The notes below the pieces were generated by a model. It was not told the DNA's origin. It saw only the letters and a list, made by a program, of their open reading frames with translations, and did not search any database. This document shows positions 1 through 64,000 of a stretch of DNA of 64,000 nt, in pieces. A program made the translations under genes and the position numbers. How positions within the stretch are numbered: the first letter of the stretch is position 1; each line of letters opens with the position of its first letter. The stretch is taken from assembly GCF_028882255.1 (NCBI RefSeq), contig NZ_JARBUY010000002.1, positions 260,342-324,341 on the forward strand, read 5' to 3'. The stretch is from Maribacter polysaccharolyticus. Lineage in GTDB: Bacteria; Bacteroidota; Bacteroidia; Flavobacteriales; Flavobacteriaceae.

Positions 1-46
1 AGGAAAAAGAAAAACAGTGGCCAACAAGAAAAAGGCAACTAAATAA
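1..46 (+). CDS. rpsM: 30S ribosomal protein S13, C-terminal end only
   Basis: Frame 2 of the first bases reads GKRKTVANKKKATK and stops with TAA at 44-46. This is the basic C-terminal tail typical of bacterial S13, which in this operon normally precedes rpsK. The rest of the gene lies before the window. S13 sits in the head of the small ribosomal subunit; rpsK follows after 13 bases in the same direction. Confidence 0.85.
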   Translation, partial: GKRKTVANKKKATK

Positions 47-59
47 TAAGTAGCAGATT

Positions 60-452
60 ATGGCAAAGTCAAATGCAAAAACGGCCAAGAAACGTAAGGT
101 TATAGTTGATGCTGTAGGAGAAGCTCACGTAACGGCATCTTTCAATAACATCATTATTTCATTGACCAATAAAAAGGGAGACGTTATTTCTTGGTCATCA
201 GCTGGTAAACAAGGATTCAGAGGGTCTAAGAAGAACACTCCTTATGCTGCACAGGTAGCTGCCGAGGATTGTGCCAAAGTAGCCCATGAAGCCGGTCTAA
301 GAAAGGTGAAGGTTTATGTAAAGGGACCTGGTAATGGTAGGGAATCCGCAATTCGTTCCATACATAATGCAGGGATCGAGGTTACCGAAATCATCGATGT
401 TACGCCTATGCCACACAATGGCTGTAGACCTCCAAAGAGAAGAAGAGTATAA
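60..452 (+). CDS. rpsK: 30S ribosomal protein S11
   Basis: The 130-residue product is full length for S11, a platform protein of the small subunit that contacts 16S rRNA near the mRNA exit. It shows the S11 signature around residues 90-105 ([12 protein letters not shown]) and the conserved C-terminal [18 protein letters not shown]. It lies 13 bases after rpsM and 87 bases before rpsD, inside the standard alpha-operon order. Identification rests on direct recognition of a highly conserved protein. Confidence 0.98.
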
Positions 453-470
453 TTAACAACAGTAATTCAC

Positions 471-478
471 AGGAGGTG
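471..478 (+). promoter_or_regulatory. Isolated AGGAGGTG (perfect anti-Shine-Dalgarno complement) in the rpsK-rpsD spacer
   Basis: AGGAGGTG lies 61 bases before the rpsD ATG and has no ATG at a usual distance after it, so it is not a normal ribosome binding site for rpsD. A short inverted repeat, ATTAAG-C-CTTAAT, follows in the same spacer. Flavobacterial genes rarely carry strong SD sequences, so its presence in the leader of the S4 gene, a classic autoregulator of this operon in other bacteria, suggests a translational control element. That role is inference. Confidence 0.35.
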
Positions 479-539
479 TAGTTACGATTATCGAAGGATT
501 AAGCCTTAATTCATAATCACATTTCCAAACAAATAGAAG

Positions 540-1145
540 ATGGCAAGATATACAGGACCAAAAAGTAAAATCGCCCGTAAATTCGGTGAAGCGATTTTTG
601 GAGACGATAAGTCTTTTGAAAAGAAAAATTATCCTCCAGGACAACACGGACAAAATAGACGTAGGGGTAAAAAATCCGAATACGCAGTTCAGTTGATGGA
701 GAAACAAAAAGCGAAATATACCTATGGTATATTGGAACGCCAATTTAGAAATCTGTTTTCCAGTGCGAACAGAAGTAAAGGCGTTACCGGTGAGGTGCTT
801 TTGCAATTATGTGAGTCCAGACTGGACAATGTTGTTTATAGAATGGGTATTTCCACTTCAAGAAGGGGAGCAAGACAATTGGTTTCACACAGACATATTA
901 CGGTTAACGGGGAGTTGGTGGATATTCCATCATATTCGTTAAAAGCCGGTGATGTTGTTGGGGTAAGGGAAAAATCGAAGTCGCTGCAAACCATCCAAGA
1001 TTCCTTGGCGGCCAGTAATCATGTGTACGAATGGATTACCTGGAATTCTGAAAAGAAAGAGGGGACCTTTGTTTCCATTCCAGAGAGAATACAGATTCCT
1101 GAGAACATTAAGGAACAATTAATAGTCGAGTTATACTCAAAATAA
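540..1145 (+). CDS. rpsD: 30S ribosomal protein S4
   Basis: The 201-residue product matches S4 in length and order. It has an N-terminal [17 protein letters not shown] segment, a basic region, then the S4 RNA-binding domain around residues 95-155, including [14 protein letters not shown]4 is a primary 16S rRNA binder that starts small-subunit assembly and in several bacteria represses its own operon. The 87-base spacer before it is long for this operon and holds an AGGAGGTG element. rpoA follows after 18 bases. Confidence 0.98.
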
Positions 1146-1163
1146 AACAACACTGATCCAATT

Positions 1164-2156
1164 ATGGCATTATTTAATTTTCAGAAACCCGATAAAGTAA
1201 TAATGATCGATTCTTCAGATTTCGAAGGGAAATTTGAATTTCGACCATTGGAACCTGGCTACGGATTGACCATAGGGAATGCATTGCGAAGAGTTTTGCT
1301 TTCTTCTTTGGAAGGCCATGCGATTACTTCGGTAAGAATCGACAAAGTCGAACATGAATTCTCTGTTATACCTGGTGTTGTAGAAGATGTTACCGAGGTT
1401 ATCCTAAATTTGAAACAAGTTCGTTTCAAAAAACAGATTGAGGATTCTGAAGCAGAAGTGGTATCTATTTCCGTAAGTGGTAAAGAACAGTTGACTGCAG
1501 GCGATTTTCAAAAATTCATTTCGGGATATCAAGTATTGAATCCTGATTTGGTGATTTGTAACATGGATTCCAAAGTGGCGATCAATATGGAAATCGTTAT
1601 TGATAAAGGTAGGGGATATGTTCCTGCCGAGGAAAATAAGAAATCGAATGCTGCTTTGGGTACCATTGCCATCGATTCTATTTTTACACCGATCAAAAAT
1701 GTAAAATACAGTATCGAGAACTTTAGGGTAGAACAGAAAACCGATTATGAAAAATTGGTTTTTGAAATCGTTACCGATGGATCTATCCATCCAAAGGATG
1801 CTTTGACAGAAGGTGCCAAGGTTTTGATTCACCATTTCATGTTGTTCTCCGACGAGCGAATTACATTGGAAGCCGATGAAATTGCTCAAACCGAAACCTA
1901 TGATGAGGAATCATTGCATATGCGTCAGTTGTTGAAGACCAAATTGGTTGATATGGACCTTTCAGTACGTGCTTTGAATTGTTTGAAAGCCGCTGAAGTG
2001 GATACCTTGGGTGATTTGGTTTCCTTCAATAAGAACGATTTGATGAAGTTCAGGAATTTTGGAAAGAAATCCTTGACTGAATTGGAAGAATTGGTGATCA
2101 ATAAAGGTCTTAGCTTCGGTATGGATCTTTCAAAATATAAATTAGACAAAGATTAA
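1164..2156 (+). CDS. rpoA: DNA-directed RNA polymerase subunit alpha
   Basis: The 330-residue product has both alpha domains. The N-terminal dimerisation domain (about 1-230) includes [20 protein letters not shown], and the C-terminal domain (about 255-330) carries the helix-hairpin-helix [16 protein letters not shown] that contacts DNA and regulators. It assembles the polymerase core. It lies between rpsD and rplQ, with 60 bases before rplQ, as in most bacterial alpha operons. Confidence 0.98.
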
Positions 2157-2216
2157 ATAATCATATTTTGCTCCTCGGCTAATTCGGGTTTGGTAGCAAG
2201 ATGATAAAATTAAGAG

Positions 2217-2720
2217 ATGAGACACGGAAAAAAAGTTAATCATTTAGGAAGAAAGGCAGCCCATAGAAAGGCGATGTTGGCCAATATGGCCTGTTCCTTG
2301 ATCGAGCACAAGAGAATCAATACCACTGTGGCCAAGGCCAAAGCCCTAAAACAGTTTGTTGAGCCTTTGATCACAAAGTCAAAAGCGGAAAACAACCAAA
2401 CTGCGGATAAGGGTACGCATAACAGACGTATCGTTTTCAAATACCTAAGAAACAAATTGGCAGTTGCGGAATTGTTCAGTGAGGTATCTGAAAAAGTAGG
2501 GGATAGACCCGGTGGTTATACAAGGATCATTAAACTTGGGAACCGATTGGGGGATAATGCGGATATGGCAATGATCGAATTGGTTGATTTTAATGAGATC
2601 TACAATGCGGACAAGGCTAAGAAGAAAACTACAAGACGTAGTAGAAGAGGTAGTGGTGCTAAAAAAGAGGTTCCGCCGGTTCCTGTGGCTGATAACAAAT
2701 CTGACGATTCAGAAGAATAG
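2217..2720 (+). CDS. rplQ: 50S ribosomal protein L17
   Basis: The product opens with [20 protein letters not shown], the L17 signature, and the conserved core runs to about residue 125. The remaining 40 or so residues form an extension that is first lysine/arginine rich and then acidic (NKSDDSEE end). Such low-complexity tails are common on L17 of Bacteroidota, making the protein longer (167 residues) than the roughly 120-130 residues of many other phyla. It is the last gene of the ribosomal operon and is followed by a strong terminator. Confidence 0.97.
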
Positions 2721-2747
2721 GATGTCATTTACCAATACAATTTACAG

Positions 2748-2778
2748 AAGGATAAGCTTAACGGTTTATCCTTTTTTT
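2748..2778 (+). terminator. Rho-independent terminator after rplQ
   Basis: AAGGATAA at 2748-2755 pairs with TTATCCTT at 2766-2773 around a 10-base loop, and the right arm runs into a T tract ending at 2778. It starts 28 bases after the rplQ stop and closes the ribosomal operon. Confidence 0.85.
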
Positions 2779-2922
2779 ATATAATTAAAATGGGGATTGA
2801 TATTTGGGGGTATAATGGAATATCCTACCGTATCTGAAATTGGATTATCCGGAATGGGCTTCTTGAAAGCGGAATATTGTTTATTTTTAAACAGTTGGAA
2901 TATAATTGAAATTCATCGGTAT

Positions 2923-3642
2923 ATGGGAAAATTAATATCTTATGTTGTTTTATTGTCCGTAACCTTCGTTAGTCTACCGATTTTTGGCCAGACTTTACAG
3001 CTTCCCTTTGCCTCGAGTGATTATGTCGAAATTCCAGGGGGATCCACGTTAAGTTTGGTAAACAGGAAGGATATTATAAAAAATAAGACCGTCGACGGTT
3101 CCCCTTACATCTATCAAACCTGGGAAAATGATTCCAAAGTGTACTTTGAGGATAAGGTATACACTTTCAAACGCTTCAATTACAATGCATATGCGGAACG
3201 ATTTGAAGCTAAGATTTCTGAGGATTCGGTTTATATCATTAATCCTAGAGGGGTCGATAAAGTCATTATACGGGATAAGGTATACAGGAGGTATTTGGAT
3301 ACGGAATATATGAGGAACTCTTATTTCGAAGAGATTCTGGTCGCTAACGACTTCCTTTTCTTACGAAAACATTTTATCGTTATGCGTGAGCCGAACATAA
3401 ATCCATTGACGAAAGTTCCCGAAGGGTTGCCCAAATTACTTCATCAGGAAGATTATTATGTGAAAAAGGGGGCAAATGAACTGTTGGAAAAGTTGAAATT
3501 CAGGAAAAAGGATGTATTGAAATTAATATCCGAAAATAGTCTAAAGGAAGTGGAGACGTATGTGAAGAAGCATAAATTAAAATATAACAATCTTCACGAT
3601 GTTGTTTCAATTCTTAAGTATTATTTAGCTATAACCACTTAA
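2923..3642 (+). CDS. Exported protein of unknown function
   Basis: The open frame begins at 2797, but the ATG at 2923 gives a proper Sec signal peptide (MGKLISYVVLLSVTFVSLPIFGQ), so this start is preferred and yields 239 residues. The mature part is rich in charged residues and tyrosine. Short Lys/Arg- and Asp-rich stretches and the DKVYTFKRF and DKVYRRYLD echoes suggest a small beta-rich periplasmic domain, followed by a helical C-terminal third (ELLEKLKFRKKDVLKLI). I do not recognise a family. It stands alone between the rplQ terminator and carA, in the same direction. Confidence 0.75.
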   Translation: MGKLISYVVLLSVTFVSLPIFGQTLQLPFASSDYVEIPGGSTLSLVNRKDIIKNKTVDGSPYIYQTWENDSKVYFEDKVYTFKRFNYNAYAERFEAKISEDSVYIINPRGVDKVIIRDKVYRRYLDTEYMRNSYFEEILVANDFLFLRKHFIVMREPNINPLTKVPEGLPKLLHQEDYYVKKGANELLEKLKFRKKDVLKLISENSLKEVETYVKKHKLKYNNLHDVVSILKYYLAITT

Positions 3643-3719
3643 TTATATATATTCAAATCCTGAAGTTTGGATGAAAGGAAATTAAATACAAGAGTAAAGC
3701 AAAATTAAAATAATTATTA

Positions 3720-4847
3720 ATGAAATATCAATCTAAGAAAAAAGCATTGTTGTTATTGGCCGATGGAACCGTTTTTTATGGAAAATCAGTTGGAGGAAAA
3801 GAAGGAACGTCCTTTGGGGAGGTTTGTTTCAACACTGGTATGACCGGATATCAGGAGATTTTTACAGACCCTTCCTATTTTGGACAACTTATGGTCACTA
3901 CCAATGCCCATATTGGCAATTATGGAACCAATGAAGATGAATCGGAATCCGATAACGTCAAGATTGCCGGGTTGATCTGTAAGAATTTCAGCTACGATTA
4001 TTCCCGACCCGATGCCGACAAAAGTTTGTTGGAATTTTTGGAGGCGAACAATACCCTGGCCATTTCCGATGTGGATACAAGGGCTTTGGTGGGGTATATA
4101 CGTGATCACGGTGCCATGAATGCCGTAATATCGACCGAAGTGGATGACTTGGATAAGCTGAAAGAAGCGCTTAAGGAAATGCCCGGTATGGAAGGTCTTG
4201 AGTTGGCGTCGAAAGTCTCTACCCAAGAAGCGTACTTTTTTGGGGATGAAAACGCCACTTACAAGGTTTCCGCTTTGGATATCGGAATTAAAAAGAATAT
4301 CCTTAGAAACCTTGCCAAGAGGGACTGTTACATAAAAGTGTTCCCGTACGATACCTCCTTTGAGGAAATGGGTTCATGGAATCCTGACGGTTATTTCATT
4401 TCCAATGGCCCTGGTGATCCGGAACCTTTGAAAAATGCCATTCAAACCGCCAAGGATATCATTGCAAGTGATAAACCCCTCTTTGGTATCTGTTTGGGGC
4501 ATCAGGTAATTGCCTTGGCAAATGGGGTGTCTACCTATAAGATGTACAACGGACATCGTGGTATAAACCATCCGGTAAAGAATTTGCTCACGGGCAAAGG
4601 GGAAATCACAAGTCAAAACCACGGTTTTGCCATCAATAGGGAAGAGACGGAGTCACACCCCGAATTGGAGATTACCCATGTACATCTCAATGATCATACC
4701 GTAGCGGGTCTGCGCATGAAAAACAAGGATGTTTTCTCTGTGCAATACCATCCGGAAGCCAGTCCGGGACCCCATGATGCGGAATATCTTTTTGATCAGT
4801 TTATTGAATTGTTGGCGAAATCGTCCAAAGTGAAACAAGAAGTTTAA
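3720..4847 (+). CDS. carA: Carbamoyl-phosphate synthase small (glutaminase) subunit
   Basis: CarA hydrolyses glutamine and passes ammonia to CarB to make carbamoyl phosphate for arginine and pyrimidine synthesis. The 375-residue product has the CarA N-terminal domain (GTSFGEVCFNTGMTGYQEI) and a C-terminal class I amidotransferase domain with the nucleophile Cys in PLFGICLGHQ and the His/Glu pair in VQYHPEASPGPHD. The length is normal. carB is not adjacent; eno follows 101 bases downstream. Confidence 0.97.
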   Translation: MKYQSKKKALLLLADGTVFYGKSVGGKEGTSFGEVCFNTGMTGYQEIFTDPSYFGQLMVTTNAHIGNYGTNEDESESDNVKIAGLICKNFSYDYSRPDADKSLLEFLEANNTLAISDVDTRALVGYIRDHGAMNAVISTEVDDLDKLKEALKEMPGMEGLELASKVSTQEAYFFGDENATYKVSALDIGIKKNILRNLAKRDCYIKVFPYDTSFEEMGSWNPDGYFISNGPGDPEPLKNAIQTAKDIIASDKPLFGICLGHQVIALANGVSTYKMYNGHRGINHPVKNLLTGKGEITSQNHGFAINREETESHPELEITHVHLNDHTVAGLRMKNKDVFSVQYHPEASPGPHDAEYLFDQFIELLAKSSKVKQEV

Positions 4848-4891
4848 ACTATCGTTATTTTGATGTAAAAAGAGACCTTAAAAGCCTCTGA

Positions 4892-6241
<1,350 letters not shown>

Positions 6242-6256
6242 TGTTAAAATAATTTT

Positions 6257-6288
6257 AAAAAGCCTTTCATTTGAAAGGCTTTTTTTTT
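6257..6288 (+). terminator. Rho-independent terminator after eno
   Basis: AAAAAGCCTTTC at 6257-6268 pairs with GAAAGGCTTTTT at 6273-6284 around ATTT. The right arm merges into a T tract ending at 6288. It lies 15 bases after the eno stop. Confidence 0.92.
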
Positions 6289-6354
6289 GGCTTTGAGTCT
6301 AAGTTTAAGTAACTTCATAGCATAATGATTATTAATTAATGATTACGCTATTGC

Positions 6355-7896
6355 ATGACTAATTTTCTTTTCGTAGCCGCGGAAAATGATGGGCTATATA
6401 AATGTAAGGCTGGGGGTATGGGCGATGTGGTCCGCGATGTGCCAAGGCAAATTTCAGAAAGGGGGGATAAAGCCCATGTCATTGTGCCGGCCTATTCCAG
6501 GCTACATAAAGGAGGGACGTTCAAAACCCTGCTTCATTTTGAGCTGCGGGGGACGATTTATACCGCCGAGTTGTATGAGGTTGTTCCCAAGAAAGAGTTT
6601 CCCAATGTCCACCACTATGTCATCCACCATCCGGAAATCGAAGCTGGGGATATAGCCCAGATTTATCACAACAACCCGGTTGAACCCTTTTATTCGGATT
6701 TCATAAAATACGTGATTTTCTGTACAGCCGTGGCCGAGGCCATAAAACAAGGCGCTTTTGGTGACTTGGATATCGTGCATATGCACGATTGGCATTCGAG
6801 TCTGGTGGTGTTTTTAAAGACCTTTCACCCAGCATACGAAGTGCTCAAGAAAATCAGATTCGTATATAGCATCCACAATTTGGCAATACAGGGCATTCGG
6901 CCTTTTGAGAATAATTATGCATCGCTACGGAATTGGTTTCGGGACATCGATTATGATACCGATCAACTGAAAGACTATAGATATCAGGATTGTATTAACC
7001 TGATGGCCGTTGGTATCCGTTTTTCAGATGCCGTACATACCGTTTCGCCGTCGTATAAGGAAGATGTACTGCTACCTAGCGCTCCGCCCGAATTCATAGG
7101 AGGGGAAGGGCTAGAGGTCGATTTACTGAAGGCGGAAAACGAAGGTAGGTTGTTCGGTATTCTAAATGGCAGTAATTATTCCAATATTAGGGTGGCCCAG
7201 AAAAACCAGATCTATGGAAATATCATTATCGCCATTTTTCAATGGCTTCAGGAAGAATCAAAAAAATATAAGGCGGACTTTTTGGCCCATACCGGGGAAA
7301 AAGTGGTTAAGTATTTAACGGCACCACCCAGTTTTGTTGTATCCAGTGTGGCACGCTTAACCGAACAGAAATTTTATTTCTTTAAACGGTCTCCAGAGGC
7401 TTTGATCGAAATATTGAGGAAGTTGGAGGAACGCAATGGCATCCTTATGATTTTAGGGACGGGAGCTCCCGAATATGAGGAGTTGCTAAGGTCCATTAGT
7501 TATCAATATTCCAACCTGATCTTTATCAATGCCCAATCGGAAGATGTTATTGATTCCATTTATTTGGAAACAGACCTGTATTTCATGCCAAGCCTCTTTG
7601 AGCCTTGTGGAATCAGTCAAATGCTTGCCATGAGAAATGGACACCCCTGTTTGGTTCATCATACAGGTGGATTAAAGGATACGGTGGAACATATGAAAAC
7701 CGGATTTAGTTTTGATGGGGATACCTATGATGAAAAAATCAAGAACATGGTTGCCTCATTCGATGTTGTCCTTGATGTCTTTTATAACGATAAGGAACTT
7801 TGGAAAAAGTTACAGAGCAATGCGAAAAAAATGCGATTTACATGGAAGAAGTCCGTTGACGAATATTATAAGTCCTTATATCTGTGTAGCTCATAG
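6355..7896 (+). CDS. GT5-family starch/glycogen-synthase-like glycosyltransferase
   Basis: The 513-residue protein looks like a GlgA-type GT5 enzyme, which adds ADP-glucose to alpha-glucan chains. Visible landmarks are the N-terminal glycine-rich substrate loop KAGGMGDVV (residues 18-26), HMHDWHSSLVV, YSIHNLAIQGIRPF, VSPSYKEDV, the SVARLTEQK donor-binding strand, and SLFEPCGISQMLAM with the catalytic Glu. The loop usually reading GILNGID..WNP is GILNGSNYSN here and lacks the WNP part. No glgB, glgC or glgP lies nearby. Glycogen or other glucan synthesis is plausible; donor and acceptor are not proven by sequence. Confidence 0.85.
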   Translation: MTNFLFVAAENDGLYKCKAGGMGDVVRDVPRQISERGDKAHVIVPAYSRLHKGGTFKTLLHFELRGTIYTAELYEVVPKKEFPNVHHYVIHHPEIEAGDIAQIYHNNPVEPFYSDFIKYVIFCTAVAEAIKQGAFGDLDIVHMHDWHSSLVVFLKTFHPAYEVLKKIRFVYSIHNLAIQGIRPFENNYASLRNWFRDIDYDTDQLKDYRYQDCINLMAVGIRFSDAVHTVSPSYKEDVLLPSAPPEFIGGEGLEVDLLKAENEGRLFGILNGSNYSNIRVAQKNQIYGNIIIAIFQWLQEESKKYKADFLAHTGEKVVKYLTAPPSFVVSSVARLTEQKFYFFKRSPEALIEILRKLEERNGILMILGTGAPEYEELLRSISYQYSNLIFINAQSEDVIDSIYLETDLYFMPSLFEPCGISQMLAMRNGHPCLVHHTGGLKDTVEHMKTGFSFDGDTYDEKIKNMVASFDVVLDVFYNDKELWKKLQSNAKKMRFTWKKSVDEYYKSLYLCSS

Positions 7897-7951
7897 CCTT
7901 TTTTTGATACATTTCCACCTAAATATTTCACTGAATTTCCTATAAGGATTA

Positions 7952-7997
7952 TTAACAATTGCGGAATTGTTAAAATGATGCGTTTTCCTTAAATTTA
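7952..7997 (+). promoter_or_regulatory. gltA promoter overlapped by a 9-bp perfect inverted repeat
   Basis: TTAACAATT at 7952-7960 and AATTGTTAA at 7965-7973 are exact inverted repeats separated by GCGG. The right arm contains a TTG (7967-7969) lying 20 bases before TAAATTTA (7990-7997), a one-mismatch -7 box, and gltA starts at 8028. No T tract follows, so a terminator for the gene before it is less likely than an operator covering the -33 box. The reading as an operator is inference. Confidence 0.45.
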
Positions 7998-8027
7998 CCG
8001 CTTGATTTAACTCATTAAAATAAAAAA

Positions 8028-9311
8028 ATGTCAGACAAAGCAATTCTTGAATACGATGGTAAGAGGTATGAATTCCCAGTAATAAAGGATACTGAGAATG
8101 AATTGGCCATCGACATCAAATCATTAAGGTCGTCCACAGGGATGATAACCATTGATCCGGGCTTTAAGAATACCGGTTCATGTGAGAGTGAAATAACTTT
8201 TTTGGATGGTGAAAAAGGAATGCTTAGGTATAGGGGGTATGCGATAGAGGAACTGGCCGAAAAGGCCGATTTTCTGGAAGTTGCCTATCTACTGATATTT
8301 GGTGAATTACCCAATAAAGAACAGTTGGAGACCTTTCATGAGGATATAAAAGCCGAATCCCAAGTAGATGAGGAGATGAAGAAAATTTTGGATGGTTTTC
8401 CAAAGTCGGCACACCCAATGGGGGTTTTATCTTCCTTGACAAGTGCTTTGATCGCATTTAATCCCACATCGGTGAATATCTCTTCTGAAAAGGATATGTA
8501 CCATGCCATTGTAAAGATTTTAGGGAAATTCCCTGTTTTGGTGGCTTGGACCATGCGTAAAAAGAAAGGCTTGCCCCTTGATTATGGCGATGATAATTTG
8601 GGCTATGTTGAAAATCTTCATAAAATGATGTTCAAAAAGCCGAGTAAGGAATACAAAAGCAATAAGATCGTCATCGACGCCCTGGATAAATTGTTGATCC
8701 TTCATGCGGATCACGAACAAAACTGTTCTACCTCGGCGGTTCGTATCACCGGTTCATCCCACGCAGGATTATTCGTTTCATTGTCCGCAGGGATATCAGC
8801 CCTTTGGGGTCCCTTGCACGGAGGGGCCAACCAAGCGGTCATTGAAATGTTGGAAGCCATTAAGGAAGATGGTGGGGATACCCATAAATATATGGATAAA
8901 GCCAAAGACAAAAACGATGAGTTTAGGTTGATGGGATTTGGTCACCGGGTTTATAAAAACTTTGACCCAAGGGCTAGGATAATTAAAAAGGCGGCCGACG
9001 AGGTGCTAGAAGATTTGGGTATTGTAGACCCTATTTTGGATATTGCGAAGAGCTTGGAGAAAGTAGCCTTGGAGGATGAATATTTTGTAGAACGAAACTT
9101 ATATCCCAATGTGGATTTTTATTCCGGAATCATTTATAGGGCCCTGGGTATTCCACGTGAAATGTTCACGGTGATGTTCGCCATGGGAAGACTTCCGGGG
9201 TGGATTGCACAATGGAGGGAAATGAGACTTCGACATGAGCCGATAGGAAGGCCAAGGCAAGTGTATATCGGGAAAACGTATAGACCTTTTAAACCTTTGG
9301 AAGAAAGGTAA
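8028..9311 (+). CDS. gltA: Citrate synthase
   Basis: Citrate synthase condenses oxaloacetate and acetyl-CoA at the entry of the TCA cycle. The 427-residue product is of the longer type II (hexameric, NADH-sensitive in enterics) length, with an N-terminal small beta domain. Active-site regions are HADHEQNCSTSAVRITGSS, GPLHGGANQAV (catalytic His) and GFGHRVYKNFDPRA (His and Arg). It has its own candidate promoter with an inverted repeat and a terminator, so it is probably a single-gene transcript. Confidence 0.97.
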   Translation: MSDKAILEYDGKRYEFPVIKDTENELAIDIKSLRSSTGMITIDPGFKNTGSCESEITFLDGEKGMLRYRGYAIEELAEKADFLEVAYLLIFGELPNKEQLETFHEDIKAESQVDEEMKKILDGFPKSAHPMGVLSSLTSALIAFNPTSVNISSEKDMYHAIVKILGKFPVLVAWTMRKKKGLPLDYGDDNLGYVENLHKMMFKKPSKEYKSNKIVIDALDKLLILHADHEQNCSTSAVRITGSSHAGLFVSLSAGISALWGPLHGGANQAVIEMLEAIKEDGGDTHKYMDKAKDKNDEFRLMGFGHRVYKNFDPRARIIKKAADEVLEDLGIVDPILDIAKSLEKVALEDEYFVERNLYPNVDFYSGIIYRALGIPREMFTVMFAMGRLPGWIAQWREMRLRHEPIGRPRQVYIGKTYRPFKPLEER

Positions 9312-9334
9312 ACACTTTGGAAACTTGTATAGGA

Positions 9335-9370
9335 AACACCCTTTTTTAATTTAGATTAGGGTGTTTTTTT
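9335..9370 (+). terminator. Rho-independent terminator after gltA
   Basis: AACACCCT at 9335-9342 pairs with AGGGTGTT at 9358-9365, with a T-rich 15-base loop. A run of T follows to 9370. It lies 24 bases after the gltA stop. Confidence 0.85.
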
Positions 9371-9392
9371 ATGGTCAAAGATTCCGATTGTC

Positions 9393-9400
9393 TATATTTG
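9393..9400 (+). promoter_or_regulatory. Candidate -7 promoter element (TATATTTG)
   Basis: An exact TAnnTTTG box ends 14 bases before the ATG at 9415 and comes directly after the gltA terminator. It would give a very short leader for the arginine-deiminase-like gene. No good -33 box is seen. Confidence 0.45.
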
Positions 9401-9414
9401 GTCAAAATTTAGGC

Positions 9415-10332
9415 ATGTTGCACCTGCATATAAATAACGAAACCTCAAAGTTGAAGGCAGTGATTTTGGGTACGGCCAAGGCAAGCGGTCCCGTTCCACT
9501 ACCTGAAGAGGCCTATGACCCAAAGTCCTTGGAGCATATCCTGTTGGGCACGTATCCAAAGGAAGAGGATATGGTCAAGGAAATGGAGGCATTCGCAAAG
9601 GTTTTTGAAAAATATGGGGTACGGGTCTTTCGACCTGAAGTCATTGCCGATTGCAATCAGATATTTTCAAGGGATATAGCTTTCGTCATAGACGATAAGT
9701 TGGTCAAGGCGAATATCCTACCCGATCGGGAGGAAGAATTCGAGGCCATTCGTCATGTACTCGATATGATCAAAGAAGAAAACATCCTATATCCACCGGA
9801 GGAAGTACATATTGAAGGAGGGGATGTGATGCCTTGGGGCGATTATATCTTTATCGGTACTTATACGGGGAGCGATTATCCCGATTATATAACGGCACGG
9901 ACCAATAAGGAAGGGGTTGAATATATTCAAGGGATGTTCCCGGGGAAAAAGGTCAAATCTTTCGAATTGCGAAAGTCGATCAAGAACCCCAGGGAAAATG
10001 CATTGCATTTGGATTGTTGCTTTCAGCCTGTTGGCAGGGATAAGGCGATCATACATAAGAACGGCTTTTTGATTGAAGAGGAATACGAATGGCTGGTCGC
10101 CTATTTTGGTAAGGAGAATATCTTTGAGATCACATCCGATGAGATGTATCAAATGTATAGCAATGTATTCTCGATTGCCCCGGATGTTGTTGTTTCTGAA
10201 CGTAATTTCAATCGATTGAATACTTGGTTAAGGGAACAGGGCTTTACGGTCGAGGAAATTCCCTATGCCGAAATCTCTAAACAGGGAGGTTTATTGCGCT
10301 GTAGCACGATGCCCTTGGTTCGGGAACAATAA
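9415..10332 (+). CDS. Arginine-deiminase/dimethylargininase-like hydrolase
   Basis: The 305-residue protein belongs to the guanidine-modifying (amidinotransferase) fold. It shows an Asp-containing N-terminal loop (NQIFSRDIAFVID), EGGDVMPWGDYIFIG (substrate Glu/Asp), HLDCCFQPVGRDKAI with the catalytic His region, and a C-terminal LRCSTMPLVRE whose Cys fits the catalytic thiol. Members act on arginine or methylated arginines to release ammonia or amines and leave citrulline. The next gene is the citrulline hydrolase CtlX, so an arginine substrate is the likeliest reading, though inferred. The frame is open from a GTG at 9361 inside the gltA terminator; ATG 9415 is chosen. Confidence 0.85.
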   Translation: MLHLHINNETSKLKAVILGTAKASGPVPLPEEAYDPKSLEHILLGTYPKEEDMVKEMEAFAKVFEKYGVRVFRPEVIADCNQIFSRDIAFVIDDKLVKANILPDREEEFEAIRHVLDMIKEENILYPPEEVHIEGGDVMPWGDYIFIGTYTGSDYPDYITARTNKEGVEYIQGMFPGKKVKSFELRKSIKNPRENALHLDCCFQPVGRDKAIIHKNGFLIEEEYEWLVAYFGKENIFEITSDEMYQMYSNVFSIAPDVVVSERNFNRLNTWLREQGFTVEEIPYAEISKQGGLLRCSTMPLVREQ

Positions 10333-10422
10333 GTTCGGTATAAGTTCAAAACAATTTTACGATATAATTAAGCCATTACCCTTACCGAAAAGGTATATTT
10401 GCCATAATACATAACTTCAAGG

Positions 10423-11355
10423 ATGCAGATTACCAATACCATATTGATGATTCGCCCGATTAACTTCAGGATGAACGAGCAAACCGCCGTGAACAATTAT
10501 TTCATGGAGGAATTGGAATTGAAAAATCAGACCATAAATTCAAAAGCCCAGACCGAATTCGATGCATTTGTGAAGGCATTGAGGGATAAAGGGGTTCAAG
10601 TGATCGTTGTTGATGATACCGATGAGTTCGATACTCCGGATTCCATTTTTCCGAACAATTGGATATCATTCCATGAGAATGGGACCGTTGTCATCTATCC
10701 GATGTTCGCCGAGAACAGAAGAAATGAACGAAGGGAGGATATTTTGGATATCCTCGAGGAAAAAGGGTTCGAAATAAGGGATATTGTGGATTATACTTCG
10801 GCGGAAGGGCAAGATGTTTTCTTGGAAGGTACCGGAAGTATACTTATGGACAGGGTACACCAAAAAGTGTATTGCGCCTTGTCCGATAGGGCCCATGAGG
10901 AATTGATCATTGAATTCTGTGAGGATTTCGATTGTTTCCCTGTTATTTTTACGGCCAACCAAACGGTGGACAACCAGCGCTTACCCATTTACCATACCAA
11001 TGTTATGATGGCTTTGGGGGAGGATTTTGCCGTAATCTGTTTAGATGCCATCGATGATAAGAAAGAGCGTAAGAACGTTATCGACCATCTAAAAAGGGAT
11101 GGGAAGGAGATTATCGCAATTACCGAAGCACAAATGCATTTTTTTGCAGGGAATATGCTCGAAGTCCTAGGGGCCGATAATAAACGTTTTTTGGTAATGA
11201 GTTCGGCGGCATTCAATAGTCTTGATTCCGGTCAATTGGCACAAATAAGGAAACGTTGCGAGATCATCCATAGTCCGTTGGATACCATCGAGACTTGCGG
11301 TGGGGGTAGTGCACGTTGTATGATGGCAGAGGTGTTCTTGCCAAAGAAGCGCTGA
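10423..11355 (+). CDS. ctlX: Citrulline-utilisation hydrolase CtlX
   Basis: CtlX enzymes hydrolyse citrulline to ornithine, carbon dioxide and ammonia. The 310-residue product matches this amidinotransferase-fold family: MIRPINFRMNEQTAVNNYF at the start, FPNNWISFHENGTVVIYPM, the EGTGSILMDR loop, YHTNVMMALG with the catalytic His, and CGGGSARCMMAEVF with the C-terminal catalytic Cys. It lies 90 bases after the arginine-deiminase-like gene in the same direction. Together they could turn arginine into ornithine without carbamoyl phosphate. Its stop is 24 bases from the stop of the convergent receptor gene. Confidence 0.88.
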   Translation: MQITNTILMIRPINFRMNEQTAVNNYFMEELELKNQTINSKAQTEFDAFVKALRDKGVQVIVVDDTDEFDTPDSIFPNNWISFHENGTVVIYPMFAENRRNERREDILDILEEKGFEIRDIVDYTSAEGQDVFLEGTGSILMDRVHQKVYCALSDRAHEELIIEFCEDFDCFPVIFTANQTVDNQRLPIYHTNVMMALGEDFAVICLDAIDDKKERKNVIDHLKRDGKEIIAITEAQMHFFAGNMLEVLGADNKRFLVMSSAAFNSLDSGQLAQIRKRCEIIHSPLDTIETCGGGSARCMMAEVFLPKKR

Positions 11356-11379
11356 TGCCCCAAGGAATACTACGGGAGC

Positions 11380-13890
11380 TTAAAATTCTTTCTTTCCGAA
11401 TTCACTCTCAATGAATTTAGACTTGTTTTTTGTCGGGTTGAATACGTATGTTAGGTTGATCGATACCATATCCACTTCATACCTGTAATTGGTGGTGGTA
11501 TAAAATTCATTGGCCTTCAGGGTGGTTATGCGCTGTTCGTTCGATCGCAATAGCCCCATGTCCATATTTTGCCATTGCAAGGTCGCCGTCAATTTATTGT
11601 CGAGAAATGTTTTCCGAAAAGTAAGGTTCGGGTTGTAAAATCTTGAATCCTCCCCTTGGGCGGTATTTCTATCGGACAGGTAATTGAAAGTAAATTGTAC
11701 CGAGGCATTTTCCCAAAACGAATAGGTGGAATTGACATTAAAGGAATAGACCGTAGCAGAGCTATTTACGTCATAATTTCTGGTAATACCGTCCCGGTGC
11801 CTAAAAGTAAAGGCGCCTTCAATATCATAAGAGTATACATTTGCCCCTATATAATTAGACCAGTTTTCTGTGGGTTTAAGTTGGGCGCCCACTTCCAATC
11901 CCAGCGAATTGCTTTTTCCGACGTTGGAGTATACCCGATTGATAATGCTATCCAATACTGAACCATCGGTTTCATAAGCCAAGGTATTCACTCGGTTAAT
12001 GACATTGTTTACATGCCTGTAGTAGGCCGTTGCGCTTAATGAATGGCCGCCTTTGAAATTTTTGACAACCCCAAGTTCTGCCAAATCTATGAATTCCGGT
12101 TTTAATCGATTGTCCCCTTGTTCAAAAACTTCGGAATGCTCCCGCTCTGCGAAACTGTTCATTTTAAGGGTTGTAGTTCGCTCAACCCGTTTACTATAGG
12201 CCGCTTTTATTTTTGTGGATTCATTTGCGGCATAATGTAAGGATGCCGAGGGGAATAATTTAACAAAATCATACTCGTAGGTCTGTTCGGGGTCGGTTGT
12301 TTTTAAATCTTCCTTATAGGTGCGATCCATCGATTCAACACGTAGGCCACCTGCATAATCCCATTTCTCTTTTGTGCCCGTCAATTGTGCATAGCCGGAA
12401 TGTAATATCCGCTCAAGACTTATGTCACTTGAAAATTCCGGAACCAGCACTCCGTCACGTTCGTAAACAAACTCCCCCTTATGGTCCAAGGCCCTGAATT
12501 GATATCCTGTTTCCAAGGTTCCTATGGACAAGGGTTTCCATTGGTAATCAATGTTGACGCGATATCCATTCAAAGGGTTGTCGTTTGTATTGTATTCCTG
12601 TTGGTAAATGATGTCCCGATCAATAAGCCCTAAATTGTCATTATAGGTAGGGCCTCCCAAAAAGGTATACTCGTATAAAAACGATGTAGCCAATTTTGAT
12701 TCGTTATCGAAGGTATGGGAATAGTCAAAACTACCCAAGACAAAATCCCCTTTCCGGGTTCTTAGGTTGTGGTTGAAATATTGGAAAGTATATTCCCTGT
12801 TGTTACTGTTTATCGGGGAAACCGCATGGTTGTCGTAATAATCGATATCGGCCAAACGGTCGACGGTATGTTTTCCTGCATAAAAACCCAAAGAAAAGGT
12901 ATCCGAATCATTTGGGGTAAAATCAATATTTAACCTTCCGTTGTAGTTAAGGTCGTCAAAACTGCGTTCACCATCCGAAGGTAAAAAGGTCTGCTTGTCT
13001 TCGGGTTCATTAATGACAAAAACCTCTCCTTCCCTTCTACCGGTTTTATCATTGCGTTGGTAACTGGCCCCAAACGAAAAGTTCCAATTTTCGGTTTTTT
13101 TGTTCAAGGTGGCATCGATCCCATATCTTTGGGCGGCTTCTTGGGTGTCATAAGGTTCTATGGAAGGGAATCCGCCTCGAATATTAATTTGTGCATAGGT
13201 GCCGTTCATAGCCCCTTTTTTTGTGATTATATTGATAATACCTCCTTTTCCTTCCGGGTCGTATTTAGCAGATGGTGCCGTAATCAATTCAACCGATTCT
13301 ATGGCATTCGCCGGTAATTGTGCCAAGAGGGCACTGGCATCGCCCTGGGTGGGCTTCCCATTCATCAAAACGGCAAATCCTTTGCTGCCCCTTACGCTGA
13401 TTTCCCCTTGAACGTCGATACTTACCGAGGGAATGTTCTTTACAATGTCAACGGCATTGCCCCCTTGGCTATTTTGAAACTTCTTCGTATCATAAACCTG
13501 ACGGTCTATTTTATGGATGACCGTTGCTCGTTCGGCACTGACAATTACTTCGTTAAGTTGATTCTGGTAAATAGAGAGTGCAATGGAACCTAAATCCATG
13601 GCAGTACCCCTATGTTGAATTTGGATGGGGGAAATGGTTTCTTTTTGGAACCCTATGAACGAAGCTTCTAAATAGTAATTGCCTTTTTTCAAGTTGTTTA
13701 GGGAGAAATGGCCATCGGTATCCGTAACAACACCGGTTACCACGGTACTGTCCTGTTCATTGTAAACTACCGCTGTGGCGTATTCGATAGGGGACCCATC
13801 AGCATTGTCCACAATTCTTCCGGTCAATTGTCCGAAACTATGATTTGCAAAAAGTAAAAGGAATAAACTACTCAGGTGTTTCAACTTCAA
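11380..13890 (-). CDS. TonB-dependent receptor with N-terminal carboxypeptidase-like domain
   Basis: The 836-residue outer-membrane protein has a signal peptide (about 1-20, ending NHSFGQ), a carboxypeptidase-regulatory-like beta domain (GRIVDNADGSPIEYATAVVY to GFQKETISP), a plug with VLMNGKP and the ITAPSAKYDPEGKGGIINI stretch, and a long beta barrel. The layout fits the outer-membrane beta-barrel family (OMP_b-brl_3 type) of Bacteroidota rather than SusC. The ligand is unknown. It is 81 bases downstream of an AraC-type regulator in the same direction and has its own -7 box, so control by that regulator is plausible. Confidence 0.88.
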   Translation of the reverse strand: MKLKHLSSLFLLLFANHSFGQLTGRIVDNADGSPIEYATAVVYNEQDSTVVTGVVTDTDGHFSLNNLKKGNYYLEASFIGFQKETISPIQIQHRGTAMDLGSIALSIYQNQLNEVIVSAERATVIHKIDRQVYDTKKFQNSQGGNAVDIVKNIPSVSIDVQGEISVRGSKGFAVLMNGKPTQGDASALLAQLPANAIESVELITAPSAKYDPEGKGGIINIITKKGAMNGTYAQINIRGGFPSIEPYDTQEAAQRYGIDATLNKKTENWNFSFGASYQRNDKTGRREGEVFVINEPEDKQTFLPSDGERSFDDLNYNGRLNIDFTPNDSDTFSLGFYAGKHTVDRLADIDYYDNHAVSPINSNNREYTFQYFNHNLRTRKGDFVLGSFDYSHTFDNESKLATSFLYEYTFLGGPTYNDNLGLIDRDIIYQQEYNTNDNPLNGYRVNIDYQWKPLSIGTLETGYQFRALDHKGEFVYERDGVLVPEFSSDISLERILHSGYAQLTGTKEKWDYAGGLRVESMDRTYKEDLKTTDPEQTYEYDFVKLFPSASLHYAANESTKIKAAYSKRVERTTTLKMNSFAEREHSEVFEQGDNRLKPEFIDLAELGVVKNFKGGHSLSATAYYRHVNNVINRVNTLAYETDGSVLDSIINRVYSNVGKSNSLGLEVGAQLKPTENWSNYIGANVYSYDIEGAFTFRHRDGITRNYDVNSSATVYSFNVNSTYSFWENASVQFTFNYLSDRNTAQGEDSRFYNPNLTFRKTFLDNKLTATLQWQNMDMGLLRSNEQRITTLKANEFYTTTNYRYEVDMVSINLTYVFNPTKNKSKFIESEFGKKEF

Positions 13891-13916
13891 GGTACACTGG
13901 TTTTATGGTTGTCCTG

Positions 13917-13924
13917 CAAACATA
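13917..13924 (-). promoter_or_regulatory. Candidate -7 promoter element for the receptor gene (TATGTTTG)
   Basis: On the minus strand TATGTTTG matches TAnnTTTG exactly and ends 26 bases before the receptor ATG. It lies in the 81-base gap after the AraC-type gene, so the receptor may be transcribed separately from its upstream regulator. Confidence 0.42.
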
Positions 13925-13971
13925 GGGCCAATGTTCATTTGAAAATGGTCTATTCGTAAAATTAATGGTAC

Positions 13972-14784
13972 TTATGACACGGCTTCTTTTTTAAATTGTA
14001 ATGGTGTCTGCCCAACCTGTCTCTTAAAGTACTTGATAAAATGGGAGGTATCTTTAAATTCGAGAAAAAAAGAAATTTCCGCGACCGAAAGATCGGTAAA
14101 TAGAAGTAGTCGTTTTGTTTTTTGGACCATGTAGGACGCAATAACTTCGGAAGCTGTTTTTGAAAACCTTTTTTTACAGAGCAAGTTGAGGTTTTGGGCC
14201 GTAGTGTTGAGGTTTTCCGCATAAAAACGAACATTGTTTTTAGGATGTTTTTCCAAGAGCGCGATAAATTTCGTAGTCATATCGACCGAGGGGTTGGCGG
14301 TAACTTCCGCGTAGGATATTATTTTGGCCAATAGGGATTTTAAACAGCCCTCGAGGATCTCTTTTTGAACAGGGGAATTCTGTTTTATTTCTCGGGTAAG
14401 GGTTTCAAATAAGGTTTCTATGGTAGGGTCTTTGGGCACTTTTGAGACCTGAAGGTCGTGTAGCCTTGCCAATAGGGTGCCAAGACTTTTATCAAGACTT
14501 TTAGCAAGGAACGCTTCTTTTATGATGATCACATACCCCTTTGGTATCGTATCTATTTCCCAATTGTGGATTTGCTCTTTCCAAATAAAGAAGAAAATGG
14601 GGGGTGTTATTGGGTAAGGCTTTCCGTCCAAATAATGGAATCCTTCACCTTCTTGAAAATACACCAGTTCTAGATATTTATTGTGCCTATGGGGTTTCGT
14701 ATATCGCTTGCTTGGGTCAAAGGGTTCTATTTTAATGGCGTCTACGGGCGAGATCTTGTTGTAAGTGACTATTTTTTTCTCCAT
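13972..14784 (-). CDS. AraC-family transcriptional regulator
   Basis: The 270-residue protein has an N-terminal cupin-like sensing region (HRHNKYLELVYFQEGEGFHYL, residues about 32-55) and a C-terminal AraC DNA-binding domain (about 175-265) with the typical second helix-turn-helix LSVAEISFFLEFKDTSHFIK and FKRQVGQTPLQFK. Such proteins activate a neighbouring target on binding a small ligand. The next gene is an outer-membrane receptor. A near-consensus -7 box (TCAATTTG, 14789-14796) ends 4 bases before the ATG, so the mRNA may be leaderless. Confidence 0.92.
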   Translation of the reverse strand: MEKKIVTYNKISPVDAIKIEPFDPSKRYTKPHRHNKYLELVYFQEGEGFHYLDGKPYPITPPIFFFIWKEQIHNWEIDTIPKGYVIIIKEAFLAKSLDKSLGTLLARLHDLQVSKVPKDPTIETLFETLTREIKQNSPVQKEILEGCLKSLLAKIISYAEVTANPSVDMTTKFIALLEKHPKNNVRFYAENLNTTAQNLNLLCKKRFSKTASEVIASYMVQKTKRLLLFTDLSVAEISFFLEFKDTSHFIKYFKRQVGQTPLQFKKEAVS

Positions 14785-14907
14785 TAATCAAATTGATTTT
14801 AATACTAGCGGCAATTTTAACCATATGCAAGAGGCAATGAAGGGCGAAAATAATACGTTCCATATAATAATACGGTCCTGAAATCCCTAAAATAACAATC
14901 CTATAGG

Positions 14908-15141
14908 TCACCCGTGTTTTTCTAACACCCTTTTAATGAAAATCCCGGTCGTCACGACCCCTAAAATGCCCAAACGGTAAAGCCCACGGTAAACATCATG
15001 GAACACGGTCCAATCCCAAATAAAACAACCAAAATGGCTCGGACCTTGCTTACCGGTGAACGGAATGGATATTAGGTATTGGTAATATTTCGAATCATTC
15101 CCCCAAAAATAAAATAATGAAAGGGAAGTATACTGTACCAA
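14908..15141 (-). other. Possible small membrane ORF running past the SDR stop
   Basis: A 77-codon frame overlaps the last 70 bases of the SDR gene in its -1 frame and continues about 55 codons beyond the SDR stop. The part past the stop looks protein-like (VFHDVYRGLYRLG then GILGVVTTGIFIKRVLEK, a possible membrane helix with a basic end). I do not recognise a family. It could be a coupled small protein, a frame remnant, or chance. The rest of the 287-base gap (14785-15071) shows only the AraC promoter region. Confidence 0.3.
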
Positions 15142-16496
15142 TATAAACGACCTTTTAGGCCACGGGGCCTAAAGGTAGCCGTTTGGTGCAGGATGTCGTC
15201 GTCGTCGATTTTAAACTCCAACCAAGCCTCTCCGGGCAACTTCATTTCGGCAAAAAGCAAGAGTCTTTTGGCCTTCTTGTCCGCCAAAAGCACCCGCCAG
15301 AAATCCAAGGCATCTCCGGTGTAAATCTTATCTGGGTGGGTGCGTCCCCGTCGTAAACCTACCCCGCCACTCATTTTGTCGAGAATACCCCTTATTTTCC
15401 AAAGCCAATTGCCATAGTACCATCCGTTTTCACCCCCTATTTTCCAAATGTTCCCCAAAACGGCATCTACATCGGTAACCTTTCTTTTTTGTACATCTTT
15501 GAGGACCCCATATTTGGGTACCTGAATGTACTGTTCATAATTTTTTTGGAATCGCCCGCTGATCATACTGTCTTTCCAACTGCTGATGACCAAATTTTGT
15601 TCGATTTTTTTGAAGGCCATTGCGATGGCTTCCCTGTAGCTATGGGTTTTTATGCCCAAGATATCCTGCAGCCTTCGGTCTTTGGCAACTACCTCCATCT
15701 TCATACTGTCCACAAGGTTAACCGCCAATTTGTAAGAGGTAGAGGTAACGAAATAGAGCCAATACGAAGATAATTTAGGGGTCATGATCGGTACGGTTAC
15801 GATCCAATTTTTAAACCCCCTGCACTTGGCATATTCGTGTAACATTTCTTTGTATGTCATCACATCCGGGCCCCCGATATCAAAAGAATCGTTATAGGTT
15901 TTTTCATTGCCGATAACCCCTGTCAAGAATCGTATGACGTCCCTGATGGCAATGGGTTGGGTTTTGGTCAATACCCATTTGGGGGTGATCATAAAGGGTA
16001 ATTTCTCACAGAGATCGCGGATGATCTCAAAGGAAGAACTGCCCGATCCCACAATAATACCCGCCCTTAGAACGGTTAGGTTAAAGGGGCCTTGGTAAAG
16101 GGTTTCCTCAACGTTCTTACGGGATTCCAAATGTTTTGACAGCTTTTCCTCATTGACGATCCCACTCAAATAAATGACCTGTTTTACATTGGTTTCGGCC
16201 ATATATGCATTAAAGGTAACGGCCGATCGAGCCTCCTTTTCATCAAAGTCGGAGGTCGATGAACTCATGGAGTGGATAAGGTAATACGCTATATCAATAT
16301 CTTTCGGGACCAAATCGGGGATATATCCCTTCAAAAAATCAATTTCAATGATCTTGATCTTTTCTTTGGTCAAAGCATCAATGGAAAAGCGGTTTTTGTC
16401 CCTTACGGCACAGATAACCTCGTGGCCCAACTCCAGTAGTTGGGGAAGTAATCGCATGCCGATATAGCCATTGGCCCCGGTGAGTAGAATTTTCAT
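15072..16496 (-). CDS. SDR-family NAD(P)-binding oxidoreductase with C-terminal DUF2867
   Basis: The 474-residue product starts with a Rossmann fold, MKILLTGANGYIGMRLLPQL, where GANGYIG is the dinucleotide loop. The atypical-SDR part (about 1-290) includes AYYLIHSMSS and LRAGIIVGSGSSSFEI. The C-terminal part (about 320-470) matches the DUF2867 type, with LWKIRGILDKMSGGVGLRRGR, GDALDFWRV and the family-typical ending LPFHYFIFGGMIRN. The substrate is unknown. It overlaps the upstream 141-residue gene by 4 bases (ATGA), which indicates translational coupling. A T5G5 run lies near its end. Confidence 0.88.
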   Translation of the reverse strand: MKILLTGANGYIGMRLLPQLLELGHEVICAVRDKNRFSIDALTKEKIKIIEIDFLKGYIPDLVPKDIDIAYYLIHSMSSSTSDFDEKEARSAVTFNAYMAETNVKQVIYLSGIVNEEKLSKHLESRKNVEETLYQGPFNLTVLRAGIIVGSGSSSFEIIRDLCEKLPFMITPKWVLTKTQPIAIRDVIRFLTGVIGNEKTYNDSFDIGGPDVMTYKEMLHEYAKCRGFKNWIVTVPIMTPKLSSYWLYFVTSTSYKLAVNLVDSMKMEVVAKDRRLQDILGIKTHSYREAIAMAFKKIEQNLVISSWKDSMISGRFQKNYEQYIQVPKYGVLKDVQKRKVTDVDAVLGNIWKIGGENGWYYGNWLWKIRGILDKMSGGVGLRRGRTHPDKIYTGDALDFWRVLLADKKAKRLLLFAEMKLPGEAWLEFKIDDDDILHQTATFRPRGLKGRLYWYSILPFHYFIFGGMIRNITNT

Positions 16497-16918
16497 AAGT
16501 CCTCGATTGAAGTGGGTTTTTGGTCTGTTTTGTAATCCAAGACCTTTCTAAAGAACTTTTGAACGGCTTTGGTATCCGATTTCACTTTTACAAAGTGGTT
16601 GTCCCTGTAGATTGAATATACGGCAGGGGCACCCTTGTAAATGGCCAATTTATAAAAGGGGATGATCAGAGCATAGGAGTCCAATAAAGAGCGGAAACCC
16701 ACGATGATCCCTTTGGGGCGTAATTCAATATTGCAGCAGTCGATATTGTTGTCCAATAACAATAAATTCCTGATTTCGATACTGGCCGCTGTAATGAACA
16801 ATTTAGGGGATCCAATACCGCCCATTGCCCAGCGTTCTTTAAGGGTAAAGGGCTTCCCGACTTCCCGATCGATCTTTTGGGTAATTTCACTACGGTTGTA
16901 CGAAACATTGAGTAACAT
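16493..16918 (-). CDS. Conserved-looking cytosolic protein of unknown function, coupled to the SDR gene
   Basis: The 141-residue protein has no signal peptide. It alternates beta-like strands (PKLFITAASIEIRNLLLLD, IELRPKGIIVGFRSLLD, YALIIPFYKLAIYKG) and ends in a charged tail, which suggests a small beta-barrel or PH-like fold. I do not recognise the family. Its last four bases are the SDR start (ATGA overlap), so the two are very likely one operon and may act together. The 116-base gap to argS is divergent and must contain both promoters. Confidence 0.8.
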   Translation of the reverse strand: MLLNVSYNRSEITQKIDREVGKPFTLKERWAMGGIGSPKLFITAASIEIRNLLLLDNNIDCCNIELRPKGIIVGFRSLLDSYALIIPFYKLAIYKGAPAVYSIYRDNHFVKVKSDTKAVQKFFRKVLDYKTDQKPTSIEDL

Positions 16919-17005
16919 GTTGATTCTTTTTCGATAGCAGTACTAAAGTTAACCAATTCAAGACGATTTAGAGAATCGCGGTATTACTAAAGCCTAAAAA
17001 ATGTT

Positions 17006-17013
17006 TAGTTTTG
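17006..17013 (+). promoter_or_regulatory. Candidate -7 promoter element for argS (TAGTTTTG)
   Basis: TAGTTTTG matches TAnnTTTG exactly and ends 21 bases before the argS ATG, inside the 116-base divergent gap. No clear -33 box is seen. Confidence 0.45.
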
Positions 17014-17034
17014 CAGCTCATAATCCAATAGTAA

Positions 17035-18822
17035 ATGAACATTCAAGAAGTCCTGTCGGATAAGGTCAAAGAAGCGATTTATTCAATTTTCAATGTGGAA
17101 TTGCCCCATGTGGAATTTCAACCTACACGAAAAGATTTTGAAGGGGATGTCACTGTAGTGGTATTTCCCATGCTTCGATTCGTAAAGGGGAATCCAGAGC
17201 TGATCGGCAAGCAAATCGGGGAGTTTCTTCAAAATAATGTGGATGAGGTTTCCGGTTTTAATGTGGTCAAGGGTTTTTTGAACATTGTGATCTGCGATTC
17301 TTATTATCTCAGTTTCTTCAATACGATAAAGGAATTGGCTGATTATGGACGCGTATCCGAGCCCGGGCATGAAGCGGTAATGGTGGAGTATTCCTCCCCC
17401 AATACCAATAAGCCCTTACATTTAGGCCATATTAGGAACAATTTATTGGGATATTCCGTGGCCGAGATCTTAAAGGCGGCAGGGAAAAAGGTGTACAAGA
17501 CCCAGATAATAAACGATAGGGGTATCCATATCTGTAAGAGTATGTTGGCCTGGCAACGCTTCGGTAATGGGGAAACCCCGGAAAGTTCCGGCTTGAAAGG
17601 GGATAAGTTGGTAGGGAATTATTATGTGGCCTTCGATAAGGCCTATAAGGCCGAGATTGCCGAAATGATCGCTGAAGGGGTCGAAAAGGAAATCGCGGAA
17701 AAGGAAGCTCCTATTTTAAAGGAAGCACAGGAAATGCTTCGAAAATGGGAGGCCGGTGATGAAGAAGTGGTTACCCTATGGAAAAGAATGAACGGTTGGG
17801 TGTATAAAGGTTTTGATGAGACCTATAAAAACCTTGGGGTCGATTTTGACCAGTTGTATTATGAGAGCAATACCTATCTTTTAGGGAAGGATGTGGTTGC
17901 TGACGGATTGGAAAAAGGCATCTTTTATAAAAAGGGGGATGGGAGCGTTTGGATCGATCTTACCGACGAAGGCCTCGATGAAAAAATAGTCTTGCGTTCG
18001 GACGGTACGGCGGTATACATGACCCAGGATATAGGAACGGCCATACAGCGTGTCAAGGATTTTCCTGATATAACGGGAATGGTCTATACGGTAGGGAATG
18101 AGCAGGATTACCATTTTAAGGTATTGTTTTTGATCCTTAAAAAATTAGGTTTCACATGGGCGGAAAGATTACACCATTTGAGTTATGGTATGGTGGATCT
18201 TCCCAGTGGTAAAATGAAGAGTAGGGAAGGTACCGTTGTTGATGCCGATGATCTTATGGACGATATGTCCCAAACAGCGGCAACGATTTCCGAAGAATTG
18301 GGCAAGTTGGAGGAGTATACCGATACCGAAAAACAGGAGCTATTCCGAATGATCGGATTGGGTGCCCTAAAGTATTATATTCTTAAGGTAGATCCTAAAA
18401 AACGTATTTTGTTCAATCCCGAGGAATCGGTCGATTTTCAGGGGAATACCGGACCGTTCATACAGTACACTTATGCCAGGATACAGTCTATCCTAAGAAA
18501 GGCGGATAAAATCGAGATTGTTTGGTCGACTACGGTAGCTAATACTTTGGAACTTCACTTAAAAGAAAAGGAACTTTTAAAACAGTTACAATTGTTCCCG
18601 GAGACCATTCAATTGGCGGCCGAGAATTATAGTCCGGCATTGATTGCCAATTATACCTATGACCTGGTCAAGGAATTCAATTCCTTTTATCAGCAAGTCT
18701 CTATCTTGGGGGAATCCGATGAGGAAAGAAAAATACTTCGGGTTCAACTATCCAAGAAAGTGGGGGAAGTGATCCAATCCGCATTTTTGTTATTGGGCAT
18801 ACAGGTTCCCGAACGTATGTAA
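17035..18822 (+). CDS. argS: Arginyl-tRNA synthetase
   Basis: ArgS charges tRNA-Arg in the cytosol. The 595-residue product has the N-terminal ArgRS domain (about 1-95), the class I HIGH motif as HLGH (residues 129-132, in NTNKPLHLGHIRNN), the catalytic core, a KMSK-like loop KMKSREGT after LPSG, and the all-helical DALR anticodon-binding domain at the C-terminus (FIQYTYARIQSILRK onward). Length and order are normal. It is probably transcribed alone from a short leader. Confidence 0.98.
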   Translation: MNIQEVLSDKVKEAIYSIFNVELPHVEFQPTRKDFEGDVTVVVFPMLRFVKGNPELIGKQIGEFLQNNVDEVSGFNVVKGFLNIVICDSYYLSFFNTIKELADYGRVSEPGHEAVMVEYSSPNTNKPLHLGHIRNNLLGYSVAEILKAAGKKVYKTQIINDRGIHICKSMLAWQRFGNGETPESSGLKGDKLVGNYYVAFDKAYKAEIAEMIAEGVEKEIAEKEAPILKEAQEMLRKWEAGDEEVVTLWKRMNGWVYKGFDETYKNLGVDFDQLYYESNTYLLGKDVVADGLEKGIFYKKGDGSVWIDLTDEGLDEKIVLRSDGTAVYMTQDIGTAIQRVKDFPDITGMVYTVGNEQDYHFKVLFLILKKLGFTWAERLHHLSYGMVDLPSGKMKSREGTVVDADDLMDDMSQTAATISEELGKLEEYTDTEKQELFRMIGLGALKYYILKVDPKKRILFNPEESVDFQGNTGPFIQYTYARIQSILRKADKIEIVWSTTVANTLELHLKEKELLKQLQLFPETIQLAAENYSPALIANYTYDLVKEFNSFYQQVSILGESDEERKILRVQLSKKVGEVIQSAFLLLGIQVPERM

Positions 18823-18916
18823 TAGGGAATATGTCGGGTTCTGACGACTGAAAATTTGTCGGCATGATGGTATGCTCCCGAACCGATGCCGTTCCGGTAA
18901 AGTATCGAAGGTGCCA

Positions 18917-21487
18917 TTAAAAGGCCACCCTGAAACTGATGTTCGGGGTAAGGCCCAAAGAGACACTTTCCACCGTTTCAATTTCATCGTTTTCATTTAT
19001 TTGATAATACCTGGTCAAAATATTTTTACGGTCGGTTAAGTTCAAGACGGATGCTCCGGCCGTGGCCTTTATTTTAGGGCTTATCTTAAAATCATAAATC
19101 GCGGAGGCATCGGCCCTAAGATATTCGGGCAATCGACTACTGTTCGGTTTCTGATAGGCAATACTACTAGGGAAAAATCTGTTATCGACCGGATTTTCCG
19201 GGTCAGGTTGCGTATAGGGCTTTCCGGTCTTGTAATTCAGGCTTATTCCGAATTTAAAGTGGTTATGGGTGTAGTTTCCGGCAAAGGATATCGTGTGCCT
19301 GATATCTAAATTGTTCGGAAAGGTAGGTGGGGCGACTTCATCGAAAGTATAGTCGTTCACGTTATAGCCATAGCTGAGCCATGCACTATAATCCCTGGTT
19401 TTTTTATTGATGAGGAATTCCAAGCCTCTTGCGGTATAATTGCCGATCTCCTCATTGAATTGCCCCTCGTTCTGAAAACCTTGGGTTCTGGCACTTATTC
19501 CGGTAACCTCTTTATAAAAGCCCTCGACCCCTATATAAAGACTTTGATGGTCATAATTAAGGCCCAATGAGCCTTGCCTGCTTTTGGTAATGGGTAAAGG
19601 CAATAAGCTGTTTTCAGGGTCTGCGATATACCAACGTCGTTTTTCCACGCCTAGGAAATTTTGTTCCAGATCAACTACCTGATGGGTGGTTTGGTTTTTG
19701 AATTCGCCCTGTAGCTCGATCTTCAGGTTTTTCTGAAATTCATAATTAAGATTAAGCCTGGGTTCTATACGGTATTCCTTAAACGTGTCGAGGTTTTCAT
19801 TATAGTTGAGTCTGGCACCACCACGGGCATAGAAAGTTTTGTTGGGAGACCGATACTCCAATTCAGAAAAAACGGCATGTGTCCGCATCACCACCTTTGA
19901 ATTGTTGCTGTATGGGGGTTCGGTAACATCGGAAAAATTCAATACCCCGGTTTCTGTAAATTGGTACCCGTTAAGCCAATCCAATGATTCTGCCAACTTC
20001 AAGGAGGTATTGATCTTAAGACCTGTTTCAATAACTTCATTTCGCTGCGATAACAACTGGGACGAACCTTCCGAGGTATTCCTCGAATCTAGGTTGTACT
20101 TGGTATAATAGGTATTGAGTTTGGTGTTGAATTTCGTATTCCAGGTACTTTCCAGACTTCCCCCGAAAGAAATATTCGTTTGGTTTAACCGGCTTTGGGT
20201 TTTGCTGGAATCACTAAGGTTTTCCTCAATATAATTGAGATTATTGTTGATGTTGATAAAACTGACCCGAATCTTGTGGTCTGGGTGAATATCGAATAGA
20301 AACTTTCCCGTAAAGTCATAAAAGTAAAAATCCTCGGTCCTTTTGGTATCTTCAGTCTGTCCGGCATCTTCATTGATTTGACTGTCTTGGAATACGCGGG
20401 AAAAAAATTGTTTGTACGTAGGGGTATCAAAAAAATCGGTCAAAGAGCGTCTGGCGGAAAATTGGAAGGCGGTATTTCTGGTCAATGGAACGTCTCCGAA
20501 TATATCCCCATTGATAAGGTTAAAGCCTGCACCACCGTAAAAATCCCCGGTAATTTCATTATTGGTTTCCATATCCAGGACACTACTCACCCCGTCGCCG
20601 TATTGGGCACTTGTACCATTTTTAATCAAGGAGACTTTTTGGGTTAAGTAGGGGTTAAAGGCTGAAATAAGCCCAAAAAAGTGCCCGGATTGGTACATTT
20701 TCATGCCGTCCCAAAGAATAAGGTTTTGGTCATTGGTGCCTCCCCGTACATTGATGTTCGATACGGTTTCATCGATGCTTTCAATGCCAGGAAGCGCTTG
20801 AATGGTTTGTAGGACATCGGGTTCGATCAAACCTGGTAGAATGCCGAAATCTTTGGAAATCATACGAATACTTCCATCGATTTCCTTGTGAAGTCCCGTG
20901 GTTAAAAATTGGGATATGATGACCTCATCGAGTTGTTCGTAATTAAGATCCAACAACAGGACCGTACAGGGGTCGTGCTTTGTTAAATCTTCGGCCGGGA
21001 TGAAAATGGGTTTGAAACCGATATGCTTTATCCGTATAATCGATTTCCTGGGGATGTCCTCCAAAGAAAATCGGCCCTCACTATCCGTAATCAAGGCAAT
21101 ATCGGTCCCTAAAACTTCTACCGAAGAACCCATTACCGTGTTTTGGCTATAATTATCCAAGACGGTTGCACAGATAGCTATCGTAGTGCTTTTGTATAGG
21201 GAATAGTAGCGTTCATCCAGTTTTTTTATCTTTAATGGGGTCTGTTCCTCAATATCGGCAAGGATCGATTTTAGATCTTTTGTAATATCAAGGGTAAGTA
21301 AGGTGTTGTCAATATCCTCGTCAACATAGGAGAATTTTATGTTGAACCTGTTTTCCAGGTTCTTAAGTACCGATGTGAGGGGTAATGATTCGGCATTATT
21401 TTCCTGTGCCATTGTTTTTTGGGGGGTAAAAAACAACAGTAAGCCTATAATAAGTATGAAAAGTGGTTTATGGTGCACTTTCGGCAT
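18917..21487 (-). CDS. STN-domain TonB-dependent receptor (FecA-like signalling receptor)
   Basis: The 856-residue outer-membrane protein has a signal peptide (to about residue 27, KTMAQ), an STN signalling domain (about 35-100, LTSVLKNLENRFNIKFSYVDE), a carboxypeptidase-like domain (about 110-190), a plug with NINVRGGTNDQNLILWDG and a barrel ending in NISFRVAF. An STN domain contacts the FecR anti-sigma factor in the periplasm. It overlaps the fecR-like gene by 20 bases, and an ECF sigma gene lies before that, so the three form a cell-surface signalling operon. The ligand is unknown. Confidence 0.92.
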   Translation of the reverse strand: MPKVHHKPLFILIIGLLLFFTPQKTMAQENNAESLPLTSVLKNLENRFNIKFSYVDEDIDNTLLTLDITKDLKSILADIEEQTPLKIKKLDERYYSLYKSTTIAICATVLDNYSQNTVMGSSVEVLGTDIALITDSEGRFSLEDIPRKSIIRIKHIGFKPIFIPAEDLTKHDPCTVLLLDLNYEQLDEVIISQFLTTGLHKEIDGSIRMISKDFGILPGLIEPDVLQTIQALPGIESIDETVSNINVRGGTNDQNLILWDGMKMYQSGHFFGLISAFNPYLTQKVSLIKNGTSAQYGDGVSSVLDMETNNEITGDFYGGAGFNLINGDIFGDVPLTRNTAFQFSARRSLTDFFDTPTYKQFFSRVFQDSQINEDAGQTEDTKRTEDFYFYDFTGKFLFDIHPDHKIRVSFININNNLNYIEENLSDSSKTQSRLNQTNISFGGSLESTWNTKFNTKLNTYYTKYNLDSRNTSEGSSQLLSQRNEVIETGLKINTSLKLAESLDWLNGYQFTETGVLNFSDVTEPPYSNNSKVVMRTHAVFSELEYRSPNKTFYARGGARLNYNENLDTFKEYRIEPRLNLNYEFQKNLKIELQGEFKNQTTHQVVDLEQNFLGVEKRRWYIADPENSLLPLPITKSRQGSLGLNYDHQSLYIGVEGFYKEVTGISARTQGFQNEGQFNEEIGNYTARGLEFLINKKTRDYSAWLSYGYNVNDYTFDEVAPPTFPNNLDIRHTISFAGNYTHNHFKFGISLNYKTGKPYTQPDPENPVDNRFFPSSIAYQKPNSSRLPEYLRADASAIYDFKISPKIKATAGASVLNLTDRKNILTRYYQINENDEIETVESVSLGLTPNISFRVAF

Positions 21488-22379
21488 AGAACAACACTTT
21501 ATTTCCTTCTGATTTATACTTTAATTGAGAAGGTACGCTAATACTTTGTAACGCCAAAGTTACATCCGTGTTGCTAAAAGTACCGGTGAAAAGTTTGTTC
21601 AAATCAATATTTTGGGTTTGTACGGTAATAGCATGTTGCCTTTGAAGTTCTTCAAATACATATTTTAGGGGAATGCTTTTGAAGGTACTTTCCTTGTTGA
21701 TCCATGAAGGCAATGCCGTATTGGTTTTTTCGGTGGGGATGATTTTCCCGTCGATGACCATGAAAGAGGATCCTGCGGGTAATTTGGTTTCTTTGTCCTG
21801 ATAAGTAACGCTTACCAGGCCTTCAAAGCAGGTTACTTCGAAAATACCCTTGCGATTTTCAACATTGAATTGGGTGCCAAGTACGGCTACCGTACCCTGG
21901 TCTGTTTCTACCGTGAATTTTTTACCTTTGGCGACTTTAAAGAAAGCTTCCCCTTTTAAGGCGACCTTTCTCTTTTTGTCCCACTTTTTGGCGCTGAATG
22001 AAACTTCCGAATCGGCATTCAATATTAATTTTGAAGCATCGGGAAGTGTTATTTCTTCATTTTGGGCGTATTGGGTGGTGAAGGTCTCCTCCAAGGTGTT
22101 CAAATAAAAATAAGACCCGATCATAATGACTACCACTGCGGCAGCAACTTTTAAGAACCTTCTAAAGGGTTTTAAACGAATTACTTTTGTATCGGTCAGG
22201 CTTTGTTTGTTCCTTAAGGCTTCAAGTGCGGTTTCAGTATCGAAATCCGGTGCTTCCAAAGTGTCCGAAGTTTCTATAATGCGTTGATAGGAAGCATACT
22301 CGTCAGATTTTTTGAATGCTGCGAGCTCTTCCTCGGAGAGTTCGTTATTGAGCCATTTTGCCAAGTAATTCTCTTGCAT
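21468..22379 (-). CDS. FecR-family anti-sigma factor
   Basis: The 303-residue inner-membrane protein has a short cytosolic N-terminus (ENYLAKWLNNELSEEELAAF), one membrane span (about 72-92, FLKVAAAVVVIMIGSYFYLN), and a periplasmic FecR domain (NEEITLPDASKLILNADSE onward) with a C-terminal secretin/STN-like end. It should hold the ECF sigma factor until the receptor signals. Its end overlaps the receptor start by 20 bases, and the sigma gene is 77 bases upstream. Confidence 0.93.
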   Translation of the reverse strand: MQENYLAKWLNNELSEEELAAFKKSDEYASYQRIIETSDTLEAPDFDTETALEALRNKQSLTDTKVIRLKPFRRFLKVAAAVVVIMIGSYFYLNTLEETFTTQYAQNEEITLPDASKLILNADSEVSFSAKKWDKKRKVALKGEAFFKVAKGKKFTVETDQGTVAVLGTQFNVENRKGIFEVTCFEGLVSVTYQDKETKLPAGSSFMVIDGKIIPTEKTNTALPSWINKESTFKSIPLKYVFEELQRQHAITVQTQNIDLNKLFTGTFSNTDVTLALQSISVPSQLKYKSEGNKVLFYAESAP

Positions 22380-22456
22380 GATTTCTTGCTTTACTTTTTT
22401 ATAACAATCAAGGTTGAAAAAACCCTACCTGATCGTATTATTTAATTACCTCCGCC

Positions 22457-22969
22457 CTAAATCCCATCAATTTGGTCCCTAAGTGATTTTAAGGCCAGGT
22501 GCATCCGTTTTTCGATGGCCTTGACACTTACCCCCTCCATTTCGGCTATTTCCGCATATTTTTTACCATCGATCCTATTTAATAAAAAGGTGGTACGTTG
22601 GTTTTCCGGTAAGCCGTTTAATGCGGTATCCAGTTTTTTCTTGAACTCATTTTCCTCCATGACATATTCCGGGGTCTCATGATTCGTGGTATTCACCCGG
22701 TCGGCATACTTTAAACGTACTTTTTCAGCCTTTAAAACATTAAGGTAAAGATTGTTCGCTATCGTGTAAACATAGGCTTTGGCTTTGGGGGGTGTTACCT
22801 TGGAACAATTTTCCCAAAGTCGGGTAAAAGCTTCCTGAACGGCATCATAGGCTTTTTCCTCATTGCCGTATTTATAATATATATAGTTGAAAACCGTTTT
22901 GGAATTGGCCCTGAAGAGTTGGCTGTACACCTCTTCATTACATACGTTATCCTTGGTATCTTTATTCAC
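22457..22969 (-). CDS. ECF RNA polymerase sigma factor (FecI-type)
   Basis: The protein has sigma region 2 (FNYIYYKYGNEEKAYDAVQEAFTRLWEN) and region 4 (LPENQRTTFLLNRIDGKKYAEIAEMEGVSVKAIEKRM), with no other domain. It should direct transcription of the linked fecR/receptor pair. The frame is open to a TTG at 22987, but those bases are the end of a TATCTTTG promoter box, so a downstream start is needed. The GTG at 22969 (M-NKDTKDNV) fits, giving 170 residues. The exact start is inferred. Confidence 0.9.
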   Translation of the reverse strand: MNKDTKDNVCNEEVYSQLFRANSKTVFNYIYYKYGNEEKAYDAVQEAFTRLWENCSKVTPPKAKAYVYTIANNLYLNVLKAEKVRLKYADRVNTTNHETPEYVMEENEFKKKLDTALNGLPENQRTTFLLNRIDGKKYAEIAEMEGVSVKAIEKRMHLALKSLRDQIDGI

Positions 22970-22984
22970 AACACTAGTTTGGGA

Positions 22985-22992
22985 CAAAGATA
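22985..22992 (-). promoter_or_regulatory. Candidate -7 promoter element for the ECF sigma gene (TATCTTTG)
   Basis: The minus strand carries an exact TAnnTTTG whose last three bases are the TTG that opens the longest sigma frame. The element therefore both supports a promoter here and argues against that TTG as the start codon. Confidence 0.45.
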
Positions 22993-23074
22993 TTTGAAAA
23001 AAATGAATAATTGGGGTAGGGTATTTTGGAAGTGGGTTGTTTTAAAGGGGTATAAACAAAAATGCCAAACCGAT

Positions 23075-24838
23075 ATGAAAAATTTTTTCAATTACATTTT
23101 TTACGTAAGCCTGTTGGTAATGGGACTAAGTTTCACTTCGTGCCAAGATGAATTTGAATCGTTACCTGATGAAGATGGACAGACCGAATCGATATCCTCC
23201 ACTTCGACCACTGCGAAGTTGATAGAGAATACTACCGCCAATGATGGTTCTTTTGATAATATCGTGGATGCGGCGAGCTGTTTTAGTATTAACTTTCCTT
23301 ATACGGTGAAGGTTAACGGCGTATCATTGACCATCAATGACATCGAAGATTTGGAAAGTATAGAAGAACTTCTTGATGCTGTCGACAACAATGAGGAGCT
23401 TTTGGATATTATTTTTCCCATTACGATCACATTGTCCGATTATTCGGAGCTGACGATAGACGGAATCGATGGTTTTGAGGAAATGGTGGAAGAATGTGTG
23501 GAAGGTGGGGAAGACGATGATATAGAATGTATAGATTTTGTGTATCCGATTACCCTCTACACTTTTGACCTTAATAATGAGGCTACCGGAAATGTGACCG
23601 TGGAAAGCGACATGGAGTTTAGGCTTTTCTTCGCAGGTTTGGATGAAAATGACCTGATAAGTATAGATTTCCCGGTGACTTTGGAACTATATGATGATAC
23701 TACCGTTGTAGTGGAATCAAATGCCGAATTGGCCAATGCCATCGAAAATGCCAAGGATCTTTGTGATGAAGATGATGATGATGATTATAACGATGATGAT
23801 TTTACGCAAGATGAGTTGGTCGATTATTTGGCGGGATGTCCTTGGTTGGTCAAACAAGTAAAAAGGAATGATCAGGACCAGACCGAACTATATTTGGATT
23901 ATGTCTTGAATTTCGAAGAAGATGGGTCGGTATCTGCAACAGATGGTGAAGGTAATGTCTATGGTGGGGCTTGGAGCACCAGGGAAACCGATTTCGCATT
24001 ACTTCTCGATTTGGAATTTGAATCGCTTGAGGTCTTTAATATGGAATGGTTCATATATGAACAAGGGGAAGGATTGGTGAATTTACATGTTAGCGACGGC
24101 AATACGATTATGTTGAGTAAGGCTTGCGATTTAGTCGATGATGACCCCACAACGTTGCGGGAGGCTTTAAAGGAATGCAGTTGGATCATCAAGGAAATAT
24201 ACAACGACGGTGTGGATGTAAAAAGGTTGTTGGGCTATGAATTCAACTTTATGGCAGAAGGTGTTGTAACCCTCAGCAATGGCGATGTGGTTTCTGATGG
24301 GACTTGGGAAGTTTCGACCAATGCACAAGGTAGATTGGTCATGGAGATTACCATGGGTGAAGAACAAAGTGTAAGTTTTGTATGGCCGTTATCCTCTCTT
24401 GATGACGAAAGATTGGAGTTCGAGATTACCGGTACCGATTATGAGTTGGTACTTGAAAGAAACTGTGATGACGATGAAAATGATGGGGACGTAACTTGGA
24501 TCAGGGACCTATTCAGCGATACGCAATGGGAGCTGGCCTTGTTCTCCCAAAATGAAGATCCATTGACCGATGCCTATAGCGATTTCACCTATGAATTCAA
24601 TACCGATGGTACCATTACGGTAATGGACCAGGATTTACTTGCGATCAGTACCGGCAACTGGTATGTGTATCGAAATAGTGAAGGCTACTTGGAAATGATC
24701 ATCCGTTTTGGTTCGGAAAGTAATTTCTATCCATTAGGCAATGATTATCTCATCGTTGAGGTTGTGGAAAATCGTATAGAATTGAAGCATGAGAATGAGT
24801 ACGATGGGTATGAACATCTGGTTTTTGAAAAGAAATAA
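23075..24838 (+). CDS. Large acidic repeat lipoprotein, probably surface exposed
   Basis: The preferred ATG gives a lipoprotein signal with lipobox LSFTSC (Cys at about residue 24) and 587 residues; the longer open frame from 22919 runs into the divergent sigma gene. The mature protein is strongly acidic. It has two N-terminal copies of a module beginning CFSINFPYTV and CIDFVYPITL, each with a second FP(I/V)T-type strand, then an Asp-rich linker (EDDDDDYNDDDF). Three C-terminal modules follow, each with a conserved WxxK/L start and a G(A/T/N)W strand, resembling lipocalin-like repeats. It is divergent from the ECF/FecR/receptor operon and may be a partner. Function unknown. Confidence 0.85.
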   Translation: MKNFFNYIFYVSLLVMGLSFTSCQDEFESLPDEDGQTESISSTSTTAKLIENTTANDGSFDNIVDAASCFSINFPYTVKVNGVSLTINDIEDLESIEELLDAVDNNEELLDIIFPITITLSDYSELTIDGIDGFEEMVEECVEGGEDDDIECIDFVYPITLYTFDLNNEATGNVTVESDMEFRLFFAGLDENDLISIDFPVTLELYDDTTVVVESNAELANAIENAKDLCDEDDDDDYNDDDFTQDELVDYLAGCPWLVKQVKRNDQDQTELYLDYVLNFEEDGSVSATDGEGNVYGGAWSTRETDFALLLDLEFESLEVFNMEWFIYEQGEGLVNLHVSDGNTIMLSKACDLVDDDPTTLREALKECSWIIKEIYNDGVDVKRLLGYEFNFMAEGVVTLSNGDVVSDGTWEVSTNAQGRLVMEITMGEEQSVSFVWPLSSLDDERLEFEITGTDYELVLERNCDDDENDGDVTWIRDLFSDTQWELALFSQNEDPLTDAYSDFTYEFNTDGTITVMDQDLLAISTGNWYVYRNSEGYLEMIIRFGSESNFYPLGNDYLIVEVVENRIELKHENEYDGYEHLVFEKK

Positions 24839-24947
24839 CCTAAAGGGTTGTCCTCGGAACAGTACCAAAATGTAGAAGATGGCAGGTTCGGGATTCCGCT
24901 AATATGACCTTTGTGGAAGTATAAACTTTTTTGCCCCAAATTTTTTT

Positions 24948-24980
24948 GAAAGCACCCACCTAATAAGGGGTGCTTTCTTA
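24948..24980 (+). terminator. Probable terminator between the repeat lipoprotein and ffh
   Basis: GAAAGCACCC at 24948-24957 pairs with GGGTGCTTTC at 24967-24976, followed by a T-rich but interrupted stretch. It lies about 110 bases after the lipoprotein stop. The rest of the 275-base gap holds no gene I can support apart from the ffh promoter. Confidence 0.6.
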
Positions 24981-25056
24981 TTTCTAATTTCCAGGAAGTC
25001 AGGTAGGCTATAAATTGTAAAATCCTGAATAATCGACTATTGTTATTAACACTCCC

Positions 25057-25087
25057 TTGCCTAAGCACGCTATATTTCTTTACTTTG
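25057..25087 (+). promoter_or_regulatory. Candidate ffh promoter (TTG, 20 bases, TTACTTTG)
   Basis: A TTG at 25057-25059 is followed after 20 bases by TTACTTTG at 25080-25087, one base off TAnnTTTG (or an exact TAnTTTG in its last seven bases). The ffh ATG is 26 bases further on. The spacing agrees with the Bacteroidota -33/-7 arrangement. Confidence 0.45.
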
Positions 25088-25113
25088 CAATCCTCCGCTA
25101 ATAAGGAAAGCAT

Positions 25114-26454
25114 ATGTTTGATAATTTAAGCGAAAAGTTAGATAAGGCCCTGCACGTTCTTAAAGGACACGGGCAGATTACGGAAATTAATGTAGCAGAG
25201 ACCACCAAGGAAGTCCGGCGGGCTTTATTGGATGCCGATGTCAATTTTAAGATTGCCAAGGAATTTACCAATAGGGTCAAAGAGAAAGCCTTGGGCGAGA
25301 ATGTACTGACCACTTTGCAACCGGGCCAGTTAATGGTCAAGATCGTTAAGGATGAGCTTACCCAACTTATGGGGGGTGAGACGGAAGGCATCAACCTTTC
25401 AGGTGCGCCTTCGGTCATTTTAATGTCGGGTCTTCAAGGTTCGGGTAAAACTACCTTTTCGGGTAAGTTGGCCAACTATCTAAAGACGAAGAAAACCAAG
25501 AAACCTTTGTTGGTTGCATGCGATGTTTATCGTCCTGCGGCCATTGATCAGTTGCATGTCGTGGGCGACCAAATTGGGGTAGAGGTATTTTCGGACCGTG
25601 ACAACAACGATCCGGTGGCCATTGCCCAAGCTGGTATTGCCCATGCCAAGGCCAATGGTTATAATGTGGTCATCATAGATACCGCAGGTCGTTTGGCGGT
25701 TGATGAGAAGATGATGACCGAGATATCGAACATCCACAATGCCATACAACCCCAGGAAACTTTGTTCGTGGTAGATGCCATGACAGGTCAAGATGCGGTG
25801 AATACGGCGAAGGCCTTTAACGATGTACTTAATTTTGATGGGGTGATCCTTACCAAATTGGATGGTGATACCCGTGGGGGTGCCGCCATTTCGATTAAAT
25901 CAGTGGTCGACAAACCCATTAAGTTCATCGGTACCGGGGAAAAGATGGAAGCAATCGATGTTTTCCATCCTTCACGTATGGCCGATCGTATTTTGGGAAT
26001 GGGCGATGTGATATCCTTGGTTGAAAGGGCCCAAGAACAGTTTGATGAGGAGGAGGCCAGGAAAATCCAGAAAAAGATCGCCAAGAATAAATTCGGTTTT
26101 GACGATTTCCTCAATCAGATCCAACAGATCAAAAAAATGGGGAACATCAAAGACCTTATGGGAATGATCCCCGGAGCCGGAAAGGCTTTAAAAGGGTTGG
26201 ATATCGATGATGACGCCTTTAAACATATTGAAGCGATCATTCATTCGATGACGCCCGAAGAACGGTCCACTCCCTCAAAACTGAATTCGAGCAGGAAAAA
26301 ACGAATTGCCAAAGGTAGTGGTCGATCCATCCAAGAGGTCAATCAATTGTTGAAGCAATTCGACCAAATGAGCAAAATGATGAAAATGATGCAAGGTGGC
26401 GGCGGTAAGAAGATGATGCAAATGATGGGTGGAATGAAAGGAATGCGACCTTAA
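25114..26454 (+). CDS. ffh: Signal recognition particle protein Ffh (SRP54)
   Basis: Ffh binds signal sequences and 4.5S RNA and delivers ribosomes to FtsY at the membrane. The 446-residue product shows the helical N domain (1-90), the G domain with P-loop GLQGSGKTTFSGKLA (about 110-124), DTAGR and TKLDGDTRGGAA, and the Met-rich M domain ending in MMKMMQGGGGKKMMQMMGG. The length is normal. No 4.5S RNA gene was recognised next to it. Confidence 0.98.
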   Translation: MFDNLSEKLDKALHVLKGHGQITEINVAETTKEVRRALLDADVNFKIAKEFTNRVKEKALGENVLTTLQPGQLMVKIVKDELTQLMGGETEGINLSGAPSVILMSGLQGSGKTTFSGKLANYLKTKKTKKPLLVACDVYRPAAIDQLHVVGDQIGVEVFSDRDNNDPVAIAQAGIAHAKANGYNVVIIDTAGRLAVDEKMMTEISNIHNAIQPQETLFVVDAMTGQDAVNTAKAFNDVLNFDGVILTKLDGDTRGGAAISIKSVVDKPIKFIGTGEKMEAIDVFHPSRMADRILGMGDVISLVERAQEQFDEEEARKIQKKIAKNKFGFDDFLNQIQQIKKMGNIKDLMGMIPGAGKALKGLDIDDDAFKHIEAIIHSMTPEERSTPSKLNSSRKKRIAKGSGRSIQEVNQLLKQFDQMSKMMKMMQGGGGKKMMQMMGGMKGMRP

Positions 26455-26662
26455 CAATAGACAATAAACAATTAATAATTAACGATAAACAATGACGGTT
26501 TACCGATAGTGGATTTGGACCAAGGGATTTCAAATGAACAAAGCGATAAGTGAAAAAGTGAAGTCCGGGAAATGGGTAAACCTTTGGTGTACATGATGAA
26601 CAATACCGGTAAGTTTGGAGTCTAATCAATACTGCAAACTGCCTCTGCCAACATAATATAAT
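26455..26662. other. AT-rich spacer between ffh and folD
   Basis: The first 45 bases are a degenerate series of ACAATA/AATTAA-like words (AACAATAGACAATAAACAA and similar). The rest carries short in-frame fragments but no gene I can support. No terminator hairpin is evident after ffh, so read-through into folD is possible. Confidence 0.4.
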
Positions 26663-27547
26663 ATGGAAATTCTAGACGGAAAAAAAATATCAAATCAGAT
26701 AAAAGAGGAAATTGCCGCCGAGGTGGCAAAAATGAGGGAAAATGGGGAGAAAGTCCCTCATTTGGCGGCCATAATCGTTGGTAATGATGGGGCTAGCCTT
26801 ACTTATGTCGGCAGTAAAGTGCGTTCGTGCAAACGGGTAGGCTTTGAATCTACATTGGTTCAAATGCCGAGTACCACCTCGGAAATCGAATTGTTAAAGA
26901 AGATCGAAGAGCTGAACAAGAATGATGACATAGACGGATTTATCGTGCAGTTGCCCTTACCGGACCAAATAGATACCCAAAAGGTAATCATGGCCGTGGA
27001 TCCCGATAAGGACGTCGATGGTTTCCACCCCACTAATTTTGGTAAAATGGCGTTGGATATGAGTACCTTCATTCCTGCGACACCGTTCGGGATTTTGGAA
27101 TTGATTGAGCGTTATGGGGTAGAGACCCAAGGTAAGCATACCGTTGTGATCGGAAGAAGCCATATTGTGGGCCGTCCTATGAGTATCTTAATGGGGCGTA
27201 AAGGATTTCCCGGAAATTCAACCGTGACCCTAACCCACAGTAGAACAAAGAACATAACCCAAATCACTTCCCAAGCCGATATCATTATCTCCGCCTTGGG
27301 CGTACCCAAATTCTTAAAGGCCGAAATGGTCAAGGATGATGTGGTCATTATCGATGTAGGGATCACGCGAGTGCCCGATGATACCAAGGAAAAAGGATAT
27401 TACATCACTGGGGATGTAGATTTTGAGAATGTCAGCAAAAAGGCCTCCTATATCACTCCTGTACCTGGTGGGGTTGGTCCAATGACCATAGCCATGTTGT
27501 TGAAAAACACCTTATTGGCGCGCGAAAGACATAGAAGTAGAAAGTAA
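26663..27547 (+). CDS. folD: Bifunctional methylenetetrahydrofolate dehydrogenase/cyclohydrolase
   Basis: FolD interconverts 5,10-methylene-, methenyl- and 10-formyl-tetrahydrofolate using NADP. The 294-residue product shows the catalytic-Lys region (YVGSKVRSCKRVGF, where the Tyr/Lys pair lies), VQLPLPDQID, DPDKDVDGFHPTNFGKM, VVIGRSHIVGRPMSILM (nucleotide binding) and TPVPGGVGPMTIAMLLKNT. It is normal in length and followed at once by a strong terminator. Confidence 0.98.
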   Translation: MEILDGKKISNQIKEEIAAEVAKMRENGEKVPHLAAIIVGNDGASLTYVGSKVRSCKRVGFESTLVQMPSTTSEIELLKKIEELNKNDDIDGFIVQLPLPDQIDTQKVIMAVDPDKDVDGFHPTNFGKMALDMSTFIPATPFGILELIERYGVETQGKHTVVIGRSHIVGRPMSILMGRKGFPGNSTVTLTHSRTKNITQITSQADIIISALGVPKFLKAEMVKDDVVIIDVGITRVPDDTKEKGYYITGDVDFENVSKKASYITPVPGGVGPMTIAMLLKNTLLARERHRSRK

Positions 27548-27550
27548 TAA

Positions 27551-27582
27551 AAAAAAGCCTCATTGATTTGAGGCTTTTTTTT
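27551..27582 (+). terminator. Rho-independent terminator after folD
   Basis: AAAAAAGCCTCA at 27551-27562 pairs with TGAGGCTTTTTT at 27569-27580 around TTGATT, with T continuing to 27582. It starts three bases after the folD stop. Confidence 0.92.
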
Positions 27583-27662
27583 GGACGAATTTTTAAAGTA
27601 ATACAGGAAACAAATGACTACTTTGAACTACTAAATATCAAATTAAAACAAATAAGAATAGT

Positions 27663-29708
27663 ATGAAGAGAATGAGTTTGCTCAAATATGCATCAGCCTT
27701 GGTCATTGTACTGGGTATAGGATGTAAAGGCGAAACTGAACAAAAAACTGAACAAAAAGCACTCATTTCTGGGGTTTATAAGGAGTTTATGGATACAACG
27801 ATCAAACCCGGCGATGATTTCAATTCCTACGTGAATGGAGGTTGGCTAAAAACCGCGGAAATACCTGCGGACAAGTCTACTTACGGGGCTTTCAATATTT
27901 TAAACGATCAATCCGAAGAAAATGTAAAAGCCATTATCGAAGAATCGGCCGAAGGGGATTTTGAAGTAGGTTCCGATGAGCAAAAGGTAGGGGATTTGTA
28001 TGCCTCCTATATGAATTTGGAGATGCGTAACAAAGTGGGCGTAGCACCTTTGAAAGCCGAGTTCGATAAAATCGATGCCATAAAGAACTACGATGATTTG
28101 GCCACTTACTTTGCGTACGCCAACAAGTACCGCTATACTGTTCCGTTAGGGTTGTTTGTTTATCAAGATTTCAAGGACCCTACGCAATATGCGGTTTATA
28201 CAAGGCAATCAGGCTTGGGTTTACCAGACCGTGAATATTATTTGAAAGATGATGCGAGGACTGAGGAAATACGCGAAAAATATGTTGGGCATATTGAGAA
28301 GATGTATGGTTTGGCCGGACTTGAACATGGCAAGGATGCCGCAGGTGTTGTCATGGCCTTGGAAACAAAAATCGCAAAAGAACATTTGCCAAAAGAGAAA
28401 ACAAGGGACTTGGTCAGCTTGTATAATATGTTACCCGTAGATACCTTGTCGAATATAATGCCAAGATTCAACTGGGATAATTACCTTAGTGAGGCCGGAT
28501 TAAAAGATCAGAAAAAACTCGGGACACTAATGCTCGATTATTCAAAAACCCTGGATGGTATTATTGCCTCCACGGACCTCGACACCTGGAAAACATACTT
28601 GAAATGGGGAGTTATAGATGCCAATGCATCCCGTTTGAATGAAGCAATGAGTGATCAAAATTGGTCCTTTTTCAGCAAAGAACTAAGGGGGACAAAAGAA
28701 CAACGTCCACTATGGAGAAGGGGTGTTACGGTAGTTAACCGTACCCTTGGGGAAGTTGTAGGTAAGGTCTACGTAAAAAAGCATTTTCCGCCAGAGGCCA
28801 AAGAACGTATGGAGGTATTGGTCGACAATTTGTTGAAAGCGTATGAAGTGAGTATCAAGGATTTGGATTGGATGGGTGAGGATACCAAAAAAGAAGCCTT
28901 GGAAAAGTTAAGTAAGTTCACACCTAAAATCGGTTATCCGGACAAATGGAAGGAATATGATCTGGAAATCAAAGCGGATGATCTCTTCGGAAACCTAAGA
29001 CGTTCCGATCTCATGGAATTTAAAAGGAACTTGGCCAAATTAGGACAGCCCATCGATAAGACAGAATGGGCGATAACCCCCCAAACCGTGAACGCTTATT
29101 ACAAACCCACCATGAATGAGATTGTTTTTCCGGCAGCTATTTTACAACCACCGTTTTTTAACATGGATGCCGATGATGCCGTAAATTATGGCGCTATCGG
29201 AGCCGTTATCGGACATGAGATCGGTCACGGATTCGATGATAAGGGAAGTACTTTTGATGGGGACGGTGCGATGCGAAATTGGTGGACCGATGCCGATAAA
29301 GAAGAGTTTAAAAAACGGACAGATGCCTTGGTGCAACAGTACAATGGCTATGAGGTCTTGCCGGGGTTATATGTAAATGGCGAATTTACCCTAGGGGAGA
29401 ATATCGGGGATTTGGGCGGTTTAAGTATCGGTCTAAAGGCTTATAAAATGTCCTTGAATGGAAAGGAAGCCCCCGAAATGGATGGCTTTACCGGAGAACA
29501 ACGGGTATTTTTGGGCTATGCACAAGTATGGCGTAAAATGGCCAGGGACGAAGCATTAAGGGTGCAGGTAAACACAAATCCACATTCCCCATCTATGTTC
29601 AGGGTAAATGGGATTGTTCGCAATGTTCCGGATTTTTATTCGGCCTTTAATGTACAGGAATCGGATTCTTTATATTTGGCACCGGAGAACAGGGTAAAAA
29701 TTTGGTAA
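27663..29708 (+). CDS. M13-family (neprilysin/PepO-type) metallopeptidase lipoprotein
   Basis: The 681-residue protein is an M13 endopeptidase. It has a lipoprotein signal (lipobox VLGIGC, Cys at about residue 21), an N-terminal M13 domain (FMDTTIKPGDDFNSYVNGGWL), NAYYKPTMNEIVFPAAILQPPFF, the zinc motif HEIGH (residues 518-522) and the third ligand in ENIGDLGG (Glu579). M13 enzymes cut short peptides outside the inner membrane. The gene is flanked by terminators on both sides and is probably monocistronic; a TACTTTG box lies at 27619-27625. Confidence 0.95.
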   Translation: MKRMSLLKYASALVIVLGIGCKGETEQKTEQKALISGVYKEFMDTTIKPGDDFNSYVNGGWLKTAEIPADKSTYGAFNILNDQSEENVKAIIEESAEGDFEVGSDEQKVGDLYASYMNLEMRNKVGVAPLKAEFDKIDAIKNYDDLATYFAYANKYRYTVPLGLFVYQDFKDPTQYAVYTRQSGLGLPDREYYLKDDARTEEIREKYVGHIEKMYGLAGLEHGKDAAGVVMALETKIAKEHLPKEKTRDLVSLYNMLPVDTLSNIMPRFNWDNYLSEAGLKDQKKLGTLMLDYSKTLDGIIASTDLDTWKTYLKWGVIDANASRLNEAMSDQNWSFFSKELRGTKEQRPLWRRGVTVVNRTLGEVVGKVYVKKHFPPEAKERMEVLVDNLLKAYEVSIKDLDWMGEDTKKEALEKLSKFTPKIGYPDKWKEYDLEIKADDLFGNLRRSDLMEFKRNLAKLGQPIDKTEWAITPQTVNAYYKPTMNEIVFPAAILQPPFFNMDADDAVNYGAIGAVIGHEIGHGFDDKGSTFDGDGAMRNWWTDADKEEFKKRTDALVQQYNGYEVLPGLYVNGEFTLGENIGDLGGLSIGLKAYKMSLNGKEAPEMDGFTGEQRVFLGYAQVWRKMARDEALRVQVNTNPHSPSMFRVNGIVRNVPDFYSAFNVQESDSLYLAPENRVKIW

Positions 29709-29731
29709 CATCCTAACGGAAAATTTTACGG

Positions 29732-29764
29732 AAAACCCCAATTGAAAAGATTGGGGTTTTTTAA
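29732..29764 (+). terminator. Rho-independent terminator after the M13 peptidase
   Basis: AAAACCCCAAT at 29732-29742 pairs with ATTGGGGTTTT at 29750-29760 and T continues briefly. The arms are A/T-flanked on both sides, so it may also serve the convergent small lipoprotein gene, whose stop lies at 29761. Confidence 0.88.
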
Positions 29765-29907
29765 TTTACCGGTTGGGGTTTTACAGCTATTGCGGCCGTG
29801 CTGTCGACGGGCGTAAGCAGATCCAGATCGTTGCTGTCATCATATTCACAACTGCCCATTCCGATGATGCCTGTCAACACCATCACTACAATCAATATTT
29901 TTTTCAT
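29761..29907 (-). CDS. 48-residue lipoprotein of unknown function
   Basis: This short gene reads MKKILIVVMVLTGIIGMGSC, a complete lipoprotein signal with lipobox GMGSC, followed by a 28-residue tail rich in Asp (EYDDSNDLDLLTPVDS) and ending QPVN. The signal peptide with its positively charged start and Cys at residue 20 makes chance unlikely. It is convergent with the M13 peptidase and shares its terminator. The tail is too short for an enzyme; it may be a small envelope peptide. I do not recognise a family. Confidence 0.68.
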   Translation of the reverse strand: MKKILIVVMVLTGIIGMGSCEYDDSNDLDLLTPVDSTAAIAVKPQPVN

Positions 29908-30048
29908 ATCCAGTACTATTAGTAGGGGTGATTACCGAGGTTATGCCATTCGATAACGTAAAAATCTAGGATTTGTTACCTCCTTTTGAAAGAAGGGTTG
30001 ATTGGTTGGGGGTAAATCAGTACCTTTTGTTGAAAATCAACCTGAATT

Positions 30049-31779
30049 ATGAAAAAATCAATGTTCTTCCCCTTTATCTTGCTCCTTTGCCTAACGGGAT
30101 GTGGACCGGGTTCAAAAAGTACGAGCCAAATTTCGGTATCCTTCGCAGAAACCGTAAACACCGATAAATTGGATGGCCGATTATTACTGATGCTTTCGAG
30201 TAACAATGAAAAAGAACCCCGTTTTCAGATCAATGACGGACTCGATACCCAATTGATCTTTGGAATGAATGTAGCTGGGATGACCGCCGGGGAGAACGTC
30301 GTCTTCGACGATGCCGTATTCGGGTATCCTTATGCGAGTTTGGCCAATGTACCTCCAGGGGAATATCAAGTACAGGCCTTGCTCCATGTCTATGAGACCT
30401 TTGATTTATCGACAGGCCATACGGTTAAGTTACCGATGGATAATGGTGAAGGACAAAAATGGAACAGATCTCCGGGTAATTTGTATAGTAAACCTTTTAA
30501 GATCACGGTTACGGAAGCGGGTGTCAAAGATGTAAATGTGGTCATGGATGAAATTATTCCGCCAATTGAAGAACCCGTGGATACGGAGTGGATAAAACAT
30601 ATTAAGGTAAAATCTGAAAAGTTATCGGAATTCTGGGGTAGGGACATGTATTTGGGCGCCCATGTATTGCTGCCCAAAGGCTTTAATGAGCATCCTGAGG
30701 CCCAATACCCCCTAATGGTCTTCCATGGTCATTTTCCGTCCGATTTTGGGGGATTTAGCACGAGCCCCCCGGATCCGAACATGAAACCGGAATATTCCGG
30801 GCGTTTTGATATGGAGGGCTATAATATTGTCCAAGCACAGGAATCCTACGATTTTTACAAGCGATGGAATGAACCTGATTTTCCTCGTTTCTTGATTATC
30901 CAAATACAGCACCCAACCCCTTATTATGATGATTCGTACGCAGTGAATTCTGCCAGTCAGGGTCCTTATGGCGATGCCATTACCTATGAGCTGATTCCCG
31001 AAATCGAAAAACAATTCCGTGGCATCGGGGAAGGTTGGTCCCGATTTTTATATGGGGGCTCTACAGGGGGGTGGGAAGCCCTGGCGGTACAGGTTAAATA
31101 TCCCAATGAATATAATGGTTGTTTTGCCGCTTGCCCAGATCCCATCGATTTTAGGGCCTATTGCCTAACGAATATCTATGAAGATGACAATGCGTATTAC
31201 TACGACAGTGAACATAAGAAGTTGGAAGTACCTTCACATAGGGACTATTTAGGGCAAATCACATCCACACAGCGTCAAGGGAATCATTTGGAATTGGTCC
31301 TGGGCGATAAATCCAGATCGGGACAGCAATGGGACATTTGGGAGGCTACCTATTCACCCCAAGGGGATGATGGGTATCCTGTTCGGATTTGGGATAAAAT
31401 GACCGGGGATATCGATCATAAAGTGGCCGAATATTGGAAAGAGAACTATGATCTCAGGTATATATTGGAGCGGGATTGGGATAAATTGGGCGACGATCTG
31501 AAAGGAAAGATCCATATTTATTGTGGTGACATGGATAATTACTATCTTAATAATGCCGTGTATCTTATGGAAGATTTTCTCGAAAGTACAACAGAGCCCT
31601 ATTATGGAGGTGAAGTGGCCTATGGGGATAGGGCGGAACACTGTTGGAACGGTGACCCCGATCAGCCCAATGCCATAAGTCGTATGCGATATAATACCAT
31701 GTATGTTCCAAAAATCATGAAACGAATTGCTGAAAGTGCACCCAAAGGGGCCGATTTAAAAAGTTGGCGGTATCAATAG
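30049..31779 (+). CDS. Alpha/beta-hydrolase-fold esterase-like lipoprotein
   Basis: The 576-residue protein has a lipoprotein signal (LCLTGC, Cys about residue 18), an N-terminal beta domain (about 25-175), and a C-terminal esterase-like domain. That domain has a nucleophile elbow GGSTGGW and a possible Asp in IYCGDMDNYYLNN and His in RAEHCWNGD, giving a complete triad. It resembles the esterase-D/enterochelin-esterase type, acting outside the inner membrane on an ester not evident from sequence. The DUF2306 gene follows after 3 bases, so they are probably co-transcribed. Confidence 0.78.
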   Translation: MKKSMFFPFILLLCLTGCGPGSKSTSQISVSFAETVNTDKLDGRLLLMLSSNNEKEPRFQINDGLDTQLIFGMNVAGMTAGENVVFDDAVFGYPYASLANVPPGEYQVQALLHVYETFDLSTGHTVKLPMDNGEGQKWNRSPGNLYSKPFKITVTEAGVKDVNVVMDEIIPPIEEPVDTEWIKHIKVKSEKLSEFWGRDMYLGAHVLLPKGFNEHPEAQYPLMVFHGHFPSDFGGFSTSPPDPNMKPEYSGRFDMEGYNIVQAQESYDFYKRWNEPDFPRFLIIQIQHPTPYYDDSYAVNSASQGPYGDAITYELIPEIEKQFRGIGEGWSRFLYGGSTGGWEALAVQVKYPNEYNGCFAACPDPIDFRAYCLTNIYEDDNAYYYDSEHKKLEVPSHRDYLGQITSTQRQGNHLELVLGDKSRSGQQWDIWEATYSPQGDDGYPVRIWDKMTGDIDHKVAEYWKENYDLRYILERDWDKLGDDLKGKIHIYCGDMDNYYLNNAVYLMEDFLESTTEPYYGGEVAYGDRAEHCWNGDPDQPNAISRMRYNTMYVPKIMKRIAESAPKGADLKSWRYQ

Positions 31780-31782
31780 CTT

Positions 31783-32406
31783 ATGAAAAATACAACGAAT
31801 ATCGTGGCATGGATTGTTCTCGGGGTTTCGGCCGTGAGTATCGGGTTGTACCCTTTGCTGTATTTTGTTGTAGGTAGGGAGTTCGGTATTTTACCCTCCA
31901 AAGGAGAGCAATTGTTGGACAATGCGTTCTGGAACATAGGGTTTTATGGGCATATTGTTTTTGGGGGTGTGGCCTTGCTCATAGGATGGGTGCAATTCAG
32001 TGAAAAGATAAGGAATACCTATATAAAATTGCATAAGGGTATCGGCAAGCTATATGTTATTTCCGTTTTGATCAGTGCGGTGTGTGGAGGTTATATAGCA
32101 TTCTTTGCGACAGGGGGGATAGTGAGTACCATAGGTTTTGCCAGTTTGGCACTTATTTGGCTTTTTTACACCTTAAGAGGGTACCTTGCCGTACGTAATA
32201 AGGATTTATCTTTGCATAAAGGATTTATGATTTATAGTTATGCAGCCACCTTTGCCGCTGTTACCCTACGCATTTGGTTGCCCATTTTACATATTTTGTT
32301 CGATGACCATATTGTAGCCTATCGAATAGTGTCCTGGTTGTGTTGGGTGCCGAATATCGTGTTCGCTTTTTTCTGGGTCAGGAAACGTGGATTGGTCATT
32401 GGGTAA
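31783..32406 (+). CDS. DUF2306 multi-pass membrane protein
   Basis: The 207-residue protein has about six hydrophobic helices and the DUF2306 pattern: GHIVFGGVALLIGWVQF near residue 55, LHKGIGKLYVISVL near 85, and LHKGFMIYSYAATFAAVTLR near 145, each with a conserved His. The His residues in membrane helices suggest a heme or quinone site, but the function is unknown. It starts three bases after the esterase stop. Confidence 0.82.
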   Translation: MKNTTNIVAWIVLGVSAVSIGLYPLLYFVVGREFGILPSKGEQLLDNAFWNIGFYGHIVFGGVALLIGWVQFSEKIRNTYIKLHKGIGKLYVISVLISAVCGGYIAFFATGGIVSTIGFASLALIWLFYTLRGYLAVRNKDLSLHKGFMIYSYAATFAAVTLRIWLPILHILFDDHIVAYRIVSWLCWVPNIVFAFFWVRKRGLVIG

Positions 32407-32524
32407 ATTAGCAGGCAATCATTCGCTTTTTGGCGTTGGTCGCCATTAAACGCTTTAAAGGGCTTTTGTTGTCAGGGGTGTTGCAATTTGTGTCACGGGG
32501 GTCCATTCATTTTAATATTATAGC

Positions 32525-32713
32525 ATGAACAAGAAAAAATTATTGGTACAGGTAGTTGCGGCAATCCTATTGTACGTCGTTATTTCCCTGATATTGGAAA
32601 AAGAATACTCACAGGCCACTGTCGTAAGGGAAATCCTGGAGGGGGTCGTTTTTGGACTTTTGTATGGGGTGTTTATTTGGTTCCGCGAAAAGTACAGGAA
32701 TAAAAAGGGATGA
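32525..32713 (+). CDS. Small two-helix membrane protein of unknown function
   Basis: The 62-residue product has a basic start (MNKKKLL), a hydrophobic helix (VVAAILLYVVISLILE), a short polar loop, a second helix (GVVFGLLYGVFIWF) and a basic tail (REKYRNKKG), which is a clean double-span topology. It is 118 bases after the DUF2306 gene in the same direction and convergent with the VOC gene. No family recognised. Confidence 0.65.
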   Translation: MNKKKLLVQVVAAILLYVVISLILEKEYSQATVVREILEGVVFGLLYGVFIWFREKYRNKKG

Positions 32714-32778
32714 TTGTTCCAGGCCCGATTTTTTCGGTCAAATCACCGAATCCGATTGTTTAACGTTGTACCCGGTGG

Positions 32779-33222
32779 TTATTTGGCAAATAGCTGCCCC
32801 ATGTCCTTAAAAGCCTTGAACTCCAAGGCATTCCCGGCCGGGTCTAAAAAGAACATCGTAGCTTGCTCCCCCACCAAACCTTTAAAGCGAATATAGGGTT
32901 CAATGATGAAATTCACGCCCTTTGATTTCAAATCGTCCGAAAAGGTTTCAAAAACGTCCCAAGGTAAGACCACGCCATAATGGGGTACGGGAACGTCTTT
33001 ACCGTCCACAGGGTTCGTATGTAGCCCTTCATCCGTTTTGCCTGTCGGTGAGGCGGGTTTTGGTTTGTAATGGATCACCAATTGATGTCCGAATAAATTG
33101 AAATCTACCCAATGGTCACTACTACGGCCTTCTTCGCAGTTCAAGGTTTCCCGATAAAACTTACGGCATTCCGCTAAATTATGAACCGGAATGGCAATGT
33201 GGAAAGGAGTTATTTGTTGCAT
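32779..33222 (-). CDS. VOC-family (glyoxalase/bleomycin-resistance fold) protein
   Basis: The 147-residue product has two beta-alpha-beta-beta-beta halves: [20 protein letters not shown] at the N-terminus with a metal-ligand His, and [18 protein letters not shown] plus [17 protein letters not shown] at the C-terminus with the usual Glu ligand. VOC proteins include dioxygenases, isomerases and resistance proteins, and this one cannot be assigned more closely. It stands alone on the minus strand. Confidence 0.88.
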
Positions 33223-33337
33223 ATATAAAAGTTGTTGTCCGATGGATGGCCTTTTTGGGTGTATTGAATAGGGTGTCGATCCGTTAGGAACTGCCTGATG
33301 TCAAAAAAGCTCTTGCCGAATTAAAATTACCGTTTTC

Positions 33338-34177
33338 CTATGAATTTAGAAAATCCATTATATGAATGTTCACCTGATCCTGATGCATCGAATGCCCTAG
33401 GCCTTGTGTGATATAAAATTCACTGTTTTTCCATTTGGCATGTACTTTTTCCGAAGCGATAAAAGGTGCTATGGGGTCTTCCCTGTCATGTATGACCAGC
33501 CCCTTCTTGGATAAATGGCCTTTAAATTTCGAAGTTGAGAATTCTTTGATCCCAAATCCGTAGTTTTCCCTTAGGTAATCATCCAACCCCTTAAGGACTT
33601 TATCATTGAAACGCAACAGTCTTTGGTAATGGAGCATTACATCCGTCAAATCCGAAGGGGCCCCTATGGTAATGATCTTCTCAATGGCTTCGTTGGGATA
33701 TTTTTCCTGGTGGTACAATGTGGTCATTCCGCCCATTGAATGTCCGATAACGAACTTAGGTTTGAACTGGTCGACAACAGCTTGGGTGCATTCGGTATAT
33801 AAGGGAACATTCAAAATTTCCCCCGTGGAATATCCTTGGGCGGGGGCGTCAAAAGCTATGATGTTATAGTCTTCTTTTTTCAAATAGCCCACCAAGTTCC
33901 TCCAACGATAAACATTGCTTTCCCATCCGTGGATAAGCAGTACGGTTTCCTTGCTGCCTTTCCAATGATAGGTTTGTAGTTCCAAACCATTTGTTTTTAC
34001 CCTGATGCCTTTCGCTTCATTCAAAAATCCTTGTTGTTCTGAGCGTACGCTGCCTTTTCGGGGCGTGCAAAAAAGCATAAAGGCTTTTTCCGCGGCTTTT
34101 TTCTTGGATACCAAGGAAAGGGAATTGAAATATGCCCCATAAAAAAGGGGAAGATATGTGTTTAGATATTTGCGCAT
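33338..34177 (-). CDS. Alpha/beta hydrolase
   Basis: The 279-residue protein shows the hydrolase landmarks: oxyanion region VLLIHGWESNVYRWRN, FDAPAQGYS, nucleophile elbow GHSMGG, an acid in IHDREDPIAP and a late His in GLGHSMHQD. It has no clear signal peptide, and the first 55 residues form a helical cap-like region. The substrate is unknown. It is followed by a short gap and then, upstream, the lipoprotein and DUF853 genes in the same direction. Confidence 0.9.
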   Translation of the reverse strand: MRKYLNTYLPLFYGAYFNSLSLVSKKKAAEKAFMLFCTPRKGSVRSEQQGFLNEAKGIRVKTNGLELQTYHWKGSKETVLLIHGWESNVYRWRNLVGYLKKEDYNIIAFDAPAQGYSTGEILNVPLYTECTQAVVDQFKPKFVIGHSMGGMTTLYHQEKYPNEAIEKIITIGAPSDLTDVMLHYQRLLRFNDKVLKGLDDYLRENYGFGIKEFSTSKFKGHLSKKGLVIHDREDPIAPFIASEKVHAKWKNSEFYITQGLGHSMHQDQVNIHIMDFLNS

Positions 34178-34236
34178 TGTTTCTTTGGGGGGTTGATGTT
34201 TCCGTTAACGGCAAAATAGGAAGGGGTTTATAGCGA

Positions 34237-34791
34237 TTATTCCCACCCGACCATCAAATATTTTATTTTGGCACCGTCGGGAACTTGTACCGCATCAATG
34301 CCTCCGTTTGATACATACCTTAGGCTTTCGGGCAGCTGACTTTTGTCTATGGTGAAATAAATGTCACTGTCCTTAACGAATATGACGATGTTGTTTATCG
34401 AGGTCACTATTTTTTGAATCTCGTAATTTTCAATGATATCCTTAAAAGTACTATTAAGACCGATACCTTTTTCCGTTAAGAATCGAGGGTCGTTTATACG
34501 GATATTCTGTACTTTGGGGATGCTATCGGAACTGGGGGTGATCGTCAGTAAGTGTTTGCCGCCCTTTTCATATATTTTTATGCTTCTGGCGCCTAGGCCC
34601 GAAGCTAATTTCATGGTGTCCCTTACAATCGAATCTTGGTAGAAAATGAGGTCCAAATCCCGGACCAAACTTATTTTTTCCAATTTACCCACACTGTCGT
34701 TGGTGATAAGGAATGAGGTGTCCTTTTCTTTTTTGCACTGTACGCAGAAAACCATGGCACAAATGCCAAAAACAATAAAAAAATTCTTCAT
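34237..34791 (-). CDS. Lipoprotein of unknown function
   Basis: The 184-residue product has a lipoprotein signal (MKNFFIVFGICAMVFCVQC, Cys at residue 19). The mature part is beta-rich with regular spacing of hydrophobic residues (KIYEKGGKHLLTITPS, NIVIFVKDSDIYFTIDKSQL) and one small charged loop. No catalytic motif is visible and no family is recognised. It begins 7 bases after the DUF853 gene and is probably co-transcribed with it. Confidence 0.75.
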   Translation of the reverse strand: MKNFFIVFGICAMVFCVQCKKEKDTSFLITNDSVGKLEKISLVRDLDLIFYQDSIVRDTMKLASGLGARSIKIYEKGGKHLLTITPSSDSIPKVQNIRINDPRFLTEKGIGLNSTFKDIIENYEIQKIVTSINNIVIFVKDSDIYFTIDKSQLPESLRYVSNGGIDAVQVPDGAKIKYLMVGWE

Positions 34792-34798
34792 GTTACTA

Positions 34799-36304
34799 TT
34801 AACGCATTACTTTTTTTAACACTCCTAAAACGCCCCTGATAAAGGTGGCACTGGTCAATACTTTTACTAATGGATTTTGCCTTGTACTGCTTCGGGTGCT
34901 GGTTCTCCTACTTTTAGGTGCTTCCCGCTCTTTTTCGGCTTCTTTTTCGGCCTTTTCTATTTTTTCGTTCAATAGTTCGTAGGCACTCTCCCTATCGATC
35001 GTTTCATTGTATTTTTTTACCAGACCCGAGTTTTCGATTACCTGATCCAATTCTTTCTGGGTCAATATATCCATACGGCTCATCGGGGCCCGTAGCAATG
35101 TTGCGGCCAATGGGGTGGGTCGCCCTTTTTCGTCCAATGCCGAAATCAAAGCCTCTCCGATACCGAGCGATGTCAAGACCTCCTTGGTGTCGTAGTATGC
35201 TGAAATAGGATAATTTTCCGCAGTCAATTTGATGGCTTTTCGGTCTCTCGCGGTAAACGCCCGTAAGGCATGCTGTACTTTTAACCCCAATTGTGCCAAT
35301 ACCTCATTGGGTACATCCGTTGGGTTTTGTGTCACGAAATAGAGGCCAATGCCTTTAGATCGAATCAATTTAACGATGCTTTCAATTTGGTCCATCAAAG
35401 CCTTTGAAGCCTCTTTAAAGATCAAATGGGCCTCATCAATGAAGAGGATCAGTTCCGGTTTGTCACTATCGCCTTGTTCGGGGAAGGTGGCATAGATCTC
35501 TGCCAGAAGGCTCAACATGAAAGTGGAAAACAGTTTAGGGCGATCTTGGATATCCGTTAATCGCAGAATATTGATATACCCCCTGCCTTTTTCATCGATA
35601 CGGGTCAAGTCGTCGACATCAAAAGATTTTTCGCCAAAAAACAGATCGGCACCTTGTTGTTCAAGTTCAATGATCTTTCGTAATATGGCACCGGTTGAAC
35701 TTGTTGAAATTCGACCGTAATCTTTGGTGAATTCCTTCTTGCCGGCCCCTGTGGCGTATTGAAGTACTTTTTTAAAATCCTTTAAATCCAATAGGGGCAA
35801 TTTGTTGTCGTCGCAGTATTTGAATACCACGGCAACGATACCTTCCTGGGTTTCCGATAAATCCAATATCCTGGACAATAGGGTAGGTCCGAATTCTGAA
35901 ACCGTAGCCCGTAATTTGACGCCATCCTGTTCGGAGAGCGAAAGTATTTCCACGGGAAAACTTTTCGCGTCAAAGGGGATACCTATTTTGGCATGGCGCT
36001 CATCTATTTTGGGATGCCCGGGACTCGGTTGGGCGAGACCACTCAGGTCGCCTTTCAAATCCATCAATAAAACGGGTATTCCCTTATCCGATAAATTTTC
36101 TGCAAGTACCTGGAGCGTTTTCGTTTTTCCCGTCCCTGTCGCCCCTGCAATCAAACCATGGCGGTTGAGGGTTTTAAGGGGTACTTTGACAAGGGCATTG
36201 GAAACCGCTTCACCATTGAGCATCGCTGCTCCCATGATAATTGAATCCCCTTTGGTGGCGTATCCTTTTTCGATATGTGCAAAGAATTCGTCTTTGGTAC
36301 TCAT
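34799..36304 (-). CDS. HerA/FtsK-like ATPase, DUF853 family
   Basis: The 501-residue cytosolic protein has Walker A GATGTGKT (residues 54-61), a strand with DLKGDLSGLAQPSPGHP just after, and Walker B ILFIDEAHLIF, with the FVTQNPTDVP sensor region. These match the DUF853/HerA-like helicase family. The C-terminal tail is a Lys/Glu-rich coiled coil (EKIEKAEKEAEKEREAPK) with an Arg/Ser patch. The open frame begins at 36334, but MSTKDEF at 36304 is the more likely start. Its role is unknown; family members are hexameric DNA- or RNA-associated motors. Confidence 0.9.
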   Translation of the reverse strand: MSTKDEFFAHIEKGYATKGDSIIMGAAMLNGEAVSNALVKVPLKTLNRHGLIAGATGTGKTKTLQVLAENLSDKGIPVLLMDLKGDLSGLAQPSPGHPKIDERHAKIGIPFDAKSFPVEILSLSEQDGVKLRATVSEFGPTLLSRILDLSETQEGIVAVVFKYCDDNKLPLLDLKDFKKVLQYATGAGKKEFTKDYGRISTSSTGAILRKIIELEQQGADLFFGEKSFDVDDLTRIDEKGRGYINILRLTDIQDRPKLFSTFMLSLLAEIYATFPEQGDSDKPELILFIDEAHLIFKEASKALMDQIESIVKLIRSKGIGLYFVTQNPTDVPNEVLAQLGLKVQHALRAFTARDRKAIKLTAENYPISAYYDTKEVLTSLGIGEALISALDEKGRPTPLAATLLRAPMSRMDILTQKELDQVIENSGLVKKYNETIDRESAYELLNEKIEKAEKEAEKEREAPKSRRTSTRSSTRQNPLVKVLTSATFIRGVLGVLKKVMR

Positions 36305-36366
36305 AAGGTCTAATTTTTGATAAAAATAGGGCATTTTTAGGCAACAATAAAACGATTGGTAAGTAC

Positions 36367-36374
36367 TATCTTTG
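36367..36374 (+). promoter_or_regulatory. Candidate -7 promoter element ending four bases before queE (TATCTTTG)
   Basis: TATCTTTG is an exact TAnnTTTG and is followed by CCAA and the queE ATG. Transcription would be expected to start at or within a base or two of the ATG, giving a leaderless mRNA. No convincing -33 box is visible. Confidence 0.5.
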
Positions 36375-36378
36375 CCAA

Positions 36379-37011
36379 ATGATGAAAGATGAGGTTTTAG
36401 AATTGGTCAACAAGGGGTTGATGCTTCCGTTAATGGAAGAGTTTTATACGATACAGGGCGAAGGCTTCCATAAAGGAACGGCCGCTTATTTTATTCGTGT
36501 CGGAGGTTGCGATGTAGGTTGCCATTGGTGCGATGTGAAGGAAAGTTGGAATGCCGAAACACATCCGCCCACCGATATTGCCAGTATTGTTGAAAATGCC
36601 GTGTTACATTCCGATACGATTGTCGTGACCGGAGGGGAACCTTTGACTTGGGATATGGGTCCATTGACCAAAGCTTTAAAAGACAAGAAGGTAAAAACCC
36701 ACATCGAGACATCCGGTGCCTATCCGCTAAGTGGTACATGGGACTGGATCTGCCTGTCTCCCAAAAAAAACAAATTGCCTACCGGGGTCATTTATGATAA
36801 GGCCCATGAATTAAAGGTCATTGTGTTCAACAAACACGATTTTATCTTTGCCGAAGAGCAAGCAGCGAAGGTGAATGGGGATTGTATATTGTACCTGCAA
36901 CCGGAATGGAGCGTTCGGGATAAAATGATGCCTTTGATCGTGGATTTTGTGATGAAACATCCAAAATGGAAGGTGTCTTTACAGACCCATAAATATTTGA
37001 ATATTCCGTAA
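36379..37011 (+). CDS. queE: 7-carboxy-7-deazaguanine synthase
   Basis: QueE is a radical-SAM enzyme that ring-contracts 6-carboxytetrahydropterin to 7-carboxy-7-deazaguanine in queuosine synthesis. The 210-residue product has EFYTIQGEGFHKGTAAYFIR, then the cluster motif C44-X3-C48-X2-C51 (CDVGCHWC), VTGGEPLTWD for SAM, and ETSGAYPL. It has the short QueE length without the extra SPASM domain. Two adjacent ATGs (36379, 36382) could start it. It ends convergent with a lipoprotein gene, across a heptamer repeat. Confidence 0.95.
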   Translation: MMKDEVLELVNKGLMLPLMEEFYTIQGEGFHKGTAAYFIRVGGCDVGCHWCDVKESWNAETHPPTDIASIVENAVLHSDTIVVTGGEPLTWDMGPLTKALKDKKVKTHIETSGAYPLSGTWDWICLSPKKNKLPTGVIYDKAHELKVIVFNKHDFIFAEEQAAKVNGDCILYLQPEWSVRDKMMPLIVDFVMKHPKWKVSLQTHKYLNIP

Positions 37012-37020
37012 TTCCTTTTT

Positions 37021-37111
37021 CAGTAATCAGTAATCAGTGGTCAGTAACCAGTAATCAGTGGTCAGTAACCAGTGATCAGTAACCAGTGATCAGTAATCAG
37101 TTGTCAGTGAA
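37021..37111. repeat. Thirteen tandem copies of a CAGTNNN heptamer
   Basis: The stretch divides without remainder into 13 heptamers all starting CAGT: CAGTAAT four times, CAGTAAC three, CAGTGGT and CAGTGAT twice each, then CAGTTGT and CAGTGAA. Only the last three bases vary, mostly purine-purine-pyrimidine. It starts 9 bases after the queE stop and ends 51 bases before the stop of the convergent metalloprotease gene. There are no CRISPR-like spacers and no coding frame. It is a 7-bp satellite. Confidence 0.9.
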
Positions 37112-37162
37112 CCGGGTGTGGTAGACGCCGATCTGCGATGTTTCCGCAGTGTACAGAACCGA

Positions 37163-37984
37163 TTACCGACCCCCATTCGCCTGGAGGTCCAATAGACATT
37201 CCTCCCCGAGTTCGGGGATGGTGACCAATCCTTTTGAGGCCCTGTTTTCCAAAAATTTTCCCATGCTGGCACCGAATTGCAATTCCGCACGCATAAGGCA
37301 TCCTTCCACATTGCAGTGGTTGTTGCCGATTTCATTGCCATCGTCATCGGTCGTGGTGTCCTCATGATCGTGCACGGGTTCGGAGCCTATATCCACGAGC
37401 CCCATCAAATGACCGAACTCATGGTTTAGGGTTGCGGTTTCCACATCGTCGATGCCAATATAGTAGCTTTTATTGGCCAGGGTCTGTACCGTCTCCTCAT
37501 AGATGACCATCGATGTATTCCAATACACGGCACCTAAGGTCACCAAATCCTCCTCTTCGTTGTCATCTTCAGAAGGGGCATCGGCAAAATAAATGTAAAT
37601 ACCCAAGGTGGTCCCATCGTTATATACGGTTCTGTTCTCCTTTTCCAATGCGTCGATTTCCTCCAATGATAAGGTTTCTTCTTCTGGCGAAGGCAATTCG
37701 GTATAAACCAACTCAATATCCTCTTTATAGGAGTATTGCTCCAAGAACGCAACAAAGTCGGTCATGGCCGTGGTTGTTGGTTTGTAGCCGGTAACATATG
37801 CGATTTGAATCTGTAGTTTGTCGAACGTATTGTTCGATAGAATATCGTTGGCAGAAGAGCCGGAGGCTTGGTAATTTGCCGAATTGTCGATTCTGCTCTG
37901 ATCGCTTTGGTCACTTGATTCTTTAGAGCAACTATTTACAAGAACCAAAAATAGAAATAGTACGGCCCAATATCGATTTTTCAT
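37163..37984 (-). CDS. Metzincin-like zinc metalloprotease lipoprotein
   Basis: The 273-residue protein has a lipoprotein signal (LVNSC, Cys19), a long polar linker, and a zinc motif HEFGHLMGLVD (His188, Glu189, His192, third ligand Asp198). This is the metzincin HExxHxxGxxH/D form with Asp in the third place. Cysteines appear in the C-terminal part (NHCNVEGCLM, EECLLDLQ), as in secreted metalloproteases. It would act outside the inner membrane on a protein not evident from sequence. The stop is near the heptamer repeat. Confidence 0.88.
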   Translation of the reverse strand: MKNRYWAVLFLFLVLVNSCSKESSDQSDQSRIDNSANYQASGSSANDILSNNTFDKLQIQIAYVTGYKPTTTAMTDFVAFLEQYSYKEDIELVYTELPSPEEETLSLEEIDALEKENRTVYNDGTTLGIYIYFADAPSEDDNEEEDLVTLGAVYWNTSMVIYEETVQTLANKSYYIGIDDVETATLNHEFGHLMGLVDIGSEPVHDHEDTTTDDDGNEIGNNHCNVEGCLMRAELQFGASMGKFLENRASKGLVTIPELGEECLLDLQANGGR

Positions 37985-38027
37985 AGTCGGGTTTAAAAAG
38001 GATAACGTTTAAACTGATAAATTGGTA

Positions 38028-38756
38028 TTAGAGGTGCGTTAATCTGGCCAAATAGTCAAAATGTTCCCCCTCGGTAACCAATTCGCATTCTAAATGACAT
38101 TCATGGGCCACATTTTTCAGGGTCGTAAAGTCTATATATAACCATGGGAATGGCTTGCTTTGCATCCCTTTGTACTGCATGGTGAAATCTACCTCTCCAT
38201 AATAATCCCCTGAATCCAATTCCCAATCCTGAAGGTCATCTGGATCTTCATCCTTGTTTTCATCATCAAACATATAAATGATATCCGAGGAATCCAACAA
38301 TATTTGCGCCTGAGGGTTCATCAGTGATTTAAAATGTTCCAAATAGGTTTTTAATTGCCCTAATTTCCCGACAATTCCGATACCGTTCATCAATAAGAGC
38401 AGGGTGTCGTATTTCATTCCTTTATGCTCCAAGATCGGCGTACATAGGGTGTTTTCGATTTCCCGTAGTTGGCAGCATTCCATGGCTCCGGCCGAATGGT
38501 CCAGTGCCGTGACCCGGATTCCTTTTTTTTGTAGGTAAAGACTATGGCTTCCCGATCCACACCCAATGTCCAGGACATGGCCGTTGCACAGATCCAACGC
38601 CTTTTGCTCAATACCGGGCATGTCTTCGTAAGTTCTGAATAGGTAGGGTACGGGGATAACATCGTCCTCGTCCAAAGAAGAATAGGTGAGGATATCTTCG
38701 CTATAATCGTCGTTTAGATAATCCAATAAAGCCTTGCCGAAAACATCGGTTTCCAT
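38028..38756 (-). CDS. Class I SAM-dependent methyltransferase
   Basis: The 243-residue product (from METDVFGKAL; the frame is open to 38822) shows the SAM-binding motif VLDIGCGSGSHSLYLQKKG, the acidic second strand VTALDHSAGAME, and LLLMNGIGIVG for motif IV. It lacks a signal peptide and looks cytosolic. The target is unknown. It is divergent from a small coding region at 38857, and the spacer between the two carries a GGAGGA stretch and a CAATTTTG near-promoter box on the minus strand. Confidence 0.9.
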   Translation of the reverse strand: METDVFGKALLDYLNDDYSEDILTYSSLDEDDVIPVPYLFRTYEDMPGIEQKALDLCNGHVLDIGCGSGSHSLYLQKKGIRVTALDHSAGAMECCQLREIENTLCTPILEHKGMKYDTLLLLMNGIGIVGKLGQLKTYLEHFKSLMNPQAQILLDSSDIIYMFDDENKDEDPDDLQDWELDSGDYYGEVDFTMQYKGMQSKPFPWLYIDFTTLKNVAHECHLECELVTEGEHFDYLARLTHL

Positions 38757-38856
38757 AGAATTCGTACTTTGCAGGCAAAATTGGGGCTTTTCCTCCGTTT
38801 TAAAAAACCGAACATGAAGCATTTTTCAATTTCACCCTATTTGTTGGCTTGTTGCA

Positions 38857-39102
38857 ATGGTCTTTAGCGCACAGGGTTCCGGTTCCTTAAAAGATGCCGA
38901 GCCCATTTCGGGGCATTTGGGCAACAAGCAGTGCTTGTCGTATACCTATGGCCAGCCATGGATCGGAATGGAAGGACGCCGGCCTAAAATCGATATGGAC
39001 AAACAGGGGTCAACGTACTTGGAAGAAAATAAATCAAAGGTCTCCGAAAATCACTTCGATCAGGGGGCTGTAACCTTTTTAAGCTTTTTAAAGAATGGAT
39101 AA
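38857..39102 (+). CDS. Small protein of unknown function, possibly an N-terminally decayed exported protein
   Basis: The 81-codon frame ends in ATGGATAA, overlapping the YkgJ-family start by 8 bases, a coupled arrangement typical of real gene pairs. Codon choice resembles the neighbours. The start MVFSAQGSGS looks like the tail of a signal peptide, and an ATG 43 bases upstream (38814) opens MKHFSISPYLLACC in another frame before a stop. One lost or gained base could therefore have split an exported protein. No family recognised; it may be a pseudogene. Confidence 0.42.
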   Translation: MVFSAQGSGSLKDAEPISGHLGNKQCLSYTYGQPWIGMEGRRPKIDMDKQGSTYLEENKSKVSENHFDQGAVTFLSFLKNG

Positions 39103-39586
39103 GGTCTTAAAACAGCTCCCTAAAAAAGCCGCTGAAAAACAGAAGGAAAACAAGAAATTCTTTGCCAAACTAAGAAAGAAACCACCTAAGGATCTGGACT
39201 ATGTAATGCAAGAATTGCATGAGGCCGAATTTGAACGAACGGATTGTTTGACCTGTGCCAATTGCTGTAAGACCACAGGGCCGCTATTTACCAATAATGA
39301 CATTGAGCGTATTTCAAAGTACTTTCGAATGAAGCCCCAAAAATTCATTGAGGCATTTTTACGTGTTGATGAGGATAATGACTATGTGTTGCAGGAATTG
39401 CCCTGTACGTTTTTGGGTGAGGACAACCTTTGTGCCATATACGATGTTCGGCCCAAGGCGTGTCGGGAGTTTCCGCATACCGACCGCAAAAAATTCCAAC
39501 AAATAAGCCATCTTACCCTAAAGAACATAGCCATTTGTCCTGCTGCATTCAATATCGTAGAGGAAATGAAAAAAAGGTTGCCTTAA
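39095..39586 (+). CDS. YkgJ-family cysteine-cluster protein
   Basis: The 163-residue protein has the YkgJ cluster: CLTCANCCKTTGPLFTNNDI, CTFLGEDNLCAIYDVRPKACREFP and a final CPAAF. These eight cysteines bind Zn or an iron-sulfur cluster in this family. The N-terminal 60 residues are a basic helix. The function is unknown; members are small cytosolic metalloproteins. It overlaps the preceding small frame by 8 bases and is convergent with the NamZ-like gene, with 10 bases between stops. Confidence 0.9.
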   Translation: MDKVLKQLPKKAAEKQKENKKFFAKLRKKPPKDLDYVMQELHEAEFERTDCLTCANCCKTTGPLFTNNDIERISKYFRMKPQKFIEAFLRVDEDNDYVLQELPCTFLGEDNLCAIYDVRPKACREFPHTDRKKFQQISHLTLKNIAICPAAFNIVEEMKKRLP

Positions 39587-39596
39587 GGGGTTTGCT

Positions 39597-40835
39597 TTAA
39601 TCGTAGATCAGGTATTTTGCCCGAACCGCCTTGAACGACTCCAAATCGGATTGCCAGGTCGCTTTTATTTCCCCTTCCGACAGTCCATTTTCTATTTGTT
39701 GTTGTAAAAGTGCCGTTCCCGCATGTTTTGTAAAGCCTGATGTATTGAAAAATTTGGATTTGTCCGGGGTGTTTTTATAGGCATCGATAAGCCATTTTAA
39801 GGAGACTTCGTTCATGGGGGAGGTTTCTGAAAGGTCCTTGCCATAACAGATTTTTCCATTTTCTTTTGGATTTTTTGATCCGAAATTCGGTTTTGGCAGG
39901 TAGTTGAAATCGTATTGGGTGCTGTCCATGAAAGAAGCGCCATACCGTTGAAACTGAAACTCTGTTCCCCGTCCGGCATTGATATTGGTTCCTTCGAACA
40001 ATCCTAAACTTGGATAAAGATTGATGGCCGTATCATTAGGGAGGTTGGGGGAAGGTCGTATGGGTAAGCTGTATTCCGAATCATGGGTATAGTGCTTTAA
40101 GGGTATGACCGTCAAATTTACCTTCACCTTATCTGTAAGCCAGCCTTCATCGTTGATCATCGTGGCATATTCCCCAATGGTCATCCCATAGACCAAGGGG
40201 ATCGTGGTCATGCCCAGAAAACCGGTATGTTCCTTTTCCATGGTGGGTCCGTCTACATAATGGGCATTCGGATTGGGCCGATCCAAGACCACCACTGGGA
40301 TATTGCTTTCGGCACAGGCTTCCATGACCAATTGAAGTGTAGCGATGTAGGTATAAAAACGTACCCCGACATCCTGGATGTCAAAAAGGACAAGGTCTAG
40401 GTCTTCTAGGAGTTCTGCCGAAGGTTTGCGGTTTTTTCCGTACAGTGAAATCAGGGGTAAACCCGTTTTGGCATCAAGGCCATCCTTAACCTTTTCCCCG
40501 GCATCGGCCTGTCCACGGAATCCGTGTTCCGGTGCAAATACTTTTTTGATGTCGATATCAAGGCTCAATAAGGAATCGACCAGATGGGTATGCCCGTTTT
40601 CCTTGAATATGACACTGGTGAGGTTCGCTACCACCCCGATTTTCTTTCCTTTCAAAAGTCCAATATATTCCTGGGTGCTGTTCGCCCCTACGATTATTGG
40701 TTTGTTTTCGATCACTTGGGTTTGGCCGATTCTTGGTTCTAGGCTATTTTTAGGCTGTTTTTCACTGTTTCCACAGGCAGACATAATTAAAAACCATAAG
40801 AAAACTGTACTTTTGAAACTGGACAAAAATGCCAT
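39597..40835 (-). CDS. DUF1343/NamZ-type exo-N-acetylmuramidase
   Basis: The 412-residue exported protein has a signal sequence with a Cys (FLIMSACGNSEK), so it is probably a lipoprotein, followed by the DUF1343 domain: GKKIGVVANLTSVI, FAPEHGFRGQADAGEKV, LVLFDIQDVGVRFYTYI, VVLDRPNPNA and the C-terminal IRPSPNLPND to GRGTEFQF. NamZ enzymes release terminal MurNAc from peptidoglycan fragments. The start codon is only 3 bases from the divergent permease start, so the promoters must lie within each other's coding regions. Confidence 0.9.
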   Translation of the reverse strand: MAFLSSFKSTVFLWFLIMSACGNSEKQPKNSLEPRIGQTQVIENKPIIVGANSTQEYIGLLKGKKIGVVANLTSVIFKENGHTHLVDSLLSLDIDIKKVFAPEHGFRGQADAGEKVKDGLDAKTGLPLISLYGKNRKPSAELLEDLDLVLFDIQDVGVRFYTYIATLQLVMEACAESNIPVVVLDRPNPNAHYVDGPTMEKEHTGFLGMTTIPLVYGMTIGEYATMINDEGWLTDKVKVNLTVIPLKHYTHDSEYSLPIRPSPNLPNDTAINLYPSLGLFEGTNINAGRGTEFQFQRYGASFMDSTQYDFNYLPKPNFGSKNPKENGKICYGKDLSETSPMNEVSLKWLIDAYKNTPDKSKFFNTSGFTKHAGTALLQQQIENGLSEGEIKATWQSDLESFKAVRAKYLIYD

Positions 40836-40838
40836 AAT

Positions 40839-42077
40839 TTGAATTTAGAATATTTTATCGCCAAACGACTCATCAAGGGCAAGGAGCATAAAATTAGCAT
40901 ATCTGCACCAATAATAAAAATAGCGATCACCGCTATTTCCATTAGTGTTTTTATGATGCTTATCGCTATTGCCACAGGGGTCGGACTAAAGTACAAAATA
41001 CGCGAGAAAGTCACTGCCTTTTACGGGCACATCCAAATTTATAATTATGATAACAATACCTCCGATGTTTCGGTGGTCCCCGTTTCGAAAGAGCAGGATT
41101 TTTATCCCAACTTCACTTCGGTCACAGGGGTAGAACATGTTCAGGCCGTGGCTACCAAAGGGGGCATAATACGCACTGAGGATACGTTCGAGGGATTTAT
41201 TGCCAAAGGGGTCGGTACCGATTACAATTGGGGCAATTTTAAAGAATACTTGGTGGCAGGGCATTTGCCGGATTATTCCACAGACCTGAATACGGAGGTC
41301 TTGCTGTCGCGTTTAATGGCCAATAGGTTGAAATTGACGGTAGGTGATACGTTTTCAGCGTATTTTCCCAAAGAAGAAGACCCTTTAAAGCCGAACCAAA
41401 GGCGATTTACGATAGTGGGTATTTATGACAGTGGCTTTGAGGAGATTGATGGGACCTACGTTTTTGTGGATATCCGCCATATTCAACGCATGAATAAATG
41501 GGATGAAAACCAAGTGGGCAACTTTGAGGTCTTTCTCAATGGTTTTGATGGTTTGGAAGAAAAGAACAGGGAGATTTATGGGCAGATTTTATCGACTTTG
41601 GATTCACAGACCATCACCGACAAATATTATAAGATTTTTGAATGGATCGGGTTGTTCGATTTTAATATCGCATTGATCATCGGGATCATGATCATCGTCG
41701 GTGGATTTAATATGATCACCGCCCTTTTGGTACTGATCTTGGAACGAACCCAAATGATCGGAATTTTAAAAGCTTTGGGGACGGTGAATTGGAGTATACG
41801 CAAGATATTCCTATACAATGCCGCTTACTTGATCGCCATTGGCCTTTTTTGGGGGAATGTTTTGGGATTGGGATTTATTTGGATCCAGGGCAAGTACCGT
41901 ATTCTGAAGTTTCCCAATCCACAAGAGTATTATATGGAATATATACCGGTACATATTGATGTACTAACGGTCGTGCTTTTAAACCTTGGGGTATTGGTGC
42001 TTTGTTTGTTGATGTTGTTGGTGCCTTCGTATATCATCACACGGATAACCCCTGTCAAGGCGATAAAATTCGAATAG
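40839..42077 (+). CDS. FtsX/LolE-like ABC transporter permease
   Basis: The 412-residue membrane protein has four hydrophobic helices: one at the N-terminus (IIKIAITAISISVFMMLIAIA), a large extracytoplasmic MacB-like loop (about 60-265), then three at the C-terminus (ALIIGIMIIVGGFNMITALL, AAYLIAIGLFWGNVLGLGFI, VVLLNLGVLVLCLLMLLVPS), typical of LolC/E and MacB permeases. The longest frame starts with TTG (MNLEYFIAKRL). No ATPase lies nearby, so its partner is elsewhere; lipoprotein release or export is plausible but not shown. Confidence 0.88.
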   Translation: MNLEYFIAKRLIKGKEHKISISAPIIKIAITAISISVFMMLIAIATGVGLKYKIREKVTAFYGHIQIYNYDNNTSDVSVVPVSKEQDFYPNFTSVTGVEHVQAVATKGGIIRTEDTFEGFIAKGVGTDYNWGNFKEYLVAGHLPDYSTDLNTEVLLSRLMANRLKLTVGDTFSAYFPKEEDPLKPNQRRFTIVGIYDSGFEEIDGTYVFVDIRHIQRMNKWDENQVGNFEVFLNGFDGLEEKNREIYGQILSTLDSQTITDKYYKIFEWIGLFDFNIALIIGIMIIVGGFNMITALLVLILERTQMIGILKALGTVNWSIRKIFLYNAAYLIAIGLFWGNVLGLGFIWIQGKYRILKFPNPQEYYMEYIPVHIDVLTVVLLNLGVLVLCLLMLLVPSYIITRITPVKAIKFE

Positions 42078-42118
42078 TATTATATTGATTTTTACATACA
42101 CTGAAATTTAGATGGATT

Positions 42119-43417
42119 ATGGATAAACGATTACTCAAAACCCTTGTTCTCATATTGTTTTTTTGTCATCAAGCCTCGGCACAGCAACTTTCGAGGGTCG
42201 AAAGGAAATTAGTGAAAACCGTTGAAAGGAACAATGCGGATGCTATTTCCTTTTTGGAAAAAACCGTGAACATCAATAGTGGTACCCTTAATTTGCAAGG
42301 GGTCAAAGAAGTAGGTAAGGTATTTGGCGAAGCTTTCGAGGCCATTGATTTTGAAACCACTTGGTTTGACATGCCTTCAGAAATGAATCGGGCCGGTCAT
42401 TTGTTTGCCGAAACAAAGGGGAGCAAAGGCAAAAGGTTATTGTTGATCGGTCACCTGGATACCGTCTTTGAAGAAGATAGTCCGTTCCAGACTTTTGAAA
42501 TGGTCAATGATAGTATAGCCCATGCACCCGGAGGTAATGATATGAAGGGAGGCGATGTCATCATCCTGTATGCGTTACGTGCCTTACATGAAAACGGTCT
42601 GTTGGATAATGCACAGATAATCGTGGCATTTACCGGGGATGAGGAAAGTAGTGGAAAACCTTTGGATATCAGTAGGAAAGACTTGGTCGATGCCGCCAAA
42701 AGGAGTGATATCGCCCTGGGTTTCGAAACATCAACGGGGTTCAATTATGCTACCGTGGCCCGGCGGGGTTCATCGGGTTGGGAGGTTGAAGTAAAAGGCA
42801 AGCGCTCGCATTCTTCCGGAATTTTCAATGATGAGGTCGGTGCAGGTGCGATTTTTGAGATGTCAAGGATTCTCAACCGATTTTACAATGAAGTGCGGGG
42901 GGAAGAATTCCTGACCTTCAATCCCGGGGTTATTTTAGGGGGCACGTTTATCGACTATGATGTGAAGACCGGAAAAGGGAATGCTTTTGGTAAGAGTAAT
43001 GTAGTTGCCCAAACGGCTTTGGTAAAAGGAGGTTTGCGTTTTATTTCCGAGGAGCAAAAGGAAAATGCACGGAATAAAATGCGCGAGATCGTTGCCGATA
43101 ACCTGCCCCATACCGCTGCAGGGATTACCTTTGAGGATAGCTATCCGGCCATGGGCCCGACCGAAGGGAACAAAGCGTTACTGAAACAATTGAACCAAGT
43201 AAGTTTGGATCTTAAGCAAGGAGAGGTCATCGCCTACGATCCCGGAAAACGGGGTGCTGCCGACACCTCATTCGTTGCGGCGTATGTAGATTGTTTGGAT
43301 GGTTTGGGAACCATGGGTACAGGTGCCCATACCCCTGAGGAGACGGTAAACCTGAATACGATCGAAGCATTGACCAAAAGAACAGCGGTACTTATTTATA
43401 GACTCATTAATCAGTAG
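42119..43417 (+). CDS. Exported M20-family metallo-hydrolase
   Basis: The 432-residue protein has a signal peptide (MDKRLLKTLVLILFFCHQAS) and the M20 zinc layout: HLDTVF, a metal Asp in GGNDMKGG, catalytic and ligand Glu in TGDEESSG, a further Glu in LGFETSTG and the late His in GTGAHTPEE, with the Gly-rich dimerisation domain in between (VEVKGKRSHSSG). Such enzymes cut amino-acyl or peptide amide bonds, here probably in the periplasm. It lies 41 bases after the permease gene. Confidence 0.92.
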   Translation: MDKRLLKTLVLILFFCHQASAQQLSRVERKLVKTVERNNADAISFLEKTVNINSGTLNLQGVKEVGKVFGEAFEAIDFETTWFDMPSEMNRAGHLFAETKGSKGKRLLLIGHLDTVFEEDSPFQTFEMVNDSIAHAPGGNDMKGGDVIILYALRALHENGLLDNAQIIVAFTGDEESSGKPLDISRKDLVDAAKRSDIALGFETSTGFNYATVARRGSSGWEVEVKGKRSHSSGIFNDEVGAGAIFEMSRILNRFYNEVRGEEFLTFNPGVILGGTFIDYDVKTGKGNAFGKSNVVAQTALVKGGLRFISEEQKENARNKMREIVADNLPHTAAGITFEDSYPAMGPTEGNKALLKQLNQVSLDLKQGEVIAYDPGKRGAADTSFVAAYVDCLDGLGTMGTGAHTPEETVNLNTIEALTKRTAVLIYRLINQ

Positions 43418-43421
43418 AACC

Positions 43422-44201
43422 ATGGTAGAATTGGAATTTAATGGCCAAAAGGCAAAAATAGACGCTGGCGAATTGGTAAGTTACAGCGTCAATGAACATG
43501 AATTCATTCATCAAAAAGGGAGTCCCGGATGGCGTAATGCCGATACCGAGATGTTCCCGATTATCGGTCCGACGGCCGATGCCGGATTTGTGGTGAAAAC
43601 CCCAAAAGGTGATGCCGTCCAAGACCAACATGGGCTACTTAGGGAACTCGATTATACCGTGACCGAGACTACTGGGGACTCCGTGGTTCTCGTGAAGGAA
43701 TATATAGCGAATACAAAGGTGGAAAATTCGAAGTTCCCTGATAAATCCACTGCGGCCCTATTATCCTGGCCCTATGGGTTTAGGTTCAAAAAGTCCTTTG
43801 AGCTCAAAAAAGACGGTTTGTATATTGTTTTTGAAATTGAAGGTGAGCCAGGTATGCCCTTTATGTTGGGGTACCATCCTGCCTTTAAATTACAGGATGA
43901 AAATGCCTTGATCCAAGCCAATGGAAGTAAGGTGACCGTTCCCGAAATAATCAAAGTGGGGAGTAGGGCCATGCAAATACCCAACTGTGAATCGATTACC
44001 TTAAAAGATAAAGAAACCATAACGATTACCACAAAGGGGTTCGGTAATTTCATGCTTTGGACCGAGGTCGATAACATGGTTTGTATAGAACCCATAACCT
44101 TTTATCCCTATGCCGTGGAACAAAAAAACCTGCATAAGGGTTTTCTTGACTTGAATGCGGAAAATAGTGTTTTCAAGGTGATTTTACAACCGGATGTATA
44201 A
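43422..44201 (+). CDS. Aldose 1-epimerase family protein
   Basis: The 259-residue product belongs to the galactose-mutarotase-like superfamily, which interconverts alpha and beta anomers of sugars or acts as a hexose-6-phosphate epimerase. Visible features are the N-terminal beta strands (MVELEFNGQKAKIDAG), FPIIGPTAD, DQHGLLRELDY with a catalytic His candidate, FMLGYHPAFKL with the second His, and a late Glu in CIEPITFYPYA. It starts 4 bases after the M20 stop and overlaps the next gene. Confidence 0.88.
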   Translation: MVELEFNGQKAKIDAGELVSYSVNEHEFIHQKGSPGWRNADTEMFPIIGPTADAGFVVKTPKGDAVQDQHGLLRELDYTVTETTGDSVVLVKEYIANTKVENSKFPDKSTAALLSWPYGFRFKKSFELKKDGLYIVFEIEGEPGMPFMLGYHPAFKLQDENALIQANGSKVTVPEIIKVGSRAMQIPNCESITLKDKETITITTKGFGNFMLWTEVDNMVCIEPITFYPYAVEQKNLHKGFLDLNAENSVFKVILQPDV

Positions 44202-44802
44202 AATGGAATTTTTGAAATCGTATATTGGGGTGTTGGCCATATGTATGTTCCATACCCTAAACGCCCAAGAAACCATGAAAAACGAAGTCCCTTACGCTGC
44301 GATTCCCGATGCTCCCGATGCTTATTCGGCAGGGGCTGTCATATCCAGAATGATCGATGGTTTGGGGTTTCGATATTATTGGGCAACGGAAGGGTTGTCC
44401 GACGAAAACTTCGCCTTTAGGACAAATGAAACGGGAAGGAGTATTTTCGAGACCATGGAGCATGTATATGATTTGTCGGTGCTGATCTTGAATTCTGCGA
44501 AAAAGGCATCCAACGACCTAAGGTCGGAAAATGAAAAACCTTCGAAAGACGAATTGAGGGCAACAACCTTGGTCAACTTGAAAACGGCCAGTGACCTATT
44601 CAGGTTTTCCGAGGATTTGTCGGAACATAAGATCATTTACCAAAGGGAAAAAGGTGTTACCGAGTTTCCGTTTTGGTACCAGATAAACGGGCCTATTGAG
44701 GATGCGGTCTGGCATGCAGGCCAAATAGCCATCATACGTCGGGCTGCAGGTAATCCCTTTAATGAAAAAGTAAGCTTGTTTCGAGGAAAATTAAAGGAAT
44801 AG
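44194..44802 (+). CDS. Exported DinB-like protein
   Basis: The 202-residue protein has a signal-like start (SYIGVLAICMFHTLNAQ) and a DinB-type four-helix layout with the metal-binding His positions in MEHVYD and WHAGQIAIIRRAAG. DinB-fold proteins include thiol-dependent transferases. An exported member is unusual among this mainly cytosolic family. The frame opens 8 bases inside the epimerase gene; the ATG at 44203 just after its stop is an alternative start. The next gene follows after 7 bases. Confidence 0.8.
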   Translation: MYKMEFLKSYIGVLAICMFHTLNAQETMKNEVPYAAIPDAPDAYSAGAVISRMIDGLGFRYYWATEGLSDENFAFRTNETGRSIFETMEHVYDLSVLILNSAKKASNDLRSENEKPSKDELRATTLVNLKTASDLFRFSEDLSEHKIIYQREKGVTEFPFWYQINGPIEDAVWHAGQIAIIRRAAGNPFNEKVSLFRGKLKE

Positions 44803-44809
44803 ATCAAGA

Positions 44810-45271
44810 ATGGTACGATTGGAAAGGACGGATTCGGAAAACCCCGATTTCAGGGATTTGGTCAGATCGCTCGATGCCGAATTAGTGATCCGTGATGGGG
44901 ATGAACATGAATTTTATGATCAATTCAATAAAATAGACACCATAAAATATGCCGTGGTGCTGTATCAAGATGAAAAGGCCTGCGGGTGTGGGGCGCTAAA
45001 GGAAATGGCACCAAACCTCGTTGAGGTTAAACGAATGTTTGTTTTGCAGGCCTATAGAGGTAAAGGATTTGCAACAAGGATATTGAATGAACTGGAAAAG
45101 TGGGCTGTGGAATTGTCCTATGGGAAATGTATTCTCGAAACCGGTAAAAAGCAACCGGAAGCAATTCGATTATACCTCAAGAACCACTATAAGATCATTC
45201 CCAATTACGGGCAATATGCCGGTGTCGAAAATAGTGTGTGTTTCGAAAAAGTTGTGAACAGGTTGGGATAA
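44810..45271 (+). CDS. GNAT-family N-acetyltransferase
   Basis: The 153-residue protein shows the GNAT fold with the acetyl-CoA loop QAYRGKGFATRIL (residues about 79-91) following VEVKRMFV, then a C-terminal ILETGKKQPEAIRLYLKNHY strand-helix. The substrate is unknown. It follows the DinB-like gene after 7 bases and is probably the last gene of the run from the permease onward. Confidence 0.92.
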   Translation: MVRLERTDSENPDFRDLVRSLDAELVIRDGDEHEFYDQFNKIDTIKYAVVLYQDEKACGCGALKEMAPNLVEVKRMFVLQAYRGKGFATRILNELEKWAVELSYGKCILETGKKQPEAIRLYLKNHYKIIPNYGQYAGVENSVCFEKVVNRLG

Positions 45272-45388
45272 CATGACAATTATCATGTTTTTTGACCTCG
45301 GCAGGGGATAAATTTGCTTCTTTTTGGCAATTTTTCAGATGCCATAAGCGGGTTTTGCCCCCCGTTCAACTTAACAACGAATGAATTT

Positions 45389-47203
45389 ATGAAGAAAGCA
45401 CATTCTTTCCATATTCCCGTAATGGGTATTGGATTTACCATAGACAGCCCCTTGAAAGTGGCTCAATATGGGATAGACTCGGTTATTTCCCTAGTAGACG
45501 ATATACTTCTTGAGAAACTTAGGAAAATGTATTGTGAGCTGCATGAAATGCCTTATAAGGAAATTACGGATAAAATAGAGGATTTTAGGGCCAAAAGGAT
45601 AACGTCTTATCTTAACCTGATGAACACGTTGACCGAACGCAAATTCGAGGAACTCAAAGATACCACGATCAACAAAGGTCATGGGTTGAAACAGTATGTG
45701 AGCATGTTGCCCGATGGTAGTGCCATAAAAAAAGAGTTCAAGCACCTATCGGAAAAATTCAACATCCATGAAGCAGGAAATTGGATCAAGGATCATTTGA
45801 CCCGGGGCAGCATTGATGTGAACATCATGACCAAGGTCGATAAGATAAATTATAGGAAAGGGGAGAAGCTCCCATCGGAATATAACGATGCCCATGCGGC
45901 CTTAAGGGGTTTTGCGGAAAGCGATCTTGAATCTTCCGTGATCCTATCTGCAGGAATGAACCCGAGATTATATGGGTACATCGAAAATTTCGAGGATTTT
46001 TACCCTGATGAAAACGGGGGATTGAAAAAGAAGATCGTTCTGAAAGTGAGTGATTTCAGATCGGCCATGATCCAAGGGAAGTTCTTGGCGAAAAAAGGAC
46101 TTTGGGTATCCGAATACCGTATTGAATCCGGATTGAATTGCGGTGGGCATGCCTTTGCTACCGATGGGTATTTACTCGGTCCCGTTTTACAGGAATTCAA
46201 GGAAAGAAGGGATGAACTGATCGCTTCGACCCATGCCGTACTGGTGCAGTCCCTTCAAAATAAGAACAAGACGGTTCCCCAAAATGAATTGTCTTTAAAG
46301 ATTACCGCTCAAGGTGGTGTCGGTACCGCTGAGGAACATCAATTCCTTATCGATACCTATGAGTTGGATTCAGTGGGTTGGGGGACCCCTTTTCTTTTGG
46401 TTCCCGAGGCCACAACGGTAGATACCGCGACGCTGGAGAAATTGATGGGAGCCAAGGAAGAAGATCTTTATTTAAGTAATATTTCGCCCTTGGGGGTTCC
46501 TTTCAATAGCTTGAGGGGAAATACCAAGGATGTGGAAAAGGCGGCATTGATCGCCAAAGGTAGACCAGGTAGTTCTTGTCCGCGAAAATACGTCTCTTTA
46601 AACCATGAGTTTACCGAAAAGGATATCTGTGTGGCTTCGCGACAGTACCAGCACCTGAAAATAAAGGAATTGGAAGGAAAAGACCTGCCCAAAGAGGAAT
46701 ACCGGAACCAGTACGAAAAGATCGTCGAAAAATCCTGTATCTGTGTTGGTTTGGGAACTTCGGTACTCTTGGAAAACAATATGGACACAAGGGTCGAAGG
46801 GAAAGGGGTTTCTGTTTGCCCGGGCCCAAATATGGCCTATTTTTCAAAACTGATGAGTCTCAAGCAAATTACCGACCATATTTATGGAAGGGACAATGTG
46901 ATTTCCGATGTCGAGCGTCCGAATATGTTCGTAAAGGAACTTTCTCTCTATATCGATCATTTAAAGGATAAGATCGGGGAAATCAAAGAGGTCGTCAACA
47001 AAAAACAAGAGAACTACTTTGCCACTTTCGTTAAAAATCTGAATGAGGGTATCACTTATTACGAATCCCTGTTCAATGCGTCAACGGAAGTCTTTAAGGA
47101 AACCAAAGGGCAAGTTTTGGAAGAATTGGAGAATAGTAGGGGGAAATTGCAGTTTTTGGATTTCGAAATAAGAAAACTGGTATCGTTGCAAGGCGTGGTT
47201 TAA
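45389..47203 (+). CDS. Large protein of unknown function with a TIM-barrel-like Gly-rich segment
   Basis: The 604-residue protein (ATG at 45389; an open frame reaches 45314) has no signal peptide. It starts HIPVMGIGFTIDSPLKVAQY, resembling the start of flavin-binding TIM-barrel enzymes, has NCGGHAFATDG near residue 250, and TAQGGVGTAEEHQFL near 315, a glycine-rich loop like those of phosphate-binding barrels. Three Cys sites follow (SSCPRKY, KSCICVGLG, VSVCPGPNMAYF), and the last 90 residues look coiled-coil. I recall similar unannotated proteins in Flavobacteriaceae but no function. Cofactor binding is inferred only. Confidence 0.8.
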   Translation: MKKAHSFHIPVMGIGFTIDSPLKVAQYGIDSVISLVDDILLEKLRKMYCELHEMPYKEITDKIEDFRAKRITSYLNLMNTLTERKFEELKDTTINKGHGLKQYVSMLPDGSAIKKEFKHLSEKFNIHEAGNWIKDHLTRGSIDVNIMTKVDKINYRKGEKLPSEYNDAHAALRGFAESDLESSVILSAGMNPRLYGYIENFEDFYPDENGGLKKKIVLKVSDFRSAMIQGKFLAKKGLWVSEYRIESGLNCGGHAFATDGYLLGPVLQEFKERRDELIASTHAVLVQSLQNKNKTVPQNELSLKITAQGGVGTAEEHQFLIDTYELDSVGWGTPFLLVPEATTVDTATLEKLMGAKEEDLYLSNISPLGVPFNSLRGNTKDVEKAALIAKGRPGSSCPRKYVSLNHEFTEKDICVASRQYQHLKIKELEGKDLPKEEYRNQYEKIVEKSCICVGLGTSVLLENNMDTRVEGKGVSVCPGPNMAYFSKLMSLKQITDHIYGRDNVISDVERPNMFVKELSLYIDHLKDKIGEIKEVVNKKQENYFATFVKNLNEGITYYESLFNASTEVFKETKGQVLEELENSRGKLQFLDFEIRKLVSLQGVV

Positions 47204-47387
47204 TGCGCCACTAGCTTGAAGCTTTGGCAAAAGCCCCGTTATTTGCTGATTTTTGGAAATGCTGTCAATTCATATGGGATAAGTCCTGGTAGGTCTAAAC
47301 AGGCCTGTTTTCAAGGTTACATGAACGATCAAGCCATTATTTGGTTTTGAAGTTGATATAATTTTCAGGAATCCTGTGTGATTTGAT

Positions 47388-47395
47388 TAAATTTG
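47388..47395 (+). promoter_or_regulatory. Candidate -7 promoter element ending four bases before sulP (TAAATTTG)
   Basis: TAAATTTG is an exact TAnnTTTG followed by GGCG and the ATG of the SulP gene. The spacing is the same as at queE and would place transcription start at the ATG. The preceding 184-base gap shows no gene I can support. Confidence 0.5.
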
Positions 47396-47399
47396 GGCG

Positions 47400-49124
47400 A
47401 TGCGAAAGTTTTTTCCTTTTGTGGATTGGGTTTCCGATTACAAAAAAGGCGACCTTTTAAACGATATGGTGGCCGGAGTGACCGTGGGTGTTATACTTAT
47501 ACCCCAGGGAATGGCGTATGCCATGGTGGCAGGGCTTCCTCCCGTTTATGGATTATATGCCTCCGTTTTTCCATTGCTGGTATATATGTTCATGGGAACT
47601 TCAAGACAGTTGGCAGTAGGCCCGGTTGCCATGGATTCCCTTTTGGTTGCCGCCGGTTTGGGGGCACTTGCCATAACCGGAATTGAAAATTATATAGCCA
47701 TGGCCATTTTTTTGGCTTTTATGGTAGGGGTTATCCAGCTGTTTTTGGGGTTGTTAAGAATGGGCTTTTTGGTCAATTTTTTGTCACGGCCCGTTATCAG
47801 TGGCTTTACATCCGGTGCGGCATGTATCATTATTTTCAGTCAGTTAAAACACTTACTCGGGGTAGATATTGCACGAAGCAGTAAAATGCATGAGCTTACC
47901 TACAACATCATTCAACAGGTTGGCCATACCAATGTGTACGATTTCACGATCGGGATATTAGGAATACTTGTTATTGTTCTATTGAAAAAATGGAACAAAA
48001 ATATCCCCTCGGTATTGGTTGTTGTTGTTTTGGGTGTACTGGCGGTCTATGTATTGGGATTGCAACAATTCGGGGTACGGATCGTAGGGGAGATTCCCAA
48101 AGGGTTGCCCAGTTTCCTAATACCTGATTTCGATGTCAAGAAGGGAATTGCGTTATGGCCAATGGCCTTGACTTTGGCTTTGGTCGGTTATCTCGAGACG
48201 ATATCCATCGGGAAATCCTTGGAAGAAAAAAGTAAGGAAGACCGTATTGATGCCAACCAGGAACTTGTAGCTTTGGGAACTTCGAACATCGTGGGTTCGT
48301 TTTTTCAGGCCTATCCCGTAACGGCAAGTTTTTCCCGATCGGCCATCAGCGGTGGTGCTGGAGGTAAAACCAATGGTTTTGCCTTGTTCAGCGTGATATT
48401 GGTCGTGTTGACCCTTTTGTTTTTGACCCCGTTGTTCTATTATCTGCCCAACGCCGCTTTGGCCAGTATTATCATGGTCTCTGTTTTTGGATTGATAGAC
48501 TTTGATTATCCGAAAACACTGTTGAAATATAGAAAGGATGAGTATGTGGTATTGATGCTGACTTTTTTGATCACTCTTTTTATCGGAATCAAGGAGGGGG
48601 TGCTCATCGGGGTGCTTTTTTCCCTTTTATTGATGGTTTATCGTATATCAAAACCCCATTTTGCCGTATTGGGAAGGGTTCGGGGCACGGAATATTATAA
48701 GAATATCAACCGGTTTGGTGAAGATATTGAAATACGTGATGACCTACTTATCGTCCGTTTTGATTCCCAATTGTTTTTCGGGAACAAGAACTATTTTAAG
48801 AAAAATTTGATGAAAGAGGTCAATGCAAAGGGTAATTCCTTAAAAGGTGTTATCTTAAATGCGGAACCGATCAATTATATAGATTCAACGGCCGCGAATA
48901 TGCTCATTTCCGTTATTGAGGACTTACACCATCGAAATATCCGATTTTATATTGCGGGGGCCATAGGACCTACAAGGGACATCATCTTTAACAGTGGTAT
49001 TATCGAGGTTTTGGGTAAGGAGTTCCTTTTTGTAAGGACCAAAGAAGCGGTCGCATGTTTCGATGACCCGGAAAGCATTCAGGGTACAAACCGGAAAATA
49101 GCGCATCAGCGGGAAATGTCATAG
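47400..49124 (+). CDS. SulP-family inorganic anion transporter
   Basis: The 574-residue protein has the SulP layout: a cytosolic start, about 10-14 membrane segments beginning with DMVAGVTVGVILIPQGMAYA, the signature region GLYASVFPLLVY, and NFLSRPVISGFTSGAACIII, then a C-terminal STAS domain (about 440-560, GVILNAEPINYIDSTAANML). These transporters carry sulfate, bicarbonate or other anions. The next gene is a persulfide-dioxygenase-like protein, favouring a sulfur substrate, though this is inference. Confidence 0.93.
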   Translation: MRKFFPFVDWVSDYKKGDLLNDMVAGVTVGVILIPQGMAYAMVAGLPPVYGLYASVFPLLVYMFMGTSRQLAVGPVAMDSLLVAAGLGALAITGIENYIAMAIFLAFMVGVIQLFLGLLRMGFLVNFLSRPVISGFTSGAACIIIFSQLKHLLGVDIARSSKMHELTYNIIQQVGHTNVYDFTIGILGILVIVLLKKWNKNIPSVLVVVVLGVLAVYVLGLQQFGVRIVGEIPKGLPSFLIPDFDVKKGIALWPMALTLALVGYLETISIGKSLEEKSKEDRIDANQELVALGTSNIVGSFFQAYPVTASFSRSAISGGAGGKTNGFALFSVILVVLTLLFLTPLFYYLPNAALASIIMVSVFGLIDFDYPKTLLKYRKDEYVVLMLTFLITLFIGIKEGVLIGVLFSLLLMVYRISKPHFAVLGRVRGTEYYKNINRFGEDIEIRDDLLIVRFDSQLFFGNKNYFKKNLMKEVNAKGNSLKGVILNAEPINYIDSTAANMLISVIEDLHHRNIRFYIAGAIGPTRDIIFNSGIIEVLGKEFLFVRTKEAVACFDDPESIQGTNRKIAHQREMS

Positions 49125-49189
49125 TAACCTTTGTTACAAAATAGAGACGTTTAAAGCCTTATTTTTAACAAATTTTGGATAGGAAAAAG

Positions 49190-50599
49190 ATGAAAATAGA
49201 ACAGATTTATACAGGATGTTTGGCCCAAGGGGCATATTATATTGAGAGTAATGGGGAAGCCGCGATCATAGATCCTTTGCGGGAAGTGGAACCCTATATA
49301 CAAAGGGCAAAGGCCGACAATGCGAAGATCAAGTATATTTTCGAGACCCATTTCCATGCCGATTTCGTAAGCGGTCATGTTACCTTGGCCAAGGAGACTG
49401 GGGCGTCTATCGTTTACGGGCCTACGGCAAACCCGTCATTTGAGGCGATTATCGCCGTGGATGACCAAGAATTCAAATTGGGGGACCTTACTATAAAGGT
49501 GCTCCATACCCCGGGGCATACGATGGAAAGTACGACCTACCTTTTAAAGGATGCCTCAGGTAAGGACCATGCGATATTTTCAGGGGACACCTTGTTTTTA
49601 GGGGATGTCGGTCGTCCTGATTTGGCCCAAAAAGCTGCAGATATGACCCAGGAAGATTTGGCGGGCCTATTATATGACAGCCTACGCACGAAGATAATGA
49701 CCTTGTCGGATGACGTCACGGTTTATCCGGCACATGGGGCCGGTTCGGCCTGTGGGAAGAACATGATGAAAGAGACCGTTGACACTCTGGGCAATCAAAA
49801 AAAGATGAATTATGCCTTACGTGCCGATATGACCAAGGAAGAGTTTATAGCGGAAGTAACCGCCGGACTGTTGCCCCCTCCCAAATATTTTCCCCTGAAC
49901 GTACAGATGAACAAAGAGGGTTATGAGGATATCGGTGAGGTGTTGGAGCGTGGTAATACGGCCATGTCACCCGACGAATTTGAGGTCGCTGCCAATGGTA
50001 CCGGGGCACTTGTTTTGGATGTCAGACATCAAGATGAATTTGTAAAGGGACATATTCCACGGTCGATATTCATAGGTTTGAATGGTGATTTTGCCCCATG
50101 GGTCGGTGCTTTGATTGCTGATGTAAAGCAGCCTATTTTGTTAGTGGCCCCTAAAGGCAAGGAAAAGGAAGCCGTTATCCGTTTGTCACGGGTCGGTTTT
50201 GATGGTACCTTGGGCTATTTGAAAGGGGGATTCGACGCTTGGAAAAATGAAGGCAAGGATTATGATACGATTACGGCAGTGACCGCCCATGAGGTCAGTG
50301 ATGAAATTAATAAAGGGAAAATCCCGGTATTCGATGTGCGTAAAGAGAGTGAATATCGCTCCGAACATGTAGTGAATGCCCTCAACACCCCACTCGATTA
50401 CCTGAACGAGCATTTGGCGGAGTTTCCTAAGGATAAATCGTTTTTAGTGCATTGTGCAGGAGGCTATCGTTCTGTAATTGCCGCTTCGATATTGAAAAGT
50501 AGGGGTATCCATAATATCATTGATATATCGGAAGGTTTCTCCGCAATAAAGGAATCCGGTATCAAAGTAACCGATTATGTTTGTCCGACCACTTTTTAA
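49190..50599 (+). CDS. Persulfide-dioxygenase-like MBL protein fused to two rhodanese domains
   Basis: The 470-residue protein (ATG after AGGAAAAAG at 49190) has an N-terminal metallo-beta-lactamase domain with H54-F-H56-A-D58, VLHTPGHTMEST and FSGDTLFLGDVGRPDL, the ETHE1-type single-iron set. The His that normally follows the Asp of HxHxDH is Phe. Two rhodanese domains follow. The first (about 265-365) has lost its active-site Cys (LLVAPKGKEKEA); the second (about 370-465) keeps it in VHCAGGYRS. Persulfide dioxygenases oxidise glutathione or other persulfides to sulfite. It follows sulP and precedes a DUF2892 gene. Confidence 0.92.
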   Translation: MKIEQIYTGCLAQGAYYIESNGEAAIIDPLREVEPYIQRAKADNAKIKYIFETHFHADFVSGHVTLAKETGASIVYGPTANPSFEAIIAVDDQEFKLGDLTIKVLHTPGHTMESTTYLLKDASGKDHAIFSGDTLFLGDVGRPDLAQKAADMTQEDLAGLLYDSLRTKIMTLSDDVTVYPAHGAGSACGKNMMKETVDTLGNQKKMNYALRADMTKEEFIAEVTAGLLPPPKYFPLNVQMNKEGYEDIGEVLERGNTAMSPDEFEVAANGTGALVLDVRHQDEFVKGHIPRSIFIGLNGDFAPWVGALIADVKQPILLVAPKGKEKEAVIRLSRVGFDGTLGYLKGGFDAWKNEGKDYDTITAVTAHEVSDEINKGKIPVFDVRKESEYRSEHVVNALNTPLDYLNEHLAEFPKDKSFLVHCAGGYRSVIAASILKSRGIHNIIDISEGFSAIKESGIKVTDYVCPTTF

Positions 50600-50706
50600 A
50601 AGGAGGGACGATGAAAAAAAAAGGCACGGCAAGGTCCTTTATAAATGGACTCTATAATAGGGGCAGGGTCATATTTGGCTTGTATAATAACCAATAATTG
50701 AAGGGT

Positions 50707-50910
50707 ATGAAAAATATGGGGCGAACGGATAAGTTGATTCGGGTGATTATCGCCATAATTGTCGCGGTTTTGGTATATTTTGAAGTGGTTACCGATACTA
50801 TGGCCTATGTACTGCTGCCAATTGCCGCAATCTTTGTGCTTACCAGTTTGGTAGGTTTTTGCCCTTTGTATGGTATTTTCGGGGTAAATACCTGTCGTAA
50901 GAAAAAATAA
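50707..50910 (+). CDS. DUF2892 small membrane protein
   Basis: The 67-residue product has a DUF2892 start (MKNMGRTDKLIRVIIAI), two membrane helices (VIIAIIVAVLVYFEV and VLLPIAAIFVLTSLVGF) and CPLYGIFGVNTCRKKK with the paired Cys common in this family. In other bacteria the domain is fused to rhodaneses (YgaP type) as a membrane anchor; here it stands separately after the MBL/rhodanese gene. A TTG at 50698 also opens the frame, but ATG 50707 is preferred. Confidence 0.9.
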   Translation: MKNMGRTDKLIRVIIAIIVAVLVYFEVVTDTMAYVLLPIAAIFVLTSLVGFCPLYGIFGVNTCRKKK

Positions 50911-51012
50911 ATTTCCACTTTTTTTGGTAGCCCGATTTCCAAGCGGCTGATTTTTATCATATTTTGGATAAGCAAAGACCGGTATTTTTAAATAGGGTTT
51001 AAATCAAAAAAT

Positions 51013-51144
51013 ATGGCATATATACTACCTTTGGTGAATTGGGGCAACGGAATCATAATGATAGGCGTTTTTGGAGCCGTCGTTTTGGGTTTGGTCGCTG
51101 CCCTATTGATTTTTATGAACAGCGGTAAGAAGGACAACAAATAA
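51013..51144 (+). CDS. 43-residue single-span membrane protein
   Basis: The frame reads MAYILPLVNWGNGIIMIGVF and continues GAVVLGLVAALLIFMNSG, ending KKDNK. It has one strongly hydrophobic helix of about 22 residues and a basic C-terminus, which is a normal positive-inside topology. It lies 102 bases after the DUF2892 gene in the same direction. The clean helix and charge pattern argue for a real small protein; function unknown. Confidence 0.65.
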   Translation: MAYILPLVNWGNGIIMIGVFGAVVLGLVAALLIFMNSGKKDNK

Positions 51145-51303
51145 TCCTTGGTCCGGTTCTTTTTTAAATAATGGTCATACGATAGTTGTTTCCGTAATTT
51201 AGGTTCGGTGATACTTTATCCAAGATTAATTGAAGGTTTTTGGCACTTCGGGCCTTCCCATATGTTTTCAATAGCTTAAATTTAAGCACATAATACATTT
51301 GAA

Positions 51304-51486
51304 ATGCTAAAAAACTTTATTGAGCGGATCGGGAAAATGAACTGCATTCTGTTGCTTGTCGTTCTTTCCATTATCGTGGTTTCAGAAGTGATCTTTCTTA
51401 CGGGGGATAAGTTAGACGCCATTTTCATTGCATTCTGGGCGCCCACGATCTTAGGTTTCATGAACTATTTTAAATATAGGAAGTAA
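51304..51486 (+). CDS. Small two-helix membrane protein of unknown function
   Basis: The 60-residue product has a basic start (MLKNFIERIGKMN), helix CILLLVVLSIIVVSEVIFL, a short GDKLD turn, a second helix AIFIAFWAPTILGFMNY and a basic end FKYRK. It overlaps the next start by one base (TAATG), so the two small genes are probably translated together. The 159-base gap before it shows no other gene. Confidence 0.65.
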   Translation: MLKNFIERIGKMNCILLLVVLSIIVVSEVIFLTGDKLDAIFIAFWAPTILGFMNYFKYRK

Positions 51487-51581
51487 TGGAGTTCATCCTT
51501 ATATACTCTATTATCGTAGCCATCTTTTTCATCGTTTGGCTCATCTTTGTCATACGCATGTACAACAAGTTGAAAGACTAA
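51486..51581 (+). CDS. 31-residue single-span membrane protein, coupled to the previous gene
   Basis: Its ATG shares the A of the previous stop (TAATG). The product MEFILIYSIIVAIFFIVWLI plus FVIRMYNKLKD is one hydrophobic helix with a basic end, like a mini-membrane protein. It overlaps the 3' end of the convergent exonuclease gene by 4 bases. Function unknown; the coupling makes it more credible than size alone would. Confidence 0.5.
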   Translation: MEFILIYSIIVAIFFIVWLIFVIRMYNKLKD

Positions 51582-52996
51582 AATAAATGGGTTTTGGAAG
51601 TCGAATCGAATGCTTGAGGTTTTTGCGGGTTCCTAGTAATGTACGATGTAATGATCCTTTCGGATTCCAAGGTGTTTTTCTGGGGTATTAAGTGGTTTTC
51701 CATGTCTTCCAGTGTCGTGATCTGTATGTCCTTGTCCACAAAGCCATAACCCCTATACCTTCCACTTTCAACCAGTACGAACGCATTTTCATTATAGGTT
51801 CTGCCGCTTTCCAGGATGACGTAACTTTCGCTTTGATCGCGCATATGGCTTATGGCTTTCATGACTTTTTTATTGTAGGCTTCAACACTTTCCTGCCCTC
51901 GGCAAATGCCTTGGCATTCCGGTATGCGATAGTGCGAACAGGTGGTTACGTTTTCTTGTAAGTGACAGAATTTGGCGCATAACGAGAATGTTTTGCATAT
52001 TTCTTCCAAATACAATCGACAATCGGTTGTATTGTAAAAAACCGTAATGGGATTCGGTGCCGATTTTATTTTATTGAAGGCCAAATGAAGAACACCGTTC
52101 CGATCCTCATAGGAGAAAACCCCATACCGCTGTACCGTTCTTTTTTGGGATCGGTTGTATTCGGGGTAATGGTGTTTTATGGCGGCCGATTCCATCAATA
52201 GGGCAACCAGTTCACTCCCTGATAATTCATGGTCGATGTCTGCGGTATCCGCACACATCCGTATTTCTTTGGAGGTTTTGTCATAGAAATGGCTCAATAC
52301 CCTTTTTTTGATATTGATGGCCTTGCCTATGTAAATGATCTTTCCTTTTGCATTTTTGAAATAATATATACCAGGGGTGGTCGGCAACCCATCGTAAATG
52401 TGTTTTGGCAAAGCCGGGGGTAAGGTCTTTTCTTGGGAGCGGGCATTTAAAAACGTTTTGAAAACGTCTTCAGCCCCTTCGGTCCGCAGTAATTTTTGAA
52501 ATAATAGGGTGGTTGCCAGGGCATCGCCTCGGGCCCTATGTCTATCGGTTAAGGGAATGTTCAAGGAAGAACACAATTTGCCTAGGCTATATGAATTGTA
52601 TCCCGGAATCAACTTCCTCGACAAACGTACCGTACAGAGTTTCTTTCGTACAAAATCGATCCCCAAGGAATTGAATTCATTCTTGATTACGTTATAGTCA
52701 AAGGCAACACTATGGGCAACAAATATGGTTTCTTCCGTTATTTCCAGGATTTTATCGGCAATCTCGACCAACTTAGGGGAATCACGGACCATATCGTTGT
52801 CTATTCCGGTCAATCCTGTAATGAAATAGGGGATTGTACATTCCGGATTTACCAATGAGGTGAACTCATCCACGACCTCATAGCCATCATATTTGAAAAT
52901 GGAGATTTCGGTAATTTTATTACCTTTGATTCCGTTTCCCGTGGTTTCAATATCGACTATCGTGTACAAGTAATGTGCGTATTTAAAATGGAACAT
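51578..52996 (-). CDS. DnaQ-type exonuclease fused to a GIY-YIG nuclease domain
   Basis: The 472-residue protein has an N-terminal DEDDh exonuclease (about 10-170: IVDIETTGNGI, HSVAFDYNVIKNEF, HRARGDALATT) and a GIY-YIG nuclease domain (about 205-285: TTPGIYYFKNAKGKIIYIGK). A C-terminal region with Cys (CAKFCHLQENVTTCSHYRIPECQGIC) resembles UvrC-like linkers. Such fusions are known as the UvrC-type/Cho-like repair nucleases of Bacteroidota and others, probably trimming or incising damaged DNA. No UvrB-binding motif was identified by eye. Confidence 0.9.
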   Translation of the reverse strand: MFHFKYAHYLYTIVDIETTGNGIKGNKITEISIFKYDGYEVVDEFTSLVNPECTIPYFITGLTGIDNDMVRDSPKLVEIADKILEITEETIFVAHSVAFDYNVIKNEFNSLGIDFVRKKLCTVRLSRKLIPGYNSYSLGKLCSSLNIPLTDRHRARGDALATTLLFQKLLRTEGAEDVFKTFLNARSQEKTLPPALPKHIYDGLPTTPGIYYFKNAKGKIIYIGKAINIKKRVLSHFYDKTSKEIRMCADTADIDHELSGSELVALLMESAAIKHHYPEYNRSQKRTVQRYGVFSYEDRNGVLHLAFNKIKSAPNPITVFYNTTDCRLYLEEICKTFSLCAKFCHLQENVTTCSHYRIPECQGICRGQESVEAYNKKVMKAISHMRDQSESYVILESGRTYNENAFVLVESGRYRGYGFVDKDIQITTLEDMENHLIPQKNTLESERIITSYITRNPQKPQAFDSTSKTHLF

Positions 52997-53210
52997 TAAA
53001 GTTATGGCAAAGTTTTTAATTACGGGGCGTTCAATATGGATTTAGGGGTTTTGAAATCGTTTTTGGCCGTGATGGATCTGTATTAAGGTACAACAAAGCC
53101 AATAATTCATTATCTTCATAAAGTGAGCAATTCCCTTTTTTAACAAAACTTGGATATTCAGTACTATGGGAAAACCGAAAGGGCGATTTGTTTTGGATAC
53201 TTATGGGAAT

Positions 53211-55304
53211 ATGGTGAATTTTAGGATATCTATCTTGATACTGTTGCTTTCCTTGCAGGCGTGCAATCAAACGGAGTCACCCCAAACTATAGGTCCAAAA
53301 CCCACAGAACGGCAGTTGGCTTGGCAGCAGTTAGAGTACTATGCTTTCGTACATTTTAATATGAACACCTTCACGAATCGGGAATGGGGCACCGGAAGGG
53401 AAAAACCCATGCAATTCGATCCCTCGGAGCTAGACACGCGACAATGGGCCAGAGTGGCCAAGGAAGCGGGTATGAAGGGGGTGATCCTATCGGTCAAGCA
53501 CCATGATGGGTTTTGCCTTTGGCCTACAAAAACAACGGAACATTCCATAAAAAATTCACCTTGGAAAGCAGGTAAGGGCGATGTGGTGAAGGATCTTTCG
53601 GAAGCCTGTAAAGCGTACGGACTTAAATTCGGGATATCGATTTCGCCTTGGGACCTAAATCAAGCTAAAGGTGGTGATCCTTCGGAATATGCTGCGGATT
53701 TTCATGAACAACTTCGGGAATTATTGACGAAATATGGCGAACTGTTCGAAGTTCGTTTCGATGTGGCCAATGGGGTCCCTGGGTTTTATGAAGACACGGA
53801 TGAAACCCGGAAAATCAAGGAAACAACTTATTTTGAATGGGAAAAGACCGTTGAAATCGTGCGCAAATTCCAACCCAAAGCAGCCATTTTCAGCGATGCC
53901 GGTCCTGATGTACGGTGGGTGGGCAACGAAGAGGGTTGGGCCAATGAGACCAATTGGAGTATTATGCGTAGGAATGAAATCTATCCTGGATGGCCACGCT
54001 ATGAAGAGTTGCGGTCGGGTCATGAGGATGGTACCCATTGGTTGCCGGCAGAGGCCAATGTTTCCATGCGCCCTAGTTGGTACTATCGCCCGGATGAGGA
54101 TCATCAGGTAAAGACCATACCCCAGTTATTGGATATTTACTATAATTCGGTCGGAAGAAATACAGCTTTACTGCTTAATCTACCTGTAGATACCCGCGGA
54201 TTGGTACATGAAAATGATGTAGACCGTTTGTTGGCCTTACGCAATCAATTGGACCTTGATTTTGGTGCCCCACTAATTGATGGGGTAAGTGCGATGGCCT
54301 CGGATGAACGCGGAAAAAACAACCAATTTGGGGCCTTGAATGTGAATGACGGGAACCCTGAAACCTATTGGGCCACCAATGATGGGGTTTCGAGTGCATC
54401 CTTGATCTTGGAATTTCAAGAACCCACGGAGGTAAACCGTATTCTATTGCAAGAATATATCCCTTTGGGACAACGGGTTAAGAATTTTATCGTATCGGCG
54501 GAAATCGATGGTAAATGGCGTGAAATCGATGGGCAAACCACTATAGGATACAAACGTATCCTTAGGTTCAAGACGGTAAAAACAGATAAGATAAAGGTGC
54601 AGATCATGGCGGCCAAAGGGCCAATAGCACTTTCCAATGTTGAAATGTATAGGGCGCCGAACCTTTTAACGATCCCGACCATTGTGCGAAGCCGGGATGG
54701 ATTGGTCACCTTAAGCGTACCCGATCCCAAAGTGGATGTGTATTATACGCTGGATGGTAGTAAACCTTCAACATCAAGTATGAAGTATGAAGGCCCTTTC
54801 GTGATCAAAAAGCCTACAACCGTTTCGTATTTTGCCCATGATCCGAAAACAAATGCACGCACTGTAAATAAACGAAAGGATTTTGATATTGCCAGGGCCA
54901 ATTGGGAGATCGTTTACACGACTACGGGCAATATGATCGAAGCTGAAAAATTAATAGATGACGACCCGAATACCTATTGGGCTTCGGACAAAGGGGTTTC
55001 TGCCATACAGGAAGTGATTATTGATTTGGGTAAACAGTATCCCTTAAAAGGATTCACGTATCTACCCATGCAAGAACGCAATCCCTTTGGAATAATTACC
55101 CACTTTGAGTTTTACGTAAGTACGGATAATAAACGATGGCGACGTGTGGTTCGGGGCGAATTCGATAATATCGTAGACCATCGGGTAGAACAAAAGGTCC
55201 CGTTTAAACGTACCCGTGCCAGGTATATAAAATTACGGGGCATCAAAGTTTCCGGGGACGATTATCGAACTTCTTTCGGGGAGGTAGGGGTATTGACCCG
55301 TTAG
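53211..55304 (+). CDS. GH29 alpha-L-fucosidase with two F5/8-type (discoidin) modules
   Basis: The 697-residue lipoprotein (SLQAC lipobox; ATG 53211 preferred to 53166) has a GH29 catalytic domain (about 25-345) with the WGTGREKPMQFDPSELDT region, LSVKHHDGFCLWPTKTTEHS, and a nucleophile-region Asp in FEVRFDVANG. A F5/8-C module follows (about 365-475), then a chitobiase-C-like strand region (VDVYYTLDGSKPSTSS) and a second F5/8-C module (about 565-690). It would cut fucose from glycans at the cell surface. The usual sequence around the nucleophile is WFDGAN; here it is RFDVAN. Confidence 0.85.
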   Translation: MVNFRISILILLLSLQACNQTESPQTIGPKPTERQLAWQQLEYYAFVHFNMNTFTNREWGTGREKPMQFDPSELDTRQWARVAKEAGMKGVILSVKHHDGFCLWPTKTTEHSIKNSPWKAGKGDVVKDLSEACKAYGLKFGISISPWDLNQAKGGDPSEYAADFHEQLRELLTKYGELFEVRFDVANGVPGFYEDTDETRKIKETTYFEWEKTVEIVRKFQPKAAIFSDAGPDVRWVGNEEGWANETNWSIMRRNEIYPGWPRYEELRSGHEDGTHWLPAEANVSMRPSWYYRPDEDHQVKTIPQLLDIYYNSVGRNTALLLNLPVDTRGLVHENDVDRLLALRNQLDLDFGAPLIDGVSAMASDERGKNNQFGALNVNDGNPETYWATNDGVSSASLILEFQEPTEVNRILLQEYIPLGQRVKNFIVSAEIDGKWREIDGQTTIGYKRILRFKTVKTDKIKVQIMAAKGPIALSNVEMYRAPNLLTIPTIVRSRDGLVTLSVPDPKVDVYYTLDGSKPSTSSMKYEGPFVIKKPTTVSYFAHDPKTNARTVNKRKDFDIARANWEIVYTTTGNMIEAEKLIDDDPNTYWASDKGVSAIQEVIIDLGKQYPLKGFTYLPMQERNPFGIITHFEFYVSTDNKRWRRVVRGEFDNIVDHRVEQKVPFKRTRARYIKLRGIKVSGDDYRTSFGEVGVLTR

Positions 55305-55349
55305 TATCCATTGTCAGCTCCTAGACGGGATTTGTTGTGTTATTTACAT

Positions 55350-55370
55350 CTGAAGACGACCTGTCTTCAG
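55350..55370 (+). terminator. Hairpin after the fucosidase gene
   Basis: CTGAAGAC at 55350-55357 and GTCTTCAG at 55363-55370 form an exact 8-bp stem with a GACCT loop, 45 bases after the fucosidase stop. No T tract follows, so it may stabilise the 3' end or be a Rho-related site rather than an intrinsic terminator. Confidence 0.45.
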
Positions 55371-55707
55371 GGGTCACGGGAATGTTGTTTTCTTCGTGTT
55401 GGGTCTTCGGGGCCTATGTGGAAACAATAGGAATTGTACCGATCAAAACACGTTTATCGGAGGGGTACGGCTTCAGGGAATCATTCATGAAAGGTATCCT
55501 GGAAGTTTGTTTTACAGTGCTGCTTATACCATCCTCCCTCCCTTCAATACTATCTACTTTTCGCATCCGGAAGAAAATCCCGGTTGTCGATTTTTTAATT
55601 ATGGGCTTTTAAAATATAGAATTAATGGTATAATCGATATTTTTTAAAATATATTCAATTATTATAAAGCAACCTTAAATTTTAAATATAGTTTATTAAA
55701 ATTGACT

Positions 55708-55715
55708 TAATTTTG
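55708..55715 (+). promoter_or_regulatory. Candidate -7 promoter element upstream of the second ECF gene (TAATTTTG)
   Basis: TAATTTTG matches TAnnTTTG and lies 122 bases before the sigma ATG in very AT-rich DNA. It would give a leader containing the TGTCTATAAAA element and the CATACA/TGTATG repeat. Confidence 0.38.
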
Positions 55716-55762
55716 CCTTTTCGGCATTTAATCAATCTTTTTTGTTAAAATAAAAGATTTGG

Positions 55763-55799
55763 TGTCTATAAAAAGTAAAACATACACTTAAAATGTATG
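55763..55799 (+). promoter_or_regulatory. TGTCTATAAAA element and CATACA/TGTATG inverted repeat before the sigma gene
   Basis: TGTCTATAAAAAGTAAAA at 55763-55780 is repeated with small changes before the fecR gene at 56512. It is followed directly by CATACA (55781-55786) and TGTATG (55794-55799), an inverted repeat around CTTAAAA. The same core lies at a similar distance (57 and 67 bases) from both start codons, which suggests a shared promoter element of the ECF sigma or a regulator site. Confidence 0.42.
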
Positions 55800-55837
55800 A
55801 TGCAATGTCGTAATCAATAAACATAAATGACCGAACG

Positions 55838-56473
55838 ATGCAAAAGCAAAGGCAATTGGCACTAGCCACTGAAAGGGAATTTGGCATAAATACGGAAATT
55901 GAAAATGATAGGAAGGGGAGGATCACGGCGGATGATTATTCAGAAAAGGTCATTTGGAAAAATTTAAAAAACGGTGATAAGAATGCATTGGGTCTTTTGT
56001 ACAATTTGCATATCGATGAACTATTCTCTTACGGTATCTGCCAATCCCAAGACCGTAATTATGTAATGGATTGTATCCATGATTTATTCGTGGATCTGTT
56101 CAAATACCGCAAAAGCATCTCAATTGTTGATGATGGTAAGTATTACCTATTTAAGTCTTTAAAGCGTAAAATAAACAGGAAATACAAGCGAAAGACCATA
56201 AACCTATCCCAAGGGTATGAATTTCTGGTTACCGATAATCCAACAAACCACACCAAATCCCACGAGGATACCATTATCAATGCCGAACATCGGGACGAAA
56301 AGAAGAAAAAGCTCGACGAGGCATTGAACCAGTTAAGTAAAAAACAAAGGGAAGGACTTTTTCTTAGATACAACCAAGAAAAAAGTTATGAAGAGATTTC
56401 CAAAATAATGGGAGTTTCCGTTGAAACTGCAAGAACAACGGTATACAGGGCCCTTAAATCCTTACGGCCCTAA
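55838..56473 (+). CDS. ECF RNA polymerase sigma factor
   Basis: The 211-residue protein has sigma region 2 (NGDKNALGLLYNLHIDELFSYGI and MDCIHDLFVDLFKYR) and region 4 (LNQLSKKQREGLFLRYNQEKSYEEISKIMGVSVETARTTV), the type linked to SusC/SusD loci in Bacteroidota. It should activate the adjacent fecR and SusCD genes when released from FecR. The N-terminal 40 residues are a Lys/Glu/Gln-rich extension. A fecR gene follows after 123 bases. Confidence 0.93.
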   Translation: MQKQRQLALATEREFGINTEIENDRKGRITADDYSEKVIWKNLKNGDKNALGLLYNLHIDELFSYGICQSQDRNYVMDCIHDLFVDLFKYRKSISIVDDGKYYLFKSLKRKINRKYKRKTINLSQGYEFLVTDNPTNHTKSHEDTIINAEHRDEKKKKLDEALNQLSKKQREGLFLRYNQEKSYEEISKIMGVSVETARTTVYRALKSLRP

Positions 56474-56511
56474 AACAAACACTATATTTTTCATATTTAT
56501 TACAAGATATC

Positions 56512-56529
56512 TGTCTATAAAAGTCAAAA
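56512..56529 (+). promoter_or_regulatory. Second copy of the TGTCTATAAAA element, before fecR
   Basis: TGTCTATAAAAGTCAAAA matches the element before the sigma gene in its first 11 bases and most of the remainder. It lies in the 123-base sigma-fecR gap, 67 bases before the fecR ATG, so the anti-sigma gene may have its own regulated promoter. Confidence 0.42.
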
Positions 56530-56596
56530 GGTTTCCTTTTATAGAAAGTAGGCGCAAACATATACTCTGGAAGTATAATTGTAGAATAGATTGACA

Positions 56597-57670
56597 ATGG
56601 ACAATAATAAGTCAGATAGTAAGGTAAAATATTTACCTATAACGGATAGTGAAAAAGATGATTTGGAAAAAAGGATCTTCGTCTCACTGGCCAAAAGTTC
56701 TAAACGAAGAAGGGGATTCCGTTTCATCAGTGGCATAGCGGCATCCATTGTTTTTATTAGTGGATTGGGAATGTATTATCATTACAATGTGACCAAGTCG
56801 GACGAAGGGTCGATCATTGATTATGTGAATACCACCAACAAGGAAAATGACCCAGGACATACTGAAGAGGTTACTTTGATTCTCGGAAAAGGGAAAGAGT
56901 TGAAGATCAATGGGGAAACATCCGAAATACAGTATTCAAGTTCAGGTGAAAAGATCGTTTTGGGTGCGACCAAGACCGTCAACCAAGAAACCGTTGATAA
57001 GAATGAGGTCGTGTACAACACTTTAATGGTTCCTTTTGGTAGAAGGTTGAAGACGGAGCTGTCAGATGGTAGTGTGGTTTGGTTGAACTCTGGTTCAAAG
57101 TTGGTTTATCCCGTTGTTTTCAAAAGTGATAAAAGGGAAGTGTACTTAGAAGGTGAGGCGATTTTCGAAGTGGCCCATAACAAGAAAAAACCTTTTCATG
57201 TAATTTCTGAAAACCAGGTTGTTGAGGTTTTGGGGACCGTCTTTGCGGTTACGAATTATAAAGACGAGAATTCTATAAACACGGTGCTTAAAAGTGGAAG
57301 TGTACAAATAAGTTACCTAAGCGGTACTTCGGCCTCGGAAGTTGCCGATAAGATCAAGATCACTCCGGGTACCAAGGCAAGTTTTGATAAGGAAACCAAA
57401 GGTATCGTCTCGGAAAAAGTGGATGTCGACACCTATTTTTCATGGCGGGAAGGGTTGTTGATCTTTAAGAACAACAACTTGCCTTATATAATGAAAAGGA
57501 TATCACGATACTATAATATGGAAGTTGCAATAGGTGACGAAGCCCAGAAGGAAGAGACGTTTTCTGGGTATTTGGATTTGAAGGATGACATAGGAAAGGT
57601 TATGGAAACCATTAAGGAGAGTACAGACTTGGAGTATGAGGTGAATGAAACAACTATAACAATCAAATAA
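56597..57670 (+). CDS. FecR-family anti-sigma factor
   Basis: The 357-residue protein has a cytosolic N-terminal 35 residues, one membrane span (about 36-53, FRFISGIAASIVFISGLGMYY), and a periplasmic FecR domain (LMVPFGRRLKTELSDGSVVWLNS, FEVAHNKKKPFHV). The C-terminal part ends in an STN-like segment (YNMEVAIGDEAQ). It should sequester the sigma factor. A TTG at 56591 also opens the frame; ATG 56597 is preferred. SusC follows after 130 bases. Confidence 0.95.
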   Translation: MDNNKSDSKVKYLPITDSEKDDLEKRIFVSLAKSSKRRRGFRFISGIAASIVFISGLGMYYHYNVTKSDEGSIIDYVNTTNKENDPGHTEEVTLILGKGKELKINGETSEIQYSSSGEKIVLGATKTVNQETVDKNEVVYNTLMVPFGRRLKTELSDGSVVWLNSGSKLVYPVVFKSDKREVYLEGEAIFEVAHNKKKPFHVISENQVVEVLGTVFAVTNYKDENSINTVLKSGSVQISYLSGTSASEVADKIKITPGTKASFDKETKGIVSEKVDVDTYFSWREGLLIFKNNNLPYIMKRISRYYNMEVAIGDEAQKEETFSGYLDLKDDIGKVMETIKESTDLEYEVNETTITIK

Positions 57671-57716
57671 ATGAACAAAGTATGATGTGAAACCAGCGTA
57701 TGTATTAAAGTAAAAA

Positions 57717-57769
57717 GCCAGAAAATGCGGCAACATCCTCTGGCAATTAAATCAACATTGCATTGTTGA
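57717..57769 (+). other. Two short hairpins in the susC leader
   Basis: GCCAGA (57717-57722) pairs with TCTGGC (57739-57744), and TCAACA (57752-57757) pairs with TGTTGA (57764-57769), in the 130-base gap between fecR and susC. They may shape the 5' end of the susC message or control its translation; no function is proven. Confidence 0.4.
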
Positions 57770-57800
57770 ACAGCAATATTAAATAACCTAAAACAAAATT

Positions 57801-60800
57801 ATGGAAAATATCCTTAGGGGCAGAATTTTTACGATTATGAGAATATTTTTATTACTGGTTGGAATTGGACTTACTTCGGCATATGCCAATTCGGTTCTAG
57901 CGCAAGAAAAAATTCAAATAGAAGTAAGAGGCGTGTCCGTTGAAGAATTTTTTAATGAAATTCAAAAGAACAGTAACTACGTTTTTTTCTACAAAGACGA
58001 TGTACTGAATACCGATAAGAAAATCTCATTGTCGGTTAAGAATGTAAAATTGTCCTTATTACTGGACAAGGCTTTTTTAAACACCGATTTGGATTATAAA
58101 ATAATCGGTAAACAGGTAATCGTTAAGAAAAATGACGATACATCCTCCATTTCGTCCGAAGAGCTTGATATGGCTTATCAGGAAATTACGGTAACGGGAA
58201 CCATTACCGATATGGACGGAATTCCACTTTCCGGGGCCAATGTCCTCATTAAAGGTACGGTAAAAGGAACCCAGGCCGATTTTGATGGGGTGTATGCCAT
58301 TGCCGCTAAAAAGGGGGATGTCTTGGAATTCTCCTATTTGGGGATGGTCACCAAAACCGTTGTCGTAGGTAATAGAAATGTGATCAATGTGACATTAGAG
58401 GAAGATGTCGCTTCGTTGGATGAGGTGGTTGTCGTTGGTTATGGTACTCAGACCAAAGAATCGATTACAGGTTCTGTTGGAGTTGTAAAAAGCGCTGAAT
58501 TGGAACAGGTTCCTTCATCTACCTTCGAACAATCCCTTAGGGGTAATTTAGCTGGTTTACAGGCCTCTGCTTCCGACGGTGCTCCTGGGGCCAATACCCA
58601 GATTAGGATCAGGGGTATTGGATCGATCAATGCATCCAGTGAGCCATTATATGTTATTGACGGTATTCCGATGCAATCGGGTAGTCAGGCCTTGAACGAT
58701 AACGATGGGGCTAGTTCCAACGTTATGGCATCCATAAACCCGAACGATATTGAAACCATCAGTGTACTTAAAGATGCCGCTTCAACGGCAATTTATGGAT
58801 CAAGAGGGGCCAATGGGGTTATTTTGATCACTACGAAAAGAGGGAAAACCGGTAAGGCGACCATTGAATTGAAAACCCTTACAGGATTCAACTCCCAAGC
58901 ATCCAAAGATATTTTAAAGCCTTTGAATGCCGCACAGTACAAAGAGTTATTTATAGAAGGATATGTGAACCAAGGCGATACTTATGAAGAAGCGCAGGCA
59001 AGATTGGATTCCAGGTACACACAACAAATAGATCCCTCTACAGGTGAGGCAACAGATACAAACTGGTTGGATGCCATTACCCGTACCGGTGTTACCCAAA
59101 GTTATGATTTGAGTGTAAACGGTGCTACGGATAATGTTAAGTACTTTATGTCCGCGGGTTATATGGACCAAGAGGGGTATATAATCGGTTATGGCTTTAA
59201 GAGGTATAGTACCCGTGCCAATTTGGAATACAAAGCAAGTGATTACTTGACTATATCGAATAATGTATCCATTTCGGATATAAAATCCAGTACGGCTCCA
59301 GATGGCGGTTCTTGGAACAACCCATTTAAAAGCACCTTGGAATTGTCTCCGCTTATCCCGATTTATGATGAAGATGGTGAGTACAATGCGGAGCACATCA
59401 ATTATTTTCCTATTGGTAGTAACCCGGTCGGAAGTTTAAGCGGTGACGATATTTGGGATACCAAGACTACAAGGGTCATAGATAACTTTGCGGTTACCGT
59501 AACGCCCATCAAGAATTTGGTGTTTAGGTCGCAATGGAACTTTGATGTATTGGATATTGATCAAACCCAATTTTATAACCGTCGTTATGGATCGGGATAT
59601 GATACTAACGGGTATGCCTATGAAGGAACCGTGTCAAGTAAGACATGGGTAGGTACACAGACTGTTGATTATAACCTTACATTCAATGAGGATCATTATT
59701 TCAATGTTCTTGGGGGTTACGAAGCACAACAGACCATTAAGGAAAATAGCTGGGCTTCCGGAACCAACTTCCCGAACGATATAGTCAAAACATTGAACAG
59801 TGCTTCTTCTGAATTTGCTGTAGGGGGGTCAAAATCCGAATATACCTTTAACTCTATGTTCGTTAGGGCCAATTATAATTATGCCAGTAAATATTTCCTT
59901 TCCGGTAGTATTCGACGAGATGGTTCTTCAAGGTTTGGTGAAGAGAACAGATATGGTACTTTTTACTCTGTTGGTGCTAGCTGGAACATAAACAAGGAGG
60001 ATCTTTTTGATGATCTTACGTTTATTAATATCCTTAAGTTGCGAAGTTCATTTGGTGTTACTGGTAACGCCGCTATTGGGAATTTTGCTTCCCTAGGGCT
60101 GTATACTTACGGCGAGGATTATGATGGGTCTCCAGGTGGTAGTCCTTTACAACTTGAAAATTCGGACCTTACCTGGGAAACACAAGAGAACTTCAATATC
60201 GGATTGGATTTTGGATTCTTCAACAAGGTAAATGGTACGGTTGAATACTTCAAAAGGGTTTCTTCCGACCTGATCTTGGATGTGCCTATCTCCCAAACAA
60301 CCGGATTTACCGAGCTTACCCAAAATTTTGGGGAGATGACCAATTCAGGTTTGGAGCTTTCTGTTAATGCCGAGATCATCAATAAAAATGATTTTAGATG
60401 GAGCCTTGGGTTCAATACGACATTTTTGAAAAATGAAATTACCAAGTTGACCGAAGATTATACCGATGGGGCCTATAGAAGGCAGGTAGGACAGGATTTC
60501 CAGTCTTATTACATGTATGATTGGGCCGGTGTAGATCAAACCAATGGGGATCCACAATGGTACACCGATGAAACACGCACCACGATAACCAATGATATTG
60601 GGGATGCAGAACGCTTTTTGGTCGGAAAGTCGGCTACCCCGGATTTCTACGGTGGGTTCAATACCGCTTTTTCCTACAAAGGACTTAGTTTAAGTGCCAA
60701 CTTCATGTACTCTTATGGTAACTACCTTTTTGATAGTAGGGCAAGGGGATCCTTGGGAGATGGAAGGTTGACTCCTAGAAGTACAGCGACTTATTTGTTC

Positions 60801-61136
60801 GAAAACAGATGGGTAGAAGGAAAAACCGATGCGTTGTTTCCTAAATTCGTTTGGGGCGGACAATCCGGAAGTAACCAGGCCAATCAAACAAGGTGGCTTT
60901 ATGATGGTAGTTATATGCGTTTAAAGGATTTGACCATAGCCTATAATTTACCTGAAAAATTGACATCCTTGTTAAATGTCGGTTCTATTAGAATGTATGC
61001 GAGGGGCACTAATATCTTAACTTTCACAAAACATAAAGGTTTGTATATAGATCCAGAACAAGCTATAAATGGAAGCTATGTAGGAACTACTCCTGCAATG
61101 AAAACAATTTCTTTAGGGTTGGATATTAAATTGTAA
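57801..61136 (+). CDS. SusC/RagA-type TonB-linked outer-membrane transporter with STN domain
   Basis: The 1111-residue protein has a signal peptide (to about residue 35), an STN signalling domain (about 40-110, EIQKNSNYVFFYKDDVLNT), a carboxypeptidase-like domain (about 133-210, ITVTGTITDMDGIPLSG), a plug with VVVVGYGTQTKESITGSVG (the SusC/RagA family start of the plug) and SEPLYVIDGIPM, and a large barrel. With SusD it forms a TonB-driven importer; STN lets it signal to FecR. SusD follows after 16 bases. Confidence 0.96.
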   Translation: MENILRGRIFTIMRIFLLLVGIGLTSAYANSVLAQEKIQIEVRGVSVEEFFNEIQKNSNYVFFYKDDVLNTDKKISLSVKNVKLSLLLDKAFLNTDLDYKIIGKQVIVKKNDDTSSISSEELDMAYQEITVTGTITDMDGIPLSGANVLIKGTVKGTQADFDGVYAIAAKKGDVLEFSYLGMVTKTVVVGNRNVINVTLEEDVASLDEVVVVGYGTQTKESITGSVGVVKSAELEQVPSSTFEQSLRGNLAGLQASASDGAPGANTQIRIRGIGSINASSEPLYVIDGIPMQSGSQALNDNDGASSNVMASINPNDIETISVLKDAASTAIYGSRGANGVILITTKRGKTGKATIELKTLTGFNSQASKDILKPLNAAQYKELFIEGYVNQGDTYEEAQARLDSRYTQQIDPSTGEATDTNWLDAITRTGVTQSYDLSVNGATDNVKYFMSAGYMDQEGYIIGYGFKRYSTRANLEYKASDYLTISNNVSISDIKSSTAPDGGSWNNPFKSTLELSPLIPIYDEDGEYNAEHINYFPIGSNPVGSLSGDDIWDTKTTRVIDNFAVTVTPIKNLVFRSQWNFDVLDIDQTQFYNRRYGSGYDTNGYAYEGTVSSKTWVGTQTVDYNLTFNEDHYFNVLGGYEAQQTIKENSWASGTNFPNDIVKTLNSASSEFAVGGSKSEYTFNSMFVRANYNYASKYFLSGSIRRDGSSRFGEENRYGTFYSVGASWNINKEDLFDDLTFINILKLRSSFGVTGNAAIGNFASLGLYTYGEDYDGSPGGSPLQLENSDLTWETQENFNIGLDFGFFNKVNGTVEYFKRVSSDLILDVPISQTTGFTELTQNFGEMTNSGLELSVNAEIINKNDFRWSLGFNTTFLKNEITKLTEDYTDGAYRRQVGQDFQSYYMYDWAGVDQTNGDPQWYTDETRTTITNDIGDAERFLVGKSATPDFYGGFNTAFSYKGLSLSANFMYSYGNYLFDSRARGSLGDGRLTPRSTATYLFENRWVEGKTDALFPKFVWGGQSGSNQANQTRWLYDGSYMRLKDLTIAYNLPEKLTSLLNVGSIRMYARGTNILTFTKHKGLYIDPEQAINGSYVGTTPAMKTISLGLDIKL

Positions 61137-61152
61137 ACTAAAAAAAAGACTA

Positions 61153-62553
61153 ATGAAAAAATATAATAAAATATTATTGTTGATCATGATAGGGTTTTTC
61201 TTGTCATGTTCGGAATCATTTTTAGAGGTTAGCCCACAGGATTCGGTTTCAAATGACGAAGCTTTAACGAGTTTGGAAGATCTTGAGACTTCCATAAGCG
61301 GTGTATATGACGAATTCCAAGGGGCCTATTACTATGGTCGGTATATGTTGTTGATTCCCGATGTTATGGCCGATGATGTCAAACAAAATGAACAAGCCAA
61401 TAGGGTTGTTGATTTTGCACAACATGTGGTAAGTGTAGATGATTCCCAGGCAAGTGCTTTGTGGACGGGGTTGTACTATACCAATAATGCCCTTAACAAT
61501 ATTATCAATTCGGATATAGAAGTGACCGAGTCAACCCAGGACGAGAAGGATCATATTATGGGAGAAGCCTATGCTTTAAGGGGGTTGATCTATTTTGATT
61601 TGGTAAGATTGTTTGCAAATCATTATACCTACACGGCCGATGCAAGCCATTTGGGCGTGCCGATCATCCTTGATTTCGATTATACTTTGGAGCCGGAGAG
61701 GAATACGGTAGAAGAAGTTTATGATCAAGTGATTTCGGATATGACTACGGCATTGACTTTGATCGATGATACCTCAAGGACGGGAAATTCCAATTCGCTT
61801 TCATCCACAGCGGTCAAAGCCTTGTTGTCAAGAGTGTATTTGTATAAGGAAGACTGGTCAAATGCGGAAGCCATGGCCACTGAAGTCATTGAAGCCGGCT
61901 ATAGCTTGGTCGATAATGCCGATTATTTAACGTTATGGTCCGAGGATAATAGCTCTGAATCGATCTTTGAAATATCCCAGACCGAGTCCGATAACCAAGG
62001 GGGTAACTGTTTGGGAGCCATGTATGTCGTTGATGGTTATGGGGATTATTTACCGTCCGATGACGTGGTGTCTTTGTATGATGCCGATGATGCCCGTTTA
62101 CAGGTTTTTATTGAAGATGAACTTTTGGCTGGTGATTATGCCCCATATAGGATGAATAAATACCCTGATGTATTGGGGTATGACAATACAAAGGTCATTC
62201 GTCTTGCTGAAGTTTATCTGATCAGGGCTGAGGCCCGGGCCCAATTAGGTACCGATATTGCCGGTGCCCAAGAAGATTTGGACATGGTTCGCCAAAGGGC
62301 CCTGCCAACCGCAGCAAATGTTACGGCCACCGGAGATGAACTGTTGGAGGAAATAATGCTTGAAAGAAGGTTGGAACTTTGTTTTGAGGGACATAGGTTG
62401 TGGGATTTAATGAGATACAAGGAGGATATCGTAAGAAACGAGTGTACTGCCAGTATTTGCTATATACCCTACGGCGATGACACCAATATATTGCCGATAC
62501 CCCAAGATGAAACAGATGTAAATCCTAACATTACACCAAATCCAGGATACTAG
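61153..62553 (+). CDS. RagB/SusD-family substrate-binding lipoprotein
   Basis: The 466-residue lipoprotein (IGFFLSC lipobox, Cys about residue 19) has the SusD helical layout with TPR-like repeats: LWTGLYYTNNALNNIIN near 110, GEAYALRGLIYFDLVRLFAN near 140, ALLSRVYLYKEDWSNAEAMA near 230, and the C-terminal IRLAEVYLIRAEARAQLG and RRLELCFEGHRLWDLMRYK typical of RagB/SusD. It lids the SusC barrel on the cell surface. The ligand is unknown; linkage to an M19-like enzyme suggests peptides. Confidence 0.95.
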   Translation: MKKYNKILLLIMIGFFLSCSESFLEVSPQDSVSNDEALTSLEDLETSISGVYDEFQGAYYYGRYMLLIPDVMADDVKQNEQANRVVDFAQHVVSVDDSQASALWTGLYYTNNALNNIINSDIEVTESTQDEKDHIMGEAYALRGLIYFDLVRLFANHYTYTADASHLGVPIILDFDYTLEPERNTVEEVYDQVISDMTTALTLIDDTSRTGNSNSLSSTAVKALLSRVYLYKEDWSNAEAMATEVIEAGYSLVDNADYLTLWSEDNSSESIFEISQTESDNQGGNCLGAMYVVDGYGDYLPSDDVVSLYDADDARLQVFIEDELLAGDYAPYRMNKYPDVLGYDNTKVIRLAEVYLIRAEARAQLGTDIAGAQEDLDMVRQRALPTAANVTATGDELLEEIMLERRLELCFEGHRLWDLMRYKEDIVRNECTASICYIPYGDDTNILPIPQDETDVNPNITPNPGY

Positions 62554-62585
62554 GTTTTGTCGTTGATACTATAGTGTTACCATAT

Positions 62586-62619
62586 ACATTGATGAAACCT
62601 TAACCGGTTTCATCAATGT
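62586..62619 (+). terminator. Perfect 14-bp hairpin between susD and the dipeptidase gene
   Basis: ACATTGATGAAACC at 62586-62599 pairs without mismatch with GGTTTCATCAATGT at 62606-62619, around TTAACC. It lies 33 bases after the susD stop. The T tract needed for a strong intrinsic terminator is lacking, so partial termination or 3' protection of the susCD message is more likely than full termination. Confidence 0.6.
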
Positions 62620-62678
62620 TCACTATAAATCAAAGTGGTGGTTTTCAAATTTATTTAAATTAAGTGGATAACAGAAAA

Positions 62679-63824
62679 ATGAAAAAAACACGAAGAAACC
62701 TAACCAAAATGCTATCTATGGGAGTTCTTTTCCCAGGTCAGGTGGCACAGTCCCTTTCCTCGATTTTAGAATCCATATCACCAGAGGAACATTCCTTTGA
62801 TCTCTCGGTTGAGAATGGTATTAAAACCAACATTGAAAAGCTTTATAAGAACGCCATAGTCAATGATGGCCTGATCATTTCCCGAAATTGGAACGATGAT
62901 TCGTTCAAGGCCCTTGCCCAATCGGGATATACGGGATTCAATGCTTCAGTGGATTCAGGAAGTTTGGAGAAAGGCATGAAAAACTTAACTCAATGGCAAA
63001 CCATCATAAAGGAAAATCCCGATCGATTGATCTTGGCAACAAGTGCCAATGATTATATCAAAGCCAAGAAAGAAGGTAAAGTAGCTGTTCTACTCGGTTT
63101 TCAGAATTCCACTATGGTTGGGAATTCGATCAAAAACCTGGATACCCTCTATGATGCCGGTATGCGTTGGATGCAATTGACATACAATCAGCGTAACTTA
63201 TTGGGTGACGGAAGCACCGAAAGGACAAATTGTGGCTTATCGGATTTTGGCCTCGAGGTGGTTGAGCGCATGAACGAATTGGGGATTATAATAGACCTGT
63301 CACATTGCGGTGAACAAACCACTAACGAAGGGATTGAGTTCAGTAAGACCCCAGTTTCGATAAATCACTCCATGTGTGAGGCACTGCACAGAAATCATCC
63401 AAGGGCCAAGACGGACGAACAGATCAAGGCCATGGCCGATAAAGGAGGTATCATAGGGATTATCTGTTTGGGATATATGATCGGACCGAACTTGGGTACC
63501 GATACGACCTTGGAAACCTATGTGGATCATATCGATCATGCCGTTAAGATTGGCGGAATCGATCATGTAGGGGTAGCCTCGGATTTTGCCATTCAAGGAT
63601 TGGAAGCAACAGGGGCAACCCGTGAAAATTGGTATGTGCCGCGCTTAACCCGTTTTAAGCCATCGTATAAGGTACAATGGCCACCGTGGATTCCTGAACT
63701 CGATAAACCGGATCGCTATTTACAAGTCGCCAAAGTCTTGGACAAAAGGGGCTACAGTACCGGGGATATCGAAAAGATATTGGGTCAAAACTGGTTGCGC
63801 TTTTATAACGAAACGTTGAAATAG
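62679..63824 (+). CDS. M19-family (membrane dipeptidase-like) protein with depleted metal site
   Basis: The 381-residue protein (ATG 62679; frame opens with GTG at 62664) has a twin-Arg start (KKTRRNLTKML), suggesting Tat export. The M19 fold is clear: NCGLSDFGLEVVERMNELG, IIIDLSHCGEQTT, SINHSMCEALHRNHPRA, KGGIIGI and DHVGVASDFA. Metal-ligand His are kept in DLSHCG and INHSM. The N-terminal HxD pair is absent (DGLIISRNW) and the bridging Glu is Gln in LLGFQNS. This fits an atypical M19 subgroup. It probably acts on the SusCD-imported material. Confidence 0.88.
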   Translation: MKKTRRNLTKMLSMGVLFPGQVAQSLSSILESISPEEHSFDLSVENGIKTNIEKLYKNAIVNDGLIISRNWNDDSFKALAQSGYTGFNASVDSGSLEKGMKNLTQWQTIIKENPDRLILATSANDYIKAKKEGKVAVLLGFQNSTMVGNSIKNLDTLYDAGMRWMQLTYNQRNLLGDGSTERTNCGLSDFGLEVVERMNELGIIIDLSHCGEQTTNEGIEFSKTPVSINHSMCEALHRNHPRAKTDEQIKAMADKGGIIGIICLGYMIGPNLGTDTTLETYVDHIDHAVKIGGIDHVGVASDFAIQGLEATGATRENWYVPRLTRFKPSYKVQWPPWIPELDKPDRYLQVAKVLDKRGYSTGDIEKILGQNWLRFYNETLK

Positions 63825-63871
63825 GATTCCGTTCCCGACCTTTAAAAGAATAATAACACTTACTAATTGAT

Positions 63872-64000
63872 ATGAAAAACCTAATAACCACCTCACTTTT
63901 AATTCTATTTTTGACCATTAGTTGTAAAGAAACAAACCATACAGATCCTACAGGTTCCCAAGAAGTAGTGTACGAGGTGGTTTTTCGGGAAAGCCTGGCG
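63872..64000 (+). CDS. Lipoprotein, N-terminal part only
   Basis: The frame starts at ATG 63872 with a lipoprotein signal (MKNLITTSLLILFLTISC, Cys at residue 18) and runs to the window edge. Only 25 residues follow the Cys (SQEVVYEVVFRESLA at the end), too few to assign. It follows the M19 gene after 47 bases in the same direction and is probably part of the same locus. Confidence 0.7.
   Translation, partial: MKNLITTSLLILFLTISCKETNHTDPTGSQEVVYEVVFRESLA

Follow-up and report, generated by a model that had tools for sequence, protein, structure and literature searches.

An M19-fold protein from Maribacter with an altered metal site, encoded between SusCD-type uptake genes and an amidohydrolase

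The locus and the encoded protein

The window, a 64,000-nucleotide stretch of contig NZ_JARBUY010000002.1 from Maribacter polysaccharolyticus, ends with an uptake locus, a gene of the M19 family and the beginning of an amidohydrolase gene. The relevant features are:

55838–56473, + strand: ECF-type sigma factor (sigma-70 region 4)
56591–57670, + strand: FecR anti-sigma
57801–61136, + strand: SusC-like TonB-dependent receptor
61153–62553, + strand: SusD-like lipoprotein
62679–63824, + strand: M19-fold protein of the GFQN branch, 381 aa, without HxD and with Gln replacing the bridging Glu
62679–62760, + strand: likely twin-arginine (Tat) signal, MKKTRRNLTKMLSMGVLFPG... (clade consensus RRxFxKxLSLGA)
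62865–62891, + strand: DGLIISRNW, residues 63–71, strand-1 region without HxD (L65, I67)
63102–63104, + strand: Gln142 codon, bridging Glu in canonical M19 (multiple alignment; pairwise against 3id7)
63183–63185, + strand: Tyr169 codon, usually His in canonical M19 (multiple alignment)
63303–63305, + strand: His209 codon, first late His, kept (multiple alignment)
63366–63368, + strand: His230 codon, second late His, kept (multiple alignment)
63582–63584, + strand: Asp302 codon, catalytic-type Asp, kept (multiple alignment)
63606–63704, + strand: segment conserved in sequence across the clade, residues 310–342, ...GATRENWYVPRLTRFKPSYKVQWPPWIPELD
63872–64000, + strand: start of a 666-aa amidohydrolase lipoprotein that runs past the window (metal ligands HxH, K, H, H and D kept in relatives)

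Adjacent SusC and SusD genes with their regulators (55838–62553) constitute a SusCD-type uptake locus. The order ECF–FecR–SusC–SusD–M19, or the part of it held by the contig, was found in 20 loci, and those with a named host were all Flavobacteriaceae. The position after SusCD, from which a preliminary description of this DNA had suggested imported material, is thus a real and recurring linkage, but one confined to Flavobacteriaceae rather than general to the clade. An alpha-L-fucosidase family protein with F5/8 domains is encoded just upstream of the operon (53166–55304); it was dropped as an operon member because no related locus shares it. In two Maribacter loci the ECF sigma factor is preceded by a second RidA-like gene (L049:2222–2809 and L051:2200–2787).

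The M19 reading frame starts with ATG at 62679 and encodes 381 aa. An in-frame GTG at 62664 would give 386 aa; the alignment of relatives begins at the ATG. The product matched Pfam Peptidase_M19 (PF01244, E=1e-77), which places it in the family by profile, and an NCBIfam search returned no family above cut-off. R5, R6 and K10 are nearly invariant among 55 sequences. Since the N-termini are of the RRxFxK type, the protein is probably exported by a Tat-type route. By eye, a relative from bacterium HR33 has a clear SRREFIR Tat motif together with the same site pattern.

Metal-site residues and their conservation

Ligand columns were read in a multiple alignment with 61 canonical M19 rows (H/D/E/H/H/D). 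The preliminary description had proposed that the HxD pair is absent, that Gln stands in place of the bridging Glu, and that the late His pair and the Asp of VASDF (residues 299–303) remain. All three points held. The HxD columns are occupied by L65 and I67, Gln142 of LLGFQNS (residues 138–144) fills the Glu column, and H209, H230 and D302 are unchanged, as is Arg242. Substitute ligands in the HxD columns had been named as the case against this proposal; none was found, both columns holding hydrophobic residues. Tyr169 is a further change beyond those described earlier, in a column where most canonical rows have His and one canonical sub-branch has Trp. When Sco3058 (3id7) is aligned pairwise, its LMGAEGG falls opposite LLGFQNS, with Gln opposite Glu. 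Ligand misalignment was ruled out as the cause of the altered site, pairwise phmmer and multiple alignment being in agreement. The protein therefore keeps the late His pair and late Asp of a canonical two-zinc M19 site without its HxD and bridging Glu, and shows the full pattern of the GFQN (2i5g-type) branch: no HxD, and Gln, Tyr, His, His and Asp at the site.

One scan of 84,980 species genomes yielded 64 related loci. These came mostly from marine Bacteroidota (Maribacter, Muricauda, Arenibacter, Tamlana, Formosa, Saprospiraceae, Cyclobacteriaceae and others), and the same scan listed Paraglaciecola, Alteromonas and bacterium HR33. The clade alignment comprised 66 rows, namely the window protein and 65 relatives, one of them truncated. 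Gln142 was kept in 66/66 rows, and H209, H230 and D302 each in 65/65, the remaining row being the truncated one. Position 65 was L, I or M and position 67 was I or T in every row with a residue there, none of which had His at 65 or Asp at 67. Judged from these alignments, the altered metal site is not due to chance. A pseudogene or sequencing error was ruled out by conservation of the pattern in the 65 relatives. The close clade is sparse: an even sample of 395 Bacteroidota genomes contained it in two, Maribacter polysaccharolyticus itself and one other (G161, 69% identical). Other matches in that sample were 31–43% identical and included canonical M19 proteins.

An ordinary two-zinc dipeptidase could still result if other residues, for example the conserved Cys210 or Cys233 close to the late His pair, supplied the missing ligands. 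The fold is that of dipeptidases; no complete clade row lacks Cys233, and hardly any lacks Cys210. However, every row has a hydrophobic residue (or Thr) at 65 and 67, and 2i5g-type relatives have Val at 210 and Pro at 233, so these cysteines are not a branch-wide ligand replacement. We regard a two-zinc enzyme of this kind as quite improbable.

Fold and place in the M19 family

The structure prediction suggested earlier as a check was run with AlphaFold2 from a 55-sequence alignment (mean pLDDT 84.7, with residues 1–48 of low confidence). It gave an M19 barrel whose best fold match was the GFQN-type structure 2i5g (Z 42.5, 2.2 Å over 316 residues). True dipeptidases and other solved M19 proteins followed at Z 34–40, and other amidohydrolases at about 17. 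On this model the barrel is the M19 fold. The 2i5g entry ('amidohydrolase', Pseudomonas aeruginosa, solved 2006) is also the best match by sequence (E 2e-50, ~31% identical) and shares DGLII for HxD, GFQN, Tyr, His, His and Asp. It differs in that its chain starts at the barrel with no signal region, and in lacking both Cys210/Cys233 and the conserved 310–342 segment of the window clade. That segment is a possible substrate lid. The canonical dipeptidases human DPEP1 (1itq), Sco3058 (3id7) and GliJ (5lwz) have the fold (Z about 39), late His pair, Arg and Asp in common with the window protein, in which the HxD, bridging Glu and usual His are replaced.

A tree was built from 96 distinct M19 rows, 61 of them with HxD, after removal of the trait columns. 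Loss of HxD mapped to a single change, with none of 500 shuffles as low; support for the split was 90, which falls short of the program's threshold of 95 and is not decisive, and 98 when the trait columns were included, both being quick trees. Pseudomonadota plasmid members and 2i5g share the lost HxD, the Gln and the Tyr with the window protein. The branch itself is therefore not new. The HxD-less side is diverse, since some of its deeper rows differ at the site (Cys-x-Ile with Glu, Tyr-x-Phe with Asn, His-x-Cys with Glu); several of its rows are long branches of unsure placement. Alignment, tree and the 2i5g match together bear out the earlier suggestion of a GFQN side branch of M19 that includes this protein. 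By these sequence comparisons, the window gene belongs to an old, deep and widespread side branch. Separately, four M19 relatives with Tyr-x-Phe/Asn (L042), His-x-Cys/Glu (L045), Cys-x-Pro/Gln (L046) and Cys-x-Ile/Glu (L149) have sequences that suggest further altered-site lineages.

Conserved neighbours and proposed function

Downstream of the M19 gene and beyond the window lie the 666-aa amidohydrolase lipoprotein, an FG-GAP protein and a second amidohydrolase (683 aa), followed by a metallo-beta-lactamase-fold protein, a creatininase-family protein and a DASS symporter. An amidohydrolase was found at most 1.8 kb downstream of the M19 gene in 52 of the 63 testable loci, usually across a gap of <120 bases. 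The neighbouring amidohydrolases retained HxH, His and Asp in 70/70 sequences, with Lys at the bridging position also in 70/70. RidA occurred within 8 kb of the M19 gene in 31/57 loci. These RidA neighbours keep the HARAA segment, some with a lipoprotein-type signal and some starting without one, and their nearest solved relative is 3d01. Amidohydrolase and RidA were both absent from nine loci with at least 4 kb of downstream sequence, that of the paralog in the same genome included, and the partnership is therefore not obligatory. This paralog (G000:C11:107654–108796; L037:9655–10800) is 75% identical, stands without SusCD, amidohydrolase or RidA neighbours, and reads QF rather than QN after the Gln. 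In bacterium HR33 the gene next to M19 reads by eye as an amidase-signature protein. The SusCD linkage is limited to Flavobacteriaceae; the broader conserved partner is the amidohydrolase lipoprotein. Its linkage, together with that of the frequent RidA-type imine deaminase, suggests breakdown of a small amide or imide. Some loci additionally encode an Asp/Glu racemase, an asparaginase-like protein or a PALP enzyme. An aspartate-like substrate, guessed from these genes and the DASS symporter, was kept as a lead only, since they occur in a minority of loci.

The complete metal site of the neighbouring amidohydrolase would allow that enzyme to do the chemistry, leaving the M19 protein metal-free, either as a non-hydrolytic binding or scaffolding partner or as an enzyme that works without metal. 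The change of HxD pair, bridging Glu and usual His in every member fits such a role. For a pocket without chemistry, however, the retention of His209, His230, Arg242 and Asp302 in essentially all clade members and in the wider branch including 2i5g is unexpected, and we consider this account unlikely.

Branch members in other bacteria have different surroundings. The Sphaerotilus GFQN member sits with glyA, DUF5943 and dgcA-/dgcB-like genes near glycine-betaine genes, those of Ruegeria and Phaeobacter adjoin sarcosine oxidase and a BCCT transporter, and that of Paracoccus adjoins DUF5943 and an Asp/Glu racemase. The 2i5g protein is probably the pepD product (PA5396) of P. aeruginosa; a literature search for 2I5G and PA5396 found nothing, and one for structural work on DPEP3 brought up nothing of use. 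A predicted dipeptidase gene, pepD, adjoins dgcAB in P. aeruginosa and V. natriegens, with no function assigned there (PMC12093977). The Sphaerotilus locus has the same kind of arrangement as this pepD–dgcAB operon, which differs from the Maribacter M19 operon. No biochemical role for the GFQN branch was found assigned in the literature examined; as far as we found, the branch is known by structure and not by function.

The glycine-betaine/dimethylglycine and sarcosine clusters of the Pseudomonadota members have no known dipeptide step (PMC12093977), and PvdM, an uncharacterised periplasmic enzyme of M19 fold (3b40), is essential for pyoverdine formation (PMC6206403). With PvdM, for which no dipeptidase role is known, as a parallel, the branch might catalyse a reaction of another type, such as an isomerase, lyase or maturation step. 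The linkage of the Bacteroidota clade to amide hydrolases and uptake genes fits hydrolysis instead, and a non-hydrolytic reaction seems doubtful.

The site is altered alike in all close relatives examined and the usual neighbour is an amide-cutting enzyme; for these reasons the protein is probably a specialised enzyme for a small amide rather than an ordinary dipeptidase. Our leading, still tentative reading, with a probability of roughly 45%, is an exported amide or imide hydrolase with at most one metal, at the beta position, and not a normal dipeptidase. Counted in its favour were the altered site and His209, His230 and Asp302, all fully conserved in the clade, the single-change loss of HxD on the tree, the good barrel model and the amidohydrolase/RidA linkage. 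With the first-metal-holding HxD pair and the bridging Glu lost and the late His pair, Arg and late Asp kept, a single metal would sit at His209/His230, its third contact coming from Gln142 or a residue close by, and Asp302 would serve as acid-base. Judged from the neighbour genes, the substrate would be a small amide or imide and not a normal dipeptide. Flavobacteriaceae would import this material via the SusCD pair under ECF sigma/FecR control; in neighbouring steps the amidohydrolase lipoprotein would cleave an amide and RidA would remove a reactive imine or enamine.

The one-metal hydrolase draws on analogy with amidohydrolases that function on a single metal. In E. coli NagA, QxN takes the place of HxH and one metal is present (PMC6016474), and OngB has one zinc, only at the beta site (PMC12017989). 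In NagA and OngB/D-aminoacylase the first metal position is lost or unused, the second is kept and Asp serves as acid-base (PMC6016474, PMC12017989); they belong to different families, and the third ligand of their remaining site is Glu or Cys, in contrast to Gln in the window protein. Since Gln is an unusual ligand at the Glu position, what remains of the site may not suffice to bind metal; by this comparison Gln142 may act as a ligand weakly or not at all.

Dehydropeptidase activity is known for M19 enzymes. That it yields enamines, the type of compound removed by RidA, and would so link M19 and RidA, is an idea rather than a result. Speculatively, the one-metal M19 enzyme, the lipoprotein amidohydrolase and RidA might form a catabolic system that breaks down a marine amide or imide step by step, partly outside the cytoplasm, and in which the first two release an imine or enamine that RidA clears.

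Branch proteins are annotated plainly as 'dipeptidase' in many genomes despite the lost HxD and bridging Glu. Assigning them correctly would alter such annotations and put to the test how a two-metal site shrinks while its fold persists, and the conserved M19–amidohydrolase–RidA neighbourhood offers a concrete handle on the substrate. A different cassette surrounds M19 in a group of marine uncultured Bacteroidetes loci (L095, L096, L099, L100, L102, L103 and L106), with a Dabb-domain protein, a TIM-barrel protein and often a metallo-beta-lactamase-fold protein.
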